In this document: positions 1 through 64,000 of the stretch, piece by piece
Numbering within the stretch: position 1 is the first letter of the stretch
How the letters are laid out: every line of letters starts with the position of its first letter
Assembly (NCBI RefSeq): GCF_024362525.1
Contig: NZ_CP101458.1
Span: 2,170,001 to 2,234,000 of the forward strand
Origin: Natrononativus amylolyticus
GTDB lineage: Archaea > Halobacteriota > Halobacteria > Halobacteriales > Natrialbaceae
DNA length: 64,000 bases
Direction: 5' to 3'
Made by a program: the position numbers and the translations under genes
The notes under the pieces: model-generated
The model's input: only the letters and a program-made list of their open reading frames with translations
Told to the model about the DNA's origin: nothing
The model's database searches: none

Positions 1-836
1 TTGGCGTCGATCGACTCCTTCGCCCCGTGGCCGCGGTGCATTTCCCTGTTTATGCGCTCGTAGGTCGTCTGGACGCCCACCTCGACTTTCGTCCCGCCGA
101 GGTCGAGCATCCGGTCGATCTGCTCGGGGTCGCACCAGTCGGGCTTGGTCTCGAAGGTCGTCCCGATGTTCCGCACCGAGTTCGTCTCGTTCTCGGCGAT
201 CACGTCCTCGAGGTACTTCCACTCGTACTCCTCGGGATCCTCCGCGAAGCTCACGCCCTCCGCGGGCGCGGGCTCCTTGTCGACGTCGTAGTCGTTCATC
301 GCCTCGAGGGCGCGCTTGACGAACCACTCCTGGTAGTCGTGGCTCCGGGCGGTCATCGTCCCACCCATCAGGATCAGCTCCACTTTGTCGACCGGGTGGC
401 CGATCTCGCGCAGTTGCTCGAGTCGCAGCGTCACCTGGCCGTAGGGGTCGTAGTCGTTCTGGACCCCGCGGGCGGCGGCGGGCTCCTCCCCGGTGTAGCT
501 CTGTGAGGACGAAAATTCGGAGTCGGGACCGCCGGGGCAGTACAGACACTTGCCGTGGGGGCAGCGCTCCGGCGAGGTCATGATCGCCACGGGCGACACC
601 CCCGAGGCCGTGCGAACCGGCTTGCGCTGGAGGATCGGCTCTAGGTCCTCGCGATACTCCTGGGGGGCGTAGTCGAGCAGTTCGGAGTTCTTCGGCACCT
701 TCGGCGCGGAGTGTTCCGAACACGCCTCGAGTTTGGCCTTCTCGACCTCGTCGCGGTCCACCTCGCCGTCGAGGATTCGCTCGACGAGCGTCTCACAGAC
801 CGCCTCGAACGCCTCCGACTCGCTGACGCCGCTCAT
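1..836 (-). CDS. elp3: Elp3-type tRNA U34 carboxymethyl transferase (5' part, cut by window edge)
   Basis: The first 278 residues of a radical-SAM/GNAT Elp3 enzyme, which carboxymethylates the wobble uridine (U34) of tRNA using SAM and acetyl-CoA. The cluster-binding motif CPHGKCLYC supplies Cys92, Cys97 and Cys100, followed by PGGPDSEF, and MGGT lies at residues 157-160; both are hallmarks of Elp3. The protein reads from the ATG at 836 and runs off the window at position 1, so the rest of the radical SAM domain and the whole acetyltransferase domain are missing. It sits head-to-tail with a SHOCT membrane protein and a DHH-family protein on the same strand. Identity is very likely; the catalytic C-terminus cannot be checked here. 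Confidence 0.93.
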   Translation of the reverse strand, partial: MSGVSESEAFEAVCETLVERILDGEVDRDEVEKAKLEACSEHSAPKVPKNSELLDYAPQEYREDLEPILQRKPVRTASGVSPVAIMTSPERCPHGKCLYCPGGPDSEFSSSQSYTGEEPAAARGVQNDYDPYGQVTLRLEQLREIGHPVDKVELILMGGTMTARSHDYQEWFVKRALEAMNDYDVDKEPAPAEGVSFAEDPEEYEWKYLEDVIAENETNSVRNIGTTFETKPDWCDPEQIDRMLDLGGTKVEVGVQTTYERINREMHRGHGAKESIDA

Positions 837-884
837 CGCCACATAGTCGCCGCGGGTCGCGGTTAAGGGTGTCGCTCTCGGGGG

Positions 885-1364
885 TCAGGTCTCGTACTCG
901 AAGTCCCGATCCCGGTCCTCGCCCGACTCGCGACCCCCGTCGCGGGTCGACTCCGCGCGTCGACTCCGCCGCCACGCCGCCGCGTCCTCGACCGTCTCGA
1001 CCTCGAGCAGGCGCTCGAGTTTGTGCTCGAACTGCTCGTCGGTGAGGTCGCCGGCGGCGTAGCGGTCTCTGAGGGTTTCGAGGGCGTCTCGAGTCTGCGG
1101 GTCGTCGACCCGTTCTGGGAGCTCGCCGTCGTCGAGATCGAGTCGCTCCCGCTCGTCCTCGTCCCACCACTCCTCGATGTCGTCCTCGTCGCCGTACAGC
1201 AACGCGACGAGCGGGACGACCACGATGTAGCCGAGCAACAGGACCGCCAGCCAGAGCGAGCCGCCGATGCCGGAGACCAGGAGCGCGAGCCAGAGACCGG
1301 TCACTAGCAGCGACGCGATCTCCGTGGCGTTGTTTCGCAGCCGGGTCCCCGGATCGTCGCGCAT
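885..1364 (-). CDS. Small membrane protein with SHOCT domain
   Basis: A 159-residue protein. Two close hydrophobic segments at about residues 15-35 and 38-58 form a membrane hairpin. An acidic stretch with DDIEEWWDEDE follows, then a short C-terminal helical motif (ALETLRDRYAAGDLTDEQFE) typical of SHOCT domains, which are thought to mediate oligomerisation. The C-terminal tail is charged and probably disordered. I chose the ATG at 1364; an in-frame GTG three codons upstream (1373) is possible. Function unknown; such proteins are common in haloarchaea. Confidence 0.8.
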   Translation of the reverse strand: MRDDPGTRLRNNATEIASLLVTGLWLALLVSGIGGSLWLAVLLLGYIVVVPLVALLYGDEDDIEEWWDEDERERLDLDDGELPERVDDPQTRDALETLRDRYAAGDLTDEQFEHKLERLLEVETVEDAAAWRRSRRAESTRDGGRESGEDRDRDFEYET

Positions 1365-1433
1365 AGTATGCACTCCTCAGCCGACGCTGAAAGAGGTTTC
1401 TTTCGAGAAACGGGACCTGGAAGTCCGAACGAG

Positions 1434-3536
1434 TTACGCGGTCAGCTCCTCGAGCGCCTCGAGGGCGGCCTCGCGGACCGCCTCGCGCTCGCCCTGGAGG
1501 AACTCGACGTGGCCGTCCCGACCGCCGACGACGTGCACGCCGCCGTCGGGGACCGCCTCGCGGATCGCCTCGCCGAGTTCGCGGACGTCGATCCCGTCGG
1601 AAGCGCGGACGCGCAGTTCGTCCTCGTCGACGCCCAGCGTGAACGCGGCGTCCCGACGGCGGTGGAGCTCGTCGAGCAGCAGGTCCGTCGTCGGGAAGTC
1701 GAATCGGTGGGTGAACGCGGCCGTGTCGAGAACCGTGACCTCGGCGCCGCCGGCGTCGCGGCTCTCGAGGTTCTCGGTCGCCGTCTCGAGTTCGGTCTCG
1801 AGCTTGTCGCGGAACTGCCCGGAGACGTGGGCCGCGAGGTTGCCGTCCTGGGCTCGAGTCGCCTCGCCGTCGCCGAACAGCAGGTCGGTGACGAGCTCGC
1901 GCTTGTCCTTGTAGGACTGGTAGTACGCCTCGAGGGCGACGGCCTCGCGCCGCTCGGAGACGCCGGTCTCGTCGTAGCCGGCCTCGGTCGCGAGGTCGGC
2001 GTACGCCTCGGGGGTGTCCTCCCAGTAGCTCACCGCCGGGAGGTGGACCAGGTCGTCTCGCACGTCGTCGTTGACGTGGGCGGCGACGTTCGCGGCGAGC
2101 GCACTCGAGGTGACGTCGTCGACGTCGGCGCCGGCCAGCGACGGGGCGACGGCGACGGCCACCGCGTCGACGATCTCCTCGTCGGTGCGGCTGTCGTCGA
2201 TCACGAGCGACTCGGCGCCGTAGTGTGCGAGCAGCTCGTAGCCGTCGGCGGACTCGGCGGTCGACCCGGCGTCGACGAGGACGACCAGCGGCAACTGCTC
2301 GCCGTGGCGGTCGCGCGCCTCGAGCATCGAGGTGACGTCGCCGGTCGCAGCGTCCATGTCGTACACCCGACCGTCGAGCGGCCGACGCTCGAAGTAGTGG
2401 TACTCGGCGTCGTCGCGCGTGTGTTTCTCGCGGACGAGCGGTAACACGGCGCGCTCGATCGCCGCCCCGGCGACGTAGCCGTCGGCGGTCGCGCTGTGAC
2501 GGACGATGATCGGGCGCGTCTCCATCACGGCCCGGCGGATCACCGTCGCCGCGTCGACGAGTTCGTCGCGAACGGCCGAGACGGCGTCGTGGTCGGCCAG
2601 CAGGTCGACGCTCGTCGGCGCGGCCTCCTGTTCGAGCGCCTCCTCGAGACGGTCGGCGACGGCGTCGCGCTCGTCGCCCGCGAGGATCTCGAGGGCCTCG
2701 GTTTCGACCTGGAGCTCGCCGTGGCGGCGCTCGACTTCGCCCTGCAGGGCGACGACGTCGTCGACGTCGACGTCGGGGTAAGCACGGACGCCGGCCTCCT
2801 CGAAGGCGGCGCACTCGACGGTCGCGGTCTCGTCGCGGAGTTCGAAGATCGTCGGGCCGCTCGTCTGGCGGACGCTCGTGATCTCGCCCTCGAGGTGGAC
2901 GACGCTGCCGACCTGCTCGCCGATCGAGTCGACGGTCGTTCGGTTGAGGCCGCCTTCGGTCTCCTCGGCGAGGCTCTCCTCGACGGGCTCCGGTTCGGCC
3001 GTCGCGGCGTGTGCGCCGCGGCCGTTCGGGACGGTCGCGTCCGCACTCGGAGTCGCGTCGTCCGCACTCGAAGTCTCGTCGTCCGCACCCGAGGGCTCCG
3101 CCTCGTCTGCGGCAGCGCCGGCGCTCGCGGAGCCCTCGTCGTCGTTCGTCTCGACGTCTTCGGGGTGGTGCTCGCCGTCTGGCGCGTCGATCAGCTTTCC
3201 GCGGAAGTCCCGCTCCGTCTGCCGGATCGACCAGCCGAGGTCGACGTTACCGTTGTCTCTGACGTCCAGTACCTGTACGTACACGGTGTCGCCGGGCTCC
3301 CAGTCTAAACTCTCGAGCCGGCGATCGAGTTCGCTCCTGTGCAACAGTCCCGTGACGTGGTCGCCGATGTCGACGAAGACGCCGAAATCGGCGTAGCCGT
3401 CGACGGTCCCCCGGTAGTACCGGTCGGGGGTGAGCTGCGAGGGGGAGTTGCCGTCGAATTCGAAGACGACGTCCTCCTGGTGACTCTCGCAGACCAAGCC
3501 GTCTACGGGCTTGCCGCAGATGATGCAATTACCCAT
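1434..3536 (-). CDS. DHH/RecJ-like protein with zinc finger, S1 and OB domains; DHH motif degenerate
   Basis: A 700-residue multidomain protein. Residues 4-19 carry a C-x2-C-x8-C-x2-H zinc finger. An S1 RNA-binding domain lies at about 36-105, a low-complexity acidic Ser/Ala linker at 120-190, an OB fold at 205-285, and a DHH/DHHA1 phosphoesterase-like region from about 325 to the end. The architecture is that of haloarchaeal RecJ-like proteins. Motif I reads HSATADG (347-353) and motif II VDAG (421-424), but the signature DHH is DDS at 447-449, so metal-dependent nuclease activity is doubtful. Cdc45 is the known precedent for an inactive RecJ relative acting as a scaffold. Family assignment is firm; biochemical role is open. 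Confidence 0.85.
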   Translation of the reverse strand: MGNCIICGKPVDGLVCESHQEDVVFEFDGNSPSQLTPDRYYRGTVDGYADFGVFVDIGDHVTGLLHRSELDRRLESLDWEPGDTVYVQVLDVRDNGNVDLGWSIRQTERDFRGKLIDAPDGEHHPEDVETNDDEGSASAGAAADEAEPSGADDETSSADDATPSADATVPNGRGAHAATAEPEPVEESLAEETEGGLNRTTVDSIGEQVGSVVHLEGEITSVRQTSGPTIFELRDETATVECAAFEEAGVRAYPDVDVDDVVALQGEVERRHGELQVETEALEILAGDERDAVADRLEEALEQEAAPTSVDLLADHDAVSAVRDELVDAATVIRRAVMETRPIIVRHSATADGYVAGAAIERAVLPLVREKHTRDDAEYHYFERRPLDGRVYDMDAATGDVTSMLEARDRHGEQLPLVVLVDAGSTAESADGYELLAHYGAESLVIDDSRTDEEIVDAVAVAVAPSLAGADVDDVTSSALAANVAAHVNDDVRDDLVHLPAVSYWEDTPEAYADLATEAGYDETGVSERREAVALEAYYQSYKDKRELVTDLLFGDGEATRAQDGNLAAHVSGQFRDKLETELETATENLESRDAGGAEVTVLDTAAFTHRFDFPTTDLLLDELHRRRDAAFTLGVDEDELRVRASDGIDVRELGEAIREAVPDGGVHVVGGRDGHVEFLQGEREAVREAALEALEELTA

Positions 3537-3675
3537 CTATGCGGTACAAGCAGGTTCGCCCTAAAACGGTTGTCGAAATACGGTCGCGGTGGCCGCCGCC
3601 GAGCGAGCGGGGCGTTCCGGTGCGATCGATTTCGGTTGATCGGTGCCACTGCTTGCGATCTGGTCGATCGGGACC

Positions 3676-3939
3676 TCACTCGAACACCGGGGAGTCGTCC
3701 TCGAGCGCCTCGATGTCGCGGGCGATCGCCCTGACGTCCTCCGGGAACAGCGAGACCTGTACCTCGTTCCCTTCGCCGTCCTCGAAGACCAGTTTGACGC
3801 GCTTGTCGCCGAACTCGCGGGCCTCGGCCGACTCGACGTCGAACAGCTTTGCCGTCGCCGACTTGTTCGTCGGGCCGACGTTCTTGATCGATCCCTCCTT
3901 GAACTCGAGCATGAACTCCTCGAGGTTCAGCGTGAGCAT
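3676..3939 (-). CDS. Small conserved haloarchaeal protein, 87 aa
   Basis: An 87-residue acidic soluble protein (MLTLNLEEFMLEFKEG at the N-terminus, ending DDSPVFE). It looks like an alternating-strand fold with a C-terminal helix (PEDVRAIARDIEALE), but I do not recognise a named family. The ATG at 3939 was chosen because the longer upstream reading (to 5124) is low-quality Arg/Val-rich sequence lying opposite the MBL hydrolase gene. Function unknown. Confidence 0.65.
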   Translation of the reverse strand: MLTLNLEEFMLEFKEGSIKNVGPTNKSATAKLFDVESAEAREFGDKRVKLVFEDGEGNEVQVSLFPEDVRAIARDIEALEDDSPVFE

Positions 3940-4169
3940 ACCCGCCCTACGACCGCCCGGTAAAAAACGGCACGCTATCCGGGGCGTGCCCTGTGTCGCG
4001 TGACGCGCGACGATACGACCGCGTGGTGTGTCTCCGGTGTGCGGCCTGCGACGGTAGCGACCACTGCCTGATAAATCGTGGTGATCGTCCACGGTGATCG
4101 CCGTCGAATCTCCGATTGCACGCGTGACGGGGATTACGTATCGCCCCCGTCCGTTACCGCCGCGGCCAC

Positions 4170-4203
4170 TTTTAAGGTGGTTTCGAGTGAACTCCCGTCT
4201 GGC
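4170..4203 (+). promoter_or_regulatory. TATA box and leaderless start of the MBL hydrolase gene
   Basis: An AT-rich TTTTAAGG element at about 4170-4177 lies about 27-34 nt before the ATG at 4204. That is the haloarchaeal spacing when transcription starts at or just before the start codon. It supports the chosen start and a leaderless mRNA. Confidence 0.45.
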
Positions 4204-4932
4204 ATGCAACTCACCTGGCACGGCCACTCGACGTGGCACGTCACCGTCGGCGACACGACGCTGTTGATCGACCCGTTCTTCGACAACCCGAAGACCGATC
4301 TCGAGCCCGCGGACGTCGACGCTCCGGACTACGTCCTGCTCACACACGGCCACGCCGACCACATCGCCGACGCCGGCGCGTTCTCGGAGGCGACGCTGGT
4401 CGCGACGCCCGAACTCGTCTCCTACTGCGAGGCGGAGTTCGGCTTCGAGGACGCCGTCGGCGGGATGGGGATGAACCTCGGCGGCACCGTCGAGTGCGGC
4501 GACGCCTACGTGACGATGCACCGCGCGGACCACTCGAACGGGATCATGACCGAACACGACACCTCGGCGGGGATGCCCGCCGGCTTCGTCATCTCGGATA
4601 CGAAGCCGACTCAGGTCTCGGATGAGGAGTCGACGACGTTCTACCACGCCGGCGATACGAGCCTCATGACCGAGATGCGGGAGATTATCGGCCCTTACCT
4701 CGAGCCCGACGCCGCGGCGCTCCCCATCGGCGACCACTTCACGATGGGGCCGACCCAGGCCGCAATCGCCGTCGACTGGCTCGACGTCGACCACGCGTTC
4801 CCGATGCACTACGACACGTTCCCGCCGATCGAACAGGACCCGGACGACTTCGCCCGCGAGGTGCGCGGAGTCGGCAGCGACGCGGAGGTTCACGCCCTCG
4901 AGGCCGACGAACCGTTCGAACTCTCGACGTGA
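4204..4932 (+). CDS. Metal-dependent hydrolase, UPF0173-type metallo-beta-lactamase fold
   Basis: A 242-residue soluble enzyme of the metallo-beta-lactamase superfamily. It starts with [11 protein letters not shown], has the metal motif HGHADH at about residues 50-55, further ligand candidates in RADHSNG and YHAGDTS, and a late MHYDTFP segment. These match the UPF0173 group of putative Zn-dependent hydrolases. The substrate is unknown. It is transcribed alone, with a TATA-like box 30 nt upstream. Confidence 0.85.
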
Positions 4933-5083
4933 CGCGGTAGAGGCCCCGCTCCCCCGGTAGACCCACCCATCAGCGGTATCGACGATGCGGTTATAAGCAC
5001 TCGCTACCCATCGGACGTGTGGAGTCCGCACATGCGATCTGGTCCGACTGTCTCTGCACGTCGGCTCTACGTCTAGCACCCTA

Positions 5084-5302
5084 ATGTCGCCAACAGAAAC
5101 CCCTCCGGATGTGGAAGCGTCCACCGAATTTCAGCGAGAGCTGACCGATCTGATCGCGACCGCCTTCGCACGCGGCACGCCGATCGAGACGACGTGGGAG
5201 ATCACCGTTCCGATCGCGGACGCGCCGAACTGGACCGTCGAGATCACGAAGTCGTACTCCGACGAGGAGCCGGCTTACGATCCCGAGTTTATCGACCGGT
5301 GA
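5084..5302 (+). CDS. Small haloarchaeal protein, 72 aa
   Basis: A 72-residue acidic protein with a helical N-terminal half (FQRELTDLIATAFARG) and a beta-like C-terminal half (WEITVPIADAPNWTVEI) ending YDPEFIDR. No named family is recognised. A TATA-like GGTTATAAGC near 4990 lies 94 nt upstream, so the mRNA would have a leader, and a 14-codon reading frame (5032-5076) ends 7 nt before this start. Function unknown. Confidence 0.65.
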   Translation: MSPTETPPDVEASTEFQRELTDLIATAFARGTPIETTWEITVPIADAPNWTVEITKSYSDEEPAYDPEFIDR

Positions 5303-5500
5303 CCGCCGTCGACTCGCCGTCCGCAGCCGCTTTTCACCTCATCTGGGTCACTATCGCCACACGGACAGTCATCCTGTCACGTAGATTATTCGATCCAAAG
5401 GCTTATACTATCGCTCACCCATCTGAACAGCCGAACTCTGCCGAGTCGCGGCACGAATGAGGAGTCGCTCCACGACGTCGAGGCCGAGTCGGAGCACGCC

Positions 5501-5857
5501 ATGAAGTCCAACGTCACCAACACAGATTCCGGAACCGCCACGTCCGAGATTCCCTCGCCGATCGTGTTCAGGGCGCTCTCGCACAGGCGCCGCCAGTACG
5601 CGCTGCAGTACCTCGTCCAGCGACCGGGGGCGGTCGCTCTCGGCGACCTCGCCGAGTACATCGCGATCGAAGAGGGGACGGTGACGCGCGACCGCTACGA
5701 GCGCATCCTCACCGGACTCTACCACACGCACCTGCCCCACCTGTCCGACGCCGGCTTCGTCTGGTACGACCTCGAGCGCGAGGTCGTGGACCTCTGCGTC
5801 GAGCCCCGCGCGCTGGCCCCCTACCTCGAACTCGCCCTGCCGTCGACTCACGAGTGA
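5501..5857 (+). CDS. Winged-helix-like DUF7344 family protein
   Basis: A 118-residue protein with the pattern of haloarchaeal DUF7344 proteins: a helix starting ALSHRRRQYALQYLV, a second segment GDLAEYIA, then YHTHLPHLSDAGFVWYD. This is a winged-helix-like DNA-binding module, usually without a separate sensor domain. A relative lies at 14274-14597. A TATA-like GCTTATACTA near 5401 gives a leader of about 70 nt. Its target is unknown. Confidence 0.75.
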   Translation: MKSNVTNTDSGTATSEIPSPIVFRALSHRRRQYALQYLVQRPGAVALGDLAEYIAIEEGTVTRDRYERILTGLYHTHLPHLSDAGFVWYDLEREVVDLCVEPRALAPYLELALPSTHE

Positions 5858-5924
5858 CCCTCCCTCGACAGACGCCGCCGAGAGAACAACGTTTACCCGC
5901 TCGGCCCGCGACGTCTCGAACGCA

Positions 5925-6320
5925 ATGTCGAAGGAAGTCACCACCATCTCCGAAGAGGGCTTCAGTGCGACGAACCAGATCCGCGACTTCGAAACGCAGA
6001 TCGACGCGACCGGCGAGGACGCACCCGACACCCTCGAGGCGCTGCTCGCGGCGTACGGCTCCTGTTACGTCCCCGCCCTGCGCGTCGGCGGCCAGCAGCG
6101 CGGCGTCGACGATCTCGGGAAGATCGAGATCGCCTCCTCCGGCGAACTGAACGACGACGACAAGCTCGAGTCGATCAGCTTCGACATCCGCGTCGAGGCC
6201 GACGTCGACGACGAGACCGGCCAGAAGATCATCGACCGCGGGTTCGAGCTCTGTAAGGTCCACGACGCGCTCAAAGAGAGTCTCCACGCGGACGCGACGT
6301 TCGAAGGCGACGCCTTCTAA
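5925..6320 (+). CDS. OsmC family protein (peroxide/organic hydroperoxide reduction)
   Basis: A 131-residue OsmC/Ohr-fold protein. The two redox cysteines expected in this family are visible: one in YGSCYVPALR and one in ELCKVHDAL. The Cys pair reduces hydroperoxides in characterised members. It begins MSKEVTTISEEGF, close to the usual start, and its length is normal. It follows the DUF7344 gene on the same strand by 67 nt but need not be co-transcribed. Subfamily (OsmC, Ohr or YhfA-like) is not resolved. Confidence 0.85.
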   Translation: MSKEVTTISEEGFSATNQIRDFETQIDATGEDAPDTLEALLAAYGSCYVPALRVGGQQRGVDDLGKIEIASSGELNDDDKLESISFDIRVEADVDDETGQKIIDRGFELCKVHDALKESLHADATFEGDAF

Positions 6321-6612
6321 CGTCCTCCGAACGCCGATTTTCCTGCACGCCGGAACCGACGACCGCCGGGTGTGGGGAGACCCCTCTCGAGTCAGTTCGA
6401 CCTGCGAGGAGTCGCTTCTCCGGTCGCGGCGGTTCTATCGGCGAGGAACGCGACCACCGTCGTTCCGGCACCGTACTACACCACCTCACCGCCCGTCTCG
6501 ACGACACTTACAGCGGATCACAACGGCCGCATACCTCGAGGGAGCCGGCTCGACGAATCGGGCCGAACCAACGATTTAGCTCCGTTCGCGAGTGAAACCG
6601 CGACAAGGAGCG
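6321..6612. other. Intergenic region between convergent genes, nothing recognised
   Basis: 292 bp between the OsmC gene and the lipoprotein gene, which converge. The reading frames here are Arg/Ser/Pro-rich and lack haloarchaeal protein character. No clear hairpin, tRNA or promoter was found. Confidence 0.5.
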
Positions 6613-7188
6613 TTACTCGTCGTCCTCGCCGTCGTCGTCCTCGCCGTTCCCTTCGTCGCCGTCACCGTCCTCGCCGTCACCATCGTCGCCGTCACCGTTC
6701 TCGTCTTCGGCCGCCCCCTCGTCTGCCTCGCCGTCGGGGGTCGCCCCCTCGAGTTCGAAGGTGAGCTCCTCGTCGTCGTCACCCATCGTCAGCTCCTCTT
6801 CGACCGGCTCGAACTCGTCGTCCTCGCTCTCGACGACGACCGTGTGGTCGCCTTCCTCGAGGTCTTCGAACACGATCTGGCCGTCCTCGATGACGTCCGA
6901 ACCGCGGCTGTGAGTGACCGGGGAGTCGTGGATCTCGACGTGGACGACGACGTTCTGCGAGACCGGTTCGCCGTCCTCGTTCTCGAGGGTGATCGTCAGC
7001 GTCGGCTCGTCCTCGTCGGTCGTGTCGGGCTCGGTGTCGTTCGCGTCGCCGTCGTCCGCGGGTTCGTCGTCGGCGGGTTCGTCGTCGGCGTCGTCGCCGC
7101 CGTTGTCGCCACAGCCCGCGAGAGAGAGCGCGAGCGTGGCAGCGGCAGCGGTACCGAACTGGCGGCGCGTGGGTCGGAGGTTCGCCAT
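6613..7188 (-). CDS. Tat-exported lipoprotein with acidic low-complexity tail
   Basis: A 191-residue secreted protein. The N-terminus MANLRPTRRQFGT carries a twin-arginine motif, followed by a hydrophobic segment and the lipobox LAGC, so it should be exported folded by Tat and lipid-anchored. After an Asp/Glu-rich linker there is a short beta-rich domain (about residues 65-130, TLTITLENEDGEPVSQNV) resembling a carboxypeptidase-regulatory-like or Ig-type fold. The tail is almost entirely Gly, Asp and Glu. The ATG at 7188 places the Tat signal at the extreme N-terminus. Function unknown. Confidence 0.8.
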   Translation of the reverse strand: MANLRPTRRQFGTAAAATLALSLAGCGDNGGDDADDEPADDEPADDGDANDTEPDTTDEDEPTLTITLENEDGEPVSQNVVVHVEIHDSPVTHSRGSDVIEDGQIVFEDLEEGDHTVVVESEDDEFEPVEEELTMGDDDEELTFELEGATPDGEADEGAAEDENGDGDDGDGEDGDGDEGNGEDDDGEDDE

Positions 7189-7327
7189 ACGAAACGCTGT
7201 GGTACTGTCGGGTAAAACGCTTCTGAAGGCATGAGTTGACGCCTCCCGCGGGATCCGACACCGTACCACAGAGACGACGGAACTGCGGGTCGTACCGGCC
7301 GAGAGCGGGTGAGGGAAACGCTGATAC

Positions 7328-7350
7328 GACCGCCGGTCCAACCGGCGGTC
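7328..7350 (+). promoter_or_regulatory. Perfect 10-bp inverted repeat abutting a start codon
   Basis: GACCGCCGGT (7328-7337), CCA, ACCGGCGGTC (7341-7350), then ATG at 7351. It could be a repressor site over the transcription start or an RNA hairpin hiding the start codon; the AT-rich element GCTGATACGA just upstream would place transcription initiation inside or right after the repeat. Confidence 0.5.
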
Positions 7351-7800
7351 ATGACCGAAAACGCGTGGACCGACCGAATCGTCGGCGAGCGCATGACCGT
7401 CGACCAGGAGTTCTCCCGGCGCGTGGCGAACTCCCGGTTTACGAGCCAGGAGTGGAGCCTGATCATGACCGCGACGGAGTTCGAAATCGCAAACCCCGAC
7501 GACCCAGAGCGGGCCCGCATCGTCGCCAACACCGACAAGGTCGAGCAGATCCTGCCGGAACTCGAGAACGTCCGCTCGCAAGTCGGCGCGATGGGCGGGG
7601 CGCCGTCGGAAGCCGGCGGCTCGGGCGGCATCGTCGACTCGATCAAGGGCGCGCTCGGAATGGGCGGCGGGGGCGGCAGCTACGACGCCGAGCGGGAAGC
7701 GGCCGAGACGCTCACACAGGAGTACGCGGAGGAGCTCCAGTCACACCTCGAGTCGAACGGTCGGTGGGAGTCGGTCCGGGCGTTCGCGGCCGGCGAGTAA
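7351..7800 (+). CDS. DUF5799-like haloarchaeal protein
   Basis: A 149-residue acidic soluble protein. The N-terminal half is helical (DRIVGERMTVDQEFSRRV, then EWSLIMTATEFEI). A Gly-rich linker at about residues 75-110 precedes a C-terminal helix. It resembles, from memory, haloarchaeal proteins annotated as DUF5799; no activity is known. The start at 7351 follows directly on a perfect inverted repeat. Confidence 0.7.
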   Translation: MTENAWTDRIVGERMTVDQEFSRRVANSRFTSQEWSLIMTATEFEIANPDDPERARIVANTDKVEQILPELENVRSQVGAMGGAPSEAGGSGGIVDSIKGALGMGGGGGSYDAEREAAETLTQEYAEELQSHLESNGRWESVRAFAAGE

Positions 7801-7813
7801 GGTTTTCGGGCGA

Positions 7814-7957
7814 TCAGTCGCCCGCGTGAAACAGCGTGTACTCGCTGGCCTCGTAGATGTTGATGAGCTCCATGATGAGTTCGTCGTCGGACTCGTCCTC
7901 GATGCGGATGGCGTCGAGTCGCTCCATCGTCTCCTCCTCGAGTTCGATCGTAGGCAT
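7814..7957 (-). CDS. 47-residue haloarchaeal protein, antitoxin-like shape
   Basis: A very short acidic protein: a beta segment (PTIELEEETMERLDAI), then helical sequence ending YEASEYTLFHAGD. The strand-helix-helix outline resembles ribbon-helix-helix or VapB-like proteins found in many haloarchaea, but no toxin partner is adjacent. It converges with the 7351 gene and ends 13 nt from it. The longer reading upstream is low-complexity and was rejected. Confidence 0.6.
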   Translation of the reverse strand: MPTIELEEETMERLDAIRIEDESDDELIMELINIYEASEYTLFHAGD

Positions 7958-8042
7958 ACGCGAAGGTACGGTCGGAGTCCCCATAAACGTCTCCGGGCCG
8001 CGAGCCACAGGGTCTTTAGGTGTGCCCGGCGACAGTGTGAGT

Positions 8043-8330
8043 ATGACAGACGACGTCGAGACGATCACGTTCTCCATCGAAGCCGACGACGACACCGACG
8101 AAGTCACGCTGCCGGCCGGACTCGTCGACCTCCTCGCGGAAGGGGACCAGTCGTCGAGCGAGACCGTCGGCGACATCGTGTTGCTCTCGTTCGCCAGCCG
8201 CGCACACCACATCGTCCACCACGGCGAGGGCGCCGACGAGGACCTCGAGGCCCAGGAGGCCCGCGTTATGGAGCAGTTCGAGAAGCGCTTCGGCCAGACG
8301 TTCGGCGAAGCGACGGGCCACCAGCACTGA
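8043..8330 (+). CDS. Conserved haloarchaeal hypothetical, 95 aa
   Basis: A 95-residue acidic protein starting MTDDVETITFSIEADD and ending GEATGHQH, with a helical middle (VGDIVLLSFASRAHHIVHHG). The histidine-rich segment might bind metal, but this is speculation. A TCTTTAGG element near 8012 lies about 28 nt before the ATG, consistent with leaderless transcription. No family recognised. Confidence 0.65.
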   Translation: MTDDVETITFSIEADDDTDEVTLPAGLVDLLAEGDQSSSETVGDIVLLSFASRAHHIVHHGEGADEDLEAQEARVMEQFEKRFGQTFGEATGHQH

Positions 8331-8384
8331 CGGCCCTCCCTCGTGTAGTCAGCGCCTCGAGAGCGGACGCGCCGTCTCGAGGGC

Positions 8385-11300
8385 TCACCGGAGACCGGAC
8401 GGCGCGAGCGCCCCAATCGGGGGACCGATCTCGATCGTGACGGATTCGCCGTCGTCGGCGGTCGCGACCTCGTGGGTCGTCGTTCCCTCGAGCGCGGTCG
8501 ACGGGATCGGCACCGTAAACGAGAGCTCCACCGACTCCCCGCCCTCGAGGTCCACCACGGAATCGCCCACGGTTTCGCCGTCGATGCGATAGGCGACCGC
8601 CGCCGTACCCGCGAGTGAGCCCTCGTTGGTCACCGTCGCGGTGACCGAAATCGTCTCGCCCGGCGCGGCGGTGTCCGGGGCCGACAGATCGGTAACGGCG
8701 AAGAACGCGGGGTCGTCCGCGGCCTCGAGTTCGACCGTCGTCTCGGCGCCGTCGGCCTCGCTTTCGACCAGCACGGCGTAGGTGCCGGCCTCGAGGTCCG
8801 CCGTCTCGACCGCGAACGTCACCAGCACCTCCTCGCCGGCCCCCAGCTCGACCGTCGTCCGATCGACCGTGGAGCCCTCGAGTGCGAGCGAGATGGGCTC
8901 GGTCGCCGTTTCGCCGCCCTCGTTCGCGACGAGGACCGCGACCTCGAGCTCCTCGCCGACGGCGATCGGCGCGTTCGTCTCCGCGATTTCGACGGCGAAG
9001 CCCGCGTCCGTGTCGACCGCGACGAGTGCGTCAGCGGCGACGGGTACTCCTTCCGAATCGACGTACGGCGCGTCGACGTCGCCGTCCGTCTCGACGGAGG
9101 CGAACGTTTCGTCGCCGTCGGTGTCCTGGAACGCGGCCGCGACGAGCACCTGCTCGCCGGCGGCCAGACGCTCGTCCGCAAACTCGGCTCCGGGGACGTC
9201 GAACAGGTCGACGCTCACGTTCTCGTGGGTGCCAGCCGCGAGGTACTCGGAGACCCCGATGACGCTCTCGCGGAGGGTTTCGTTCGTCCGATCGTCGAGT
9301 CCGTCCACGTCCCCGGCCGCCTCGAGCAGCCGGTCGTCGTGGATCGTCACGAAGCCGCCCTCCGGGAGGAACGCCTCGTCGACGACGACCGACTCGCCGT
9401 CGCTCGACTGGTCCTCGAACGCGAGCGACGCCTCGAGCGCGTACTCGATCGACTCGCTCTCGAGTACCGTTTCGCCGTCCGTCGCCAGCGCGGCCTCGTC
9501 GGCCGCGACGACGGCGACCGCGAGCGTGGTTCCGGCCTCGAGCGGGGGCTCCAGCTCGAGCGTCGCGTTCTCGACCGTTTCGTTCGCCGGCAACGTCTCG
9601 CTTCGAGCGAGTTCCTCGTCCGCCCCGTCAGTCACGACCAGCGCGTACTCGACGGTAGCGGTCGCCGACTCGACGAGGAGCGTCTCGCCGTTACCGACCT
9701 GGTCGCTGGCGGCGAGCGTCGCCTCGGGCTCGTCGGGTTCGTCCGGTTCGTCTGGCTCGTCCGGCACGTCCGGCTCCTCGAGTTCGGGCTCGGTCGGTTC
9801 GTCGGGCGCCGCCGGCTCCTCGAGGTCCGGCGCGTCGGGCTCTGGGACCGGGTCGTCGATCGCGTCCTCGGCCGGCTCGTCGACGTCGTCGACGGCCACC
9901 GTGATGGCCGCACGATCGAAGACGAACGCGGCGCGTTCGTCGGTGTACGGCTCGTCCTCGAGCCCGTCGCTCTCGACGTAGGCGAAGGACTCGTCGCCGG
10001 TCGTCTCGCGGTGGGCCACCGCGAGGACGGCCTGGCTCTCCTCGAGCGGCTCCTCGAGGTCGATCTCGACGTCCTCGTGGGTGCCGGCTGCGAGGTACTC
10101 GGAGACGCCGCGGACGCTGTCGACGGGGTCGTCGGCGAGCGTCTCGTCGTGGATCGCAACGAAGCCGCCGTCGGAGAGGTCGACCCGGTCGACGACGACC
10201 GTCTCGCCGTCGCCCTCCTGGTCGCGGACCGTCACCGTCGCGGTTTCCTCGCGCTCCTCGACCGCGTCGAACGCTTCCGTCGCGTCCGCCTCGGCGTAGT
10301 CGGCGATCTCGGTCTCCGTCTCGAGACCGGCGTCCGCCGCGTAGGCAGCGGTGCTCGCGGCCGCGTCGGCCGTCAGCGACTGGAGCTGGCTCACGGACAC
10401 CCGCTGGAGCTGGCTGGCTCCGGCCGCCGCCTCGCAGGCGCCCTTCGCCGCCGCCTGCACCTGTTCGACCGACGCCACCTGCGCCTGCGAGAGCGCGCCG
10501 CTCGAGGCGCCCTGGGCGAGCACCTGGACCTGCAGGACGTCGACGACCTGGACCTGCGTGACCGCGCCCTCGCCCGCCCCGCGGGCGGCGGCCTGGATCT
10601 GTGTGACCTCGACGACCTGGTGCTGAACCGCCGACTCGACCGCTCCCTTCGCCGCGCCGCTGGCCGCCCACTGGACCTGCGTGATCGAAACCGTCTGGTG
10701 CTGGAGCAGCGACCCCTCGGCGGCGCCCCACGCGGCGGCCTGTATCTGCTCGACGGTCGCCTCCTGGCTCTGGACGATGGCACCCTTGGAGGCGCCGAAA
10801 GCGGCCTCCTGGATCTGCGTGACGGTGATCCGCTGGACCTGCTCCACGCGGACGAGCTGAACCTGGAGCAGCGATCCCGCCGCCGCCCCGCGGGCTGCCG
10901 ACTGGGTCTGCTCGACGGTCACCTGCTGTTTCTGGACGAGCGCACCCTTCGCCGCGCCCATCGCCGCCGTCTGGACCTGCTTGATCGACACCCGCTGGTA
11001 CTGCTCGATCTCGACGCGCTGTTCTCCCTCGAGCGTCAGCCGGCTGCTCCCCTCGAGCGCGCCGCTCGAGGCGCCCGCGGCCGCGTGCTGGACGTGCTCG
11101 AGCGTAACCCGCTGGCGCTGCTCGACGGTGAGCCGCTGGTACTGCTCGAGGACGCCGTAGGCCGATCCCTGTGCGGCCTCCTGTACCTTCCCGGCCTCGC
11201 CGACATCCTTAACGCCGGCCTCGTGAGCGGCGCCGGCGGCCGCTCCGCTGGCGGCCACCTGGAGCTGTTCGACGGTCACGTCCTGGCGCTGTGTCAGCGC

Positions 11301-11858
11301 CTGCGCCACCGTCCCGTGGGTCGCTCCCCACGTCGCGCTCTGTAGCTGGGTCGCGTTCGCCCGCTGGTGCTGGGCCAGCGCGCCGCCGGTCGCACCGCCG
11401 ACGGCGACCTGAAGCTGCGTAACGTTGACCCGCTGGTCCTGGACGAGCGCGCCGTGTACCGCGCCCGCCGTCGCCGCCTGCACCTGTTCGACGTCGGCCG
11501 CCTGGTGCTGGGCGGCGGACGTGCGCGCGCCCTCGAGGGCCGCCGCGCGCTGTTCCTGACTCACCTCGACGCCCTGAGTCTGGACGAGGTCGATCCCCTC
11601 CTCGACGCCGCGCTCGACGGCGTCCTCGTGTTCCGCTGCGAGCGCGGCGGGCGCCTCGAGCGTCGCCGCCGGCAGCGCCACTCCCTCGAAGGCACCCGCG
11701 GTGGGCGCCGCCGCGACGGTCGTGTCGCCGCCGTCGATCCCTGCCTGCCCGGAGTCCGTCTCCGCGGGTAATCCGGCGCCTCCCAGCAGCGGGAGGGCGA
11801 CCAGTCCCGAAACCAGTCCCACGGCGACGAGAGCCGCGAGCGCGACCGTCGGTTTCAC
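8385..11858 (-). CDS. Giant secreted protein: 23-residue QxQ/Ala-Gly repeats plus DUF7282-like and CARDB-like domains
   Basis: A 1157-residue exported protein. From the GTG at 11858 it starts (M)KPTVALAALVAVGLVSGL, a signal peptide or N-terminal anchor. The ATG at 11981 adds a charged 41-residue extension and lies only 6-13 nt beyond a minus-strand TATA-like box (CCTTATAC, 11987-11994), so I prefer the later start. Residues 99-499 hold about 15 repeats of 23 residues (V-x-Q-x-Q-x-A-A-x-G-A-x-x-G-A). Then come three DUF7282-like domains, two of them with DGGFVAIHD or EGGFVTIHD and VSEYLAAGTHE, split by a DEP-rich linker, and two CARDB/Ig-like domains. No PGF-CTERM or other C-terminal anchor is visible. 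Probably a cell-surface structural or adhesive protein; function unknown. Confidence 0.8.
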   Translation of the reverse strand: MKPTVALAALVAVGLVSGLVALPLLGGAGLPAETDSGQAGIDGGDTTVAAAPTAGAFEGVALPAATLEAPAALAAEHEDAVERGVEEGIDLVQTQGVEVSQEQRAAALEGARTSAAQHQAADVEQVQAATAGAVHGALVQDQRVNVTQLQVAVGGATGGALAQHQRANATQLQSATWGATHGTVAQALTQRQDVTVEQLQVAASGAAAGAAHEAGVKDVGEAGKVQEAAQGSAYGVLEQYQRLTVEQRQRVTLEHVQHAAAGASSGALEGSSRLTLEGEQRVEIEQYQRVSIKQVQTAAMGAAKGALVQKQQVTVEQTQSAARGAAAGSLLQVQLVRVEQVQRITVTQIQEAAFGASKGAIVQSQEATVEQIQAAAWGAAEGSLLQHQTVSITQVQWAASGAAKGAVESAVQHQVVEVTQIQAAARGAGEGAVTQVQVVDVLQVQVLAQGASSGALSQAQVASVEQVQAAAKGACEAAAGASQLQRVSVSQLQSLTADAAASTAAYAADAGLETETEIADYAEADATEAFDAVEEREETATVTVRDQEGDGETVVVDRVDLSDGGFVAIHDETLADDPVDSVRGVSEYLAAGTHEDVEIDLEEPLEESQAVLAVAHRETTGDESFAYVESDGLEDEPYTDERAAFVFDRAAITVAVDDVDEPAEDAIDDPVPEPDAPDLEEPAAPDEPTEPELEEPDVPDEPDEPDEPDEPEATLAASDQVGNGETLLVESATATVEYALVVTDGADEELARSETLPANETVENATLELEPPLEAGTTLAVAVVAADEAALATDGETVLESESIEYALEASLAFEDQSSDGESVVVDEAFLPEGGFVTIHDDRLLEAAGDVDGLDDRTNETLRESVIGVSEYLAAGTHENVSVDLFDVPGAEFADERLAAGEQVLVAAAFQDTDGDETFASVETDGDVDAPYVDSEGVPVAADALVAVDTDAGFAVEIAETNAPIAVGEELEVAVLVANEGGETATEPISLALEGSTVDRTTVELGAGEEVLVTFAVETADLEAGTYAVLVESEADGAETTVELEAADDPAFFAVTDLSAPDTAAPGETISVTATVTNEGSLAGTAAVAYRIDGETVGDSVVDLEGGESVELSFTVPIPSTALEGTTTHEVATADDGESVTIEIGPPIGALAPSGLR
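10362..11564 (-). repeat. Tandem protein repeat, about 15 units of mostly 69 bp
   Basis: In-frame repeats within the large secreted protein. Each unit has a strand-like VEQVQ or VTQIQ segment, an Ala/Gly segment (AAxGAAxGAL), and a closing QxQ. Most units are 23 residues; some are longer, and an extra 8-residue half unit (VEQRQRVT, IEQYQRVS, VEQVQRIT) is inserted three times. The copies have diverged at DNA level, so this is an old structural repeat rather than a recent expansion. Confidence 0.85.
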
Positions 11859-12188
11859 GACGAACCCTCGACGTCGAGTGTTCGCCTCCCGCCTCCGTCG
11901 AGCGGGACCCACGTAGCCGCGTTCGTTCCCGATCCCACCGGTGTATGCGTGTCCATCCCACTCACGCTCGAGGAGGCGCAAACCCAGGGTATAAGGCCGC
12001 CGGTGGTTTCAGCCGACGCGGAGAGGCAATGCCGAATTACGGCCGCGAGCGGCTACGAACCGAGGAATCACCGAACAGACAGGTATCCCGCTCTTGTGTC
12101 CGACGGCGGCCCGCAGTCGCTCGTCGTGTGAGCGAACCGGCAGCTCGTAAACCACAGCGTTAATCACGGTTTACGAGACAGCCCTGGT
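11859..12188. other. Divergent intergenic region between the repeat protein and bioY
   Basis: 330 bp. Near the left end, minus-strand CCTTATAC (11987-11994) is a plausible TATA box for the repeat protein. Near the right end is a BirA-type inverted repeat over the bioY promoter. The central 100 bp show no gene. Confidence 0.5.
12144..12177 (+). promoter_or_regulatory. BirA-type biotin operator upstream of bioY
   Basis: A perfect inverted repeat, CTCGTAAACC (12144-12153), 14 nt, GGTTTACGAG (12168-12177), ending 11 nt before bioY. The known biotin repressor (BirA) site is TTGTAAACC, about 14-16 nt, GGTTTACAA, so both half-site cores and the spacing match. The spacer holds GTTAATCA, a weak TATA box about 28 nt before the ATG, so a bound repressor would block the promoter. 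Confidence 0.75.
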
Positions 12189-12779
12189 ATGGCAACCGAA
12201 CACGACTCGGTCGAGTTGGTCGGCGCGGACGTCGTTTTCCCGTTCGTCCTGTCGGCGCTGTTGGCCGCACTGCTGGGCGCGAGCGCGTACGTCGTACTCC
12301 CGCTTCCGATCTCGCCGGTCCCGGTCACCCTCCAGGTACTGTTCGTCTTCCTCGCGGGACTCCTCCTGGGACCGTACTGGGGCGCGTTCTCGATGCTCCT
12401 CTACCTGCTCGCGGGCGCGATGGGTGCCCCGGTGTTCGCCGGCGGCTACGCCGGCCTCGGCGTCATCGTCGGGGAAACCGGCGGCTACCTGCTCTCGTAC
12501 CCCCTCGCGGCGCTCCTGATCGGCCTCCTCGTCCACGGCACCGCCGGTCGGCGAAACCCCGCGGAGACGCCGGTTCCGGTGCTCGTCGGCGCCCTGCTCG
12601 CCGCGACGATCCTCATCTACGCGCTGGGCGTCGCGTGGCTCGCCTGGGTGCTCGCCCTCGAGCCGACGGAGGCGATTCTCGTCGGGGCCGTCCCCTACGT
12701 TCCGGGTGAGATCGTAAAGCTCGTCGCCGCCGTCGCGATCGTCCGCAGCGCGGCGCTGGCGGGCCTCTGGTCGCGATGA
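12189..12779 (+). CDS. bioY: Biotin transporter substrate-binding subunit BioY (ECF S component)
   Basis: A 196-residue integral membrane protein with about six hydrophobic segments. It has BioY hallmarks: PLPISPVPVTLQVLFVFLAG near residues 38-57, then GLLLGPYWGAFSMLLYLLAG and GAPVFAGGYAG. It binds biotin and hands it to the energising module. It overlaps the ATPase gene by 4 nt (ATGA), which in turn overlaps the T-component gene, giving a complete bioY-ecfA-ecfT operon. A BirA-type operator directly upstream predicts repression when biotin is plentiful. Confidence 0.95.
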   Translation: MATEHDSVELVGADVVFPFVLSALLAALLGASAYVVLPLPISPVPVTLQVLFVFLAGLLLGPYWGAFSMLLYLLAGAMGAPVFAGGYAGLGVIVGETGGYLLSYPLAALLIGLLVHGTAGRRNPAETPVPVLVGALLAATILIYALGVAWLAWVLALEPTEAILVGAVPYVPGEIVKLVAAVAIVRSAALAGLWSR

Positions 12780-13489
12780 TAGAGTTCCGCGACGTCTCCT
12801 ACGCGTTCGAGGACGTTCCCGTCCTCGAGTCGCTTTCGCTGTCGATCGGCGACGGCGAGTTCGTCCTGCTGGCGGGCGCCAACGGCAGCGGGAAGACGAC
12901 GCTCCTTCGCCTCTGTAACGGCCTCCTCGAGCCCGATTCGGGATCGGTGTTCGTCGACGGCGTCCCGGTGAGCGAGAATCCGGTGGCGGCCAGAACCGCC
13001 GTCGGAATGGTGTTCCAGCACCCCCGCGACCAGTTCGTCGCAGCGACCGTCGGCGCGGACGTCGCGTTCGGCCCCGAGAACCTCGGACTCGCCCGCGAGG
13101 AGATCGACCGACGCGTCGCTGCAGCGCTGTCGGCCGTCAACATGACCGGCCGAGAGGACGAGCGGGTCGACGCCCTCTCGGGCGGCGAGCAGTCCCGCGT
13201 CGCCATCGCCGGCGCGCTCGCGATGGAGCCGACGCACCTCCTTCTCGACGAGCCGTTCACCGGACTCGACCAGCCGGCTCGCGGCGCCGTCCTCGAGCGC
13301 CTCGAGTCTCTCTCGGCGCAGAGGACGGGGATCGTCGTCGCCACCCACGACCTGCGCGACCTCTGGGCGCTCGCCGACCGCGTCGTCGCCATGCGGGCGG
13401 GGGAGGTCGCGGTCGACGGCCCGCCGGAAACCGCTCGCAGGGCGCTCCCGGCCCTCGGTGTCCGCGTCCCGGCCGCCCGCGAATGCTGA
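12776..13489 (+). CDS. bioM: ECF transporter ATP-binding subunit (BioM/CbiO type)
   Basis: A 237-residue ABC ATPase. Walker A is GANGSGKTT (about residues 38-46), the Q-loop lies in VFQHPRDQFV, the signature is LSGGEQSRV, Walker B is HLLLDEPFTGLD, and the switch His is in VATHDLRDL. Its position between bioY and a T-component gene, with overlapping starts and stops, indicates the energising subunit of a dedicated biotin ECF transporter. A shared role with other S components is possible. Length is normal. Confidence 0.92.
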   Translation: MIEFRDVSYAFEDVPVLESLSLSIGDGEFVLLAGANGSGKTTLLRLCNGLLEPDSGSVFVDGVPVSENPVAARTAVGMVFQHPRDQFVAATVGADVAFGPENLGLAREEIDRRVAAALSAVNMTGREDERVDALSGGEQSRVAIAGALAMEPTHLLLDEPFTGLDQPARGAVLERLESLSAQRTGIVVATHDLRDLWALADRVVAMRAGEVAVDGPPETARRALPALGVRVPAAREC

Positions 13490-14187
13490 GCTACGAACCC
13501 GATGGGACGATCGCCCACCGCCTCGATCCGCGCTCGAAACTCGCGTTTCAGGCGGCGTTCGCGCTCACCGCGCTGGCACACACCGAACCGCGGGCGCTCG
13601 TGGCTCTCACCGCGGTGACCGCCCTGGTCCTCGCCTGCGCCCGCGTCTCCCCGTGGCGGGCGCTGTACGCGTACCGCTTCGCGTTCCCCGTTCTCCTGGC
13701 CGGGCCGCTCGTCGCCGCGCTCACGCTCGGCGCGCCGTGGATCGACCTCGAGCGCGCGGTCGAACCCGCGCGGGCGAGCTACCGGGTGTTGCTCATCCTG
13801 CTCGTGAGCGCCGCCTACGTGCGATCGACGCCCGTTCGAGACTCTCGCGCGGCGATTCAGCGAACGATCCCCGGGAAGGCCGGACAGCTGCTCGGCATCG
13901 GCGTCGCGCTCGTCTTCCGGTTCCTGCCCGTCCTGCGAGCCGACCTGCGAACGATTCGCGCGGCGACGGCGGCCCGGCTGGGCGACCGGCGCGGCCCGGT
14001 CGACCGGGCCGAGAGACTGGGGACGCTGGGTCTCGCTCGCGTGGTCGCTCGAGCCGAGACGCTCTCGCTCGCGCTCCAGGCGCGCTGTTTCTCGTGGAAT
14101 CCGACGCTGCCGCCGCTCGCGTTCGCTCGCCGGGACGTCCCCGTCCTCGCTGCGGCGGTGGTGCTCTCGCTGTCGGCGTTCGTGTGA
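13483..14187 (+). CDS. bioN: ECF transporter transmembrane T component (BioN/CbiQ type)
   Basis: A 234-residue membrane protein with four to six hydrophobic segments. It begins MLSYEPDGTIAHRLDPRSKLAFQ, the usual N-terminus of CbiQ/EcfT proteins. The cytoplasmic coupling region holds an Ala-Arg motif (ALQARCFSWNP) expected to contact the ATPases. It overlaps the ATPase gene by 7 nt. Together with BioY and the ATPase it should form the membrane complex that takes up biotin. Confidence 0.9.
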   Translation: MLSYEPDGTIAHRLDPRSKLAFQAAFALTALAHTEPRALVALTAVTALVLACARVSPWRALYAYRFAFPVLLAGPLVAALTLGAPWIDLERAVEPARASYRVLLILLVSAAYVRSTPVRDSRAAIQRTIPGKAGQLLGIGVALVFRFLPVLRADLRTIRAATAARLGDRRGPVDRAERLGTLGLARVVARAETLSLALQARCFSWNPTLPPLAFARRDVPVLAAAVVLSLSAFV

Positions 14188-14273
14188 CGGCTGTCACTCG
14201 GTGCTCGAGAGAGTCGAAAACGCCACAGACGTCGGAAGCCGAGTCAGCGAGAAGAAAACGGGTTCAAAGCCGC

Positions 14274-14597
14274 CTACCGTTCCAGCACCTTCGCAACTGT
14301 CAGAATCGCGTCGAACGTCGGCGGGCTGTCGGTGAGACGGACGACCCGCTCGTCGGCATCGTACTCGATGAACTCGACCTCGTCGATCATCGGGAGGTGG
14401 GTGTGCTGGAGGGCGGTTTCGACGCGGCCGAAGCGATCGTCCGGAACGTCGAACTGCTCGGCGTTCGCTTCCATCTCCGCGACGGCGTCGACGACCTCCT
14501 GGACGGGGACCGGTCCGTCCTGCTCGGCGAGATAGTACAGCGCGTATCGGCGTCGCCGCTCGTTCAATAACCCCAGTACCGTATCGACCTCGACCAT
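14274..14597 (-). CDS. DUF7344-like winged-helix protein
   Basis: A 107-residue protein beginning MVEVDTVLGLLNERRRRYALYYLAEQ. It matches the haloarchaeal DUF7344 pattern, with the later segment LQHTHLPMIDEVEFIEYD, and is a relative of the 5501-5857 protein. It is probably a small DNA-binding protein. It converges with the ECF operon and has a TATA-like GGTATAGG about 20-25 nt upstream on the minus strand. Target genes unknown. Confidence 0.75.
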   Translation of the reverse strand: MVEVDTVLGLLNERRRRYALYYLAEQDGPVPVQEVVDAVAEMEANAEQFDVPDDRFGRVETALQHTHLPMIDEVEFIEYDADERVVRLTDSPPTFDAILTVAKVLER

Positions 14598-14998
14598 AGA
14601 GACGATACTACCTATACCGAGAAAACGCTGTTGGATACCGAAATAACTTCTCTCGCGTACTGCAATTATATTTCAATCATATGGATACTCGGAATCCGGA
14701 ACGAGAACAATAGTTAGTAATTTCGAACGCTCGAGACACGAGAGGCGGCGCTCACCGGACGTTCCGGTCCTCGAGCGACACGACCCGCCGAAGGCGGACG
14801 GACGATGTATCGTCGGCCTCGGAAGCGGTATCGACCGCCGAACGTCGTTCGAGACGTCCGAAACCGCAGGATCGAAGGCTTTGAACCCGAAGGAGAACGC
14901 CGGTGGAGGAGATCGTGAACCGCGGTCGGAGCGAAGCTCCTCCCTGATTCGGATTCCTCCACTGTCGCTCTTTCTACTTCGCCTCACTCGCCAAAAAG
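14598..14998. other. Gene-poor spacer with a tRNA-end-like sequence
   Basis: About 400 bp between a DUF7344 gene and the tRNA-Thr gene. Positions 14640-14730 are unusually AT-rich. At 14899-14909 the sequence GCCGGTGGAGG repeats the 3' end of the neighbouring tRNA-Thr gene (15000-15010), with TGAACC a few bases further on in both. Short frames here are Arg/Ser-rich and not convincing genes. Confidence 0.4.
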
Positions 14999-15072
14999 AG
15001 CCGGTGGAGGGATTTGAACCCTCGACCTAATCCTTACGAAGGATTCGCTCTGCCAGTCTGAGCTACACCGGC
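14999..15072 (-). tRNA. tRNA-Thr (anticodon CGT)
   Basis: The minus strand folds as a cloverleaf. The acceptor GCCGGTG pairs with CACCGGC, the D arm is in TAGCTCAGACTGGCAGAGC, the anticodon stem is AATCC/GGATT with loop TTCGTAA (anticodon CGT), and the T arm carries GGTTCAAATCC. The discriminator base is T, as expected for archaeal tRNA-Thr. CCA is not encoded and no intron is present. Confidence 0.95.
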
Positions 15073-15167
15073 GCACCGCCGCTGGCTCGCACTTCTACGT
15101 AGGTCCGAACCGGGCCATAAGGGTTGCGAATCGTCGCTCGGGCGACTGTCGGTCGCGTCAGGGCCCC

Positions 15168-16169
15168 CTACTCGCGGCGCTCGAGTCGGACGTCCAGACA
15201 GACGTTTAGCTCGTGGGGCGCGTACGAGCGCACGGTTCTGCGGGTTTCGACGGACACCTCGTACTCGGGTTCGGCGGCCGCACGGATCGCTCGCTCGCCC
15301 GGTCCGAACGGATCGTCCTCGTGCTGGATGTCGTAGTAGTGGAGCACGCAGGAGGCCCCCGCGAGGGTCACGGCGGTCTCGAGGAACGCGTCGGCACTGT
15401 GGGGGAGGTTCATCACCAGCCGGTCGGCCCACCCCGAATACTCCGCCGCGACCGTCCGAACGTCCCCGCAGATCGCCGTCACTCCGTCCTCGACGCCGTT
15501 TCGGCGAGCGTTCTCCCGGAGGTACTCGATCGCGCGCTCGTTGACGTCGACGCCGACGCACTCCGCTCCGCGTTTGGCGAAGGGGATCACGAACGGGCCG
15601 ACGCCGGCGAACATGTCGAGCGCCCGCTCGCCCGCGGCGACCTGCGCTGCGACGCGGTGGCGCTCGGTCGCCAGCCGCGGCGAGAAGTACACCTCGGCGA
15701 GGTCGAGAGCGAACTCACAGCCGTACTCGCGGTGGACGGTTTCGGTAGGCCGTCCGTCCGCGGAGCCGTCGACGAGTACGGCCCACTCGCGAACCCGCGT
15801 CTCGCCTTTGATCTTCGAACGCTTGTTGAGCACCGTCTCGAGCGGCAGGTCCGAGTCGACGATCGCCCTCGCGATCTCGGCAGCCCGCTCTGGGTCGTCC
15901 TCGTCGAGCAGCGCCACTTCCCCGAGGCGCTCGTAGGAGGGCTCGAACCCGAGGATGTCGGCGGGCGTCGTCTGGGTCTCGCGCTCGGGAGCGTCGTAGT
16001 CGACGACCTCGAGGCCCGGCGGCACCGCTTCCGGTCGCGCGACGGGAACGTAGAGCCACCCGTCGGAGACGGTGATCTCGAACTCCTCGGCGATCAGGTC
16101 CGCGTCGGCGAGCTCCCGGCGAATCGCCTCCCCCTCCGAGGGGCGTACGCGGACACACGGCACGTCCAT
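15168..16169 (-). CDS. trm5: tRNA (guanine37-N1)-methyltransferase Trm5
   Basis: A 333-residue class I SAM methyltransferase that makes m1G at position 37 of tRNA, which prevents frameshifting and starts wyosine synthesis. The SAM site is DMFAGVGPFVIPFAKRG, with VDVN after it, and the Trm5/Tyw2 catalytic motif is MNLPHSADAF. The N-terminal part has the conserved LNKRSKIKGETR segment. The ATG at 16169 (MDVPCVRVRPSEGE) gives a normal length; the upstream extension is low-quality. It lies 95 nt past the tRNA-Thr gene on the same strand. The wyosine enzyme Taw1 is also in this window (56430). Confidence 0.9.
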   Translation of the reverse strand: MDVPCVRVRPSEGEAIRRELADADLIAEEFEITVSDGWLYVPVARPEAVPPGLEVVDYDAPERETQTTPADILGFEPSYERLGEVALLDEDDPERAAEIARAIVDSDLPLETVLNKRSKIKGETRVREWAVLVDGSADGRPTETVHREYGCEFALDLAEVYFSPRLATERHRVAAQVAAGERALDMFAGVGPFVIPFAKRGAECVGVDVNERAIEYLRENARRNGVEDGVTAICGDVRTVAAEYSGWADRLVMNLPHSADAFLETAVTLAGASCVLHYYDIQHEDDPFGPGERAIRAAAEPEYEVSVETRRTVRSYAPHELNVCLDVRLERRE

Positions 16170-16356
16170 ACCCGCACTCGCGGGCCACTGGCCGTAACGC
16201 TGACGCTTTTCGGCCGCTCGAGGGCGTGGTGGCCGTTCGACGGGATGCTTCGAACTCGTCGACACGAGGGCGACTGTCACCGGATGCGGCGTCGACGACG
16301 GCGCGACCGCTGGCAACTCGACGGAGTCGGAAAGCGGTAGACCCGGCCGTCCGCGG

Positions 16357-17145
16357 TTACCGGTCTTTCTCGACTACGCGCCAGCGGTAGCCGTACACGG
16401 GCGAGAAGACGACCGCATCCGAGTGGCGAACGCTTCCGGGAAGCGTCGAAACCCGCGTGGAAGCGCCGTCCGGGAGCGGTCCCGGCGGTTTCAGCGACAC
16501 GGCCGTCGGGTTTCGCGAGGCGTGCCCGCCCAACTGTTTCTGGTTTTCCTCGTACACTCGCTCGAAGGCGGCGTGGCCCTTCACGGCAGCCTTCCGGCCG
16601 ACCGTAACCGCCTTCACTGCCTGCTGCTGGAGCGCCGCCTCCGTCGCCTCCGCTTCGACGCCGGAGACGAACGTCTCGAGATCCGACGACGCCTCGGACT
16701 CGCCGAGCGCGTCGCCCATCGAGTTCTCGCCGCCGATCCCCTCGAGCGGGCCGTCCTCCCCGATGAGGTCCTCGAGTTCCTTGTCGAACGCCTGCTTCGC
16801 CTCCCAGAAATCGACGAGATCGACGGACCCCCACAGCTCTTTCAGTTTGATCACCTTGCGGAGCTTTTTGAGATCGAGGGCGAGATCCGGATCGTGTTCG
16901 CGGATCGCTGCCGGAATCTCGTCGACCTCGACCAGGTCGGGAAGCTCCTCGAGGTCGACGGCGTCCGGAAGCGCGTCCGCGTCGATCGTTCGGAGAACGT
17001 TCTCGATCGCTTCGACGACCTCCCAGAGTTCCCGTGCCGTCTCCGACACCGTCCCCTCGGCTTCGCCGCGTTCGATCGCCTCGCCGATCCGATCGAGGAC
17101 GGCCTCGATCTGTGTGGTCACTTCGCGGAGTTCGGTCTTGCTCAT
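16357..17145 (-). CDS. Haloarchaeal hypothetical protein with helical N-terminal half
   Basis: A 262-residue soluble protein, strongly helical. MSKTELREVTTQIEAVLDRI starts a coiled-coil-like region of Glu/Leu-rich heptads up to about residue 150. An Ala/Gln-rich helix (ALQQQAVKAVTVGRKAA) follows, then a Pro-rich tail ending YGYRWRVVEKDR. No catalytic motif or family is recognised. I chose the ATG at 17145 over one 33 nt upstream (17178). It is divergent from dph5. Function unknown. Confidence 0.7.
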   Translation of the reverse strand: MSKTELREVTTQIEAVLDRIGEAIERGEAEGTVSETARELWEVVEAIENVLRTIDADALPDAVDLEELPDLVEVDEIPAAIREHDPDLALDLKKLRKVIKLKELWGSVDLVDFWEAKQAFDKELEDLIGEDGPLEGIGGENSMGDALGESEASSDLETFVSGVEAEATEAALQQQAVKAVTVGRKAAVKGHAAFERVYEENQKQLGGHASRNPTAVSLKPPGPLPDGASTRVSTLPGSVRHSDAVVFSPVYGYRWRVVEKDR

Positions 17146-17251
17146 GGTGGGGGACCTCGTCGAGAGAAACGCTCCCAACGGACAAAACTATTGTTCGAGT
17201 AACATTTTCTGGCAGTCAGTTCGACCGGCCGGTCCGCGAGAATCGACTCGA

Positions 17252-17285
17252 AAGCTTATAGCGAACGGTCTCACTACGGACGCCT
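17252..17285 (+). promoter_or_regulatory. TATA box of dph5
   Basis: GCTTATAG at about 17252-17259 lies 27-34 nt before the dph5 ATG, fitting a leaderless transcript. Confidence 0.5.
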
Positions 17286-18119
17286 ATGCTCACTTTCATC
17301 GGCCTCGGCCTCTACGACGAGCGCTCGATCACCGTCGAGGGGCGGGGCGCGCTTCGCCGAGCGGACCGGGCCTACGCCGAGTTCTACACCAGCGAGCTGA
17401 TCGGCACCGACCTCGAGACGCTCGAGTCCCACCACGGGATCGACATCGAGGTCCGCGATCGGGCCGGCGTCGAACAGCACCCCGAGGAGATCCTCGAGGC
17501 GGCCGAGCGCGAGGACGTGGCCTTCCTCACCGCCGGCGACACCATGATCTCGACGACGCACGTCGACCTCCGGCTCCGGGCGCACGACCGGGGGATCGAG
17601 ACCCGCGTGATCCACGGCGTCACCGCCCAGACCGCGACGAGTTCGCTCACCGGCCTCCAGAACTACCGCTTCGGGAAGGCGACCACGCTGCCGTTTCCCT
17701 ACGCCCACGGCGCCGACGGCCTCCCGGCGAGCGTCACGGAAACGATCGACGACAACCGCGCCGACGGCCTCCACACCGTCGTCTACCTCGACATCAAAGT
17801 CGACAACGAGGCGGCGGTCCGGCGGGCAGAATCGGCCGGCGACGACACCGCGGGCGGCGAGGCCGGCCAGACGTACATGACCGCCGACGTCGGCGCCTCC
17901 CTGCTCGCCGAGGCGTACCCCGGTCTCGTCGGCGTCGTCGTCGCCCGCGCGGGCAGCCCCGATCCGGTCGTCGAGGCCGCGACGATGACCGAACTCGCCG
18001 ACCGAGAGTTCGGTGACCCGCTCCACTTGCTCGTCGTTCCCGGCGAGTGCCACCTGCTCGAGGCCGACGCCCTCTGTGAACTCGCGGGGGTCGATCGTGA
18101 CGCCCTCGACGTCGTATAG
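17286..18119 (+). CDS. dph5: Diphthine synthase Dph5/DphB
   Basis: A 277-residue SAM-dependent methyltransferase of the tetrapyrrole-methylase fold. It methylates the modified histidine of elongation factor aEF2 during diphthamide synthesis. The N-terminus MLTFIGLGLYDERSITVEG and the motif FLTAGDTMISTTH are diagnostic. IHGVTAQTA and FPYAHGADG follow in the expected order. Length is slightly above the usual 260 or so. It is transcribed alone from a TATA box 30 nt upstream. Confidence 0.93.
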   Translation: MLTFIGLGLYDERSITVEGRGALRRADRAYAEFYTSELIGTDLETLESHHGIDIEVRDRAGVEQHPEEILEAAEREDVAFLTAGDTMISTTHVDLRLRAHDRGIETRVIHGVTAQTATSSLTGLQNYRFGKATTLPFPYAHGADGLPASVTETIDDNRADGLHTVVYLDIKVDNEAAVRRAESAGDDTAGGEAGQTYMTADVGASLLAEAYPGLVGVVVARAGSPDPVVEAATMTELADREFGDPLHLLVVPGECHLLEADALCELAGVDRDALDVV

Positions 18120-18179
18120 TCCCCTGGAATCGACCGTCGCGGCTCCGTCGGCGACCACGAGAATCGCTCGATCCGACAC

Positions 18180-18220
18180 CGTTATGTGTACAGTCAGTGC
18201 CAGACACGTACACGATAACG
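18180..18220 (+). promoter_or_regulatory. Long inverted repeat in front of the histidine kinase gene
   Basis: CGTTATGTGTAC (18180-18191) and GTACACGATAACG (18208-18220) are inverted copies with one extra G in the right arm and a 16-nt spacer. The right arm ends 1 nt before the ATG at 18222. The size and position fit a dimeric repressor site over the promoter or transcript start. Confidence 0.5.
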
Positions 18221-18221
18221 C

Positions 18222-19271
18222 ATGGAGGACGGTGTGAACGCGGACGGGGACGCAGACGAGAGCCGGGAGACCGACGACCGGTTACGGCTCGCAGTCGAAG
18301 CCGCGGAGATGGGCACGTGGGAACTCGACCTCCAGAGCGGGGAGTCCCCGGTCCGGTCGCGACAGCACGACCAGATCTTCGGCTACGAGGAGCCGGTCGA
18401 AGACTGGAGCCTGGATCGCTTTCTCGAGCACGTTCACCCCGACGACCGCGCCGACGTGGAACGACGCTTCGAGACGGCCCTCGAGACGGGCGAGTGGCGG
18501 TTCGAGTGTCGGATCCGCCGGGCCGACGGCGAGCAGCGGTGGATCATGGCACAGGGGGAGTTCTTCTACGACGGTGGCGAGCCCGTTCGCGCGGTCGGGA
18601 TCGTTCAGGACGTCACGGAGCGCAAGGAGCGACAGCGGGAACTCGAGCGACAGAACAAGCGCCTCGAGAGCTTCGCCAGTATGCTCGCCCACGAGGTCAG
18701 AAACCCGCTGGGTATCGCCCAGATCTACCTCCAGCACGCCAGACGCGGTGACGACGACGCGTTCGATCAGGTCGAGACCGCTCACGAGCGGATCGAGGAG
18801 ATGATCACCGTCCTGCTGGTCCTGGCCGAGGGCAAGCAGTCGGCCGTCGATCCCGAGCCGGTCTGTCTCGGCGGACTGGCGACCGAGGTCTGGGAGACCC
18901 TCTCCGCTCCGGACGGTCGCCTCCGCGTCGAAACGGATCTCGTCGTCGAAGCTGAACCTCACCACCTCCGACACATCCTGGAGAACCTCTTCGAGAACGC
19001 CCTCGAGCACGGCGGCGACGACGTCGCCGTCCGCGTCGGTGGTCTCGACGACGGGTTCTACGTCGCCGACGACGGGCGAGGGGTACCGGAGCCGAAGCGC
19101 GAGCAGGTCTTCGAGGCGGGCTACACGACGGACACGAGCGGGATCGGTCTCGGCCTCACGTTCATCGGCCAACTCGCCGACGCCTACGGGTGGGACTGTC
19201 GGGTCGCCGAGAGCGAAACCGAGGGCGCCCGGTTCGAGTTCACCGACGTCGACGTCGTGTCGACGGGGTGA
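18222..19271 (+). CDS. PAS-domain sensor histidine kinase
   Basis: A 349-residue cytoplasmic kinase with no membrane segment. A PAS domain spans about residues 20-140 (MGTWELDLQSGE, then FLEHVHPDDRADV, then GIVQDVTERKE). The phospho-acceptor helix has H in MLAHEVRNPLGIAQ (about residue 154). The ATPase domain has N-box HILENLFENALEH, G1 VADDGRGVP and G2 GIGLGLTFIGQL. No response regulator is adjacent, so the partner is elsewhere. An inverted repeat lies directly upstream. Confidence 0.88.
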   Translation: MEDGVNADGDADESRETDDRLRLAVEAAEMGTWELDLQSGESPVRSRQHDQIFGYEEPVEDWSLDRFLEHVHPDDRADVERRFETALETGEWRFECRIRRADGEQRWIMAQGEFFYDGGEPVRAVGIVQDVTERKERQRELERQNKRLESFASMLAHEVRNPLGIAQIYLQHARRGDDDAFDQVETAHERIEEMITVLLVLAEGKQSAVDPEPVCLGGLATEVWETLSAPDGRLRVETDLVVEAEPHHLRHILENLFENALEHGGDDVAVRVGGLDDGFYVADDGRGVPEPKREQVFEAGYTTDTSGIGLGLTFIGQLADAYGWDCRVAESETEGARFEFTDVDVVSTG

Positions 19272-19306
19272 GGTGAACGCGGGCGTCGGACGACGACCAA
19301 CCGCCC

Positions 19307-20287
19307 TCAGAGCCGGTCGACGACCGCCGCCGTCACGTCTTCGGTGGTCGCGTCGCCGCCGAGATCCGGCGTCCGCGGCCCGGACTCGAGGACGTCCTCG
19401 ACGGCCTCGCGGACCGCCGCTCCCTCCTCACAGCCGAGGAACTCGAGACACATCGCCGCCGAGAGGATCGTCGCGGCGGGGTTCGCCACGCCCTCGCCCG
19501 CGATGTCGGGCGCGGTGCCGTGGACCGGCTCGAACAGTCCGCGTTCGGGGCCGACGTTGGCGCTCGGCAGCAATCCGAGCCCGCCGACGAGCCCCGCCGC
19601 GAGGTCCGAGAGCACGTCGCCCGCGAGGTTGGGGCAGACGACGATATCGAACTGCGCCGGGTCGAGACAGACGTGCGTCGCGAAGGCGTCCATCAGCACC
19701 TCGTCGGTTTCCACGCCGCGCTCGTCGGCGACCGCGAGGACGGCGTCGCGAAATCGCCCGTCGGTCTCGCGCATCACGTTCGCCTTGTGAGCGACGGTGA
19801 AGCCGTCGGCGCCCCGGGTTTCGACGAACTCGCAGGCGAACTCGGCCAACTGCTCGGAGGCCGAGTCCGTGACGACCCGCGTGAGCGTCGAGAGGTCGTC
19901 GCTCAGCCGGTCCTCGTGGCCCGAGTAGACGCCCTCGGTGTTCTCCCGGAGAAAAACCAGGTCCGTCTCGGGACGGAGGGCGTCGACGCCCGGATACGCC
20001 TTCGCGGGGCGGACGTTGACGAACGAGTCGACGGCCGCCCGCAGCGGGAGGATCACGTCCGCGGCCGTCTCGCCCGCCGCACCGAACAGCGTCGCGTCGG
20101 CGCTGGCAGCGAGGTCGTACGTCTCTCGCGGAAGGGCCTCGCCGGTTTCGTCTCTGACGTGGTCGCCGGCGTCCGCGTACGTGAACTCGAACTCGAGGTC
20201 CGTCGCCTCGAGGACGTCGACGGCGGCGGGAACGACCTCCCGGCCGATGCCGTCGCCCGGAATAACCGCGATTTCGTGGGCGGTCAT
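19307..20287 (-). CDS. leuB: 3-isopropylmalate dehydrogenase LeuB
   Basis: A 326-residue decarboxylating dehydrogenase making the precursor of 2-oxoisocaproate in leucine synthesis. It has [14 protein letters not shown] at the N-terminus, the substrate loop [12 protein letters not shown], the metal-site segment [19 protein letters not shown]-like sequence, and the adenosine-binding region [16 protein letters not shown]. It is last in the leuC-leuD-leuB block and overlaps leuD by 4 nt. It is shorter than bacterial LeuB (about 350) but normal for archaea. Confidence 0.93.
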
Positions 20288-20916
20288 ACGGGTCTGCCGT
20301 CCTCCACGTACGGCAGCGACTCGGCCGTCTCGCGAACCGCGTCGGCGTTGGCTTTCATCAGCGCGGTCGTGTCCCAGACGCCCTCGACGAGGGCCTTCCG
20401 CTGGGCCTCGTCGACCGCGACGTCGACGGTCGTCTCGCCGTAGGTGACGGTTTCGGCGGCGACGTCGACCTCGAGTTCTCCGTCCGGGTTCGCCTCGACC
20501 CAGTTCTGGATCGCTTCGACCGTCTCGGCGTCGGCCGTCACCGTCGGGATGCCAAGCGCGAGGCAGTTACCCGCGAAGATCTCGGCGAAGCTCTCGCCGA
20601 CGAAGGCGTCGATCCCCCACCGCTGAAGCGCCTGCGGGGCGTGTTCGCGGGAGGAACCGCAGCCGAAGTTCGCGTTGACGACCATCACCGAGGCGTCGCG
20701 GTGTTCGGGCTCGTTCAGCGGGTGTTCTTTCTGGTTGTCCTCGTCGTCAAATCGCTGGTCGAAAAACGCGAACTCGCCCAGGCCGTCGAAGGTGACGACC
20801 TTCATGAACCGGGCGGGGATGATCTGGTCGGTGTCGATGTCGTTGCCGCGGATCGCGACCCCGGTTCCCGATACCGCCTCGACGGACGGGATCTCGACGT
20901 CCTCGGACGCGGTCAT
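20284..20916 (-). CDS. leuD: 3-isopropylmalate dehydratase small subunit LeuD
   Basis: A 210-residue swivelling-domain subunit of isopropylmalate isomerase. It has [32 protein letters not shown] and the late segment [17 protein letters not shown], all typical of LeuD. It pairs with LeuC, encoded just upstream with a 4-nt overlap, to move the hydroxyl group of isopropylmalate. Its C-terminus is longer than that of the shortest archaeal LeuD proteins and resembles the bacterial type. Confidence 0.93.
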
Positions 20917-22334
20917 TGCATGGTCACCTCCTTGAGTTCGCGAACGTCAGTTACTTCGCCGGTGATCGCCGCCGCGGCGACCATCCGCGGGTTCATCAGG
21001 ACGGTACGGCCGTCCTTGCTCCCCTGTCGGCCGACGAAGTTCCGGTTCGAGGAGGACGCACAGGCCTCGTCGCCCTCGAGCTGGTCTTCGTTCATGCCCA
21101 GACACATCGAGCAGCCGGCGTTGCGCCAGTCGAAGCCGGCTTCCTCGAAGATCTCTTTGAGGCCTTCCTCCTCGGCGGTCTCCTGGACGCGCTGGCTGCC
21201 GGGGACGACCATCGCCCGTACCTCGGGGTGGACCTCGCGGCCCTCGACGATTCGGGCCGCCCGTCGCAGGTCGGGCAGCCGGGCGTTGGTACAGGAGCCG
21301 AGGAAGGCGACGTCGATCGGGTAGCCCGCCATCGTCTCGCCGGGTTCGACGCGCATGTGTTCCTGGGCGCGTCGGGCGGTATCTCGCTTGTCCGCCGGCA
21401 AGCCTTCGGGCTCCGGAATCGGATCCGTGATGCCGACGCCCTGACCGGGGGTCGTCCCCCAGGTGACGACCGGCTCGAGTTCGCCCGCGTCGATGGTGAC
21501 GACGTCGTCGTACTCGGCCGTCTCGTCCGATTTGATCGACTCCCAGTACGGTTTGAGCTCGTCGAACGCCTCGGGGTTCTCCCGGAAGTAGTCGGTCTCT
21601 TTCAGGTACTCGTAGGTGGTCTCGTCGGGGTTGACGTAGCCCGCGCGGGCGCCGCCCTCGATCGACATGTTGCAGATCGACATCCGACCCTCCATGCCCA
21701 GACGTTCGATGGCGGAGCCGGCGTACTCGTAGACGTAGCCGACGCCGCCCTCGGTTCCCAGTCGGCGGATGATCTCGAGGATGACGTCCTTCGCCTCGAC
21801 GCCGTCGCCGAGTTCGCCCTCGACCTCGATCTTTCTCACTTTCTGCTTCTCGAAGGCGAGGGTGCCCGTCGCGAGCACGTCGCGGATCTGGCTGGTACCG
21901 ATTCCGAACGCGAGCGCGCCGAAGGCGCCGTGAGTCGACGTGTGGGAGTCGCCGCAGACGATCGTCTTTCCGGGCTGGGTCAGTCCCTGCTCCGGGCCGA
22001 CGACGTGGACGATGCCCTGATCGCCGCTGTTCGGGTCCGAGAACTCGATGCCCGCCTCGCGGACGTTCTCCTCGAGTTCGCGCATCATCTCCTCGGCGGC
22101 GTCCTCGGCGTACGGGCGGGACTGATCCGCCGTCGGAATGATGTGATCGACCGTCGCGTGGGTGAGTTCGGGGTAGGCGACCTCGAGGTCGCGCTCCTCG
22201 AGCATGCCGAACGCCTGCGGGCTCGTCACCTCGTGGATGAGGTGGAGGCCGACGAACAGCTGTTCCTGGCCGGTCGGCAGCGTCGTCACGCTGTGGCGGT
22301 CCCAGACCTTGTCGTACAGGGTGCGCTCGCTCAT
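20913..22334 (-). CDS. leuC: 3-isopropylmalate dehydratase large subunit LeuC
   Basis: A 473-residue aconitase-family enzyme with a [4Fe-4S] cluster. Cluster cysteines lie in [10 protein letters not shown] and in [34 protein letters not shown] and [17 protein letters not shown]-like segments are present. The start is the ATG at 22334 ([14 protein letters not shown]). That ATG overlaps the stop of the preceding small gene (22331-22606) by 4 nt, indicating translational coupling. Confidence 0.94.
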
Positions 22335-22606
22335 TCCTCGTACTCGTAGGCGACGTCGTCCTCGCTGCCGCCCCGCTCGAAGACCCGATTGGCGTCCTCG
22401 GCCTCCTTCGGCGGGGTGTGGCTCACGTCTTTCATCCGCCGCTCGTCGTCGTCGCGGTCGGAATCGACCGCGTTCGCGCGGCCGCCGTCGGCGGCCACGA
22501 TCGGCCCGCGGGTGAACAGCTGTCCCGTGCTCTCGCCGGTGTAGGGGTTGGTGTGGCTGACTCGTTTCATCGTCCGTCGGTCGCTGGCTGTGTCGTTTGC
22601 AGTCAT
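22331..22606 (-). CDS. Small protein with duplicated MKxVSHTxP motif, within the leucine operon
   Basis: A 91-residue acidic protein between ilvC (21 nt upstream) and leuC (4-nt overlap). It contains two similar blocks: [14 protein letters not shown] with LFTRG, and [14 protein letters not shown] with VFERG. The two are joined by an Asp/Arg-rich linker, and the protein ends VAYEYEE. No catalytic motif or known family is visible. From memory an equivalent small gene occupies the same place in the Haloferax volcanii cluster, so it is conserved rather than chance. Its placement suggests a role in assembly or regulation of branched-chain enzymes, but this is inference. Confidence 0.75.
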
Positions 22607-22627
22607 CGTTCTGGGTTCCGTCTCCGT

Positions 22628-23686
22628 TCAGTCGTCCGCCGGCACTTCCGCCGGCTCGGTCTCCTCTTCTTCCCACTCGAACAGATCGCGCAGCGGCGCG
22701 CCGATCTCCTCGATCTCGTGTTCCTCGTCGTGGCGTTTCAGCTGGGTGTACGCCGGCCGCCCGGCCTGGTTCTCGTTGATCCACTCGCGGGCGAAGGTGC
22801 CGTCCTGGACCTCCTCGAGCACCTCCTCCATGTTCTCTCGTACCGTCTCGTCGACGATCTCGTCGCCGCGGGTGAGCCCGCCGTACTCCGCCGTGTCGCT
22901 CACGGAGTACCACATGCCGCCGAGCCCGTCCTCGTACATCAGGTCGACGATCAGCTTGAGCTCGTTCAGGCACTCGAAGTACGCCATCTCGGGGGCGTAG
23001 CCGTTGTCGACGAGCGTCTCGAAGCCGTGCTTGACGAGGGCGGTGACGCCGCCACAGAGCACGGCCTGCTCGCCGAAGAGGTCGGATTCGACCTCCTCGC
23101 GGAACGTCGTCTCGACGACCCCCGCGCGGGTGCCGCCGATGGCCTGCGCGTAGGCGAGGGCCTCGTCTTTCGCCTCCCCGGTGTAGTCCTGGTAGACGGC
23201 GATCAGGGCGGGCGTGCCGCCGCCGTTCTCGTAGTCCCGGCGGACGATGTGGCCCGGCCCCTTCGGGGCGGCCATCGTCACGTCGACGTTCTCGGGTACC
23301 GAAATCTGGTTGTAGTGGATGTTGAACCCGTGGGCGAACATGACGGTGTTGCCGGCCTCGAGGCCCGGCTCGATCGCCTCGAACACCGCCGGCTGGACGG
23401 TGTCCGGCACGAGCATCATCACGATGTCCGCCTCTGCGGTCGCCGTATCCGGCGTCGTTACCCGGAGCCCGTCGTCTTCGGCCTGCGCCCACGAGGAGGA
23501 GTCCTCGCGAAGGCCGACGACCACGTCGACGCCGCTGTCGTGGAGGTTGAGCGCGTGGGCGTGGCCCTGGCTGCCGTAGCCGAGGACGGCGACCGTTTTG
23601 TCCTCGATGTAGGCGGCGTCTGCGTCCTCGCCGTAGTAGATGTTCGTCGTGAATGCGTCGTCTGCGTTCTGTGTCGTATCAGTCAT
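22628..23686 (-). CDS. ilvC: Ketol-acid reductoisomerase IlvC
   Basis: A 352-residue class I enzyme that isomerises and reduces acetolactate (valine/leucine path) or acetohydroxybutyrate (isoleucine path). The NADPH-binding Rossmann motif is [17 protein letters not shown], and [28 protein letters not shown] and [17 protein letters not shown] follow. The C-terminal acidic tail ([14 protein letters not shown]) is a halophilic addition. Its start overlaps the ilvN stop by 8 nt. Confidence 0.95.
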
Positions 23687-24341
23687 CGTCGGATGGTGCG
23701 GTGTGTGGCTGGTTCGTCTGCTCGACGCGCTGTGCGGCCTGGTTGGGCGCGACGCCCGCGGTGTCCTCGGTGCCGCGGGCGAGCGCCGTCGTTCCCGTTC
23801 GTGAAATCTCGCGGATGCCGAACTGGCTGAACGCCTCGATCGCCGAGTCGATCTTCTGGCGGGCGCCCGTGATCTCGACGGTCGCCGTCTCGGGGCTCGC
23901 GTCGACCGTCTTCCCGCCGTACATGTCCGCGACGGCGGCGACCCGGTCCGGCCGAGTGGCGTTGACCTTCACGAGCGCGAGCTCCCGGCGCATCGCGTCG
24001 GGCTCGAGTTCGCGCACGGCGACGACCGGGATCAGCTTCCGGAGCTGCTTTTTCACCTGGTCGATCCCGGGGTCGGTCTCCTCGACGACCAGCGTGATCC
24101 GCGCGCGGTCGTCGTCCTCCGTCGGGCCGACGGTGAGGCTCTCGATGTTGAACTGTCGCCTCGAGAACAGCCCCGAGACGTCCGAGAGCACGCCGGGTTC
24201 GTGCTCGACGAGCACCGAGATGACGGTCCGACGAGGCTCGTGTCTGGCCTCGACTTCGGGATCGATCCGGATCCCCTGGGCGTTTCGACGCCCCGTCGAT
24301 TCGGGGCGTTCCTCGGGAGCGGGGCCGTCTAACCCGCTCAT
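23679..24341 (-). CDS. ilvN: Acetolactate synthase regulatory subunit IlvN
   Basis: A 220-residue small subunit. The ACT domain starts at about residue 38 ([20 protein letters not shown]) with [15 protein letters not shown]-terminal domain ([11 protein letters not shown], then [20 protein letters not shown]) completes the IlvN fold. It confers feedback control by valine in known systems. The acidic N- and C-terminal extensions are typical halophilic additions. It overlaps ilvB by 4 nt and ilvC by 8 nt. Confidence 0.93.
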
Positions 24342-26128
24342 AACTGGTCCTCCGACAGCGCGAACTGTCCGTTGTCGCCGCCGCTCGGAACCATCGGGTA
24401 AACGTTCGCCCGCGGGTCGATGTGGACGTCGATCACCGAGGGGCCGTCGTACGCGACCGCTTCCTGGATCGTGTCTGCGACCTCGTCGTAGTCGTCGATG
24501 CGGAAGCCGCGGGCGCCGAAGGCCTCGGCCAGCTTGTCGAAGGCGGGACACCAGTGGTACTCCGAGGCGGAGTGGCGGCCCTCGAAGAAGGCGTCCTGCC
24601 ACTGGCGGACCATGCCGATGTACTCGTTGTTGAGCACCGCGACGGTGATGTCGAGGTTCTCCCGGACCGCGACGGCGAGTTCCTGCATCGTCATCAGGAA
24701 CGAGCCGTCGCCCTCGACGCAGATCACTTCCTGGTCGTCGTCAGCGGCGAGTCGCGCGCCGATCGCCGCGGGGAGGCCGTACCCCATCGTGCCGAGACCG
24801 TGACTCGAGACCCAGGTGCGGGGCTCGGTGTAGGTCCAGTACTGGCAGGCCCACATCTGGTGTTGTCCGACGCCGGTCGTCACGATCGCGCGGTCGCTCG
24901 TGGCCTCGTCTAACGCCTCGACGACGAACTGGGGTTTGACCGGCTCGTCCTCGGGGGTGTCGTAGGCCATCGAGTACTCCGACTTCCACTGCTGGCACTG
25001 CGCGCGCCACTTCGTGGCTTTCGGCGACTCCTCGACGGCCTCCGCCAGCTGGGTGACGACCGTCGCCGCGTCGCCGACGAGCGGGTACTCCGCGTGGACG
25101 TTCTTGCTGATCTCGGCGGGGTCGATGTCGACGTGGATGATCTCCGCGCCCGGCGCGAACGTGTCGATGCCGCCGGTGAGGCGGTCGTCGAAGCGGGTGC
25201 CGACGGCGATCATCGCATCGCAGTGGGTGATCGCCATGTTGGCGTAGCCGGTGCCGTGCATCCCCGCCATCTCCATGGCGAGTTCGTGGTCCTCGGGGAA
25301 CGAGCCGATCCCGGGCATCGTCGTCACCACCGGGATCTCGTGTTCGGTCGCGAACGCGCGACACTCCGCGGCCGCGTCGCCCTTGATCACGCCGCCGCCG
25401 AGCAGCATGATCGGCTTCTGAGCGCGCTCGATCCGTCGGGCCGCCTCGGCGACGATCGTCGGGTCGGCCCGCTCCTGAACGTCGTACGTCGCGGGCGTTT
25501 TCGGTTCGGCCGGCTCGCGGTCCGTCTCGGCCAGCGTCACGTCCTTCGGCAGGTCGACCAGCGTCGGGCCGGGGCGGCCCTCGGCCGCGAGCGCGAACGC
25601 CTCGCCGACGTCGTCGCCGACGCTGTTCGGATCGCTCGAGAACGTGTTCGCCTTCGTGATCGGCGCCGTCACGCCGGTCGTGTCGGTCTCCTGGAAGGCG
25701 TCGTTGCCGACCAGTTCGGTGGGAACCTGGCCGGTCAGCGCGATCATCGGATCGGAGTCCATGTCCGCATCGGCGATGCCGGTCACGAGGTTGGTCGCCC
25801 CCGGTCCCGAGGTGGCGAGACAGACGCCTGGCTCGCCGGAGACGATGCCGTAGGCGTCGGCGGCGTGGGAGGCACCCTGCTCGTGGGCCATCGTCACGTG
25901 CCGGATCGGCGAGTCGTAGAGGGCGTCGTAGACGGGCATGATCGCGCCGCCCTGGACGCCGAAGGCGTACTCGACGCCCGCGGTCTCGAGGGCGCGGACG
26001 ACCGCCTCTGCGCCCGTGGTTACCGGCCGAGCGTCGGCGCTCGAGTCCGCCGCGGACTCCTCGGTGTTCTCCTCGCGGGTGCGGTCCTGTTCCGTTCGTG
26101 GGGAAACCGACGTCGCGCGCTCGCTCAT
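24338..26128 (-). CDS. ilvB: Acetolactate synthase large subunit IlvB
   Basis: A 596-residue thiamine-diphosphate enzyme that condenses pyruvate (or 2-oxobutyrate with pyruvate). The N-terminal ThDP domain has GVQGGAIMPVYDAL and HEQGASHAADAYG with the catalytic Glu. The central FAD-like domain follows, then the C-terminal ThDP site (GDGSFLMTMQELAVAV, then NNEYIGMVRQWQ). The first 35 or so residues are a Ser/Glu/Asp-rich halophilic extension. It leads the ilvBNC-leuCDB run and has a roughly 200-nt leader with a strong hairpin. Confidence 0.95.
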   Translation of the reverse strand: MSERATSVSPRTEQDRTREENTEESAADSSADARPVTTGAEAVVRALETAGVEYAFGVQGGAIMPVYDALYDSPIRHVTMAHEQGASHAADAYGIVSGEPGVCLATSGPGATNLVTGIADADMDSDPMIALTGQVPTELVGNDAFQETDTTGVTAPITKANTFSSDPNSVGDDVGEAFALAAEGRPGPTLVDLPKDVTLAETDREPAEPKTPATYDVQERADPTIVAEAARRIERAQKPIMLLGGGVIKGDAAAECRAFATEHEIPVVTTMPGIGSFPEDHELAMEMAGMHGTGYANMAITHCDAMIAVGTRFDDRLTGGIDTFAPGAEIIHVDIDPAEISKNVHAEYPLVGDAATVVTQLAEAVEESPKATKWRAQCQQWKSEYSMAYDTPEDEPVKPQFVVEALDEATSDRAIVTTGVGQHQMWACQYWTYTEPRTWVSSHGLGTMGYGLPAAIGARLAADDDQEVICVEGDGSFLMTMQELAVAVRENLDITVAVLNNEYIGMVRQWQDAFFEGRHSASEYHWCPAFDKLAEAFGARGFRIDDYDEVADTIQEAVAYDGPSVIDVHIDPRANVYPMVPSGGDNGQFALSEDQL

Positions 26129-26438
26129 CGATCCCCTCCCGCCGCGGTCGTGCGGCGTCGTGGTGTGTCTCGTGTCATCTGGTGGTGGGCTGGTCGCTCT
26201 GAAAACGGTGCGGGTTCGGGTCGGAGAGAGGGGTGAGTAGGGGCTAGGCGGCCCCTACAATAATGAGCGAAGCGGACGCGGCGCTGTCGGCCGTGCGAGC
26301 CGAAGCGAGTGCGCGTCGCGCCATTACCTGCACAGTAGCGAGCCCGACCGATATAAGGCTTGTGTGGGTGGCAACCGTTGCACACTCCCGGCTGCGCCAG
26401 CGGGTGCTCGGGGGGAGCGGTCGTCGGAGCCCGCATCC
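26129..26438 (-). promoter_or_regulatory. ilvB upstream region: promoter, palindrome and leader hairpin
   Basis: 310 bp between leuA and ilvB. On the minus strand, AGCCTTATAT (26351-26360) is a strong TATA box, and the odd palindrome GCAACCGTTGC (26371-26381) sits just upstream of it. Transcription would start near 26325, leaving a leader of about 200 nt. The leader contains the perfect hairpin GTAGGGGC-6 nt-GCCCCTAC (26237-26258). So the ilvBNC-leuCDB genes have their own promoter even though leuA lies upstream on the same strand. Confidence 0.55.
26237..26258 (-). promoter_or_regulatory. Perfect hairpin in the ilvB leader
   Basis: GTAGGGGC (26237-26244) and GCCCCTAC (26251-26258) form an 8-bp stem with a 6-nt loop, about 110 nt before the ilvB start. 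No run of T follows it on the minus strand, so it is more likely a regulatory or stabilising RNA element than a terminator. Confidence 0.5.
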
Positions 26439-27677
26439 TCAGGCTCGCACCTCCTCTCTACGTCTGTCGACGTTCTCCTCCTCGGCGAAGCGCTCCAGGT
26501 CGGCCACCGTGACGCGGCGCTTCTCCGCGCCGTAGTCCTTCACGCGGCGGGTGACAGCGCGGACCTCCTCGTCGGTCGGGTCGAAGCCGCGCTCGGTCAG
26601 CCGTTCGCGCACCGAGTGGGTGCCCGTGTGTTTGCCCATGACCAGCTTGCGGGTCGCGCCGACCATCTCGGGGGTCATGACGCCGGGTTCGAACGTGTCG
26701 CTGTTCTCGATGACGCCGGCGGCGTGGATACCGCTCTCGTGGGAGAAGGCGTTCGCGCCGACGACGGGTTTGTTCCCCGGCGTCTCCATGCCGCTTTTCT
26801 CCTCGACGATCCTCGAGAGTTCGGTGATCCGGGTCGTGTCGATGCCGGTGTCGGTCTGGTACACCGACTCGACGGCCATCACGAACTCCTCGTAGGCGGC
26901 GTTACCCGCGCGCTCGCCGATGGAGTTCACCGAGACCTGGGCCTGCTCGGCGCCGGCCTCGATGCCCGCCAGCGCGTTCGCGGTCGCCAGCCCGAAGTCG
27001 TCGTGGGTGTGGACGTCGATCCGGGCGTCGGTGTGCTCGCCGATCGTCTCGATCAGGTCGTAGAACCGCCGCGGGGTCGCGACCCCGCAGGTGTCCGGAA
27101 CGTTGATCCAGTCGGTGCCCGCCTCGGTGACGGCCTCGACGACCTCGAGCAGGAACGACTCGTCGGTTCGCGTCGCATCCATCGGCGAGAACATGCACGT
27201 GGTGCCGGTTTCACGGACGCGTTCGACGGAGTCGACTGCGCGCTGTACGACTTCCTCTCTGGTGGCGTGCATCGAATCTTCGATCTGGACGTCGCTCGTG
27301 CTCACGAAGACGTGAACCATCTCGACGCCGGAGTCGAGTGCGGCCTCGACGTCGCCCTCGACGACGCGGGCCAACCCGCAGGTCGTCGTGCGCGTCGAGG
27401 AAGCGATGTCGCGAACGGCCTCGAACTCGGCCTCGCCGTTGACGGGGAACCCGGCCTCGATGACGTGGGTGCCCATCTCGTCCAGAATAGCTGCGATCTC
27501 ACGCTTGTCGTCGTAGGAAAACGACGTCCCGGGAGACTGTTCGCCGTCCCGCAGCGTGGTGTCGAAAACCCGTGCCGTCTGAATCTCCTCAGTGGAATCT
27601 AACGTGCCCTGGAAGAACTCGACCGCCCTGACTGGTATCAGAGCCGGGTGTGTCTGGTGTAGACATTGTATCTCCAT
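26439..27677 (-). CDS. leuA: 2-isopropylmalate synthase family protein LeuA (possibly citramalate synthase)
   Basis: A 412-residue HMGL-like TIM-barrel enzyme. DTTLRDGEQSPGTSFSYDDK starts the catalytic domain, with metal ligands in HTHDDFGLA and the flexible-domain segment HESGIHAAG. It ends after the helical subdomain and lacks the regulatory LeuA dimer domain of full-length (about 510 aa) enzymes, so citramalate synthesis or a feedback-insensitive LeuA are both possible. The ATG at 27677 is the only standard start before the conserved core, but it lies oddly close to the TATA box. It leads the branched-chain cluster. Confidence 0.87.
   Translation of the reverse strand: MEIQCLHQTHPALIPVRAVEFFQGTLDSTEEIQTARVFDTTLRDGEQSPGTSFSYDDKREIAAILDEMGTHVIEAGFPVNGEAEFEAVRDIASSTRTTTCGLARVVEGDVEAALDSGVEMVHVFVSTSDVQIEDSMHATREEVVQRAVDSVERVRETGTTCMFSPMDATRTDESFLLEVVEAVTEAGTDWINVPDTCGVATPRRFYDLIETIGEHTDARIDVHTHDDFGLATANALAGIEAGAEQAQVSVNSIGERAGNAAYEEFVMAVESVYQTDTGIDTTRITELSRIVEEKSGMETPGNKPVVGANAFSHESGIHAAGVIENSDTFEPGVMTPEMVGATRKLVMGKHTGTHSVRERLTERGFDPTDEEVRAVTRRVKDYGAEKRRVTVADLERFAEEENVDRRREEVRA
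27589..27666 (-). other. 25-codon reading frame overlapping the leuA 5' end
   Basis: An ATG at 27666, out of frame with leuA, opens MSTPDTPGSDTSQGGRVLPG and a few more residues before TGA at 27589. It begins about 31 nt from the middle of the leuA TATA box, the normal distance for a leaderless start. It could be a regulatory short ORF or a coincidence. Confidence 0.3.
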
Positions 27678-27692
27678 CCGAGGCTCGAGGTG

Positions 27693-27757
27693 ATATATAA
27701 ACCTGGCGCTGAGACAGGTTTCGGCAGTATTTGTACAGAGTCGCTCAGCCATGTACA
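27693..27757 (-). promoter_or_regulatory. leuA promoter with candidate operators
   Basis: The minus-strand TATA box TTTATATAT (27693-27701) overlaps the right end of an inverted repeat, AAACCTG (27699-27705) and CAGGTTT (27715-27721), with a 9-nt spacer. Further upstream, two TGTACA palindromes (27732-27737 and 27752-27757) are 20 bp apart, about two helical turns. This arrangement suggests one regulator next to the TATA box and another binding a tandem site upstream. Confidence 0.5.
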
Positions 27758-28012
27758 TCGACGAAACCGCAGGACATCAACGACCTATGTCTCACCATAC
27801 ATCCTTATACACTACCGGATGATACTGTGTGAAGTTCGTGCATGGTAGACCGTGACGTTGTAATTTCCGACCGGTTTCTTGAGAACCGAAGGTCCGGCGC
27901 GCTGGCGCGCGGCCTCGACTGAACGAGTGTCCAGTTGGAGGGCGCTTCCGGCCGTCGCCGATTTCCGCAGCGTGTCAGTATTATACCACGGCTCGTGGTA
28001 CGCCGCCCCGCA
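27758..28012. other. Divergent spacer upstream of leuA and the ferritin-like gene
   Basis: CTTATACAC near 27802 may be a TATA box on either strand. TTATACC near 27981 lies 32 nt before the ferritin-like ATG and fits a leaderless promoter for it. The reading frames are not protein-like. No tRNA or strong hairpin was found. Confidence 0.4.
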
Positions 28013-28468
28013 ATGACATCCGACGACGTGATCGACCTGCTGACGACGGCGTACGTCGACGAACTCGAGACCGTGATGAACTACCTGACGAACTCGATCG
28101 TCCTCGACGGCGTCCACGCGGAGGAGGTAAAGGAGAGCCTCGCGGCGGACGTAGAGGAGGAACTCGAGCACGCCCGCCTGCTCGGCCAGCGGCTGAAACA
28201 GCTCGAACACGCCCCGCCCGGCTCCGAGGGGTTCGAGCCCCACCAGTCGAGTCTCCAGCCACCCGAGGACACCACGGACGTCCAGTCGGTGATCGAGGGC
28301 GTCCTCGAGGCCGAGGAGGAGGCGATCGAGACGTACCGCGCGCTACTCGAGGCCGCCGAAGAGGCGAACGATCCGGTGACCGAGGACGTCGCCGTGACGA
28401 TCCTGACCGACGAGGAAGCCCACCGCAGCGAGTTCCGCGGCTTCCGGAAGGAGTTCCCGTCGAATTAA
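28013..28468 (+). CDS. Ferritin-like di-iron family protein
   Basis: A 151-residue four-helix protein. Two ExxH motifs typical of ferritin-like di-iron sites are visible: ELEH in the second helix (DVEEELEHARLLGQRL) and EEAH in the fourth (DEEAHRSEFRGF). The first-helix region YVDELETVMNYLTNSI and the third (LEAEEEAIETYRALLEAA) add the remaining Glu ligands. It could be a bacterioferritin-like or DPS-like oxidative-stress protein; iron storage itself is unproven. The ATG at 28013 fits a TATA box 32 nt upstream. Confidence 0.8.
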   Translation: MTSDDVIDLLTTAYVDELETVMNYLTNSIVLDGVHAEEVKESLAADVEEELEHARLLGQRLKQLEHAPPGSEGFEPHQSSLQPPEDTTDVQSVIEGVLEAEEEAIETYRALLEAAEEANDPVTEDVAVTILTDEEAHRSEFRGFRKEFPSN

Positions 28469-28524
28469 AAGACGACGGTTCACTCCAGGGGAACGTTTTT
28501 CTCGTCTCCCTCCGACCCACGACC

Positions 28525-28815
28525 ATGAGCGACTTCGACCTCGACCTCAGAGCGGTCGAGGAACACATCGACGAGGAACTCGAACTCGAGGGCGAACTCG
28601 TCCTCGGGGTACTCGACGGGACGAACGACCCAGAGGAGTGGCTCGAGGCGGTCGCGAGCGGCAACGTCCTCGTCCTCTACGTCGACGGGAGCGTCAACGA
28701 ACTCGCCGCGGGCTTCGCCCGCGACGTCAAGGAGTCCGGCGGCAGCCTCGTCCACTTCCGGGGCTTCCTGATCGTCGCGCCGCCGGGGATCGACGTCAAC
28801 ACCGACCGGCTCTAA
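28525..28815 (+). CDS. DUF5779-like haloarchaeal protein
   Basis: A 96-residue acidic protein (MSDFDLDLRAVEEHIDEEL at the start) with an alternating alpha/beta pattern (GELVLGVLDGTNDPEEWLEA, VLVLYVDGS, LVHFRGFLIVAPPG). It matches, from memory, the haloarchaeal DUF5779 family, of unknown function. It follows the ferritin-like gene by 56 nt on the same strand and converges with the VOC gene. Confidence 0.7.
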   Translation: MSDFDLDLRAVEEHIDEELELEGELVLGVLDGTNDPEEWLEAVASGNVLVLYVDGSVNELAAGFARDVKESGGSLVHFRGFLIVAPPGIDVNTDRL

Positions 28816-28823
28816 CCCGGCCG

Positions 28824-29516
28824 TCAGCGGGAGGTTTCGGAGACGATCGTCAGGTGGTGACCGTCCGGGTCGCGAATCACGGTTCCGTCCGTGCCGCCCT
28901 CGAGGCGACACGCGCGGTCGGCGACCGCGTCGGCCGCGCGGTCGGGGTTCGGCGCTTCGAAACCGAGGTCGACGTGGACGCCGCCGCGGGCGTCAGCGAT
29001 CCCGAGGTGGGGTTCCCACAGCTCGAGCGCCACCGGGCCGTTCATCCGCACCCGTTTCCGGTCGTCGCCCCGGTCGACCGTCTCGAAGCCGAGGTCGGCG
29101 TAGAAGGACTCCGCCGCCGGGAGCGACTCGACCTCGAGGACGACCTCGAAGATCCCGTCGATTCCCGGCCCGGGAACGCCCTGTTGGCCGAGTTCGACGC
29201 AGTTGCCGTCGGGGTCGTAGCAGTAGAGCGACCTGGCGCTCCCGAAGGTGAACTCCTCGAGGTCGTACTCCTCGCTCAGGCGGTCCCACCAGTCGTCGTA
29301 CTCCGCGTCGGGGATCGAGAACGCGAAGTGCGTGTGAAGCCCCCCGCGGGGAACCCCCGTGGGTCGGCGGACGACGAGGTCGGTCTCGCCCGCGGCGAAC
29401 GCCACGGCGTCGCCGCGCTCGTCGGTCACCGATAGCTCGAGCGTCTCCTCGTAGAACCGTCGCGCCGGCTCGAGGTACTTGACCTCGAGGGCGAGCCAGG
29501 CCAGCCGGGTCAGCAT
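28824..29516 (-). CDS. VOC (glyoxalase/dioxygenase fold) family protein with two modules
   Basis: A 230-residue protein with two tandem VOC modules. The first (about 1-115) starts LAWLALEVKYLEPARRFYEETL and contains RSLYCYDPDGNCVEL. The second (about 125-230) starts FEVVLEVESLPAAESFYADLGF and ends VIRDPDGHHLTIVSE. The paired metal-binding strands fit glyoxalase, ring-cleavage dioxygenase or fosfomycin-resistance-type enzymes; the substrate is unknown. The start at 29516 removes a low-quality upstream extension. Confidence 0.83.
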   Translation of the reverse strand: MLTRLAWLALEVKYLEPARRFYEETLELSVTDERGDAVAFAAGETDLVVRRPTGVPRGGLHTHFAFSIPDAEYDDWWDRLSEEYDLEEFTFGSARSLYCYDPDGNCVELGQQGVPGPGIDGIFEVVLEVESLPAAESFYADLGFETVDRGDDRKRVRMNGPVALELWEPHLGIADARGGVHVDLGFEAPNPDRAADAVADRACRLEGGTDGTVIRDPDGHHLTIVSETSR

Positions 29517-29615
29517 GCCTCGACGTACTCCGGCCGCCCTCAAAGAGGCGTCGCCGGACCGGTTGCCGACAGACGTCGGCCGCGCGCTTATACCGTCGGT
29601 CGTAGTAACCGACGC

Positions 29616-30299
29616 ATGGCATTCCGCGTCGACGAGCGCGCGACGGAACTCCGTGAGATCGACCGGTTCGAGGGCGGCGCCGGCTGGCTTGCACACCCCG
29701 AGGAGACGATGCAGCGGGCGAGTCACGCCCTGGTCGCCGACGGCGAGGTGTGGGTGACCGACCCCGTCGACGCCGAAGGTCTCGACGACCTGCTCGAATC
29801 GCTGGGCGAGGTCGCCGGCGTCGTCGTCGGGACCGACAGACACACGCGCGACGCTGCGGCGATCGCGCGACGACACGGCGCTCACGTCTACCTCCCCGAG
29901 TTCTTCGACGGCGTCGCCGAGGACCTCGAGGCGCCGATCGTCCGCTTCGGGGACGAACTCGCCGACACCGGCCTCGAGGTCCGCACGCTCCACGATAGCC
30001 GGTTCTGGCGGGAGGTCGCGCTGTTCGACCCCGAGCGAGGGACCCTCGTCGTCCCCGAATCCCTCGGAACGGCGCCGTACTTCCTGGCCGGGGGCGAACG
30101 CCTCGGCGTCCACCCGATGCTTCGGCCGGTGCCGCCCCGCGAGCAACTCCGCGGACTCCGACCCGAGCGGATCCTCGTCGGCCACGGCGAGGGCGTCCTG
30201 CGCGACGCACCCGAGGCGCTCGAGACGGCGCTCTCGGGCGCTCGCCGACGAACGCCGCGGCTTTACGCGGAGAGTCTCTGGCGGTTCCTGCCGGTGTAG
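29616..30299 (+). CDS. MBL-fold-like protein lacking the metal motif
   Basis: A 227-residue soluble protein. The pattern VWVTDPVDAEGLDDLL, VAGVVVGTDRHTRDAAAIARRHGAHVYLPEFF follows metallo-beta-lactamase topology, but the HxHxDH ligands are replaced by DRHTRDA. A later segment (GTAPYFLAGGERLGVHPML, then ERILVGHGEGV) matches the end of MBL enzymes. Probably a haloarchaeal pseudo-enzyme or an enzyme with altered chemistry. The start ATG at 29616 follows a TATA-like CTTATACC by about 25-30 nt. Confidence 0.65.
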   Translation: MAFRVDERATELREIDRFEGGAGWLAHPEETMQRASHALVADGEVWVTDPVDAEGLDDLLESLGEVAGVVVGTDRHTRDAAAIARRHGAHVYLPEFFDGVAEDLEAPIVRFGDELADTGLEVRTLHDSRFWREVALFDPERGTLVVPESLGTAPYFLAGGERLGVHPMLRPVPPREQLRGLRPERILVGHGEGVLRDAPEALETALSGARRRTPRLYAESLWRFLPV

Positions 30300-30378
30300 C
30301 GCCGGAAACCGGTCGCCGCGCTCGACAGTCACGTCGCCTGTAACACACCACTATTGTCGCGGCCGTCGTAGACCCCCC

Positions 30379-30813
30379 GTGGTCTACATAACCCGCGCCC
30401 TGGTCGACGTCCTCGTCGACCTCGCGAGAGAGGCGGACCCGGATCCGGTGAGTACCGGCATCTCGACGACGCCGGCGGGCAACCTCGAGGGGGCCGAGGA
30501 GCTGTCGGCCGAGACGGCGGTCTTCACGGACTTCTACCTCCCGGACCCGGGCAACCCCGTCAACGCCGTCTTCGGCGTCGACCTCACGACGCCCGCCGGC
30601 CAGACCCAGGGACAGTTCGTCTCCCACCCGGTCGGCGAACTCGAGGTGACCAAGCGCGACGACCTCGCGCCGGTGATCGTCGTCGCGACGCTCCCGTGGG
30701 GGACCGGCGAGGACTCCTTCGGCGCGTTCAACCGACTGGGCGAGCGCCAGCCGCTCTCGATCGTCGACGCGAGGGCGCCGGACGGCTCGTTGCCCGAGGA
30801 GTCGTCCGTCTGA
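30379..30813 (+). CDS. Conserved hypothetical, 144 aa
   Basis: A 144-residue protein starting at a GTG (MVYITRALVDVLVDLARE). It has beta strands around TAVFTDFYLPDPGNPVNAVFGVD and a conserved-looking TPAGQTQGQFVSHP. The opening strand-helix and the SHP segment loosely recall the JAB/MPN fold, but no zinc motif is present, so I leave it unassigned. It converges with the small CopG-type gene 27 nt away. Confidence 0.6.
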   Translation: MVYITRALVDVLVDLAREADPDPVSTGISTTPAGNLEGAEELSAETAVFTDFYLPDPGNPVNAVFGVDLTTPAGQTQGQFVSHPVGELEVTKRDDLAPVIVVATLPWGTGEDSFGAFNRLGERQPLSIVDARAPDGSLPEESSV

Positions 30814-30840
30814 GCCGGGTCGGCGGTCCGCGCAGAGCCG

Positions 30841-31050
30841 TTACTCCAGGTAGCCCAGCCCCCGAAGCTGCTCTGCGATCTCCTCGAACTCCGCCTCGGT
30901 GAGTTCGCCAGAGCGCTGGTGCTGGATCACGATGCTTCGAAGCAGAAAGCGAACGAGATCGCTCGTGCTCTGGAAGCTCGTTCCCTCGATCGTCTCGTCG
31001 ACCCGCTCGGCGAGATCCTTCGGAATCGACACCGTCGTGTACTCGGTCAT
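30841..31050 (-). CDS. Ribbon-helix-helix (CopG-type) DNA-binding protein
   Basis: A 69-residue protein. An N-terminal beta strand TEYTTVSIPKDLAERVDETI followed by the helix STSDLVRFLLRSIVIQHQ is the ribbon-helix-helix arrangement; the C-terminal acidic helix (LTEAEFEEIAEQLRGLG) may mediate partner contact. It could be a free-standing transcription factor, since no toxin gene is adjacent. I chose the ATG at 31050 because the domain starts right there; the 15-residue upstream reading adds no structure. Confidence 0.78.
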   Translation of the reverse strand: MTEYTTVSIPKDLAERVDETIEGTSFQSTSDLVRFLLRSIVIQHQRSGELTEAEFEEIAEQLRGLGYLE

Positions 31051-31161
31051 ACCGGTATCGAGCACCGGCGGCGTGAAATCGTTGTCGACGGCCACACGTA
31101 CCTCCGGTTCCGACCGCCCGCTGTCGTAGCGACTTTGAGAGCGGAGCGCCTACGCCGCCCC

Positions 31162-31491
31162 ATGGGAGTCCGGCCACCATCGAACGGAGACGACGACGAA
31201 CCCGACAGCATCGAGTTCGGCATCGCCGCCGTCGACGCACACCTCCGGGACAGCGACCTCTCGTTTCCCGCCTCGAGGACGGCTGTCGCGTCGACGCTGG
31301 GCGAGAAACCGGTGCCGTACGACGTCCACGGAAACGACGTCGCGCTCGGTGAGATCCTCGAGGAGGTCGACCGCGAGGAGTTCGCGACCCGCCAGGAGCT
31401 ACTGAACGCCCTGCACCCCCACTTCGAGGAGTACCGAAAGCGCCACTCCGGAGGAGTCGTCCAGCAGTTACGGTCGTTTCTCCCCTTCTAG
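31162..31491 (+). CDS. DUF5789-like haloarchaeal protein
   Basis: A 109-residue protein. The middle segment PYDVHGNDVALGEILEEV and the helix FATRQELLNALHPHFEEYRK fit, from memory, the haloarchaeal DUF5789 family, of unknown function. It ends LRSFLPF. Its stop codon lies within the CTAG shared with the stop of aglJ on the other strand, so the two genes overlap by 4 nt, tail to tail. Confidence 0.68.
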   Translation: MGVRPPSNGDDDEPDSIEFGIAAVDAHLRDSDLSFPASRTAVASTLGEKPVPYDVHGNDVALGEILEEVDREEFATRQELLNALHPHFEEYRKRHSGGVVQQLRSFLPF

Positions 31492-32495
31492 GGCTCCTTC
31501 CGTCCGTTCTCTCGCGTGATTCGCTCGAGGCGCCGTCGCTGTTCGCGGTGCAGTGTGACGATCATGTCCGAGAGCACGCCGAACATGAGCAGTTGCACGC
31601 CGAGTAAGATGGCCGCAGCCGAGACGACCGCGAGGATCTCGTGGCCGGTCCCGTACCAGACCCACTGGGAGAGCACGTAGAGCGCGATAACGCTCCCGGA
31701 GGCGATGCCGGCGAACCCGAAGAAACCGAAGTAAAACAGCGGGTTGTTCGTCTTCGCCAGCGAGTACAGCGCGAGGAGGATCGTCCCCCCGTCCCTGACC
31801 GGGTGGAGGTTCGTCTCCGAGTCCTCGGGTCGGGCGCGGTAGCTGATCGGCACCACCGTCGTCTCGACGCCGTGTTTGACGCACTCGACGGCGAGTTCGG
31901 TCTCGATCGTAAAGCCGTCCGAGTCGAGCGAGATGCGCCGGAACGACTCGGTCGTAAACGCCCGGTACCCCGAGAGGATGTCCTCGTAAGCCGCGCCGTG
32001 GATGAACCGGAACGCCCGGTTGATCAGCCGGTTGCCGACGCCGTTGAGCCGCTTCATCGCGTCGTCGTCCATGTCCGCGAAGCGGTTGCCGATGACGTGC
32101 TCGTAGCCGTTCGCGAGCGGCTCGAGCATCCGATCTGCGTCCGCCGGGTCGTAGGTGCCGTCGCCGTCTGCCATCAGCACGTAGGGGACGTCGACGTGGT
32201 CGAGCGCCTCGCGAACGGCCTGGCCCTTCCCGCTGCCGGACTGGGTGATCACGCGGGCGCCGCGCTCGCGTGCGATCTCCCGCGTTCGATCCTCGGAGTC
32301 GCCGTCGACCACGAGGACGTTCGTGTAGCCGTAGCCCGCGAAGCCGTCGATCACCTCGCCGATCGTCGCCTCCTCCTCGAGTGTCGGCAGCAGAATGCAG
32401 ACGTCGTCCGGGGAGAGCGACCGCTCCTCGCTGGTCACGGCGACACCGCCGTCGGGCCGGGGACTCGCGTCGGGACGAGCCGCGTCGTCGTCCAT
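31488..32495 (-). CDS. aglJ: Dolichyl-phosphate hexosyltransferase AglJ
   Basis: A 335-residue family 2 glycosyltransferase with two C-terminal membrane segments (about 255-300). It has VCILLPTLEEEATIGEVIDG, the acidic motif ADGDGTYDPADA, and DILSGYRAFTTESFRRI, typical of AglJ. AglJ adds the first sugar to dolichol phosphate in archaeal N-glycosylation. It is the first step of a pathway finished by AglB, encoded 9 kb downstream. The N-terminal 27 residues are acidic and probably disordered; a later start is possible. Confidence 0.88.
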   Translation of the reverse strand: MDDDAARPDASPRPDGGVAVTSEERSLSPDDVCILLPTLEEEATIGEVIDGFAGYGYTNVLVVDGDSEDRTREIARERGARVITQSGSGKGQAVREALDHVDVPYVLMADGDGTYDPADADRMLEPLANGYEHVIGNRFADMDDDAMKRLNGVGNRLINRAFRFIHGAAYEDILSGYRAFTTESFRRISLDSDGFTIETELAVECVKHGVETTVVPISYRARPEDSETNLHPVRDGGTILLALYSLAKTNNPLFYFGFFGFAGIASGSVIALYVLSQWVWYGTGHEILAVVSAAAILLGVQLLMFGVLSDMIVTLHREQRRRLERITRENGRKEP

Positions 32496-32577
32496 TACCG
32501 TCGTCTCGATGCCGAGAACCGAAAAACGTACTGGTCGGGTTCGGGTGGTGACACGTCCGATCCGCCCCGTCGAGGCG

Positions 32578-33867
32578 CTACCAGGTCAGCCCCTCGTACG
32601 CCTCGAGGCCCCCCTCGTCGACGTCGATCCGCCGGCCGTCGACGAGGATCCGGCGGGCCATCCCGTCGAACGAGAGGTCGTCGAACTCGGGCCAGTCCGT
32701 CGCGACGACCGCGCCGTCGGCGCCCTCGAGGGCCGCCTCGGCCGACTCGGCGTACTCGATCTCGGGGTACGTTTCGCGAACGTTGTCGATCGCGACCGGG
32801 TCGTAGGCGACGACCGTCGCGCCGCGGGCCTCGAGTTCGGCGACGACGTCGAGCGCGCGGGACTTGCGGGTGTCGTCCGTGTTCGGCTTGAACGACAGCC
32901 CGAGGACCGCGATCCGCGCGCCGGCGAGGTCGACGTGGGACTGGATGGCGTCGACCAGCCGCACCGGCTGTTTGTCGTTGACCTCGACGACGGCGTCGAG
33001 CAGCGTCGGCTCGTACCCCTGCTCTCGCGCGCCCGCCCTGAGGGCGTTGACGTCCTTCGGGAAGCACGAACCGCCCCACCCCAGGCCCGACCGGAGGAAC
33101 CGATCGGAGATCCGGTCGTCGAGCCCGACCGCCTCGAGCACCTCGTAGGCGTCGGCGCCGTACTCCTTCGAGATGTTCCCCAGCTCGTTCACCAGCGACA
33201 CCTTCGCCGCGAGGAAGGCGTTGTTGGCGTACTTGATGAGTTCGGCCTCTCGCACGCCGGTCTCGACGAGGTGGGTTTCCTCGCGTTCGAGAATCGGCCC
33301 GTACAGCTCCCGTAGCGCGGCGAAGGCGCCCTCGCCCGTCGCCCCAACGACGATCTTGTCGGGCTCGAGGAAGTCCCGAACCGCAGTACTCATCCGGAGG
33401 AACTCGGGGTTCATCGCGAGGTGGAGGTCCTCGCCGACGCGCTTGCCCGAGCGGTCGGCGACGATCGGCCCCACGACGTCCTCGGTCGTGCCGGGAAGCA
33501 CCGTCGACTTGACGACCACGAGGTGGTCGTCGTTCTTCTCCGCGAGGGCGTCACCGAGGGACTCGGCGGCGGCCTCCATGATCGCGAGGTCGAGGCTGCC
33601 GTCGTCGGCCTGCGGGGTCGGTAGACAGAGGAAGGTGAGTTCGGTGTCGCGGACGGCGCCGTAGTCGGTCGTCGCCCGGAGGGTCGTCCCGGCGTGTTCG
33701 GCGATGCGCTCTGCGAGGCCCGGCTCGTGGATCGGTGCCTCGCCCGCGTTGATCGCGTCGACGACTTCCTCGTTGATCTCGACGTTGACGACGTCGTGTC
33801 CGAGCTCCGCGAGGCAGGCGGCGATGGTAGTGCCGACGTAGCCGCTGCCGATGATCGAGACGTTCAT
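32578..33867 (-). CDS. aglM: UDP-glucose/GDP-mannose 6-dehydrogenase family (AglM-like)
   Basis: A 429-residue NAD-dependent enzyme oxidising a nucleotide sugar to its uronic acid. The NAD motif is IIGSGYVGTTIAACLAELGH, and catalytic Cys lies in GLGWGGSCFPKDVNAL. AELIKYANNAFLAAKVS and the C-terminal domain (LGLSFKPNTDDTRKS) are in order. In Haloferax AglM makes glucuronate for the N-glycan, and its position beside aglJ supports the same role. It ends in an 80-bp gap before aglJ on the same strand. Confidence 0.88.
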   Translation of the reverse strand: MNVSIIGSGYVGTTIAACLAELGHDVVNVEINEEVVDAINAGEAPIHEPGLAERIAEHAGTTLRATTDYGAVRDTELTFLCLPTPQADDGSLDLAIMEAAAESLGDALAEKNDDHLVVVKSTVLPGTTEDVVGPIVADRSGKRVGEDLHLAMNPEFLRMSTAVRDFLEPDKIVVGATGEGAFAALRELYGPILEREETHLVETGVREAELIKYANNAFLAAKVSLVNELGNISKEYGADAYEVLEAVGLDDRISDRFLRSGLGWGGSCFPKDVNALRAGAREQGYEPTLLDAVVEVNDKQPVRLVDAIQSHVDLAGARIAVLGLSFKPNTDDTRKSRALDVVAELEARGATVVAYDPVAIDNVRETYPEIEYAESAEAALEGADGAVVATDWPEFDDLSFDGMARRILVDGRRIDVDEGGLEAYEGLTW

Positions 33868-33935
33868 GACGGGGGAGACGAGGTGCGGGTGTTAGTGGTT
33901 TTTGGGTTCGGTCCGGAGTCGACGCCGTAGTATGA

Positions 33936-33969
33936 GTAATTATTACCCTGGTTCGTGTACGATGAAAAA
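33936..33969 (+). promoter_or_regulatory. TATA box of the first ParB-like gene, deciding its start
   Basis: TAATTATTAC at about 33936-33945 lies 25-34 nt before the ATG at 33970 but only 10-19 nt before the upstream GTG at 33955. The spacing favours the ATG, from a leaderless transcript. Confidence 0.5.
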
Positions 33970-34845
33970 ATGCGCCGGCGCGTTCGTCGTTCCGTTTCGA
34001 TTATTCGCACGCAGGGAATGATGAGTCTACTCGCCGAAATGTTCGATTTCGGGCGGTACACACTCCGAACATGGGTGACGGTAGCACTCCGAAGGGTATC
34101 AGACCCGCGCCCCATCCTCTGGTTGGCTATCCAGTTCCGTGCGGTCGTTACGAACCAGCGATACACCGACACGGATCCGTTCAAACTCGTCTGGGTCGAT
34201 CCGGATGAGGTCGCCTGGTTCGGTCCCGACGTGCCCAAACGGTGGGGGGCCGTCAGGGACGGGCCGTGGGATCAGCACAGCAGACGGTTCGAAGAGAAAC
34301 CGGTGTACTCGTCGATGGTCGCCCGGTTTCAGGAGAACGTCGACTGGGAAGAGACCGAAAAATACCACCGCTATCTGACGAAACTCGAGAACCACGAAAC
34401 GACCAAGGGGATGACGACGGAGGCTGATCTCCGGGTGTACTACCGCGGAATCGACGAGTTGTACGAACGGATCGCCGCAGAGGGCTACAAGACCCAGGAG
34501 AAGCTCCTCCGCGAATCACCCGGTCGGACGTTCGAGTCGAACAACGATAGCCTGCACCCGCTGTTGAACGAACTCCGAGTCTCGATCGGCCGTGATGGTT
34601 CGTTCCACAAGAGGGGCGCTGGAGACCACCGGCTCTCGATCGCGAAGGTGCTCGGCCTCGAATCGATTCCCGTCCTCGTCGCGTCCCGCCACGAGGAGTG
34701 GCAGGCCCTCCGCGATGAGATCGCCGTCGCGAAGCGATACGAGGACCTCAGCGACGACGCCCGAGTACACCTCGATCATCCCGATCTGCAGGATCTCGTT
34801 CCACGGACCTGGCGACAGCGAGGCGACTCGAGCGGCCAGGAATAG
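33970..34845 (+). CDS. ParB-fold-like protein in the glycosylation locus (copy 1)
   Basis: A 291-residue protein. A basic N-terminus with hydrophobic segments (about 15-60) precedes a domain whose core VSIGRDGSFHKRGAGDHRLS resembles the ParB/sulfiredoxin motif (GxHRxxAA); it continues IAKVLGLESIPVLVASRH. The usual Glu of GEHR is Asp here. A paralogue lies tail-to-tail 10 nt downstream on the opposite strand. ParB-like folds serve CTP-dependent partition proteins and ATP-using serine kinases, so nucleotide chemistry is conceivable. Function unknown; the context suggests surface-glycan work. Confidence 0.7.
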   Translation: MRRRVRRSVSIIRTQGMMSLLAEMFDFGRYTLRTWVTVALRRVSDPRPILWLAIQFRAVVTNQRYTDTDPFKLVWVDPDEVAWFGPDVPKRWGAVRDGPWDQHSRRFEEKPVYSSMVARFQENVDWEETEKYHRYLTKLENHETTKGMTTEADLRVYYRGIDELYERIAAEGYKTQEKLLRESPGRTFESNNDSLHPLLNELRVSIGRDGSFHKRGAGDHRLSIAKVLGLESIPVLVASRHEEWQALRDEIAVAKRYEDLSDDARVHLDHPDLQDLVPRTWRQRGDSSGQE

Positions 34846-34855
34846 GATCGCGAGG

Positions 34856-35611
34856 CTACGGCTCCGCAAATTCGCAGAGATCCGGGTGCGACTGTGACTC
34901 CTCGAGTCCCGCCGCGACAACGCGTTCTCGGCGGGCCTGCCAGGCCGCGTGGCGGACGACGACCCGAACCGGGATCGTCTCGAGTTCGAGCACCTTCGCG
35001 ATCGAGAGACGGTGGTTGCCGCCGCCACAGAAGATTAACGCGCCGTCGCGGCCGATGCTAACACACACCTGATCGAGCGCCGTCGACACCCGCGTGTCCG
35101 GCCCGTCGTACCCGCGAGCGGGGTCGTAGCCGTGTCGGCGCATGCTCTCGTAGAGCCCGTCGATGCGCTCGTACCGCCGCTGCAGATCCGCGAGCGAGAA
35201 GCAGCCGTCGACCTCGCCCTCGGCCTCGAGCCGTCGGCACAGCGCGTCGTGGCCGACTGTCTCCTCCCAGTCGCGGCCCTCAACGAATCGCTGTTCGACC
35301 GACCGGTACTTCAACGACTCCTCGTAGGGGACGACCCGGCGGTCCCAGTCGCCGCCCCGGACCGCGCCCGCCTCGAGGTACTTGTTGATTCCGTGGTTCG
35401 CGTCGACTATCGCGTTCGGGTCGACCTCGATCAGCGCGAACGGGTCGGCGAGCGCCTCGTAGCCGTGGACCGAACGGTAGTACTCGAGTCTCGCGTGAGC
35501 GAGGGTGCGGGCGAGCAGAGGGTGGTGAGCGAGGTACGCCCGTCCCGAGGAGACGAGCCCCCGGAGTCCGCCGGAGGCGACGACCGACCGGGCTCGCGCG
35601 ACCACTGACAT
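34856..35611 (-). CDS. ParB-fold-like protein in the glycosylation locus (copy 2)
   Basis: A 251-residue paralogue of the preceding gene. It shares the core: VSIGRDGALIFCGGGNHRLS (184-203), then IAKVLELETIPVRVVVRHAAWQ in pieces. The middle helix (LQRRYERIDGLYESMRRHGYDP) matches copy 1 (YYRGIDELYERIAAEGYKT). Here the motif is GNHR. The N-terminal part differs and is Ala/Arg-rich, with a possible weak membrane helix. It converges with copy 1 and is divergent from the GT61 gene. Function unknown. Confidence 0.7.
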   Translation of the reverse strand: MSVVARARSVVASGGLRGLVSSGRAYLAHHPLLARTLAHARLEYYRSVHGYEALADPFALIEVDPNAIVDANHGINKYLEAGAVRGGDWDRRVVPYEESLKYRSVEQRFVEGRDWEETVGHDALCRRLEAEGEVDGCFSLADLQRRYERIDGLYESMRRHGYDPARGYDGPDTRVSTALDQVCVSIGRDGALIFCGGGNHRLSIAKVLELETIPVRVVVRHAAWQARRERVVAAGLEESQSHPDLCEFAEP

Positions 35612-35700
35612 GGATCGGGCGTTCGCCCGAGCGCGGTAAATACCGTCCGGTATCGCCGCGAGCCGTCAGCGATTTGGTCGCGCTCGACGAACGCGAGAGC

Positions 35701-36954
35701 ATGTCACTCCGACGCGCGCGTCGAAAGGCCCGTGCCGTCGGACCCGTCGATTTCCTGCGGCGCGGAGTTCAAACGGCGGCGAAGCCGCGACTGATCGCCG
35801 CGACGGCCGCGACCCGGCTTCGAATTCCCTACCGGACGCGAGCAGAGCTGTCGGGAATCGCGAGCGGCTGTCGATCGATCGGCAGCGCGGAGACGATTAC
35901 GGTAGAGCCGCCAGCGGACGCCCCCGCCCAGCTCGAGCGGGTCGCCGGCGAGTACCGACTTGAGCGGCCGGTCGTCTGCACCGTCGCGAACGCCCGTCTG
36001 CTCGGACCGGACGCGCTCGCGGTCGGGCCGGACGGCGCGTTCCTCCTCGAGACGTCCCTCGGCCGCCGCGACCGCCTCGAGCGCTCGCTGCTCGCCGATC
36101 CGCGGCTGTTCGCGCTGGCGACCGCACGACCCGGCTCGCTCTCCGGCCCGCGGGCGACCGATCGACGGCTCGGAACCGTCTGCTCGCTCGTCGACGCCTC
36201 CCTCGAGGGGTACTCCCACTGGGTGCTGAAGGGACTGCCGCGCCTCGAGGGGCTCCGTCGGTGGGAGGCCGAATATGGCGTCCGGCCGTCGGTTCTGCTT
36301 CCCGAGGCCGCGCCGGCGTACGTCCGCGACTCGCTCGCGTGCTTCCGCTACGGCGACGACCGCCTCCTCGAGTGGGACGGCACCGACACCGCGGTCGACC
36401 GGCTGGTCGTTCCCTCGGTCCGCTCGCCCGAGCAGCGCCGGTCAGCGTACGAACAGCTGTTCGAGTACGACCTGACCTACAAGCTCACCTCGCCGGCGGC
36501 CTGCGCGTGGCTCAGATCCGAGCTCCGGAAGGGGCTCGAGGGCGACGAGCCGTCCGATCTGCCGGACCCGCCGGCAAACGGCGGGCGGCGCCTCTACATC
36601 TCGCGGGCCGACGCGGGCCGGCGGCGCGTGCTCAACGAAGATGCCGTACTCGAGGCGCTCTCCCCCCTCGGCTTCGAGTCGCACGCGCTCTCCAACCTCG
36701 CGTTCGCCGACCAGGCGCGGCTCTTCCTCGAGACGGACGTGATCGTCGCTCCCCACGGCGCCGGGCTGGCGAACCTCGCGTTCGCGAGCGACTGCGCGCT
36801 GGTCGAACTGTTCGGTGAGAAAGTCAAGCCGACCTACTGCATGCTCGCCTCGGCGCTCGGACTCGAGTACGAGTACATGCGGTGCGAGCCGAGAGGAGCC
36901 GATCTCGCGGTCGACCCGGAGCGGATTCGAGCGCACGCCGCCCGGTACTGCTGA
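35701..36954 (+). CDS. Glycosyltransferase family 61-like protein
   Basis: A 417-residue protein. The C-terminal half carries the GT61/DUF563 pattern: SHWVLKGLPRLEGLRRW, then RRLYISRADAGRRRVLNED, then DVIVAPHGAGLANLAFASDC and VELFGEKVKPTYCMLASALG. The region before residue 150 is a variable N-terminal domain. It should transfer a sugar to a lipid-linked or protein glycan in the adjacent pathway; donor and acceptor are unknown. I chose the ATG at 35701; a TTG 27 nt upstream would extend it. Confidence 0.83.
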   Translation: MSLRRARRKARAVGPVDFLRRGVQTAAKPRLIAATAATRLRIPYRTRAELSGIASGCRSIGSAETITVEPPADAPAQLERVAGEYRLERPVVCTVANARLLGPDALAVGPDGAFLLETSLGRRDRLERSLLADPRLFALATARPGSLSGPRATDRRLGTVCSLVDASLEGYSHWVLKGLPRLEGLRRWEAEYGVRPSVLLPEAAPAYVRDSLACFRYGDDRLLEWDGTDTAVDRLVVPSVRSPEQRRSAYEQLFEYDLTYKLTSPAACAWLRSELRKGLEGDEPSDLPDPPANGGRRLYISRADAGRRRVLNEDAVLEALSPLGFESHALSNLAFADQARLFLETDVIVAPHGAGLANLAFASDCALVELFGEKVKPTYCMLASALGLEYEYMRCEPRGADLAVDPERIRAHAARYC

Positions 36955-37138
36955 CCGGCGCGAGGGAGCGGTAATTCACCAGCGATCGCCGGTCGAAACG
37001 AGAGGGGGTTCTGCAGTCGCGAGAGGCGCCGTTCGATCGACCCCGCGGAAAACGCGTTGTGATCGGCGAATGTCACGCGGGCTGGAAGACAACGAAGGAC
37101 GTTTACCGACGGGTGGGAACTGTACGCCAACGCCGGCT

Positions 37139-38584
37139 ATGAGAATCGGGCAGACATCCTTCCTCCAGTTCGTCGCCGAAATTGCCGCCTCCGCAATCGG
37201 TTTCGTCGCGACGATCTACTTCGCCCGCATCCTCGGGCCCGAGATTCTCGGTTACTACGCCGTCGCGCTCGCGGTCGTGACCGGCCTCGGCATCGGCGGC
37301 AACATCGGGCTCTCGAGCGCGATCACGAAGCGGATGAGCGAGGGTGAGGAGCCGAACGCGTACTTCTGGGCCGGAGCCAGCATCATCCTCTCGCTGTTTC
37401 TCGTCCTCGCGATCGGCGTGCTCGCGTTCCACGAGCAGGTGAACGCCTATATCGGCGCCGACGTTCACTGGCTCATCGTCTTCATGCTGCTCGCGAGCCT
37501 GTGTTACTCGCTGTTCAATGCCGCGCTGAAGGGCCGACACCTCGTCCACGTCTACGCCGTCCTGAAACCGCTGAAGATCGGCGGCCGGGCCGTCGTCCAG
37601 ATCGCGCTCGTCCTCGCCGGCCTCGAGCTCACCGGGATGCTGATCGGCTACTCGACCGGCTGGGTGATGGCCGCGGCGGTCGCGGTCGTCGTACTCACCC
37701 CCCGGTTCGAACGCCCCTCGCGGCGTCACTACGCGAAGCTGCTCGAGTTCGCGAAGTACTCCTGGCTCGGCCGCGTCCAGGGGAAGACGTTCAGCGAGGC
37801 CGACATCCTGATTCTGGGGGCGCTCGTCTCGAGCGCGCTCGTCGGGATCTACTCGATCGCGTGGGCGCTGTGTTCGTTCTTCCTGATCTTCGCTCACGCG
37901 ATCAGCACGGCCATGTTCCCCGAGATCAGCAAACAGAGCGCGCGGGGGGAGTCCGGTCGGATCGCCAGGCTGACGACGGACGCGCTCGCCTTTGCGGGGT
38001 TCGTCCTGATCCCCGGCGCCGTCGGCGGGATACTCGTCGGCGACAGAGTCCTCGCCGTCTACGGAGCGGAGTTCGTCGAGGGGCAGGCCGTCCTCCCGAT
38101 CCTCCTGTTCGGCTCGCTGCTGTACGCCTACCTCGACCAGCTCCTGAACACCCTGAACGGGATCGACCGTCCGGACGTCGCGTTTCGCGTCAACGGGCTG
38201 TTCATCGGGACGAACGTGGTCGCCAACGTCGCGCTCGTCTACGCGTTCGGCTGGGTCGGCGCGGCGGTCGGGACCGCGCTCTCGGCCGCCGTCGGCCTGG
38301 TAGCCGCGTTCTGGTTGATACGCCGGCGCCTCGCGTTCGAACTCCCGGTCGCCGAGATCGGCCGCCAGTGGGCGGCGGCGCTCCTCATGGCCGCGGCGGT
38401 CTACCCGGCGACGCTCCTCGCGGGCCCGCCCGCCGAGACGCTGCCCGCGGCGATCGTCACGGTCGTCATCGTCGGGATCGGCGCGGCCGTCTACACGGTC
38501 GCCCTGCTCGCGATGTCGGCGCGATTTCGGACCGTCGTCAGAGAGAATGTCCCCGTCGACCTCCCGCGCGTCGCCGGCCGCTAA
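37139..38584 (+). CDS. Lipid-linked oligosaccharide flippase (Wzx/polysaccharide transporter type)
   Basis: A 481-residue membrane protein with about 12-14 hydrophobic segments. The start MRIGQTSFLQFVAEIAASAI and ARILGPEILGYYAVALAVV are typical of Wzx/MVF-fold exporters, and so is FPEISKQSARGE in the middle. It most likely moves the dolichol-linked glycan across the membrane before AglB uses it, a task assigned to AglR-type proteins in Haloferax. The ATG at 37139 starts exactly at the first membrane helix. Confidence 0.88.
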   Translation: MRIGQTSFLQFVAEIAASAIGFVATIYFARILGPEILGYYAVALAVVTGLGIGGNIGLSSAITKRMSEGEEPNAYFWAGASIILSLFLVLAIGVLAFHEQVNAYIGADVHWLIVFMLLASLCYSLFNAALKGRHLVHVYAVLKPLKIGGRAVVQIALVLAGLELTGMLIGYSTGWVMAAAVAVVVLTPRFERPSRRHYAKLLEFAKYSWLGRVQGKTFSEADILILGALVSSALVGIYSIAWALCSFFLIFAHAISTAMFPEISKQSARGESGRIARLTTDALAFAGFVLIPGAVGGILVGDRVLAVYGAEFVEGQAVLPILLFGSLLYAYLDQLLNTLNGIDRPDVAFRVNGLFIGTNVVANVALVYAFGWVGAAVGTALSAAVGLVAAFWLIRRRLAFELPVAEIGRQWAAALLMAAAVYPATLLAGPPAETLPAAIVTVVIVGIGAAVYTVALLAMSARFRTVVRENVPVDLPRVAGR

Positions 38585-38656
38585 CCGCTGGCCGCGGCAG
38601 GGTCAACCGCGACGTGGGCCTCCGGCGACGCGTTTCCCGCTCGCGCGTCGTGGGCG

Positions 38657-39616
38657 TTACAGCACGCTCGCGTAGATCTCGAGTAGCCGATCCCCGATTC
38701 GCTCCCAGCTCACCTCCCGGACGACCTCGCGGCCGTTCGACCGCTCGCCGACCTCGAGGACGCGAACGAGGTGGTCGACCAGTTCGTCCTCGGACGTCCC
38801 CACGCCCGACGGCTCGACGCGCTCGAGGCGGGTCCGGACGTCCCCGACGGCCGTCGAGACGACCGGCAGGTTGCAGGCCATCGCCTCCTTGACCGTGTTC
38901 GGCGACCCCTCGTGTCTCGAGGTGAGCAACAGCGCGTCGGCGGCGTTCATGTACGTCGCCACCCGGTCGTGGCGCACGCCCGAGATGGTCCGGAGTTCGA
39001 TCTCGTCGTCGAGCCGATCGCTCGCCCGCGCGACGACGCGCTCGGCCAGCGGGTAGTTCTTTCGCTCGTAGTCGGGCGCGTACGGGAACAGCACGTTCGT
39101 CGCCCGCGGGTCCCAGCCGACGGCCTCGCAGGCCTCCCGGCGATCCATCGGTTCGAACCGCTCGAGGTCGATCCCGCTCGGCAGGATCTCCGCATCGCGG
39201 CCGAGCAGTTCGCGCATCTCCTCGCTGCGAACCGTGATCGCGTCACAGCGCCAGGCGCACGCCTTCGTCACGAGTCCGTCGAAGCCGACGACGTCGGACC
39301 CCCACAGCGTGAGGACGACGGGGAGCCGACGCTGCGTGATCGCGTAGGGAGCCGTGAGGCCGTAGTTCGCGTGGATCAGATCGTACTCGCCGCGGCGAAG
39401 CTCGCGGCGGACCTGCGGGACGAACCGGAGGTACTCCCTCGGCCCGCGACCGCGGCCCATCGCGCCGTCGATCTGGTCGGCACCGGGGACGACGAGCACC
39501 GTCGTCTCGACGCCCTTTCGCTCGAGCGTGTCGATCTGCTGGTCGAAGAAGACCTCTCGAGCGGTCACGAGCTGGAGGACGCGAAGGCGCTCGTCGGGGG
39601 AGACGACGAGCGTCAC
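38657..39616 (-). CDS. Glycosyltransferase family 4
   Basis: A 319-residue GT-B enzyme. The N-terminal half has YDLIHANYGLTAPYAI and VVLTLWGSDVVG; the C-terminal half has a nucleotide-sugar site SRHEGSPNTVKEAMACNLPV with the E-x7-E pattern. It transfers a hexose-type sugar, probably onto the growing lipid-linked N-glycan. It overlaps the AglG-like gene by 4 nt, so the two are co-translated. The sugar is not predictable. Confidence 0.87.
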   Translation of the reverse strand: MTLVVSPDERLRVLQLVTAREVFFDQQIDTLERKGVETTVLVVPGADQIDGAMGRGRGPREYLRFVPQVRRELRRGEYDLIHANYGLTAPYAITQRRLPVVLTLWGSDVVGFDGLVTKACAWRCDAITVRSEEMRELLGRDAEILPSGIDLERFEPMDRREACEAVGWDPRATNVLFPYAPDYERKNYPLAERVVARASDRLDDEIELRTISGVRHDRVATYMNAADALLLTSRHEGSPNTVKEAMACNLPVVSTAVGDVRTRLERVEPSGVGTSEDELVDHLVRVLEVGERSNGREVVREVSWERIGDRLLEIYASVL

Positions 39617-40554
39617 GCGTCGTCTCCGATCAGCTCCCGGCGGGGTTGCGTCAGACCGTACAGGTAGCCGAAGCCGACCGCGCCGGTGAAGACGAAGATC
39701 GCCACGAGCTGCTTGAGCTCGGGCATTGAGGGCGCGCGCACGAGGTCGCGAACCCGTATCGGGACGAACTCGAGCATGAGCCGTTTCAGGTAGTCGTTCT
39801 TGTCGCCAGCGGCCTCCGGCAGCAGGAGGTCCATGATCCGTTTGGAGTAGCCCTGCCAGAACGAGCGGAAGACGAGCCAGCGGAAGTCCCCGCGGTAGTC
39901 GAACAGCCTGTGGTTGACGACCGCGTCGGTGTTGTAGATCACGCCCTTGCCGTACCTGTTCGCCATCCGGATGCAGACCGGCGCCTCGTGGGCCTGGATG
40001 TGCCGGTCGCCCTTGCGGCCCGTGTTTTCGTCGTAGCCGCCGACGGAGAGGAAGACCTCCCGGTAGAAGGAGATGTTCGAACCGTAGGTGTTCCGCAGTT
40101 CCTCCATGTGCTCGCCCATCCCTCGCTCGTCACAGCCCACGAGCCAGTAGAACTCCGCGGGGAAGAAGTCGGGTTTCTCGGTGACCCAGTCCGGTTTCGC
40201 GTGGCCGCCGACGGCGATCGCGTCGGTTTCGTCGTACACGCGCGCGAGCTCCGCGATCCAGTCGGGCTCGGCGACCGCGTCGTCGTCGATGAAGGCGACG
40301 ACGTCGCCGGTGGCGATCTTCGCTCCCCGCGTTCGACTGGAGGAGATGCCCTGGTTCTCGTCGTTGCAGTGGAGGACGACGCCCTCGCGGTCGCCGAACT
40401 CCTCGCAGACCCGGTCGAAGACGGCGTCGTTACCGTCGACGACGACGACGACCTCGAGCGGCTCGTACGTCTGGGCGAGGACGCTCTCGACGCACTCCGA
40501 GAACACGTCGTAGCGCTCCATCGCGTACGTACAGATGACGACGGAGACCTTCAT
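39613..40554 (-). CDS. aglG: AglG-like family 2 glycosyltransferase (glucuronosyl type)
   Basis: A 313-residue GT-A enzyme with a C-terminal membrane segment (about 283-303). MKVSVVICTYAMERYDVFSE opens the domain, FIDDDAVAEPDWI carries the metal-binding DDD, and RNTYGSNISFYREVFLSVGG plus DRHIQAHEAPVCIRM match the archaeal AglG/AglI group, which adds hexuronic acid. It starts an operon with the GT4 gene and is divergent from aglB with an identical promoter block. Confidence 0.82.
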   Translation of the reverse strand: MKVSVVICTYAMERYDVFSECVESVLAQTYEPLEVVVVVDGNDAVFDRVCEEFGDREGVVLHCNDENQGISSSRTRGAKIATGDVVAFIDDDAVAEPDWIAELARVYDETDAIAVGGHAKPDWVTEKPDFFPAEFYWLVGCDERGMGEHMEELRNTYGSNISFYREVFLSVGGYDENTGRKGDRHIQAHEAPVCIRMANRYGKGVIYNTDAVVNHRLFDYRGDFRWLVFRSFWQGYSKRIMDLLLPEAAGDKNDYLKRLMLEFVPIRVRDLVRAPSMPELKQLVAIFVFTGAVGFGYLYGLTQPRRELIGDDA

Positions 40555-40578
40555 TGGCGTTCGGTTTCCGTGAGCGGC

Positions 40579-40590
40579 GAATAAGCCTTG
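40579..40590 (-). promoter_or_regulatory. Promoter block CAAGGCTTATTC of the aglG-like gene
   Basis: Minus-strand CAAGGCTTATTC combines a BRE-like CAAGG with the TATA-like CTTATTC. Its first base is 36 nt from the start codon. The same 12 bases occur at the same distance from aglB on the other strand. Confidence 0.6.
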
Positions 40591-40742
40591 CCCTTCAGAC
40601 GGACGACCGGAGGTCGTCTCCGGTACAGCCCAAGGCGGTTCGCGGCTACGCAGAGAAATCGGTACGTCAGGCCGTCGTAGGATACGATCGGCTCTCCGAC
40701 TCGTTCGCCCGTCCCGAACATGAAACGCGAGCAAGTATATGA

Positions 40743-40754
40743 CAAGGCTTATTC
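40743..40754 (+). promoter_or_regulatory. Promoter block CAAGGCTTATTC of aglB
   Basis: Identical to the block at 40579-40590 on the other strand; its first base is again exactly 36 nt before the start codon. Flanking bases differ, so this is conserved promoter signal rather than a recent duplication. Confidence 0.6.
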
Positions 40755-40778
40755 TTGGCTTGCGACTGTTGGAACCTA

Positions 40779-43523
40779 ATGAGCACTGACACCGAACACG
40801 TCGACGAGGCTGCCGAGACCTCCGTCCTCGACACGTGGGAGGAGTGGTATCACATCCCAATTATCGGGATCGTGATGCTGTTTATGATCTGGGTCCGCAC
40901 CCAGTCGTACGACCGGTTCGTCACCGACGACGGAACGCCCGCCCTCGCCGCCGTCGACTCCTGGTACCACTGGCGAACCGTCCAGTGGACGGCGGAGAAC
41001 TACCCGTGGACGATGCCGTTCGACGTCTGGACCGGCTTTCCGACCGGGCGGTACGTCGGCCAGTTCGGCACCCTGTTTGATCAGCTGATCGTGACCGCGG
41101 CGATGGTCGTCGGACTCGGCGATCCGTCGACGGAAACGCTGTACACCGTCTCGTTGCTCGCCGTGCCGGTAATGGCCGCCCTCGTCGCGATTCCGGTGTT
41201 CTACATGGGCCGCAGACTGGGCGGAACGATCGGCGGCCTCCTCTCGGTCGTACTCCTCGCGCTCGCGCCGGGAACGTTTCTCTACCGGACGACCGCGGGC
41301 CAGCTCCAGCACCACGTCGCGGAGGTGCTGTTCATGGCGCTCGCCGTCCTCGCGATGATGGTCGCCCTTCGCGTCGCCGAGCGGGAGAAACCAATCTACG
41401 AACTGGTCGTCGACGGGGACTGGGCCGCGCTGCGGACGCCCGCGATCTACAGCGCTCTCGCCGGAGTCGCGCTCTCGCTGTACATCTGGGTGTGGCCCCC
41501 CGGCGTCGTCCTCATCGGAATCTTCGCCGTCTTCTTTACCGTCCAGCTCTGTCTCGACTACGTTCGCGGGATCTCACCCGACCACGTCGCCTTCGTCGGG
41601 GCGGTCAGTCTCGGCGTCACGGCGATCGTCACCGCGCTCCTGATCGAGGAGTGGTCGACGAGCACGACGAGTTTCGGCTACCTCCAGCCGATCTCGGCGG
41701 CCCTCGTCGCCGCGGGCTGTCTGTTCATGGCGTGGCTCGCCCGACAGTGGAACCGCCGGTCGATCGACCCGATCTACTACCCCGCCGCGATCGGCGGACT
41801 CCTGTTCGTCGCCTTCGGGGCGATGGCGCTGGCCCTCCCCGATCTCTTCGGAACGCTCTCGGACAACCTGGTTCGCCGGCTCATCCCCATCGGCGCCACG
41901 GAGACGGACATGACCATCTCGGAGGCCCAGCCGCCCGAGGACTTCAACAGCCACGTCTTCTCCGAGTTCGGGATGGCGTTCTACACGATGCTCGCGGGGC
42001 TCGCGTTGCTCGCACTCGGCCCGCTTCTCGGACGGACGTACCGCGCCGAGCACACGCTGATCCTCGTCTGGTCGCTGTTCCTGATCAGCATGGCCGCGAC
42101 GCAGGTCCGCTTCGCGTACTATCTCGTCCTCGCCGTCGCGGTCGTCAACGCCGTCTTCGTCTCCGACGTGATCCGGCTGTTCAACCTCGACCTCGAGGGC
42201 GGCGTCCGCTCGATCCGCGAGATCGAGACCTACCAGGTGATCACCCTGTTGCTGGTCGTGATGTTGCTGTTCGCGCCGCTGCTGCCGCCCGTTGCGGCCG
42301 GCACCGCATGGGACCGCGGCGCCGCGGCGTTCCCAAGCGACGACGGCCAGACCTGGGAGGAGTCGAACCACTGGCTTCAGGAGAACACGCCCGCACCCGG
42401 GGACTGGGGCGGCGCCGACAACGCGAGCGACCTCGAGTACTACGGCACGTACGACTACCCCGAGGACGGCAACTACGAGTACCCGGTCGGCGCCTACGGC
42501 GTGATGTCGTGGTGGGACTACGGCCACCTGATAACGGTCCAGGGCGAGCGGATCCCCCACTCGAACCCGTTCCAGCAGAACGCACGCTCCTCGTCGGCGT
42601 TCCTGACCGCCCAGTCCGAAGAGCGGGGCGAGCTCATCATGGACGGCATCGCAGCCGACGTCTCCGTCTCGAACGCGAGCGACGAGGAGATCGAACGCCA
42701 GCTCGAGGGGAACGACTCCCACGAGGAGTTGCGGTACGTGATGATCGATCACAAGATGGCGGGCGGCAAGTTCGGGGCGATCTCGACGTGGACCGGCCCC
42801 GGCTACGGCGCCTACCTCGAACAGAACCAGTACCAGATCAACGGAGAGGAAGAGACCCTTCACGGACCCGGCGAGGCGTACTACGATACGATGCTCGCGA
42901 GCCTCTACCTCGAGGACGCGGACGGGCTCGAGCACTACCGACTGGTCCACGAGGCCGACGACTACGCCGTCGTCGGCGGAATGCTCGGCAACGACGGGCC
43001 GGTCCCGCGCAACTCGTTCGCGCTCGACGACGGCTGGAACGAGAACACCGAGCAGATCCGGGACAATCTCGCCCAGTCGCGCGAAGACGGCGCGGTCGAC
43101 CAGTCCCTCGGCGGCGCGATCTGGGACGGCCACCTCGCCTCGTCGGTCAAGACGTTCGAACGCGTCGAAGGAGCGACCCTCACCGGCACGGTCGATGACA
43201 GCGCGCTCGACGAGGAGGCGACCGTGTACGCAGAGATCGAACTCGAGACGGCCCCCGGTCGGACGTTCACCTACACGCAGGAAGCCGACGTCGAAGACGG
43301 CGCGTTCGAACTGACGGTCCCGTACGCGACGAACGACGAACTCGGAACGGACGACGGCTACACCGACAGCAGCGTCGAGGCCCTCGAAGAGTACGAGATC
43401 GTCATCGCAACCGGCGACGGTGACGACCTCGAGCGACAGTACGCCGGGACCGCGTCCGTCCCTGAAACCGCCGTCGTCGACGGCGACAGCATCGACGTGA
43501 CGCTCGAGGAAGCGACGGACTGA
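40779..43523 (+). CDS. aglB: Oligosaccharyltransferase AglB (STT3 family)
   Basis: A 914-residue membrane enzyme that transfers the dolichol-linked glycan to Asn in exported proteins. About 13 membrane segments fill residues 25-520. The large outer domain has the signature WWDYGH (in VMSWWDYGHLITVQGER) followed by HSNPFQQNARS, and a DK-type motif around MIDHKMAGGKFG. A C-terminal beta domain with acidic sequence ends the protein. The ATG at 40779 (MSTDTEHVDEAAE) fits the promoter spacing. It is the final enzyme of the surrounding locus. Confidence 0.95.
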   Translation: MSTDTEHVDEAAETSVLDTWEEWYHIPIIGIVMLFMIWVRTQSYDRFVTDDGTPALAAVDSWYHWRTVQWTAENYPWTMPFDVWTGFPTGRYVGQFGTLFDQLIVTAAMVVGLGDPSTETLYTVSLLAVPVMAALVAIPVFYMGRRLGGTIGGLLSVVLLALAPGTFLYRTTAGQLQHHVAEVLFMALAVLAMMVALRVAEREKPIYELVVDGDWAALRTPAIYSALAGVALSLYIWVWPPGVVLIGIFAVFFTVQLCLDYVRGISPDHVAFVGAVSLGVTAIVTALLIEEWSTSTTSFGYLQPISAALVAAGCLFMAWLARQWNRRSIDPIYYPAAIGGLLFVAFGAMALALPDLFGTLSDNLVRRLIPIGATETDMTISEAQPPEDFNSHVFSEFGMAFYTMLAGLALLALGPLLGRTYRAEHTLILVWSLFLISMAATQVRFAYYLVLAVAVVNAVFVSDVIRLFNLDLEGGVRSIREIETYQVITLLLVVMLLFAPLLPPVAAGTAWDRGAAAFPSDDGQTWEESNHWLQENTPAPGDWGGADNASDLEYYGTYDYPEDGNYEYPVGAYGVMSWWDYGHLITVQGERIPHSNPFQQNARSSSAFLTAQSEERGELIMDGIAADVSVSNASDEEIERQLEGNDSHEELRYVMIDHKMAGGKFGAISTWTGPGYGAYLEQNQYQINGEEETLHGPGEAYYDTMLASLYLEDADGLEHYRLVHEADDYAVVGGMLGNDGPVPRNSFALDDGWNENTEQIRDNLAQSREDGAVDQSLGGAIWDGHLASSVKTFERVEGATLTGTVDDSALDEEATVYAEIELETAPGRTFTYTQEADVEDGAFELTVPYATNDELGTDDGYTDSSVEALEEYEIVIATGDGDDLERQYAGTASVPETAVVDGDSIDVTLEEATD

Positions 43524-43756
43524 CTCGAGGATCCCGATACGAACGCGTAGGCAGCGTCGAACGACGAGGGTGAGGCGTCAACGAGAGCGGCGGCGGCTCG
43601 AGTGAGGATGCGATAGAGCGCCTGACGGGGAGTTGCAGTCCGTGTGGCCGTCAGTACTTATTTCGGACGCCCCTTCCCAGAGATCGCAATTTTATACTAA
43701 CACCTCTAAAAAGATAAGATAGATTGATTTCCGTTGGCAATAGTCTTGTGAATACA
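43524..43756. other. Spacer where base composition shifts to AT-rich
   Basis: 233 bp after aglB. From about 43680 the sequence becomes AT-rich. TTTATACT at 43690-43697 is a likely TATA box for the micro-peptide gene, giving a leader of about 35 nt. Confidence 0.45.
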
Positions 43757-43894
43757 ATGTCCGCAAAAGACAGCATGAAGGATTACCTCGAAGCACACCC
43801 TCGAATGATCGGCGTACTATTTACACTAGTCTTATTGCTAGGACAGGCTAGTTCAGTAGCAGCGACTGCCTCTTCAACAAACCCTGGTCCATAG
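43757..43894 (+). CDS. 45-residue hydrophobic peptide (DUF7503-like)
   Basis: A short gene starting MSAKDSMKDYLEAHPRMIGV, continuing with one hydrophobic helix (LFTLVLLLGQASSVAATA) and ending TNPGP. A charged helix, the AHPRMIGVLF turn and the GP end resemble, from memory, small haloarchaeal proteins annotated as DUF7503. The helix could be a membrane anchor or a signal peptide cleaved near VAAT, releasing a very short tail. It ends 5 nt from the 3' end of the CHAT protease gene on the opposite strand, in an AT-rich pocket. Function unknown. Confidence 0.75.
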   Translation: MSAKDSMKDYLEAHPRMIGVLFTLVLLLGQASSVAATASSTNPGP

Positions 43895-43899
43895 ATCTC

Positions 43900-45996
43900 T
43901 TATTCGGTGGGGTTTTCTGTATTTAGATTTCCATGAAAACCGAACTCATCATTCCACATTATAGAGTTATTGTCAAGAACAGGCATTCGAACCCATGTAA
44001 GATATTCCTCAAGTTCATCCTCAGACACATCTGATAGAGATATTTTACCCGGAATTAGATGTTTTCCAGTAGCCGTTTTGATGTTTGGCGACGTTGCAGA
44101 TCCAACACCAAGTTCTTTAGTTGAGTACGATCTGAAGAAAGTGTCAAACAGTACACCATCTCGGTTTAAACTCATAACTGTTGGCGCTCCACCATCCGAC
44201 TGAGCGATATCCGTTGACCCATCACCGACGATGAGGTACTGGCTTCCGAGTGTTGTAGTATTTTTCACAAGCTCAAGTGTTGCACGGAGCGGAAAACCAA
44301 GATTCAGTAACCGTGCCATCGTTTCACCGACCTCAACAGCGTGTTCGTTCACAATGTCCCCAACGGTAGCAATCCCACCGAAAGCACCGCGGCGCGAAAG
44401 GGCGAGTCCCTGCTCGTAGGATTGACACGCGTTAAGAAAGAAGACACCAATATTGACTGATGATAGCGATCTCACATCGAGATCTCCATCAGAACACTGT
44501 AATCCATCAGAAGTTGCATGGCCAATATAATGTAAGAAGTCATATCCGCCACTGGTTAATAGTAATTTGAGTTCTTCGCTTGAGACCCCAAACCTCGAAT
44601 CAACATCGAATGGTAATGCTTCTCGAGTACCATACGTCTCATCTATCATATCGTGCTCGCTAATCATTCGAGCATCGTTGCAAACAACGAGAATTTCAAT
44701 CGATTCGTTTCTTGCTTTTCGATCAAGTTGGTTCTGGTATGCTTCGAGAGTTGCTTTCGAGGCACTACGTGGAATATGGGAACCAAACCAAGCGTGTTCA
44801 ATCGATTCATCGATCACCGACGGTTCAATGAAAGTGAGTGAATTTTTTTGATCGGTTGGGGATGGTGATCGGTACTGCCGTGCCGATCGAACAAACTGCG
44901 TTTTTCCGTTAGTTGTTATTTTATTCTGGGTTATTACCCCTCGTGGTTCTCGAACGATTCCGAGTTCATTAACGATGAATGGAAGGATTTCGGCTCCGGC
45001 AGGGGTAGACGGAACGTGCGCTGTCAATGGCCAGCGAGGGATGTACGGCTCGAGTCGATCGTATGGTACCTCGAGATAACGCTTGAGTTGCGTCGAAATC
45101 GACGCGTTGTAGGTGTCCGCCAGATCGAACGGAAGATCCGCTTCGAGCGCGGTTCGTTCGTGGAGGTCGTCCTGGTACAACCCCTCCGTACGCACTAAAC
45201 AGTCGAGGAGGAGAAAGCGCTTGAGCGTCCGTGCTATGTCGTCTTCCAGCCGGCGTGTAACACCAAGTTCGTGAGATACACTCGGTGTTTTGATCGCCGC
45301 CGTAGAACCCGGTTCGATATTTGCACCGAGGTAGAACGAAAGCGGGGCGACCGCGTACAGGTTCTGGAGGGTCGGTGGAACGGAGATCGTAACGACGGTT
45401 TCCGGTTGCCGAATGGCGGGTGGAATCTCCAGTTCCGGGCCGCGTTCAATCAACGGCGGGTGGCCTCGCAGCGTCGGCCACGAGCGTTCTGGGGACGTCG
45501 TCTTGAGAGCCGAAGAAAACGCCGAAACGGCTTTCATCAGCTGTTTCGGTTCGTCCGGCGTACGTATCGTTCCCGCGGGCTGCTCGTGGAGGGATCGAGC
45601 GCCGATCTCGATAGTCGTCCGTTGGTCGAACGTCAAGTGGATCGAATCGATACCGGTTTTGATCTGGCCCGGACTCTCGATACGACAATAGAGTTTGATC
45701 GGTCCGCCCAGCCCGATAAACCGGATATCGTCGTCGAAAGACGCGCTTTCACCGACCTCGAGACTCCGGGTCGTCTGCCCGTTTTCATCGTGGAGGTGGA
45801 CAGAGTATCGCTGGTCGAAAACGAGCGACGCGGTGCTGACCGAGCAGGCGGTGTCGACCGGAAAACAAAACTGCTCAGAGTCGATGAGCGTCGGAGAAAC
45901 CGAATCGGATGTTCGTACGTGGAGCCGGCGTTGCTCTATCGAGTCGTATACCTCGAGTCCAACCGGATCCGTTGTCCCTTCGAATTCAATAGCCAT
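43900..45996 (-). CDS. CHAT-domain (caspase-like) protease
   Basis: A 698-residue protein. Residues 1-380 form a beta-rich region with no known motif. The C-terminal part has the CHAT pattern: YDFLHYIGHATSDG with candidate catalytic His493, and VFFLNACQSYEQG with Cys524, then GAFGGIATVGDI and the helix ETMARLLNLGFPLRATLELV. CHAT proteins are cysteine peptidases of the caspase clan, often activated by partner proteins in defence or cell-death systems. The C-terminal half is visibly AT-richer (many TTT, AAT, ATA codons) than neighbouring genes. It lies 56 nt after the Cdc6-like gene on the same strand. Substrate unknown. Confidence 0.85.
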   Translation of the reverse strand: MAIEFEGTTDPVGLEVYDSIEQRRLHVRTSDSVSPTLIDSEQFCFPVDTACSVSTASLVFDQRYSVHLHDENGQTTRSLEVGESASFDDDIRFIGLGGPIKLYCRIESPGQIKTGIDSIHLTFDQRTTIEIGARSLHEQPAGTIRTPDEPKQLMKAVSAFSSALKTTSPERSWPTLRGHPPLIERGPELEIPPAIRQPETVVTISVPPTLQNLYAVAPLSFYLGANIEPGSTAAIKTPSVSHELGVTRRLEDDIARTLKRFLLLDCLVRTEGLYQDDLHERTALEADLPFDLADTYNASISTQLKRYLEVPYDRLEPYIPRWPLTAHVPSTPAGAEILPFIVNELGIVREPRGVITQNKITTNGKTQFVRSARQYRSPSPTDQKNSLTFIEPSVIDESIEHAWFGSHIPRSASKATLEAYQNQLDRKARNESIEILVVCNDARMISEHDMIDETYGTREALPFDVDSRFGVSSEELKLLLTSGGYDFLHYIGHATSDGLQCSDGDLDVRSLSSVNIGVFFLNACQSYEQGLALSRRGAFGGIATVGDIVNEHAVEVGETMARLLNLGFPLRATLELVKNTTTLGSQYLIVGDGSTDIAQSDGGAPTVMSLNRDGVLFDTFFRSYSTKELGVGSATSPNIKTATGKHLIPGKISLSDVSEDELEEYLTWVRMPVLDNNSIMWNDEFGFHGNLNTENPTE

Positions 45997-46052
45997 GTCA
46001 CTACGCTTTGATAATCCGATATTCACCCGGACGACTAAAAACCAACCGCCCC

Positions 46053-47216
46053 TCAGGTTCGACGATTGTCGTGTTTCGAAGCGAGTGAGCGGAATGCGAT
46101 CGATGGAAACCGAGGCTCGACGGTACTCGAGCGACCCCCGTCCTCGCCGGTCGAAAGCGGCGTACGCACCAGCACCTCGAGGTCCGCGAGTTCGTAGAGA
46201 ATTCGGGTGACGGTGCCGGCGGTCAGCGACGAGTCGGCGGCGATCGTCTCCGCGATCTCCTGAATCGAGTGGGTTCCGACGTCTCCAGCCAACAGCTCGA
46301 GAAGAACGCGCTGGCGGGTAGAAGACAGTGCGAGCGCGCGGTCGACGTGAACGCTGTCGGGCGGGACGTCCGTCTTCGCGCGCTCGAGGTGTTCGCCCTC
46401 GATCCGATCGCGACCGGCGCGGGCGGCGAGGACGGCGGCGGCGAACAGCGCAGCGAGCGCGTCGTGGGCGTTTCCGTCGGCCCACGCGGCCAGGTCGCGA
46501 AGCCGATCGTGCTCGAGCGCGCCCGGCGCCAGCCCCGCCGACGCTCGCTCGGTGATCACGTCGACGAGTTCGTGGCTGCGGTAGGAGGGAACCGAAACCG
46601 CGGCGTCCGTCCATCCGTCGGGCCGTTGCTGGCCGACGGCGACGAGCGAGGTGCGGTCGTCGACCGGTTTCAGGAGTTCGCGGGCGCGGTCGACCGAGGG
46701 TGTCGCCGGTTCGTCGTGGTGGTCGAGCGCGACCACTGCCCGCCGGTCGTCCCCCTCGAGCATCCCTCGCAACCGGTTTCGGAGGTCGTCGGTTCCGACG
46801 CCGCTCGAGGGGACGGTCTCCGCCGAGATTGCGGCGAGAACCGCGCGGTAGAACCCGAACGCGCTGGTTGCGCGTCTCGCGTCGACGTAGACGAGCCACG
46901 TCGACGACTCGGCGTCTCCGGTTCGAGTCGTGGTCCCGATCGGCCGACCTCGAGCGGCGAGGCGGTCGGTGAGCGCGGAAAACAGCGCAGTAACGACCGC
47001 GGAGGTTCCCGATCCCGGCGGCCCGACGACCGCGACGTCCGGCGGGAGATCACCGTCGAAAACGGGCTCGAGTTCGTCGAGGAGCTGTTCGAGAACGGGA
47101 CCGCGGCTGACGGGTTCGGACGGATGGACGGCCGGATTCAGATGGTCGCGGTCGGCGACGATCGATCGATCGCGGCGGGCCGAGCGTCGCCGGTCGATGC
47201 GCTCGTGAAGGTCCAT
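46053..47216 (-). CDS. Cdc6/Orc1-like ATPase with altered P-loop
   Basis: A 387-residue AAA-type protein with a C-terminal winged helix (about 300-375; SIQEIAETIAADSSLTAGTV). The P-loop reads GPPGSGTSA (65-73): the essential lysine is Thr71. The Walker B region is AVVALDHHDEP. The ATG overlaps the glpC stop by one base (TAATG), so it is translated as the last member of the glp operon. Canonical Orc1/Cdc6 proteins bind replication origins. This one is more likely a regulator or pseudo-ATPase; the winged helix suggests DNA binding. Confidence 0.75.
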   Translation of the reverse strand: MDLHERIDRRRSARRDRSIVADRDHLNPAVHPSEPVSRGPVLEQLLDELEPVFDGDLPPDVAVVGPPGSGTSAVVTALFSALTDRLAARGRPIGTTTRTGDAESSTWLVYVDARRATSAFGFYRAVLAAISAETVPSSGVGTDDLRNRLRGMLEGDDRRAVVALDHHDEPATPSVDRARELLKPVDDRTSLVAVGQQRPDGWTDAAVSVPSYRSHELVDVITERASAGLAPGALEHDRLRDLAAWADGNAHDALAALFAAAVLAARAGRDRIEGEHLERAKTDVPPDSVHVDRALALSSTRQRVLLELLAGDVGTHSIQEIAETIAADSSLTAGTVTRILYELADLEVLVRTPLSTGEDGGRSSTVEPRFPSIAFRSLASKHDNRRT

Positions 47217-48556
47217 TACCTCGACTCCGCCCCGCCGCCGGTCTCCGACCGGTCGTTCTCGCCGATCAGCGCCGTCTCGAGCACCTGCAGCGGGTGTTTG
47301 ATCTCGTAGCCGGTCCCGTGTTCCATCTGCATCGCGCAGGTCGGACACTCGGTGAGACCGGTGTCGGCGTCGGCTCGTTCCATGTGTTCGAACATCTCCT
47401 CGCCGATCTTCATCGAGGTGTCGTAGTTCTCGGATTTCCAGCCGTAGGTGCCGGAGATTCCCGAGCAGGAGTCGCCGACGTCGTGAGCGTCGACGCCGTC
47501 GATGGCGTCGAGCACTTCGATCGCCTGGCCGTCGAGGCCCTGGTTGCGCGCGTGACACGGCGCGTGGTAGGCGAGATCCGGGAGATCGACCGCGGTTCCC
47601 GAAAGCGCAGCCTCGAGATCCTCGTGAACGCGGAGGTACTCGAGGGCCTCCCAGGTGTTGTCGGAAACCTCGTGGACGCCCTCGAGGTCGAACAGTTCGG
47701 GGTACTCCTGGCGAAGCGACATCGAACAGGAGGTACAGGAGGCGATAACAGCCGCGCCGTCTTCGATGGCCGCGGCGAGCTCGGGGACGTTGGTTTCTGC
47801 TGCCCGGCGAGCGTCGCCGAGCATCCCGTTCGCGTACATCGGCGTTCCCGAACAGCGCTGATCGGGGACGAGCACCTCGTAGCCGAAGTGTTCGAACACC
47901 CGGACCATCGCCTTGCCGACCTCGGGGGTGTTGTAGTTCGAGTAACAGCCGTGGAAGTAGGCGACGCGCCTGTCGTCGCTCTGGATCGCCGCGCCACCCC
48001 GATCGGCCCACCACGTTCTGAAGGTTTCCGTCGCGAACTCGGGAAACTCGCGTTCGCTCGTGATGCCCAACAACCTGTCGTTGACCAGTTTCGTTATCGA
48101 CAGTCCCATCACGAAGTTCGTCAGCCGGGGAACCTTGCTACCGATTCGGGCCATCGTCCCGTAGTTAGAGAGCAGGCGGTTGCGCCAGTACTCGAGCGAC
48201 CGTTTGCTCATGTTCTCGGCGACGTACTCGCCGCGAGCGGTGTTGTGCATCTGGCTGAGGGGGACTTCGGAGGGACAGGCGTGATCACAGCGCATGCAGT
48301 TCGAGCACTTCATCACCGAGTCGTCGATGTCGTGGTCGTCCTGGCGCTTGAGCCGCCACTGCTCGGGGCCCTGGAACTTCGGACCGGGGAACTCGTCGTC
48401 GACCTCGGCGACGGGACAGTTGGTGTCGCAGGTCGAGCACTTGTAGCAGTTGTCCGCCCCCGGCCGGAGGTCCATCTCCTCGGGTTCGGGGAAGACCTGG
48501 ATCGGTTCGAACTCGTCGTCCGCGTGGTCGTCGGTGGGTTGTTCTGTGTCACTCAT
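47216..48556 (-). CDS. glpC: Glycerol-3-phosphate dehydrogenase subunit GlpC
   Basis: A 446-residue membrane-associated iron-sulfur subunit of anaerobic-type G3P dehydrogenase. Two [4Fe-4S] motifs, CYKCSTCDTNCPVAE and CSNCMRCDHACPSE, are followed by two Cys-rich CCG domains (CSGTPMYANG, CTSCSMSLRQE; YHAPCHARNQG, CSGISGTYGWK, CPTCAMQMEHG). It passes electrons from GlpAB to the quinone pool. Order glpA-glpB-glpC is conserved. The gap from glpB is 61 nt and the following Cdc6-like gene overlaps its stop. Confidence 0.93.
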   Translation of the reverse strand: MSDTEQPTDDHADDEFEPIQVFPEPEEMDLRPGADNCYKCSTCDTNCPVAEVDDEFPGPKFQGPEQWRLKRQDDHDIDDSVMKCSNCMRCDHACPSEVPLSQMHNTARGEYVAENMSKRSLEYWRNRLLSNYGTMARIGSKVPRLTNFVMGLSITKLVNDRLLGITSEREFPEFATETFRTWWADRGGAAIQSDDRRVAYFHGCYSNYNTPEVGKAMVRVFEHFGYEVLVPDQRCSGTPMYANGMLGDARRAAETNVPELAAAIEDGAAVIASCTSCSMSLRQEYPELFDLEGVHEVSDNTWEALEYLRVHEDLEAALSGTAVDLPDLAYHAPCHARNQGLDGQAIEVLDAIDGVDAHDVGDSCSGISGTYGWKSENYDTSMKIGEEMFEHMERADADTGLTECPTCAMQMEHGTGYEIKHPLQVLETALIGENDRSETGGGAESR

Positions 48557-48617
48557 TGGATCGAATCGGTCGTGTCGGTCGGAGAGTCGCTGCCCGGAGA
48601 GCGGTCCGTTGCGGCGA

Positions 48618-50126
48618 TCATTCTGCGTCCTCCGTCGCCCGTTCGCCGGCGCGGCTGCCCGCGACGTACCCCGTCGCGAGCGAGACGCCGCTGCCGGACT
48701 TCTCGGCCGCGTAGTCGTAGCCGCCCAGCACCGCGCCCGCCGCCCGCAGGTTCGAAAACTCGAGGTCGCCCTCCCCGTCGAGGGGACGAAGCTCGCGGTC
48801 GACGGTAAGGCCGTAGCGGGCGAACGGCTGGTCGCCGAAGGCGTCGTCGACGAACCAGTCGTAGCGGTCGGGCGCGTGGGGAACGTGGCAGTCGAAGATC
48901 GGTTCGAACACGCGTCCGGAACGCCGTGCCAGCGCCTCGTCGACCTCGCTGCCGGTCGCGGTCCGTGGCTCCGCCGGCGCCCCGTCAGAACCCACGCTCG
49001 AGCGGTACGCCGGCGAGCTCGCCGGGTCGTCTCCGGTGCCGTGGGTCGCCGCGTCGTCCACCCCGTCCGTCGGGACCGGCTCGCGCCTCGAGCGGATCCC
49101 CTTTCCGACGAGTCCGCCGGTCGCGAGGACGTACTCGCTCGCGCGGTAGGGCACCTCTCGGCCCTTCCGGTCGACGAGAACGCGGTCTATGCGGGCAGCG
49201 TCCGTGTCGTCCCCGTCGCCCGCGCCGCTCTCGACGCCGTCTGCCGCCGGTTCGAGTTCGTAGTCGACCACGGGAACGCCGGTCGTCACGCGCACCCCCG
49301 CCTCCCCGAGCGCCCCGTACAGCAGGTCCTCGAGGCGCATTCCGGGCAGGCTGGGCGGGCCGGACGGCACCTCGAAGACCGGGATCCCGAGGCGTTCCTC
49401 GAGGTCCCGGCGGACGACCCCGGCGTTCTCGTCGCCGAGAATCGGCGGGAAGCCGACTCTGGCTGCGGACTCGAGGTGCGGCCGGACGGTTTCGGCCAGC
49501 GCGGTCCGGGCGGGCGCCTCGCCGACGCCCGTGTCGACCGGCGTATCCCGGTCGAGGATGTGGGCGTAGCGCGTGACCTTCGCGTCGTCCCGGCGGATTC
49601 CCGGGAACGGGAGGGTAACGCCTCGAGCGGCGAACGGAACGCCCGCGGCCTCGAGATGGTCGGCCGCGAGCGGCGCATCGAAGTCGGGCAAGCCGTGAAA
49701 GCCGACGAGGAGGGTGTCGCGGGGGTCGCTCGCCAGTCCCGCTTCCGTCGCGGCGGGGTAGCGCGCGGTCGGTTTGACGGTGCCGCCGGACGTCGGCACG
49801 AGCGCGTTCGACTCGGTGTGTGCGCCCGAGTAGGCGTCGCCAGCGACCGCGTCGAAAAAGAGCAGCGCCTCGCGGACGGCGTCGACGCCGACCCGCTCGT
49901 AGGGGTGGCCTTCGGGGAGGTCCGGAATCGCCTCGAACGGCTCGGCGAGCGGCCCCTCACCCGCAGGCGTGTAACCGAGGACGTCGATCAGGCCGCTGGC
50001 GTGGCGGAGCGTGCTCTGTTTGTACGAGAGCAGGCGGACGTCGGCGTCGTGCTCGGCCGCGGCGAGTGCGGCCGTCGCGCCGGCGAGACCGCCGCCGATC
50101 ACCAGCACGTCGTCTTCGATTGCCAT
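48618..50126 (-). CDS. glpB: Glycerol-3-phosphate dehydrogenase subunit GlpB
   Basis: A 502-residue FMN/FAD subunit. MAIEDDVLVIGGGLAGATAA is the nucleotide-binding start; YKQSTLRHASGLIDVLGYTP and the C-terminal GGYDYAAEKSGSGVSLATGY are typical of GlpB. It exceeds the bacterial length (about 420) by an acidic insertion around residues 300-400, as in other haloarchaea. It starts 1 nt after the glpA stop (TGAATG), so the two are co-translated. The complex feeds glycerol-derived electrons into respiration. Confidence 0.93.
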   Translation of the reverse strand: MAIEDDVLVIGGGLAGATAALAAAEHDADVRLLSYKQSTLRHASGLIDVLGYTPAGEGPLAEPFEAIPDLPEGHPYERVGVDAVREALLFFDAVAGDAYSGAHTESNALVPTSGGTVKPTARYPAATEAGLASDPRDTLLVGFHGLPDFDAPLAADHLEAAGVPFAARGVTLPFPGIRRDDAKVTRYAHILDRDTPVDTGVGEAPARTALAETVRPHLESAARVGFPPILGDENAGVVRRDLEERLGIPVFEVPSGPPSLPGMRLEDLLYGALGEAGVRVTTGVPVVDYELEPAADGVESGAGDGDDTDAARIDRVLVDRKGREVPYRASEYVLATGGLVGKGIRSRREPVPTDGVDDAATHGTGDDPASSPAYRSSVGSDGAPAEPRTATGSEVDEALARRSGRVFEPIFDCHVPHAPDRYDWFVDDAFGDQPFARYGLTVDRELRPLDGEGDLEFSNLRAAGAVLGGYDYAAEKSGSGVSLATGYVAGSRAGERATEDAE

Positions 50127-51827
50127 TCAGCGACCGCCTCCGGCAGGGGTTCTCGAGCCCTCGCCGCCGTCGAACGCTCCGTAGTCGACCGACTCGTCGG
50201 CGCTCGCGGGGTCGGCGTCGCGGTTCATCGTCGTCGCGTGGAGCGCGTAGTTCAGCATCGCCTGGGAGAGCTGTTCGCCCCAGAGCGCGTGACGCTCGCC
50301 CTTCCAGCGCTCCTGAAAGAGTTCGTCGAGGGCGCTTCTGACGGTCGGTTCGTCGTACTCGGGGTGGAGTTCGTGGGCCACCGCGTGACAGCAGAAGCCG
50401 CCCTGGCAGTTGCCCATCGACGCCCGGGTGCGGATCCGCACCGCGTTGAGGTCGGAGCCGGACTGTGCGATGGCGTCGCGGATCTCCGCGCGAGTGACGC
50501 CCTCGCAGGCGCAGAGCACGGGGTTCGGCTCGTCGGTTCCGAGCACGTCGGGGGCGCGGCTGCCGAGGCGCTGTTTGCTCCGGCGGGCGATCGGCGACCG
50601 GAGGCCGAAGTCGTCCATCGCGTCCTCGAGCGCCTCGAGGTTCTCGCTTCCCGGGAGCGCCTCCTCGGCGGTGGTACACGAAGCCCGAACGCCGAGTTCG
50701 GCGCAGACGTGGTCGGCGATCTCCTCGGCCATCGCGCGGTACGTGGTGAACTTGCCGCCGACGATGCTCGACATCCCGGAGACGCCGTCGCGCTCTGCGT
50801 GATCGAGCAGGAAGAAATCCCGCGTGATGTCCGTGGGATCGGCGGTGCCGGTCCCCGGCGGTTCGTACAGCGGCCGGACCCCCCAGAACGAGCGGATCGT
50901 TCGCGCTTCCCGCAGGATCGGCACGAGTTCCGAGAGGGTGTCGATCATCATGTCGACCTCCCACCCCTCTTCGGGGTAGTCGTCCGGGTCCTCGACCTCC
51001 TCGTCGGTGGTGCCGAGGATCGCGGTCGTCTCGTGGGGGACGATGATGTCGGCGTCGCCCTTCGGCCGACAGCGGTTGACGACGGTGTCGACCTGGCGGA
51101 CGTTCATGATCGTCATCACCCCCTTCGAGGGGCGAACCGCGACCTCGAGGTCGGCCATCTGCCCGATCTGTCCGGCCCACGCGCCGGTTGCGTTGACGAC
51201 GTAGTCGGCGGTGATGTCCTCGGTGGACCCCGGCGCCCGGTGGACGCGCTTTCCGGGGCCCGAGTCGTGGCGGACGGTGACGCCGTAGACGTCGTCGCCC
51301 TCGCGCAGGAGGTCGATCACCTCGGCGTGGGTTTCGATCCGGGCGCCGTGGGCCTCGGCGTCGACGGCGTTCGCGACGCAGAGCCGGAACGGGTCGACGG
51401 CGCCGTCGGGGACCTGGATCGCCCGCGTGACGTCCCCGGCGAGGTAGGGTTCGACCTCGCGCGCCTCCCGGCCGGAGAGGACGCGCGCGGGAATCCCGCA
51501 GTCCCGACAGCCCTCGAGTTTCTCCCGAAAGTAGTCCTCCGGGTCGTCGGGCCCCTGAACGAACAGGCCGCCGGTCAGCTCGACGCAGTGGCCCGCGATC
51601 TCGCGGAGGATCCGGTTCTCCTCGATACACTCCCTCGCGCTGGCCTGATCGGAGACCGCGTAGCGCCCGCCGCTGTGTAAGAGACCGTGCATCCGGCCGG
51701 TCGTCCCGTGGGTCAGATTGCCCCGTTCGACGAGGGTGACCTCGAGGCCGCGCATCGCGAGGTCCCGCGCGATGCCACAGCCCGTCGAGCCACCCCCGAG
51801 AACGAGAACCTCCGTATCGTGTGCCAT
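50127..51827 (-). CDS. glpA: Glycerol-3-phosphate dehydrogenase subunit GlpA
   Basis: A 566-residue FAD subunit that oxidises glycerol 3-phosphate to dihydroxyacetone phosphate. The Rossmann motif [20 protein letters not shown] opens the protein, and [18 protein letters not shown] and the C-terminal BFD-like iron-sulfur domain ([12 protein letters not shown], then [12 protein letters not shown]) are present. It is first in the operon; an AT-rich TATA-like stretch lies at about 51859-51868 on the minus strand. Acts at the inner face of the membrane with GlpB and GlpC. Confidence 0.95.
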
Positions 51828-52131
51828 CCCTTCGCCCGCACCGACGGACGCACGGGCCTTTATTTTATCGCTGGTGGTCGACCGTCGATAACTGCGGTCG
51901 ACGGAACAGTCTCGCCGTACGGAATGTCCCGGAGTGCGTCGCTCCTCGTCGACCGAATCCGGCGCGTTCGTCGGTGCGATCGTCGTCTCCGCCGCCGATT
52001 CGTCGTCGCCCCCTCTCGAGCGCGCCGGCGCCGGTCACCAAGATTTATACCGGTCGTCGCTACTGTTTACCAGTAACACGCGACTACCAGTAACGCCGTC
52101 GCGTAGGAAAACGACTTCGGAGTGACCATCA
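51828..52131. promoter_or_regulatory. Divergent glpA/glpK control region
   Basis: 304 bp without a gene. Minus-strand ATAAAATAAA (51859-51868) serves glpA. Just upstream of it lies an inverted repeat, GTCGACCG (51877-51884), 10 nt, CGGTCGAC (51895-51902). On the plus strand, ATTTATACC (52042-52050) serves glpK and is followed by two 10-bp direct repeats. The arrangement suggests separate operators for each direction. Confidence 0.5.
52068..52094 (+). promoter_or_regulatory. Direct repeat TACCAGTAAC x2, candidate operator of glpK
   Basis: TACCAGTAAC occurs at 52068-52077 and 52085-52094, period 17 bp, 18-52 nt downstream of the glpK TATA box. The first copy overlaps the expected transcription start, so a bound protein would block initiation. 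In Haloferax a GlpR-type (DeoR) repressor controls sugar genes, but no regulator gene is nearby here. Confidence 0.5.
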
Positions 52132-53676
52132 GTGACGGACAACACATACGTCGGCGCGGTAGACCAGGGGACGACGGGCACGCGGTTCATGGTGTTCGAC
52201 CACGGCGGCCAGGTCGTCGCGAACGCCTACGAGAAACACGAACAGCACTACCCGGAGCCCGGCTGGGTCGAACACGACCCGCTCGAGATCTGGGAGAACA
52301 CGAAACGCGTCATCACGGCGGCGCTCGAGCGGGCTGCCATCGACCCCGGACAGCTCGAGGCGATCGGCGTCACCAACCAGCGCGAGACGACGGTGCTGTG
52401 GGACGCCGAGACGGGGAAGCCGGTCCACAACGCCATCGTCTGGCAGGACCGCCGGACGACCGATCGGATCGAGGAACTCGAGGACAACGGCGGCGTCGAG
52501 ACCATCCGGGAGAAGACCGGCCTCGAGGCCGACGCCTACTTCTCGGCGACGAAAGCCGAGTGGCTGCTCGACAATGCAGACCCGATCAAACTCGAGCGGA
52601 GCCGCCCCGACGACGTCCGAGATCGCGCCGAGAGCGGCGACGTCCTGTTCGGAACGATCGACAGCTGGCTCGTCTACAACCTCACCGGCGCACACGTCAC
52701 CGAGGTGACGAACGCCTCGCGGACGATGCTGTACAACATCCACGACCTCGAGTGGGACGACGACCTGCTCGCGGCGTTCTCGGTCCCGCGTGCGATGCTG
52801 CCGGAGGTGCGCCCCTCGAGCGACGACGACACCTACGGGACGACCGATCCGGACGGCTTTCTGGGCGCCGAGATCCCGGTCGCCGGCGCGCTCGGCGACC
52901 AGCAGGCGGCGCTGTTCGGCCAGACCTGCTTCGACGCCGGTGACGCCAAGAACACCTACGGCACCGGGAGCTTCTTCCTGATGAACACCGGGGACGAGGC
53001 CGTCGAGAGCGAACACGGGCTGTTGACGACGATCGGCTTCCAGCGCGCCGGCGAGCCGGTCCAGTACGCCCTCGAGGGCTCGATCTTCATCACCGGGGCG
53101 GCGATCGAGTGGCTCGAGGACCTGACGCTGATCGACGACCCGACCGAGACGGCCGAACTCGCCCGGAGCGTCGAGTCGACCGACGGCGTCTACGTCGTCC
53201 CCGCGTTCACGGGGCTGGGTGCGCCCCACTGGGACCAGCGCGCCCGGGGCACCGTCGTCGGGATGACGCGGGGCACCCGCCGGGAGCACCTCGTCCGGGC
53301 GACCCTCGAGTCGATCGCCTACCAGACCCGCGACGTCGCCGAGGCGATGGAGGCCGACTCGGACATCGAGATGACCTCCCTGAAGGTCGACGGCGGCGCC
53401 GTCAAGAACAACTTTCTCTGTCAGCTCCAGTCGGACATCATCGGCTCGGAGATCGTCCGTCCCGTCGTCGACGAGACGACGGCGCTCGGCTCGGCGTACG
53501 CGGCCGGCCTCGCGGTGGGCTACTGGACCGGCCTCGAGGAGCTCCGGAACAACTGGCAGGTCGACCGCGAGTTCGAACCCCGCCTCGCGCGGTCGACGGC
53601 CGACGAGAAGTACGCCCGGTGGATGGACGCCGTCGACTGTGCCCGCGGGTGGGCGACCGACGGTGCGGACCCCTGA
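52132..53676 (+). CDS. glpK: Glycerol kinase GlpK
   Basis: A 514-residue FGGY-family kinase that phosphorylates glycerol at C3 with ATP. YVGAVDQGTTGTRFMVFDH forms the first phosphate-binding loop; IVWQDRRTTDRIEEL, LFGTIDSWLVYNLTGAHVTE and the C-terminal GAPHWDQRARGTVVGMTRGT complete the signature. It starts with GTG at 52132 (MTDNTYVGAV). Divergent from glpABC, giving the first two steps of glycerol use. Length normal. Confidence 0.95.
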   Translation: MTDNTYVGAVDQGTTGTRFMVFDHGGQVVANAYEKHEQHYPEPGWVEHDPLEIWENTKRVITAALERAAIDPGQLEAIGVTNQRETTVLWDAETGKPVHNAIVWQDRRTTDRIEELEDNGGVETIREKTGLEADAYFSATKAEWLLDNADPIKLERSRPDDVRDRAESGDVLFGTIDSWLVYNLTGAHVTEVTNASRTMLYNIHDLEWDDDLLAAFSVPRAMLPEVRPSSDDDTYGTTDPDGFLGAEIPVAGALGDQQAALFGQTCFDAGDAKNTYGTGSFFLMNTGDEAVESEHGLLTTIGFQRAGEPVQYALEGSIFITGAAIEWLEDLTLIDDPTETAELARSVESTDGVYVVPAFTGLGAPHWDQRARGTVVGMTRGTRREHLVRATLESIAYQTRDVAEAMEADSDIEMTSLKVDGGAVKNNFLCQLQSDIIGSEIVRPVVDETTALGSAYAAGLAVGYWTGLEELRNNWQVDREFEPRLARSTADEKYARWMDAVDCARGWATDGADP

Positions 53677-53767
53677 CAGCGACACTAGACCGCCGGTAGC
53701 CACCCTGCGTCGGCCACTCCGCCCGGAGAACCAACGCCTTTAGCCTCGTCGCCCCCAACCCCGAGCA

Positions 53768-54454
53768 ATGACCTCCGACCCGCCGCTCGTCCTCGACATC
53801 GACGGCACCCTGACGCGCACCGAGGGATGGGGCATCGACCCCCGAATCTTCGACCCGTTGCTCGAGTGGGACGCGCCGATCGTCATCGCCACCGGGAAGG
53901 CCTTTCCCTACCCGATCGCGCTCTGTCACCTCGTCGGCGTTCCCGAACTCGTCGTCGCCGAGAACGGCGGCGTCGTCTACACCGGCGACGACGTCCGCTT
54001 CACCGCCGATCGCGCGGCCGCCCAGGCCGTCGCCGAGGAGTACCGTGCCGCGGGGTACGACCTCGGCTGGGGCCCCGAGGACACCGTCAACCGGTGGCGC
54101 GAGACCGAACTCGCCGTCTCCCGCGAGCGGCCCCTCGAGCCGCTCGAAGCGATCGCCGCCGACCACGACCTCGAGGTCGTCGACACCGGCTACGCCTACC
54201 ACGTCAAGGACAGGGCGCCGAACAAGGGCGACGGCGTCCGAACGATCGCGGACCGCGTCGGGTTCGACCCCGTGGAGGCCGTCGCCGTCGGCGACTCGAC
54301 GAACGACGTCTCGACGTTCGAGGTCGTGGGCCGCTCGTTCGCGGTCGCCAACGCCGACGAGGACGCCCGCGAAGCCGCGGACGAGGTGCTCTCAGAACCG
54401 CACGCCGAGGGCACGCTGGCGGCGCTCGAGCGGGTTCGGAAACGGCAGGTGTAA
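53768..54454 (+). CDS. pgp: Phosphoglycolate phosphatase (archaeal HAD type)
   Basis: A 228-residue HAD hydrolase. Motif I is LDIDGTLTRTEG (nucleophile Asp10), motif II the threonine in VIATGK, motif III Lys in DRAPNKGDGV, and motif IV GDSTNDVSTFE. The C2 cap domain and length match archaeal phosphoglycolate phosphatase, although related sucrose- or mannosyl-phosphate phosphatases share the pattern. It lies 91 nt after glpK on the same strand but probably is a separate unit. Confidence 0.83.
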   Translation: MTSDPPLVLDIDGTLTRTEGWGIDPRIFDPLLEWDAPIVIATGKAFPYPIALCHLVGVPELVVAENGGVVYTGDDVRFTADRAAAQAVAEEYRAAGYDLGWGPEDTVNRWRETELAVSRERPLEPLEAIAADHDLEVVDTGYAYHVKDRAPNKGDGVRTIADRVGFDPVEAVAVGDSTNDVSTFEVVGRSFAVANADEDAREAADEVLSEPHAEGTLAALERVRKRQV

Positions 54455-54490
54455 TGGAGCGTCGCGGGGTGGAGACCCCGGGTGTCCGCG

Positions 54491-56278
54491 TTACTCGAGC
54501 AGGTCGCTCGTCGAGAGCCCGGAGCTGATCCAGTCGCGGACGGAGACGTTGTCGGCCCGGAGTCCGAGCGCGCGGACGGTGTCGGGGTTGCAGCCGTTCG
54601 AGAGACCGATGCCGGCCGACCGGCTACCGGTGCCACGGAGTCGACAGCCGAACAGATCCGTGTCCTCGGCGTCGAGGTTGACGACGCAGCCGCCGTTTGC
54701 GACCTCGATCGTACAGCGGTCGAGACGCACGTCGGGCTCGGAGATGTACACCCCCTCCCTGAGTTCGTCCGACTCGCTGATGCGCACCTCGCAGTCCCGG
54801 AGCGTGACGTTCCCCCGGCGAACGAGCACCGAGAAGCCGCGGTCGCCGTCGTAGCGCGTGTCGTCGTGGACGGTGACGTTCTCGAGGATCACCGGCTCGA
54901 GGGTGTCGTTTCCGCCCTGGGTGATGCGGATCGCGGGCGCGTCGGCGTCGGGGCCGAGGTAGACGTTCGAGTTACAGATCCGACCGCCGTCGGCGTCGCT
55001 GTTGACGCGGATGACGTCGTTCGCGGCGCCCGGGGCGTCGATCGTCACGTTCTCCGCGAGCGGCGATCCGCCCTGGAGCCACAGCCCGCAGCCGGGGTGG
55101 GCGGAGTCGGCTCCGTTCTCGAGGACGATCCGGGAGTCCCGACAGACGTCGCCGTCGCCGAGGCGGACGTTGCCGCCGCCGTTGTTCTTGGCCGTACAGC
55201 CCCGGAGGATCGACTTTCCGGGCGAGTTCGCCACGTAGAACCCGTTGTCGACGAACCCCTCGACGTAACACCCTTCGAAGACGTTGACCCCCTCGTGGGG
55301 CGGATCCGCGCTGAACGGGATCGCGTGTCCGACGGAACCGTTGCCGGTCTCGCGGTCACCGTCCGGGAGCGTGACGTTCCGAATCGTACCCAGCCCGGTC
55401 TCCTCCGTGAGGTTGACGAGCACCGTGAACCGGTCGCCGCCGTTCGGCCCCTGTCGGTAGCGCTGCCCGCGAAGTGTGACGTTCTCGAGGACGGCCCGGT
55501 CCTCGACGTTGATTCGCGCGATGCCGGCGTCGCGATCGTCGCTCCCGCTGATGTCGACCGTGACGTTCTGCAGTGTCGTTCGCGACGCGCCGCCGCGCCC
55601 CGAGCCGAGCCGGAACGCGAGGTCGACGTCGTCGGACTCGATCTCGAGGGTCGCCGCCGGCGCCCCGACGAGGCCGAAGAACTCGAAGTCGGTGAGCGAC
55701 AGTTCGCTGTTCCAGGAGTAGCGACCGGACGGGAGAACGAAACAGTGGTCGACCGCCTCCTGGTCCTCGAGGTACGCGGCGATCTCGGCGGCGAGGTCGC
55801 CCTCGTGGTCGATCTCGGGTGCAGCCACGACGTCGATCCGGTTGTGGCCGACGACCGAGAGGTTGTCGACGACAGCGCCCTCGAGCACCCGCAGCGGACC
55901 TGGTCGGGGCGTCCCCGGGGCGTCAGCGCGGGCGCCCTTGATCGGGGCCTGGAACTCGACCGGCCCCGGGCTGTCCGCCTCGCCCTCGAACGCCCGCAGG
56001 AAGTGCGTTCCCGCGGCGGTATCGTACAGCTGTGCGTGGCCGTCCCCCGACCCCGAGGTACAGAAGCTCGCGTAGTTACTCGAGGGCCAGAAGTTGTCGC
56101 CGTTGATCAGGTCGTTTCCGTTCAGATCGAGGTCGTCCTCGAGCGAGAGCTGTCCGTCGCTAGCACCGACGCGGCCGGCGCCGAACAGGCCGACGCCCGC
56201 CAGCCCCGCCAGCGCGAGCGTACCCCGCCGCGTCACGCCCTCCGACGCACCACTATCAGTCGTATCGTTCACCATCAC
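54491..56278 (-). CDS. Tat-exported right-handed parallel beta-helix protein
   Basis: A 595-residue secreted protein. The signal has TRRGTLALAGLAGVGLFGAG, a twin-arginine export sequence. The body contains many short strand repeats with Asn/Asp turns (LENVTLRGQR, RCTIEVANG, LENVTVHDDT), as in pectate-lyase-like beta-helices. Several N-x-T/S sequons make it a likely target of the glycosylation locus. No catalytic residues can be assigned; it may bind or cleave polysaccharide. An ATG one codon downstream (56275) is an alternative start. Confidence 0.78.
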   Translation of the reverse strand: MMVNDTTDSGASEGVTRRGTLALAGLAGVGLFGAGRVGASDGQLSLEDDLDLNGNDLINGDNFWPSSNYASFCTSGSGDGHAQLYDTAAGTHFLRAFEGEADSPGPVEFQAPIKGARADAPGTPRPGPLRVLEGAVVDNLSVVGHNRIDVVAAPEIDHEGDLAAEIAAYLEDQEAVDHCFVLPSGRYSWNSELSLTDFEFFGLVGAPAATLEIESDDVDLAFRLGSGRGGASRTTLQNVTVDISGSDDRDAGIARINVEDRAVLENVTLRGQRYRQGPNGGDRFTVLVNLTEETGLGTIRNVTLPDGDRETGNGSVGHAIPFSADPPHEGVNVFEGCYVEGFVDNGFYVANSPGKSILRGCTAKNNGGGNVRLGDGDVCRDSRIVLENGADSAHPGCGLWLQGGSPLAENVTIDAPGAANDVIRVNSDADGGRICNSNVYLGPDADAPAIRITQGGNDTLEPVILENVTVHDDTRYDGDRGFSVLVRRGNVTLRDCEVRISESDELREGVYISEPDVRLDRCTIEVANGGCVVNLDAEDTDLFGCRLRGTGSRSAGIGLSNGCNPDTVRALGLRADNVSVRDWISSGLSTSDLLE

Positions 56279-56429
56279 TAATCGCTCGGATACTCTTCTC
56301 TGTAAGAGTTTACTTCTATATGTACATTCTTTATAATAGAATCAAATTATCGTACTGTTTTTAGAGAACAACGGCAGCGACTCGCGACACACCACACGCC
56401 TTTTGGTCGCGCCCGCCGACGCACAGGGT
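56279..56429. promoter_or_regulatory. AT-rich divergent promoter region (beta-helix protein / taw1)
   Basis: The minus-strand TATA-like ACATATAGAAG (about 56313-56323) serves the beta-helix gene. Between it and the start lies the inverted repeat ACTCTT (56292-56297), 6 nt, AAGAGT (56304-56309). Positions 56330-56360 are strongly AT-rich and probably hold the taw1 promoter. Confidence 0.45.
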
Positions 56430-57437
56430 ATGAGCGACTCCGCCGATCCCGAATCCGGGAGCACAGACGGTGACGACGGCGGGCCGATGCAGGTCTCGAG
56501 TCCGAACTACCACAGCGAGAACCACACGGCCGCCCAGACCTGCGGCTGGACCGCGAACGCGTTGCGCGGCGAGGGGAAGTGCTACAAGAACATCTACTAC
56601 GGCATCGAGTCCCACCGCTGCATCCAGATGACGCCGGTCGTCCGGTGCAACGAGCGCTGCGTCTTCTGCTGGCGCGACCACAACGGTCACGCCTACGAGA
56701 TGGACGGCGTCGAGTGGGACGACCCCGAGGCGGTCGTCGACGCCTCGATCGACCTCCAGAAGAAGCTGCTCTCGGGGTTCGGCGGCAACGACGAGGTTCC
56801 CCGCGAGGTGTTCGAGCAGGCGATGGAACCCCGCCACGTCGCGATCAGCCTCGACGGCGAGCCGTCGCTGTACCCCTACCTGCCGGAGCTCATCGAGGCG
56901 TTCCACGACCGGGATATCACGACCTTCCTCGTCTCGAACGGCACCCGCCCCGAGGTGATCCGGGAGTGTGATCCCACCCAACTGTACATCAGCGTCGACG
57001 CGCCCGAGCGACACACCTTCGATCGGGTCGTCAAGGCGATGGAGGACGACGCCTGGGAGAAGCTGGTGGAAACGATGGACATCCTCGCCGAAAAGGAGGA
57101 GACGCGAACCGTCCTGCGGACGACGCTCGTCAAAGGCGAGAACATGCGCGATCCCGACTGGTACGCCGCCTTCTACGAGCGCGCCGACCCCGATTTCGTC
57201 GAACTGAAGGCCTACATGCACGTCGGCCACTCCCGCGGACGCCTCGACCGCTCGTCGATGCCCGACCACGAGGAGGTCGTCGCGTTCACCGAAGCGGTCC
57301 AGGAACACATGCCCGAGTTCACGGAACTGAAGGACGTCCCCGCCTCTCGAGTCGCGCTGCTCTCGAAAACCCGCGACACCTGGGTTCCCAAGCTCAAGAA
57401 AGACAGCGAGTTCTGGGCTCGAGACGTCCGCGCGTGA
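56430..57437 (+). CDS. taw1: 4-demethylwyosine synthase Taw1/TYW1
   Basis: A 335-residue radical SAM enzyme that builds the third ring of wyosine bases at tRNA-Phe G37 from pyruvate. The radical SAM cysteines are in CNERCVFCWRDHNG (about residues 72-79), with a second cluster cysteine set suggested by QTCGWTAN and KCYKNIYYG. MTPVVRCNERC and ISLDGEPSLYPYL are typical. It acts after Trm5, also in this window (15168). The ATG at 56430 gives the usual length. Confidence 0.92.
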   Translation: MSDSADPESGSTDGDDGGPMQVSSPNYHSENHTAAQTCGWTANALRGEGKCYKNIYYGIESHRCIQMTPVVRCNERCVFCWRDHNGHAYEMDGVEWDDPEAVVDASIDLQKKLLSGFGGNDEVPREVFEQAMEPRHVAISLDGEPSLYPYLPELIEAFHDRDITTFLVSNGTRPEVIRECDPTQLYISVDAPERHTFDRVVKAMEDDAWEKLVETMDILAEKEETRTVLRTTLVKGENMRDPDWYAAFYERADPDFVELKAYMHVGHSRGRLDRSSMPDHEEVVAFTEAVQEHMPEFTELKDVPASRVALLSKTRDTWVPKLKKDSEFWARDVRA

Positions 57438-57556
57438 ACTGCCCCACCCACCGTCGGGCGCACGGGTCACCCCAATCCGCCCGAACCGCCAGGTTTTAGC
57501 CCCGACTCCTCGAGGATAGCGTACTGGCCCGATCGATCCCACCGCCATCACACTTT

Positions 57557-57570
57557 TGGGACGCATCCCA
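57557..57570 (+). promoter_or_regulatory. Inverted repeat TGGGA-CGCA-TCCCA upstream of rbkR
   Basis: TGGGA (57557-57561), CGCA, TCCCA (57566-57570) sits about 12 nt before CTTTTACG (57582-57589), the TATA-like element 23-30 nt before the rbkR start. It is placed for a regulator acting at the BRE. The product carries a winged helix, so self-binding is possible. Confidence 0.5.
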
Positions 57571-57611
57571 CATTCGGTACGCTTTTACGTCGAGGCGGCA
57601 AACTCCCGGCT

Positions 57612-58316
57612 ATGTCACTGACAGCGACGTCTACCGTCGGCCACGACGAACTGGCCGTCCTCAAACTCCTCGCCCTCGAGGGCGGTATCGAGGGTGACGT
57701 CAAGGTCTCCTGTGCGGATCTCGCGGCCCGACTCGACGCCTCGAACCAGACCGCCTCGCGGCGCCTCCAGCGTCTCGAGAGCGCCGGCCTGCTCGAGCGC
57801 GATACGGTGAGCGACGGCCAGTGGGTCGCAGTCACCGACGACGGCGAAGGGGCGCTCCGGGCGGAGTACGAGGAGTACCGTCGCATCTTCGAGACGGGCG
57901 CCGAGATCGAACTCGAGGGCACCGTCACGGGCGGGATGGGCGAGGGTCGTCACTACATCTCGCTGCCGGGCTACAGCCGCCAGTTCCGGGATCGGCTTGC
58001 GTACGAGCCGTTCCCCGGAACGCTCAACGTCGAGCTCAGCGAGGACAGCGTCCGTCGCCGGAACGCGGTGACCTCCCTCGAGTCGATCCCGATCGACGGC
58101 TGGGAGGACGACGAGCGCACCTACGGCCCGGCGGTCTGTTACCCCGCGACGATCGAAACCGCCGACGGCGAGGTCTACGAGGAGGCACACACCATCGCCC
58201 CCGAGCGCACGCACCACGACGACGACCAGCTCGAGCTGATCGCCCCCGAGAAGCTCCGGGACGCCCTCGAGCTGGCGGACGACGACCGCGTCACGGTCTC
58301 CGTGGGTGATCGGTGA
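57612..58316 (+). CDS. rbkR: Riboflavin kinase/regulator RbkR (CTP-dependent)
   Basis: A 234-residue two-domain protein. A winged helix (about 1-85; [20 protein letters not shown]) precedes an archaeal CTP-dependent riboflavin kinase domain (about 95-230) with [29 protein letters not shown] and [20 protein letters not shown]-type segments. Archaeal RbkR proteins are described as bifunctional: the kinase makes FMN and the helix represses riboflavin genes. It overlaps ribB by 4 nt, and an inverted repeat lies upstream. Confidence 0.9.
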
Positions 58317-59008
58317 TGGCCGGGCCGTCCACCGCGGGTGCGGGACCGAGCGCCGGCGCCGCGCCGGACACGGTCGACCAGGCCCTCGAGTCGCTTCGCG
58401 TCGGCGACCCGGTACTCGTTCACGACGCCGCCGACCGCGAGGGCGAGACGGACCTGATCTACCACGCCGACGCCGTCACCCCCGAGGCCGTCTCGCGGCT
58501 GCGAAACGACGCGGGCGGGCTGATCTGCGTCGCCGTCGACGACGCGACCGCCGACGCCTTCGACCTCCCCTTCTACAGCGAGGAGGTCGATCACCCCGCG
58601 ACGACCGACCACGAACTCGGCTACGACGAGCGCTCGTCGTTCTCGCTCACCGTCAACCACCGCGACACCTACACCGGTATCACGGACAACGATCGGTCGC
58701 TCACCATCCGAAAGCTCGGCGAGGCGGCCGCGGAGCCCTCGAGTACGACGTTCGCCGAGGAGTTCCGCGTCCCCGGCCACGTCCACCTCCTCAGGGCCGC
58801 ACCGGACCTGCTCGTCCAGCGCGAGGGCCACACCGAACTCGGCCTCGCGCTCGCCAACGCAGCCGACTGCCCGCCCGCGGTCGTCGTCTGTGAGATGCTC
58901 GACGACGAGACCGGCGAGGCGCTCACCCCCGAGGACGCCCGGGCGTACGCGACCCGCCACGGCTTCCCCTACCTCGAGGGACGGGACGTCCTCGAGCGAC
59001 TCGGCTGA
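58313..59008 (+). CDS. ribB: 3,4-dihydroxy-2-butanone-4-phosphate synthase RibB
   Basis: A 231-residue enzyme converting ribulose 5-phosphate to the four-carbon unit of riboflavin. [21 protein letters not shown] carries the conserved DREGE-type metal motif in two parts, followed by [20 protein letters not shown] and the late GHVHLLRA. The C-terminal segment ([14 protein letters not shown]) is standard. It overlaps rbkR by 4 nt, so synthesis and kinase are made together. The N-terminal 20 residues are Ala/Gly-rich. Confidence 0.93.
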
Positions 59009-59079
59009 CGCGGTCCCGATTCTGGCAGCGCAGGGGTGAATCGCGAACGTTCATTACAGTGGGTTTCCTCTCCCCGTCT

Positions 59080-60012
59080 ATGAGCTTCGAGGAGATGGAC
59101 GTCGACACGATCTGGATGGACGGGGAGTTCGTCGACTGGGACGACGCGCAGATCCACGTACTCACTCACGGCCTCCACTACGGCACCGGCGTCTTCGAGG
59201 GCGCGCGCTGTTACGAGACCGAAGACGGCCCCGCGATCTTCCGGTGGGACGAGCACGTCGAACGGCTCTTCGCGTCGTGTAAACCCTACGAGATGGAGAT
59301 CGACCACGATCCCGAGGAGCTCACCGAGGCGACGAAAGAACTCATCACCCGCCAGGACCTCACCTCGTGTTATATCCGCCCGATCGCGTTCTACGGCTAC
59401 GAGAGCCTCGGCGTGAGCCCCGGCGACTGTCCCACCCGGATCGCCATCGCCGCCTGGCCGTGGGGCACCTACCTCGGCGAGGAGGCCCTCGAGAACGGCA
59501 TCGACGTGATGGTCTCCTCGTGGCGCAAGCACTCCTCGAGCCAGATCCCGACGAACGCGAAGACCACCGGACTGTACGTCAACAGCATGCTCGCCGGCGA
59601 GGAGGCCCGCAGAAACGGTTATGCTGAGGCCATCGTGCTGAACAAGGAGGGTCACGTCGCGGAGGGTCCCGGCGAGAACATCTTCCTCGTGCGCGACGGC
59701 GAGATCTTCACGCCCGGCCTCTCGGAGTCGATCCTCGACGGCATCACCCGCGACTCCGTGATCACGATCGCCCGCGACCTGGGCTACACCGTCCACGACA
59801 ACGTCACCATCTCTCGAGGCGAACTCAACACCGCCGACGAGCTGTTCTTCACCGGCTCGGCCGCCGAGGTGACGCCGATCCGGAAGGTCGACAACGTCGT
59901 CGTCGACGACGGCACCCGCGGCCCCGTCACCGAGGAGATCCAGTCGCGCTTCTTCGACGTCGTCGAGCGCCACACCGACGATTACGACGAGTGGTTCACG
60001 TACATACAATAA
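59080..60012 (+). CDS. ilvE: Branched-chain amino acid aminotransferase IlvE
   Basis: A 310-residue fold-type IV PLP aminotransferase, the last step for Val, Leu and Ile. IWMDGEFVDWDDAQIHVLTH and HYGTGVFEGARCYETEDGPA are typical; the PLP-binding region has EAIVLNKEGHVAEGPGENIF and the phosphate-binding FTGSAAEVTPI. I chose ATG 59080; a GTG 7 codons upstream (59059) is possible. It complements the ilv/leu cluster 32 kb away and stands alone here. Confidence 0.92.
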   Translation: MSFEEMDVDTIWMDGEFVDWDDAQIHVLTHGLHYGTGVFEGARCYETEDGPAIFRWDEHVERLFASCKPYEMEIDHDPEELTEATKELITRQDLTSCYIRPIAFYGYESLGVSPGDCPTRIAIAAWPWGTYLGEEALENGIDVMVSSWRKHSSSQIPTNAKTTGLYVNSMLAGEEARRNGYAEAIVLNKEGHVAEGPGENIFLVRDGEIFTPGLSESILDGITRDSVITIARDLGYTVHDNVTISRGELNTADELFFTGSAAEVTPIRKVDNVVVDDGTRGPVTEEIQSRFFDVVERHTDDYDEWFTYIQ

Positions 60013-60028
60013 CCACCGTTCACCGCCC

Positions 60029-60096
60029 ACCTTTTACCGAGGGACGCTCTGCTGTGTGGCGGAGCCACCAGCAGAGCAGACCGCAGCGTAAAAGGT
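60029..60096. terminator. Nested inverted repeat between convergent genes
   Basis: An outer pair, ACCTTTTAC (60029-60037) and GTAAAAGGT (60088-60096), encloses a hairpin: GCTCTGCTG (60046-60054), one bulged T, GTGGC, a 3-nt loop, GCCAC, CAGCAGAGC (60069-60077). It lies between the ilvE stop (60012) and the DUF502 stop (60099). T runs on the outer arms serve both directions, so it fits a bidirectional terminator. Confidence 0.65.
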
Positions 60097-60098
60097 CG

Positions 60099-60797
60099 TT
60101 AGTCGTCGTCGGCTTTGCCCTCCCCCGCTTTCCGCTCGTCGACGACGTCGATAGAGATTCCCGCGTCCATCCCCCGGTTGCGGTCGGCGTCGCCGAAGCC
60201 GGCGCTGAGAACCCTGGTGAGCGCGTCCTCGACGTTCTCGTCGAGTTCGGTGATGCGCTCGGATTCGACTTCGATGACGAACCCGGTAGTGATGTTCGGT
60301 GAGGTCGGTAAAAACAGCACTTCCCGCCCGTCGTCGGTCGTCTTCCCGGTCTTGAAGGCGGTCATCCGCAGCCCGTTCCAGGTCTGGAGTTTGACCGGCT
60401 TCTGCAGCGAATCCTGTTCCCCGAACGCGGTCTCGGCCGCCATCTTCGAGGCGTTGTAGACGACTCGAAGCCCCGGAACGCGGTTGGCGACGTCGTCGAC
60501 GATGCGTTCAACCAGTCCGCCGACGGTCGTCCGCATCAGGTAGCCGACGGAGAGCGTCAGGATGACGAGAACCGTCAGCGCGACGACGACGCGCAGGAAC
60601 TGGGCGATCTCTTCGCGCGTCTGCTCGGCCTGGGGGCCTTGACCCCCGATGAGGGGGTGGAGCGCATCCGCGTCCAGAATCAGCCCCGGAGTGAGACCCG
60701 CGATGAGTCCGTAGAGCCAGTAGATTATGTAGAGGGTGACCAGGATCGGGCCGAGAACGATGAGCCCGCTCGCGAAGTCACGCTTCCACGAGGTCAT
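60099..60797 (-). CDS. DUF502 family membrane protein
   Basis: A 232-residue membrane protein. Two hydrophobic segments at about 10-32 and 68-90 are followed by a soluble domain with RVVYNASKMAAETAF and NITTGFVIEVESERI, as in DUF502 proteins. The start SWKRDFASGLIVLGPILVTL is typical of the family. Function unknown. It is convergent with ilvE and lies on the same strand as proline dehydrogenase, 39 nt downstream of it. Confidence 0.83.
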   Translation of the reverse strand: MTSWKRDFASGLIVLGPILVTLYIIYWLYGLIAGLTPGLILDADALHPLIGGQGPQAEQTREEIAQFLRVVVALTVLVILTLSVGYLMRTTVGGLVERIVDDVANRVPGLRVVYNASKMAAETAFGEQDSLQKPVKLQTWNGLRMTAFKTGKTTDDGREVLFLPTSPNITTGFVIEVESERITELDENVEDALTRVLSAGFGDADRNRGMDAGISIDVVDERKAGEGKADDD

Positions 60798-60836
60798 GTG
60801 ACCAGTCTCACACCACGGGGATATGAGCCCTTCCCT

Positions 60837-61730
60837 TTAGCGGCCGGTGATCGCTCGTAGCGCGAACCAGAGGTTCTCCTTCCGTTCCATCACGCGCCGG
60901 TAGAAGTACGACTTCCAGCGCCCACCGTAGGGGACGTACTGCCACATCTCGTACTCCTCGGCCAGCTCGTGCTGGGCGTCCTCGCGGACGCCCATCAACA
61001 TCTGGATCTCGAACTCGCGGCCGTGTTCCTCGTGGAGGGAGATCGCGTAGTCGATCATCTCCGGGTCGTGGCTGCCGATTCCGATCCCGGCGGCCTCGTC
61101 GAAGTTCTCGAAGGCGTACGCGAGGAGTTCCTTGTACTCTCTGTTGACCTCCGCTTTGTCCTTGTAGGCGAGTTCCGCGGGCTCGTCGTAAGCTCCCTTG
61201 ACGAAGCGGATCTTCCCGGGAACGTCCGCCAGCCGCTCGACGTCCTCGCGGGTCCGTTTCAGGTTCGCCTGAATGCAGACGCCGACGCCGCCGTCGGACC
61301 ACTGCTCCGACGAGGATCGCGTTCCGTCGGAACCCTCACCGCCGTAGTGCTCGTGTGCGAGGTCCTCGTAGGCGTCCAGCGTCGCGTCGGTCGTCGTGTG
61401 ATCTTCCATGTCGATCCAGACGAACACGCCGTTCTCGGCGGCCGTCTCGACGATCTCGTCGAGGATCTCGCGGAAGACGTCCTCGCCGAGGTCGAGCCCG
61501 ATCTGGGAGGGTTTCACCGAGATGCAGGCCTCGAGGTTCGACCCCGCGATGTCCTCGACGAGCGCCCGATACTCCGCCGCGTCGGCTTCGGCGGGAACGC
61601 GGTCGTCGTAGTGTTCGCCGAGTAAGTTGACGATGGCGCGGACGTTTCGTTCGTTCAACGTTCGGACGTGATCAAGAGCCTCGGCGGGCGTCTCCCCGGC
61701 GACGAACCGACTCGCGATCGGCGGTATCAT
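60837..61730 (-). CDS. Proline dehydrogenase
   Basis: A 297-residue FAD enzyme of the PutA/ProDH TIM-barrel family that oxidises proline to pyrroline-5-carboxylate. IRFVKGAYDEPAELAYKDKA holds the signature lysine loop, and QLLMGVRE-like sequence (IQMLMGVREDAQHELAEE) and the late arginine pair in FYRRVMERKEN complete it. It is the short single-domain archaeal form, without the P5C dehydrogenase. A minus-strand TATA box CTTATAATA (61748-61756) is about 18-26 nt from the ATG. Divergent from an aminotransferase. Confidence 0.88.
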   Translation of the reverse strand: MIPPIASRFVAGETPAEALDHVRTLNERNVRAIVNLLGEHYDDRVPAEADAAEYRALVEDIAGSNLEACISVKPSQIGLDLGEDVFREILDEIVETAAENGVFVWIDMEDHTTTDATLDAYEDLAHEHYGGEGSDGTRSSSEQWSDGGVGVCIQANLKRTREDVERLADVPGKIRFVKGAYDEPAELAYKDKAEVNREYKELLAYAFENFDEAAGIGIGSHDPEMIDYAISLHEEHGREFEIQMLMGVREDAQHELAEEYEMWQYVPYGGRWKSYFYRRVMERKENLWFALRAITGR

Positions 61731-61943
61731 ACGTACTACTTGTCCGCCATATTATAAGGCAGTTGGTGGTTCGGGGGCGTCTCTCGACCGCCATCACCCG
61801 GCCTCGTCCTCCCCGAAAGCACGTGGGGGAGCGGTCGAGTGTGTGGGAGCGGTCGGTTCCACCCGTTCGGAACCAGTTTTTGTGTACGACTCATATAGAA
61901 ACTGTGGACAAACTATTTATCACTGATTCACCTTCCCACACGT
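61731..61943. promoter_or_regulatory. Divergent promoter region with 15-bp direct repeats
   Basis: Proline dehydrogenase has CTTATAATA (61748-61756, minus), and the aminotransferase has ACTATTTATC (about 61911-61920). Between them GTGGGGGAGCGGTCG (61823-61837) and GTGTGGGAGCGGTCG (61841-61855) are direct repeats with period 18 bp, and TCCCACAC (61934-61941) is an inverted half copy just before the ATG. This suggests one regulator controls both genes. Confidence 0.5.
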
Positions 61944-63314
61944 ATGACCGCAGGCCCAGCGATCGACGAGCTACACTACGAGGAGGCACCGAACGTCGAC
62001 GACGTTCCCGGTCCGCGCTCGCGGGAACTGCTCGAGACCCAGCGGGAGATCGACAGCAGCGCGGTCGCCTACCCCGAGGACATCCCGATCGCCTTCGAGG
62101 AGGGAAAGGGAGCGACGGTTCGGGACGTCGACGGCAACACCTACATCGACATGTTCGCCGGCATCGGCGTGCTCAACGTCGGTCGCGCGAACCCCTACGT
62201 GCTCGAGGCCGTCCACGAGCAGGCCGACAAGCTCGTCCACACGGTCGACTTCCCGACCGAAGCGCGCCTCGAGTTGATCGAGAAACTCGACGAGATCGCT
62301 CCCGACGAGCTCCGGGGGAACCAGAAGGTCGTCTTCGGCGGCCCAACCGGCAGCGACGCCATCGAGGCGTCGATCAAACTCGCGAAGTACAACACTGGCG
62401 GCGATGGCCTGATCGCGTTCCGCGGGGCGTACCACGGCGCGACCACCGGCGCGATGAGCCTGACCTCGAACAAGGGGTTCAAGGAACGCTACACGCCGCT
62501 GCTCCCCGAAGTCGTCCACGCGCCCTACCCCGATCCGTTCCGCCAGGAGAAGGCGCCACAGGAGGCCGTCGATCACGCCTTAGAGGAGGTCCAGGCGATC
62601 GTCGAGGACCCCTACGGCGGGCTCGCGAACCCGGCGGGCATCTTCGTCGAACCGATCCAGGGCGAAGGCGGCGTGATCACCCCGCCGGAGGGGTTCCTCC
62701 AGGGACTACGCGACATCGCCGACGACAACGGCCTTCCGCTCGTGTTCGACGAGATCCAGAGCGGACTCGGCCGCACCGGCCAGTGGTGGGCCAACGACTG
62801 GGAGGGCGTCACGCCCGACGTGATGACCTCGGCGAAGGCGCTGGGCGGCGTGGGCTTCCCGTTGTCGGCGACGATCTACCACGAGGATCTCGACACCTGG
62901 GGATCGGGCGACCACGCCGGCACCTACCGCGGTCACGTCGTCGCGATGCGAGCCGGCACCCGCGCCATCGAGTACATCCAGGACCACGACCTGCTGGCTC
63001 ACGCCCGCGAACTGGGCGAGTACATCCGAGATCGGCTCGAGGAGATCGCCGACGACAACGAGTTCCTCGGGGACGTCCGCGGTCGGGGGCTGTTCATCGG
63101 CGCTGAGTTCGTCGACGGCGGCGAACCCGCCCGCGACCTCGTCGACGAGATCCAGCAGTACTGCTTCGAACACGGCGTCCTCGTCTGGACGGCCGGCCGG
63201 CACGGCAACGTCCTCCGGCTACTGCCGCCGCTCGTACTCACCCGCGACCTCGCGGAGACGGCGCTGGACGTGATCGCCGACGGGATCGAACACGCCACCG
63301 CCGACGCGCGGTAA
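61944..63314 (+). CDS. Class III PLP aminotransferase (ornithine/GABA/acetylornithine type)
   Basis: A 456-residue fold-type I aminotransferase. [20 protein letters not shown] marks the cofactor phosphate site, [20 protein letters not shown] binds the PLP ring, and the Schiff-base lysine is in [15 protein letters not shown]. The ending [19 protein letters not shown] follows the family. Sequence alone does not give the substrate. Its divergent pairing with proline dehydrogenase suggests amino acid catabolism, such as ornithine or 4-aminobutyrate. Confidence 0.85.
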
Positions 63315-63502
63315 CCCACCCGTGCGCTCGAGTCGATCCGCGTCCGAAAATACGCCGAGTGCGCCCCTCCCGTAATCGGAGTCGGCGACGCGACATCGCC
63401 GCTCCGCGCTCGCGTTTTCGAACCGATGCGGACGGCGGTTTCGTCGGCCGTTCAGCGATGTCTGTGACATTAAGTAGTTCCGCTTCGTAGCCTCGGGAAA
63501 CC

Positions 63503-64000
63503 ATGTCTCGCGACGTACGATCCCGGCTGGCGGGGTTACGACGTGACTTCCACCGCCACCCCGAACCGGGCTGGTGTGAGTTCCGGACGACCGCCCGGAT
63601 CGTCGACGAACTCGAGCGGATCGGCGTCGACGAGCTGTACGTCGGCCGCGAGGCCCTCTCCTCGGCCCACCGGATGGCGGTTCCACCGGAGTCGGAGCTC
63701 GTACCGTGGCTCGATCGCGCCCGCGAGGCGGGCGTTCGCGCCGACGTACTCGAGCGAACCGCCGACGGCCACACGGGGGCGGTCGCCGTCCTCGAGCGCG
63801 GCGAGGGGCCGACGGTCGGCCTCCGTGTCGACATGGACGGCATCTCGCTCCGGGAGTCGACCGAGGCCGGCCACCGACCCGCAGACGAGGGGTTTCGCTC
63901 CGAACACGACGGGTACATGCACGCCTGCGGCCACGACGCCCACGCGACGATCGCGCTCGGCGTTCTGGAGGCGGTGAAAGAAGGCGAGTTCGCGGGCACG
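63503..64000 (+). CDS. M20 family amidohydrolase (5' part, cut by window edge)
   Basis: 166 residues of an amidohydrolase with zinc ligands in LRVDMDGISLRES and MHACGHDAHATIALG. The N-terminus (LAGLRRDFHRHPEPGWCEFR) has the RxxHxxPE motif of aminobenzoyl-glutamate or auxin-conjugate type hydrolases. It runs off the right edge, so the dimerisation domain and C-terminal ligands are missing. ACATTAAG near 63467 fits a TATA box about 30 nt before the ATG. Substrate unknown. Confidence 0.85.
   Translation, partial: MSRDVRSRLAGLRRDFHRHPEPGWCEFRTTARIVDELERIGVDELYVGREALSSAHRMAVPPESELVPWLDRAREAGVRADVLERTADGHTGAVAVLERGEGPTVGLRVDMDGISLRESTEAGHRPADEGFRSEHDGYMHACGHDAHATIALGVLEAVKEGEFAGT

Follow-up and report, generated by a model that had tools for sequence, protein, structure and literature searches.

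As a rule, a protease of the caspase/separase/CHAT fold is associated with the cell cycle, with defence or with cell death. In the haloarchaeon Natrononativus amylolyticus a gene predicted to encode such a protease stands tail-to-tail with a gene for a 45-residue micropeptide, the two stop codons lying 5 nt apart, and the question raised by this locus is what the two products have to do with each other. The window, that is, the whole stretch of DNA analysed, comprises 64,000 nucleotides (contig NZ_CP101458.1, positions 2,170,001 to 2,234,000), and all coordinates count from its first letter. The 698-residue protease with its motifs HYIGHA (489-494) and LNACQS (521-526), the micropeptide and the short gap between them had been described in a first-pass annotation, the coordinates of which were confirmed. 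The features of the protease gene are:

43900..45996, minus strand: predicted clan CD/CHAT-type cysteine protease, 698 aa (AlphaFold, Foldseek; Pfam CHAT below cut-off)
44518..44520, minus strand: codon of the catalytic His493, invariant among homologues
44425..44427, minus strand: codon of the catalytic Cys524, invariant among homologues
44656..44679, minus strand: N440 D441 ... E447, candidate S1-pocket residues (conservation, β1-α1 junction in the model)

The AlphaFold model of the protease, built from an alignment of 86 homologues, has a mean pLDDT of 91.9. His493 follows a strand formed by residues 485-491 and Cys524 a strand formed by residues 516-522, as in clan CD enzymes and in agreement with the caspase-haemoglobinase fold, in which the histidine is located after β3 and the cysteine after β4. 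The window protease possesses the conserved His-Cys dyad of CHAT/clan CD proteases, both residues being unchanged in 89 of 89 full-length homologues and in 187 paired copies; conservation among homologues was a test named in the first-pass annotation, and the dyad is invariant in every paired copy. Foldseek returned SAVED-CHAT (8TL0, E 2.6e-7), gingipain RgpB with its prodomain (4IEF, E 4.7e-7) and separase (5FBY) at a probability of 1.00, along with further separase entries (5FC2, 7NJ1), while Craspase TPR-CHAT (8D9G, E 1e-3) ranked further down. Because the best matches cover little of the query, it is probably the protease part that aligns. By sequence, the only PDB match is 8TL0 (E 0.047). 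The structure prediction proposed earlier for the N-terminal 380 residues was carried out and depicts a beta-rich domain and a short helical region, for which a Foldseek search against the PDB gave no clear solved structural relative.

The designation as a CHAT protease therefore holds for the clan CD/CHAT-type fold but not for the family profile, since the score against Pfam CHAT (PF12770) is 15.7 bits at a cut-off of 24; close relatives have no Pfam CHAT match either. Predicted fold and catalytic motif together place the protease in a divergent branch of clan CD outside PF12770. Among paired copies Asn440 and Glu447 are conserved to 100% and Asp441 to 95%, and the three are mostly lost in paralogues devoid of the dyad. 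In the model they are located at the β1-α1 junction, which we take to be the site of the S1 residues in clan CD enzymes (caspases, MALT1, RgpB). Where annotation was seen, the protease genes are mostly labelled 'hypothetical protein'.

The micropeptide gene on the opposite strand shows the following features:

43757..43894, plus strand: DUF7503 micropeptide gene with C-terminal Gly-Pro (PF24335 match, convergence with the CHAT gene, dN/dS)
43886..43891, plus strand: terminal Gly-Pro codons (GGT CCA)
43712..43729, plus strand: likely TATA/BRE element of the micropeptide gene (AGATAAATTTATT-like box conserved in relatives)

The reading frame extends from the ATG at 43757 to the stop codon at 43892-43894, and its 45-residue product (MSAKDSMKDYLEAHPRMIGVLFTLVLLLGQASSVAATASSTNPGP) belongs to Pfam family DUF7503 (PF24335), with a score of 73.7 bits (E 8.3e-21) well above the curated cut-off of 27 and with the whole domain covered (positions 1-42 of 42). 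NCBIfam and PADLOC gave no match for the micropeptide or the protease of the window, neither of which corresponds to a known anti-phage system in PADLOC. The median dN/dS of the micropeptide is 0.17 in close pairs. In relatives a AGATAAATTTATT-like box is found about 28-45 nt upstream of the micropeptide ATG, a spacing that points to a leaderless transcript. The micropeptide is encoded by a real gene, probably with its own promoter.

The most conspicuous element of the family is its C-terminus. A terminal Gly-Pro is present in 149 of 153 distinct DUF7503 peptides, encoded by all four glycine and all four proline codons and followed by any of the three stop codons. Since synonymous codons and stops vary at this position, selection acts on the protein level; conservation as an RNA or terminator element is ruled out by the occurrence of every synonymous codon and stop. 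Besides Gly-Pro, two segments are nearly fixed, [HN]P[RK] preceding the helix and Q-A-G-x-VAA following it, and the stretch between AAG and the constant GP is variable. Five DUF7503 copies, including two from the genome of the window, lack GP despite an intact protease, and a search for protease residues tracking GP loss in these five copies gave no signal. The two copies in question stop where GP would come (L002 1501-1617, ..NNGTVT; L003 1501-1683, ..NGGAIS), and the proteases beside them have intact dyads. A displaced DUF7503 copy in locus L135 likewise ends without GP (..GSTIS).

Pairing of the two genes extends far beyond the window. A scan of named haloarchaeal genomes gave 80 DUF7503 loci, and after two loci at contig ends (L085, L145) had been set aside, the protease gene was found immediately downstream and convergent in 75 of the 78 testable ones, which bears out the association of the peptide with CHAT genes in other genomes that the first-pass annotation had named as a test. 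Natrialba swarupiae (L088) keeps DUF7503 beside aglB and has lost the protease, locus L095 harbors a transposase-like gene in the place of the protease and no protease, and the two genes of L135 lie apart. Adjacent pairs are convergent in 188 of 189 cases, their stop codons lying a median of 14 nt from each other; these figures are to be read as a description and not as a significance test, since loci overlap between surveys and near relatives are included. Each of the three DUF7503 genes in the window's genome converges with a protease homologue, and a convergent protease is present at all 33 DUF7503 loci that were retrieved from the class surveys. Of 392 sampled genomes of the class, 336 contain DUF7503 and 366 the protease; Haloferax species carry the pair as well (L101, L112, L116).

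The presence of a peptide follows the state of the catalytic dyad. All members of the protease family that were detected in 44 genomes were examined together with their flanks. Of 82 dyad-intact genes, 48 are accompanied by DUF7503, 16 by another convergent -GP peptide (in one of these, L216, GP is located just short of the end) and 18 by none. A peptide therefore adjoins 64 of 82 dyad-intact but 0 of 26 dyad-lost genes (Fisher 1.5e-13), a strong pattern that comprises few independent events, because a tree from N-terminal protease columns contains only about two independent dyad losses and the correlation is thus phylogenetically unpowered. In the window's genome, all three intact copies have DUF7503 and all three dyad-lost copies are devoid of it. 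The dyad-less paralogues (L237, L238, L227, L007-L009) form two separate clades and occur in tandem clusters, with three in a row in L237, which suggests a non-catalytic role. A third intact subfamily with the motif NGCRS (L192, L194, L196, L207) is arranged in tandem in L192 and L194; its convergent neighbour encodes a TRAM-like protein with an acidic tail, not a -GP peptide.

A second kind of micropeptide is found beside a sister subfamily of the protease, which is characterized by the motif NACGS and has no DUF7503 match nearby; the genes around it look like glyA/folD at one end and a tbsP-like regulator at the other. In Natrialbaceae (the family name of this group, f1, was derived from contigs in common with named records), 27 of 30 copies have an unannotated, convergent, polar open reading frame of about 40 residues at the 3' side of the protease gene (L244-L273), in most cases with a TATATA-like box about 30 nt upstream of the ATG. 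The middle of these peptides is variable and the end, [VI]STY[GS]GP, is conserved, usually as RAKR[VI]STYGGP or RASG[VI]STYSGP with varying codons. A search for the end motif in 91 whole genomes gave 39 matches, 36 of them no more than 700 nt from a gene of this protease family, and the reversed pattern gave 0. Pfam and NCBIfam contain no match to this second family. Elsewhere the NACGS subfamily is accompanied by a hydrophobic -GP peptide in L204, L214, L215 and L217, and by none in other families. Judged from their sequences, the two micropeptide families share position, orientation and the -GP end, whereas hydrophobicity is not shared. What they have in common is consequently the -GP tail and not the hydrophobic helix, and a role of the helix as the active element finds no support.

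The locus itself is old. The gene order aglB-DUF7503-protease-(Cdc6-like)-glpC-glpB is kept across Natrialbaceae, and Haloarchaeobius has the same aglB-to-glp order without the Cdc6-like gene, which argues for a long residence of the unit at this site. Synteny and near class-wide presence rule out recent acquisition, and the pair, as far as the genomic record indicates, represents an old, vertically inherited haloarchaeal unit and not a recently acquired defence island. The GC content of the window's protease gene is 0.44 in the 3' half (43900-45000) and 0.58 in the 5' half, compared with approximately 0.62-0.70 in the surroundings. The AT-rich pocket reported earlier is thus real for this copy but is not a trait of the locus, since syntenic orthologues have about 61% GC; local replacement or drift may account for it. 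Outside the class, the protease family extends to one further family (f19) of the phylum. Of the homologues there (L274-L277), at least L274 has the GH and NxCxS motifs, and no convergent -GP micropeptide was found beside the four. On the far side of the protease gene the window contains:

46053-47216, minus strand: Cdc6/Orc1-like gene (Pfam AAA_16 5.7e-14, Cdc6_lid 1.7e-7)

This gene, with which the glp operon ends, is located upstream of the protease gene at a distance of 56 nt, and its P-loop reads GPPGSGTS. The threonine in place of the Walker A lysine had been taken for damage; GxxG[SA]GTS is kept in 41 of 43 relatives, so the lysine-less P-loop is a family trait. As a third component of the unit the gene was rejected, for it is missing between protease and glpC in relatives such as L040, L042-L044, L082, L089, L097 and L107. 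By its distribution it is optional and belongs with the glp side.

Taken together, a functional link of the peptide with proteolysis is likely. Peptides occur only with intact proteases, the tail is their most conserved common part and the body may be hydrophobic or polar; hence it is most likely the tail that engages the protease. In our best model, which is put forward tentatively and at somewhat less than even confidence, the two genes constitute a control unit of a clan CD/CHAT protease and a pseudosubstrate micropeptide regulator. The protease would be a soluble, caspase/separase-like cysteine protease, and the micropeptide, whose gene is read in the direction of the protease gene from a separate, probably leaderless promoter, would consist of a working part, namely the C-terminal -x-Gly-Pro tail, and an adaptor, namely a membrane-anchoring helix in DUF7503 and, in the STY[GS]GP family, a variable body of polar character. 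Most likely the Gly-Pro tail would occupy the active-site groove in the manner of a pseudosubstrate that cannot be cleaved and would keep the protease inactive, with DUF7503 at the membrane, for as long as stress has not eliminated or overridden the micropeptide. Pairing, orientation, the intact dyad and protein-level selection on the tail are observed directly and the fold is predicted; physical contact, inhibition in preference to cleavage, membrane anchoring and the stress trigger are what the model would add. The pseudosubstrate reading is favoured because securin, the best-known partner of this fold, blocks separase by an FFP-ended motif: EIEKFFP inhibits as a pseudosubstrate, and exchange of FP for RE renders the motif cleavable (PMC6858450). 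Against the model stand the five DUF7503 copies that lack GP beside an intact protease, and the 18 of 82 intact proteases devoid of an adjacent -GP peptide imply that not every subfamily would depend on the micropeptide as an inhibitor. Furthermore, the residues of DUF7503 suggest an N-in topology, which would position the GP tail outside the cell and away from a soluble cytosolic protease, a difficulty for the pseudosubstrate and the substrate readings alike.

The latter is the main rival and is possible, if somewhat unlikely: the micropeptide would be a substrate of the protease, cut at [HN]P[RK] before the helix in DUF7503 and at KR before VSTYGGP in the second family, and the product would have a membrane or signalling function. 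In agreement with this, [HNR]P[RK] precedes the helix in 147 of 153 DUF7503 peptides, 128 of the 153 have no charged residue beyond it, KR or a related pair precedes the conserved heptapeptide in most second-family copies, and the conserved N440/D441/E447 are modelled at what is presumably the S1 site of clan CD enzymes. The positive-inside rule alone, however, would predict a basic residue ahead of a transmembrane helix, and six second-family peptides have SG or SA in place of KR.

Alternatively, DUF7503 could be a secreted precursor with a signal-peptide-like helix that is cut after A-x-A to give an extracellular, pheromone-like peptide of 8-10 residues ending in GP, which CHAT processes or responds to. 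The order of helix, almost invariant VAA and short tail, as well as the variability between AAG and the constant GP, would fit such a precursor, but nothing resembling a signal segment is present in the second family, and a secreted tail would be out of reach of a cytosolic CHAT, which makes this scenario improbable.

A still less probable proposal is a horizontally gained toxin-antitoxin or abortive defence module, in which a hydrophobic membrane toxin is unleashed or restrained by the protease. It draws on the adjacency of a small hydrophobic peptide and a CHAT protease, on the role of CHAT proteases in type III CRISPR defence (PMC10028731, PMC9729208), on the AT-rich window copy and on relatives on 23 haloarchaeal plasmids. 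A horizontally acquired module would be patchy and mobile, whereas the pair occupies a conserved syntenic chromosomal locus and is near-universal in the class, in spite of some plasmid copies; no relatives were found in IMG/VR viral contigs and phage records, which excludes viral carriage there, and PADLOC has no match. Moreover, the second micropeptide is not hydrophobic, and Natrialba swarupiae keeps the peptide without CHAT. The earlier notion of an acquired system is thereby abandoned. That the micropeptide is functionally unrelated and the two genes are merely kept convergent by a common bidirectional terminator would suit stop-to-stop gaps of often a few nucleotides, but is very improbable and already largely refuted by the orientation being retained in different genomic contexts, by two unlike peptide types converging on one protease family and by the missing peptide beside all dyad-less paralogues surveyed.

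Among known systems, the pair can be compared with the proteases recovered by Foldseek. Separase and securin share with it a caspase/CHAT-type fold and a dedicated partner polypeptide with a short motif that could fill the active site. Securin, in contrast, is long and disordered with an internal motif, whereas the partner described here has about 40-60 residues, a C-terminal motif and a convergent gene; separase has no sequence match to the window protease and a helical N-terminal domain where the model of the latter is beta-rich with a short helical region, and inhibition is proposed by analogy only. SAVED-CHAT and the Craspase TPR-CHAT (Csx29) are the best Foldseek matches across the protease domain, but the window unit contains no SAVED or TPR domain according to Pfam, has no cas genes nearby and represents a core-genome locus (neighbours aglB and glp) with a micropeptide partner. 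Gingipain RgpB has the fold in common and was solved in complex with its pro-segment (4IEF), yet is a secreted bacterial enzyme with a pro-segment encoded in cis and no sequence match.

For DUF7503, listed in Pfam as of unknown function, the analysis adds a CHAT partner and the -GP rule, and a second micropeptide family, absent from Pfam and NCBIfam, is placed at its side. A literature search retrieved no paper on DUF7503, on the CHAT domain in connection with haloarchaea or on the pair; on the wider topic it yielded CRISPR, gasdermin and unrelated caspase work only. In nearly all haloarchaea, as seen here, a protease of the caspase/separase/CHAT fold forms part of the core genome. In Haloferax volcanii a strong, specific, stress-linked housekeeping caspase-like activity with preference for Asp at P1 has been measured since 2010, with no gene assigned (PMC3615174). 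The caspase fold of the present proteases fits this activity, while their conserved acidic residues do not predict Asp at P1; they are natural candidates, and the link is offered as a suggestion. The broadest form of the proposal, that convergent micropeptides of unlike bodies, with nothing but a C-terminal Gly-Pro in common, control a caspase/separase-like protease throughout the class and could explain the orphan haloarchaeal activity, we hold to be rather doubtful. Haloferax is genetically tractable, so the pair is accessible to direct testing in the genus in which the caspase-like activity was measured.
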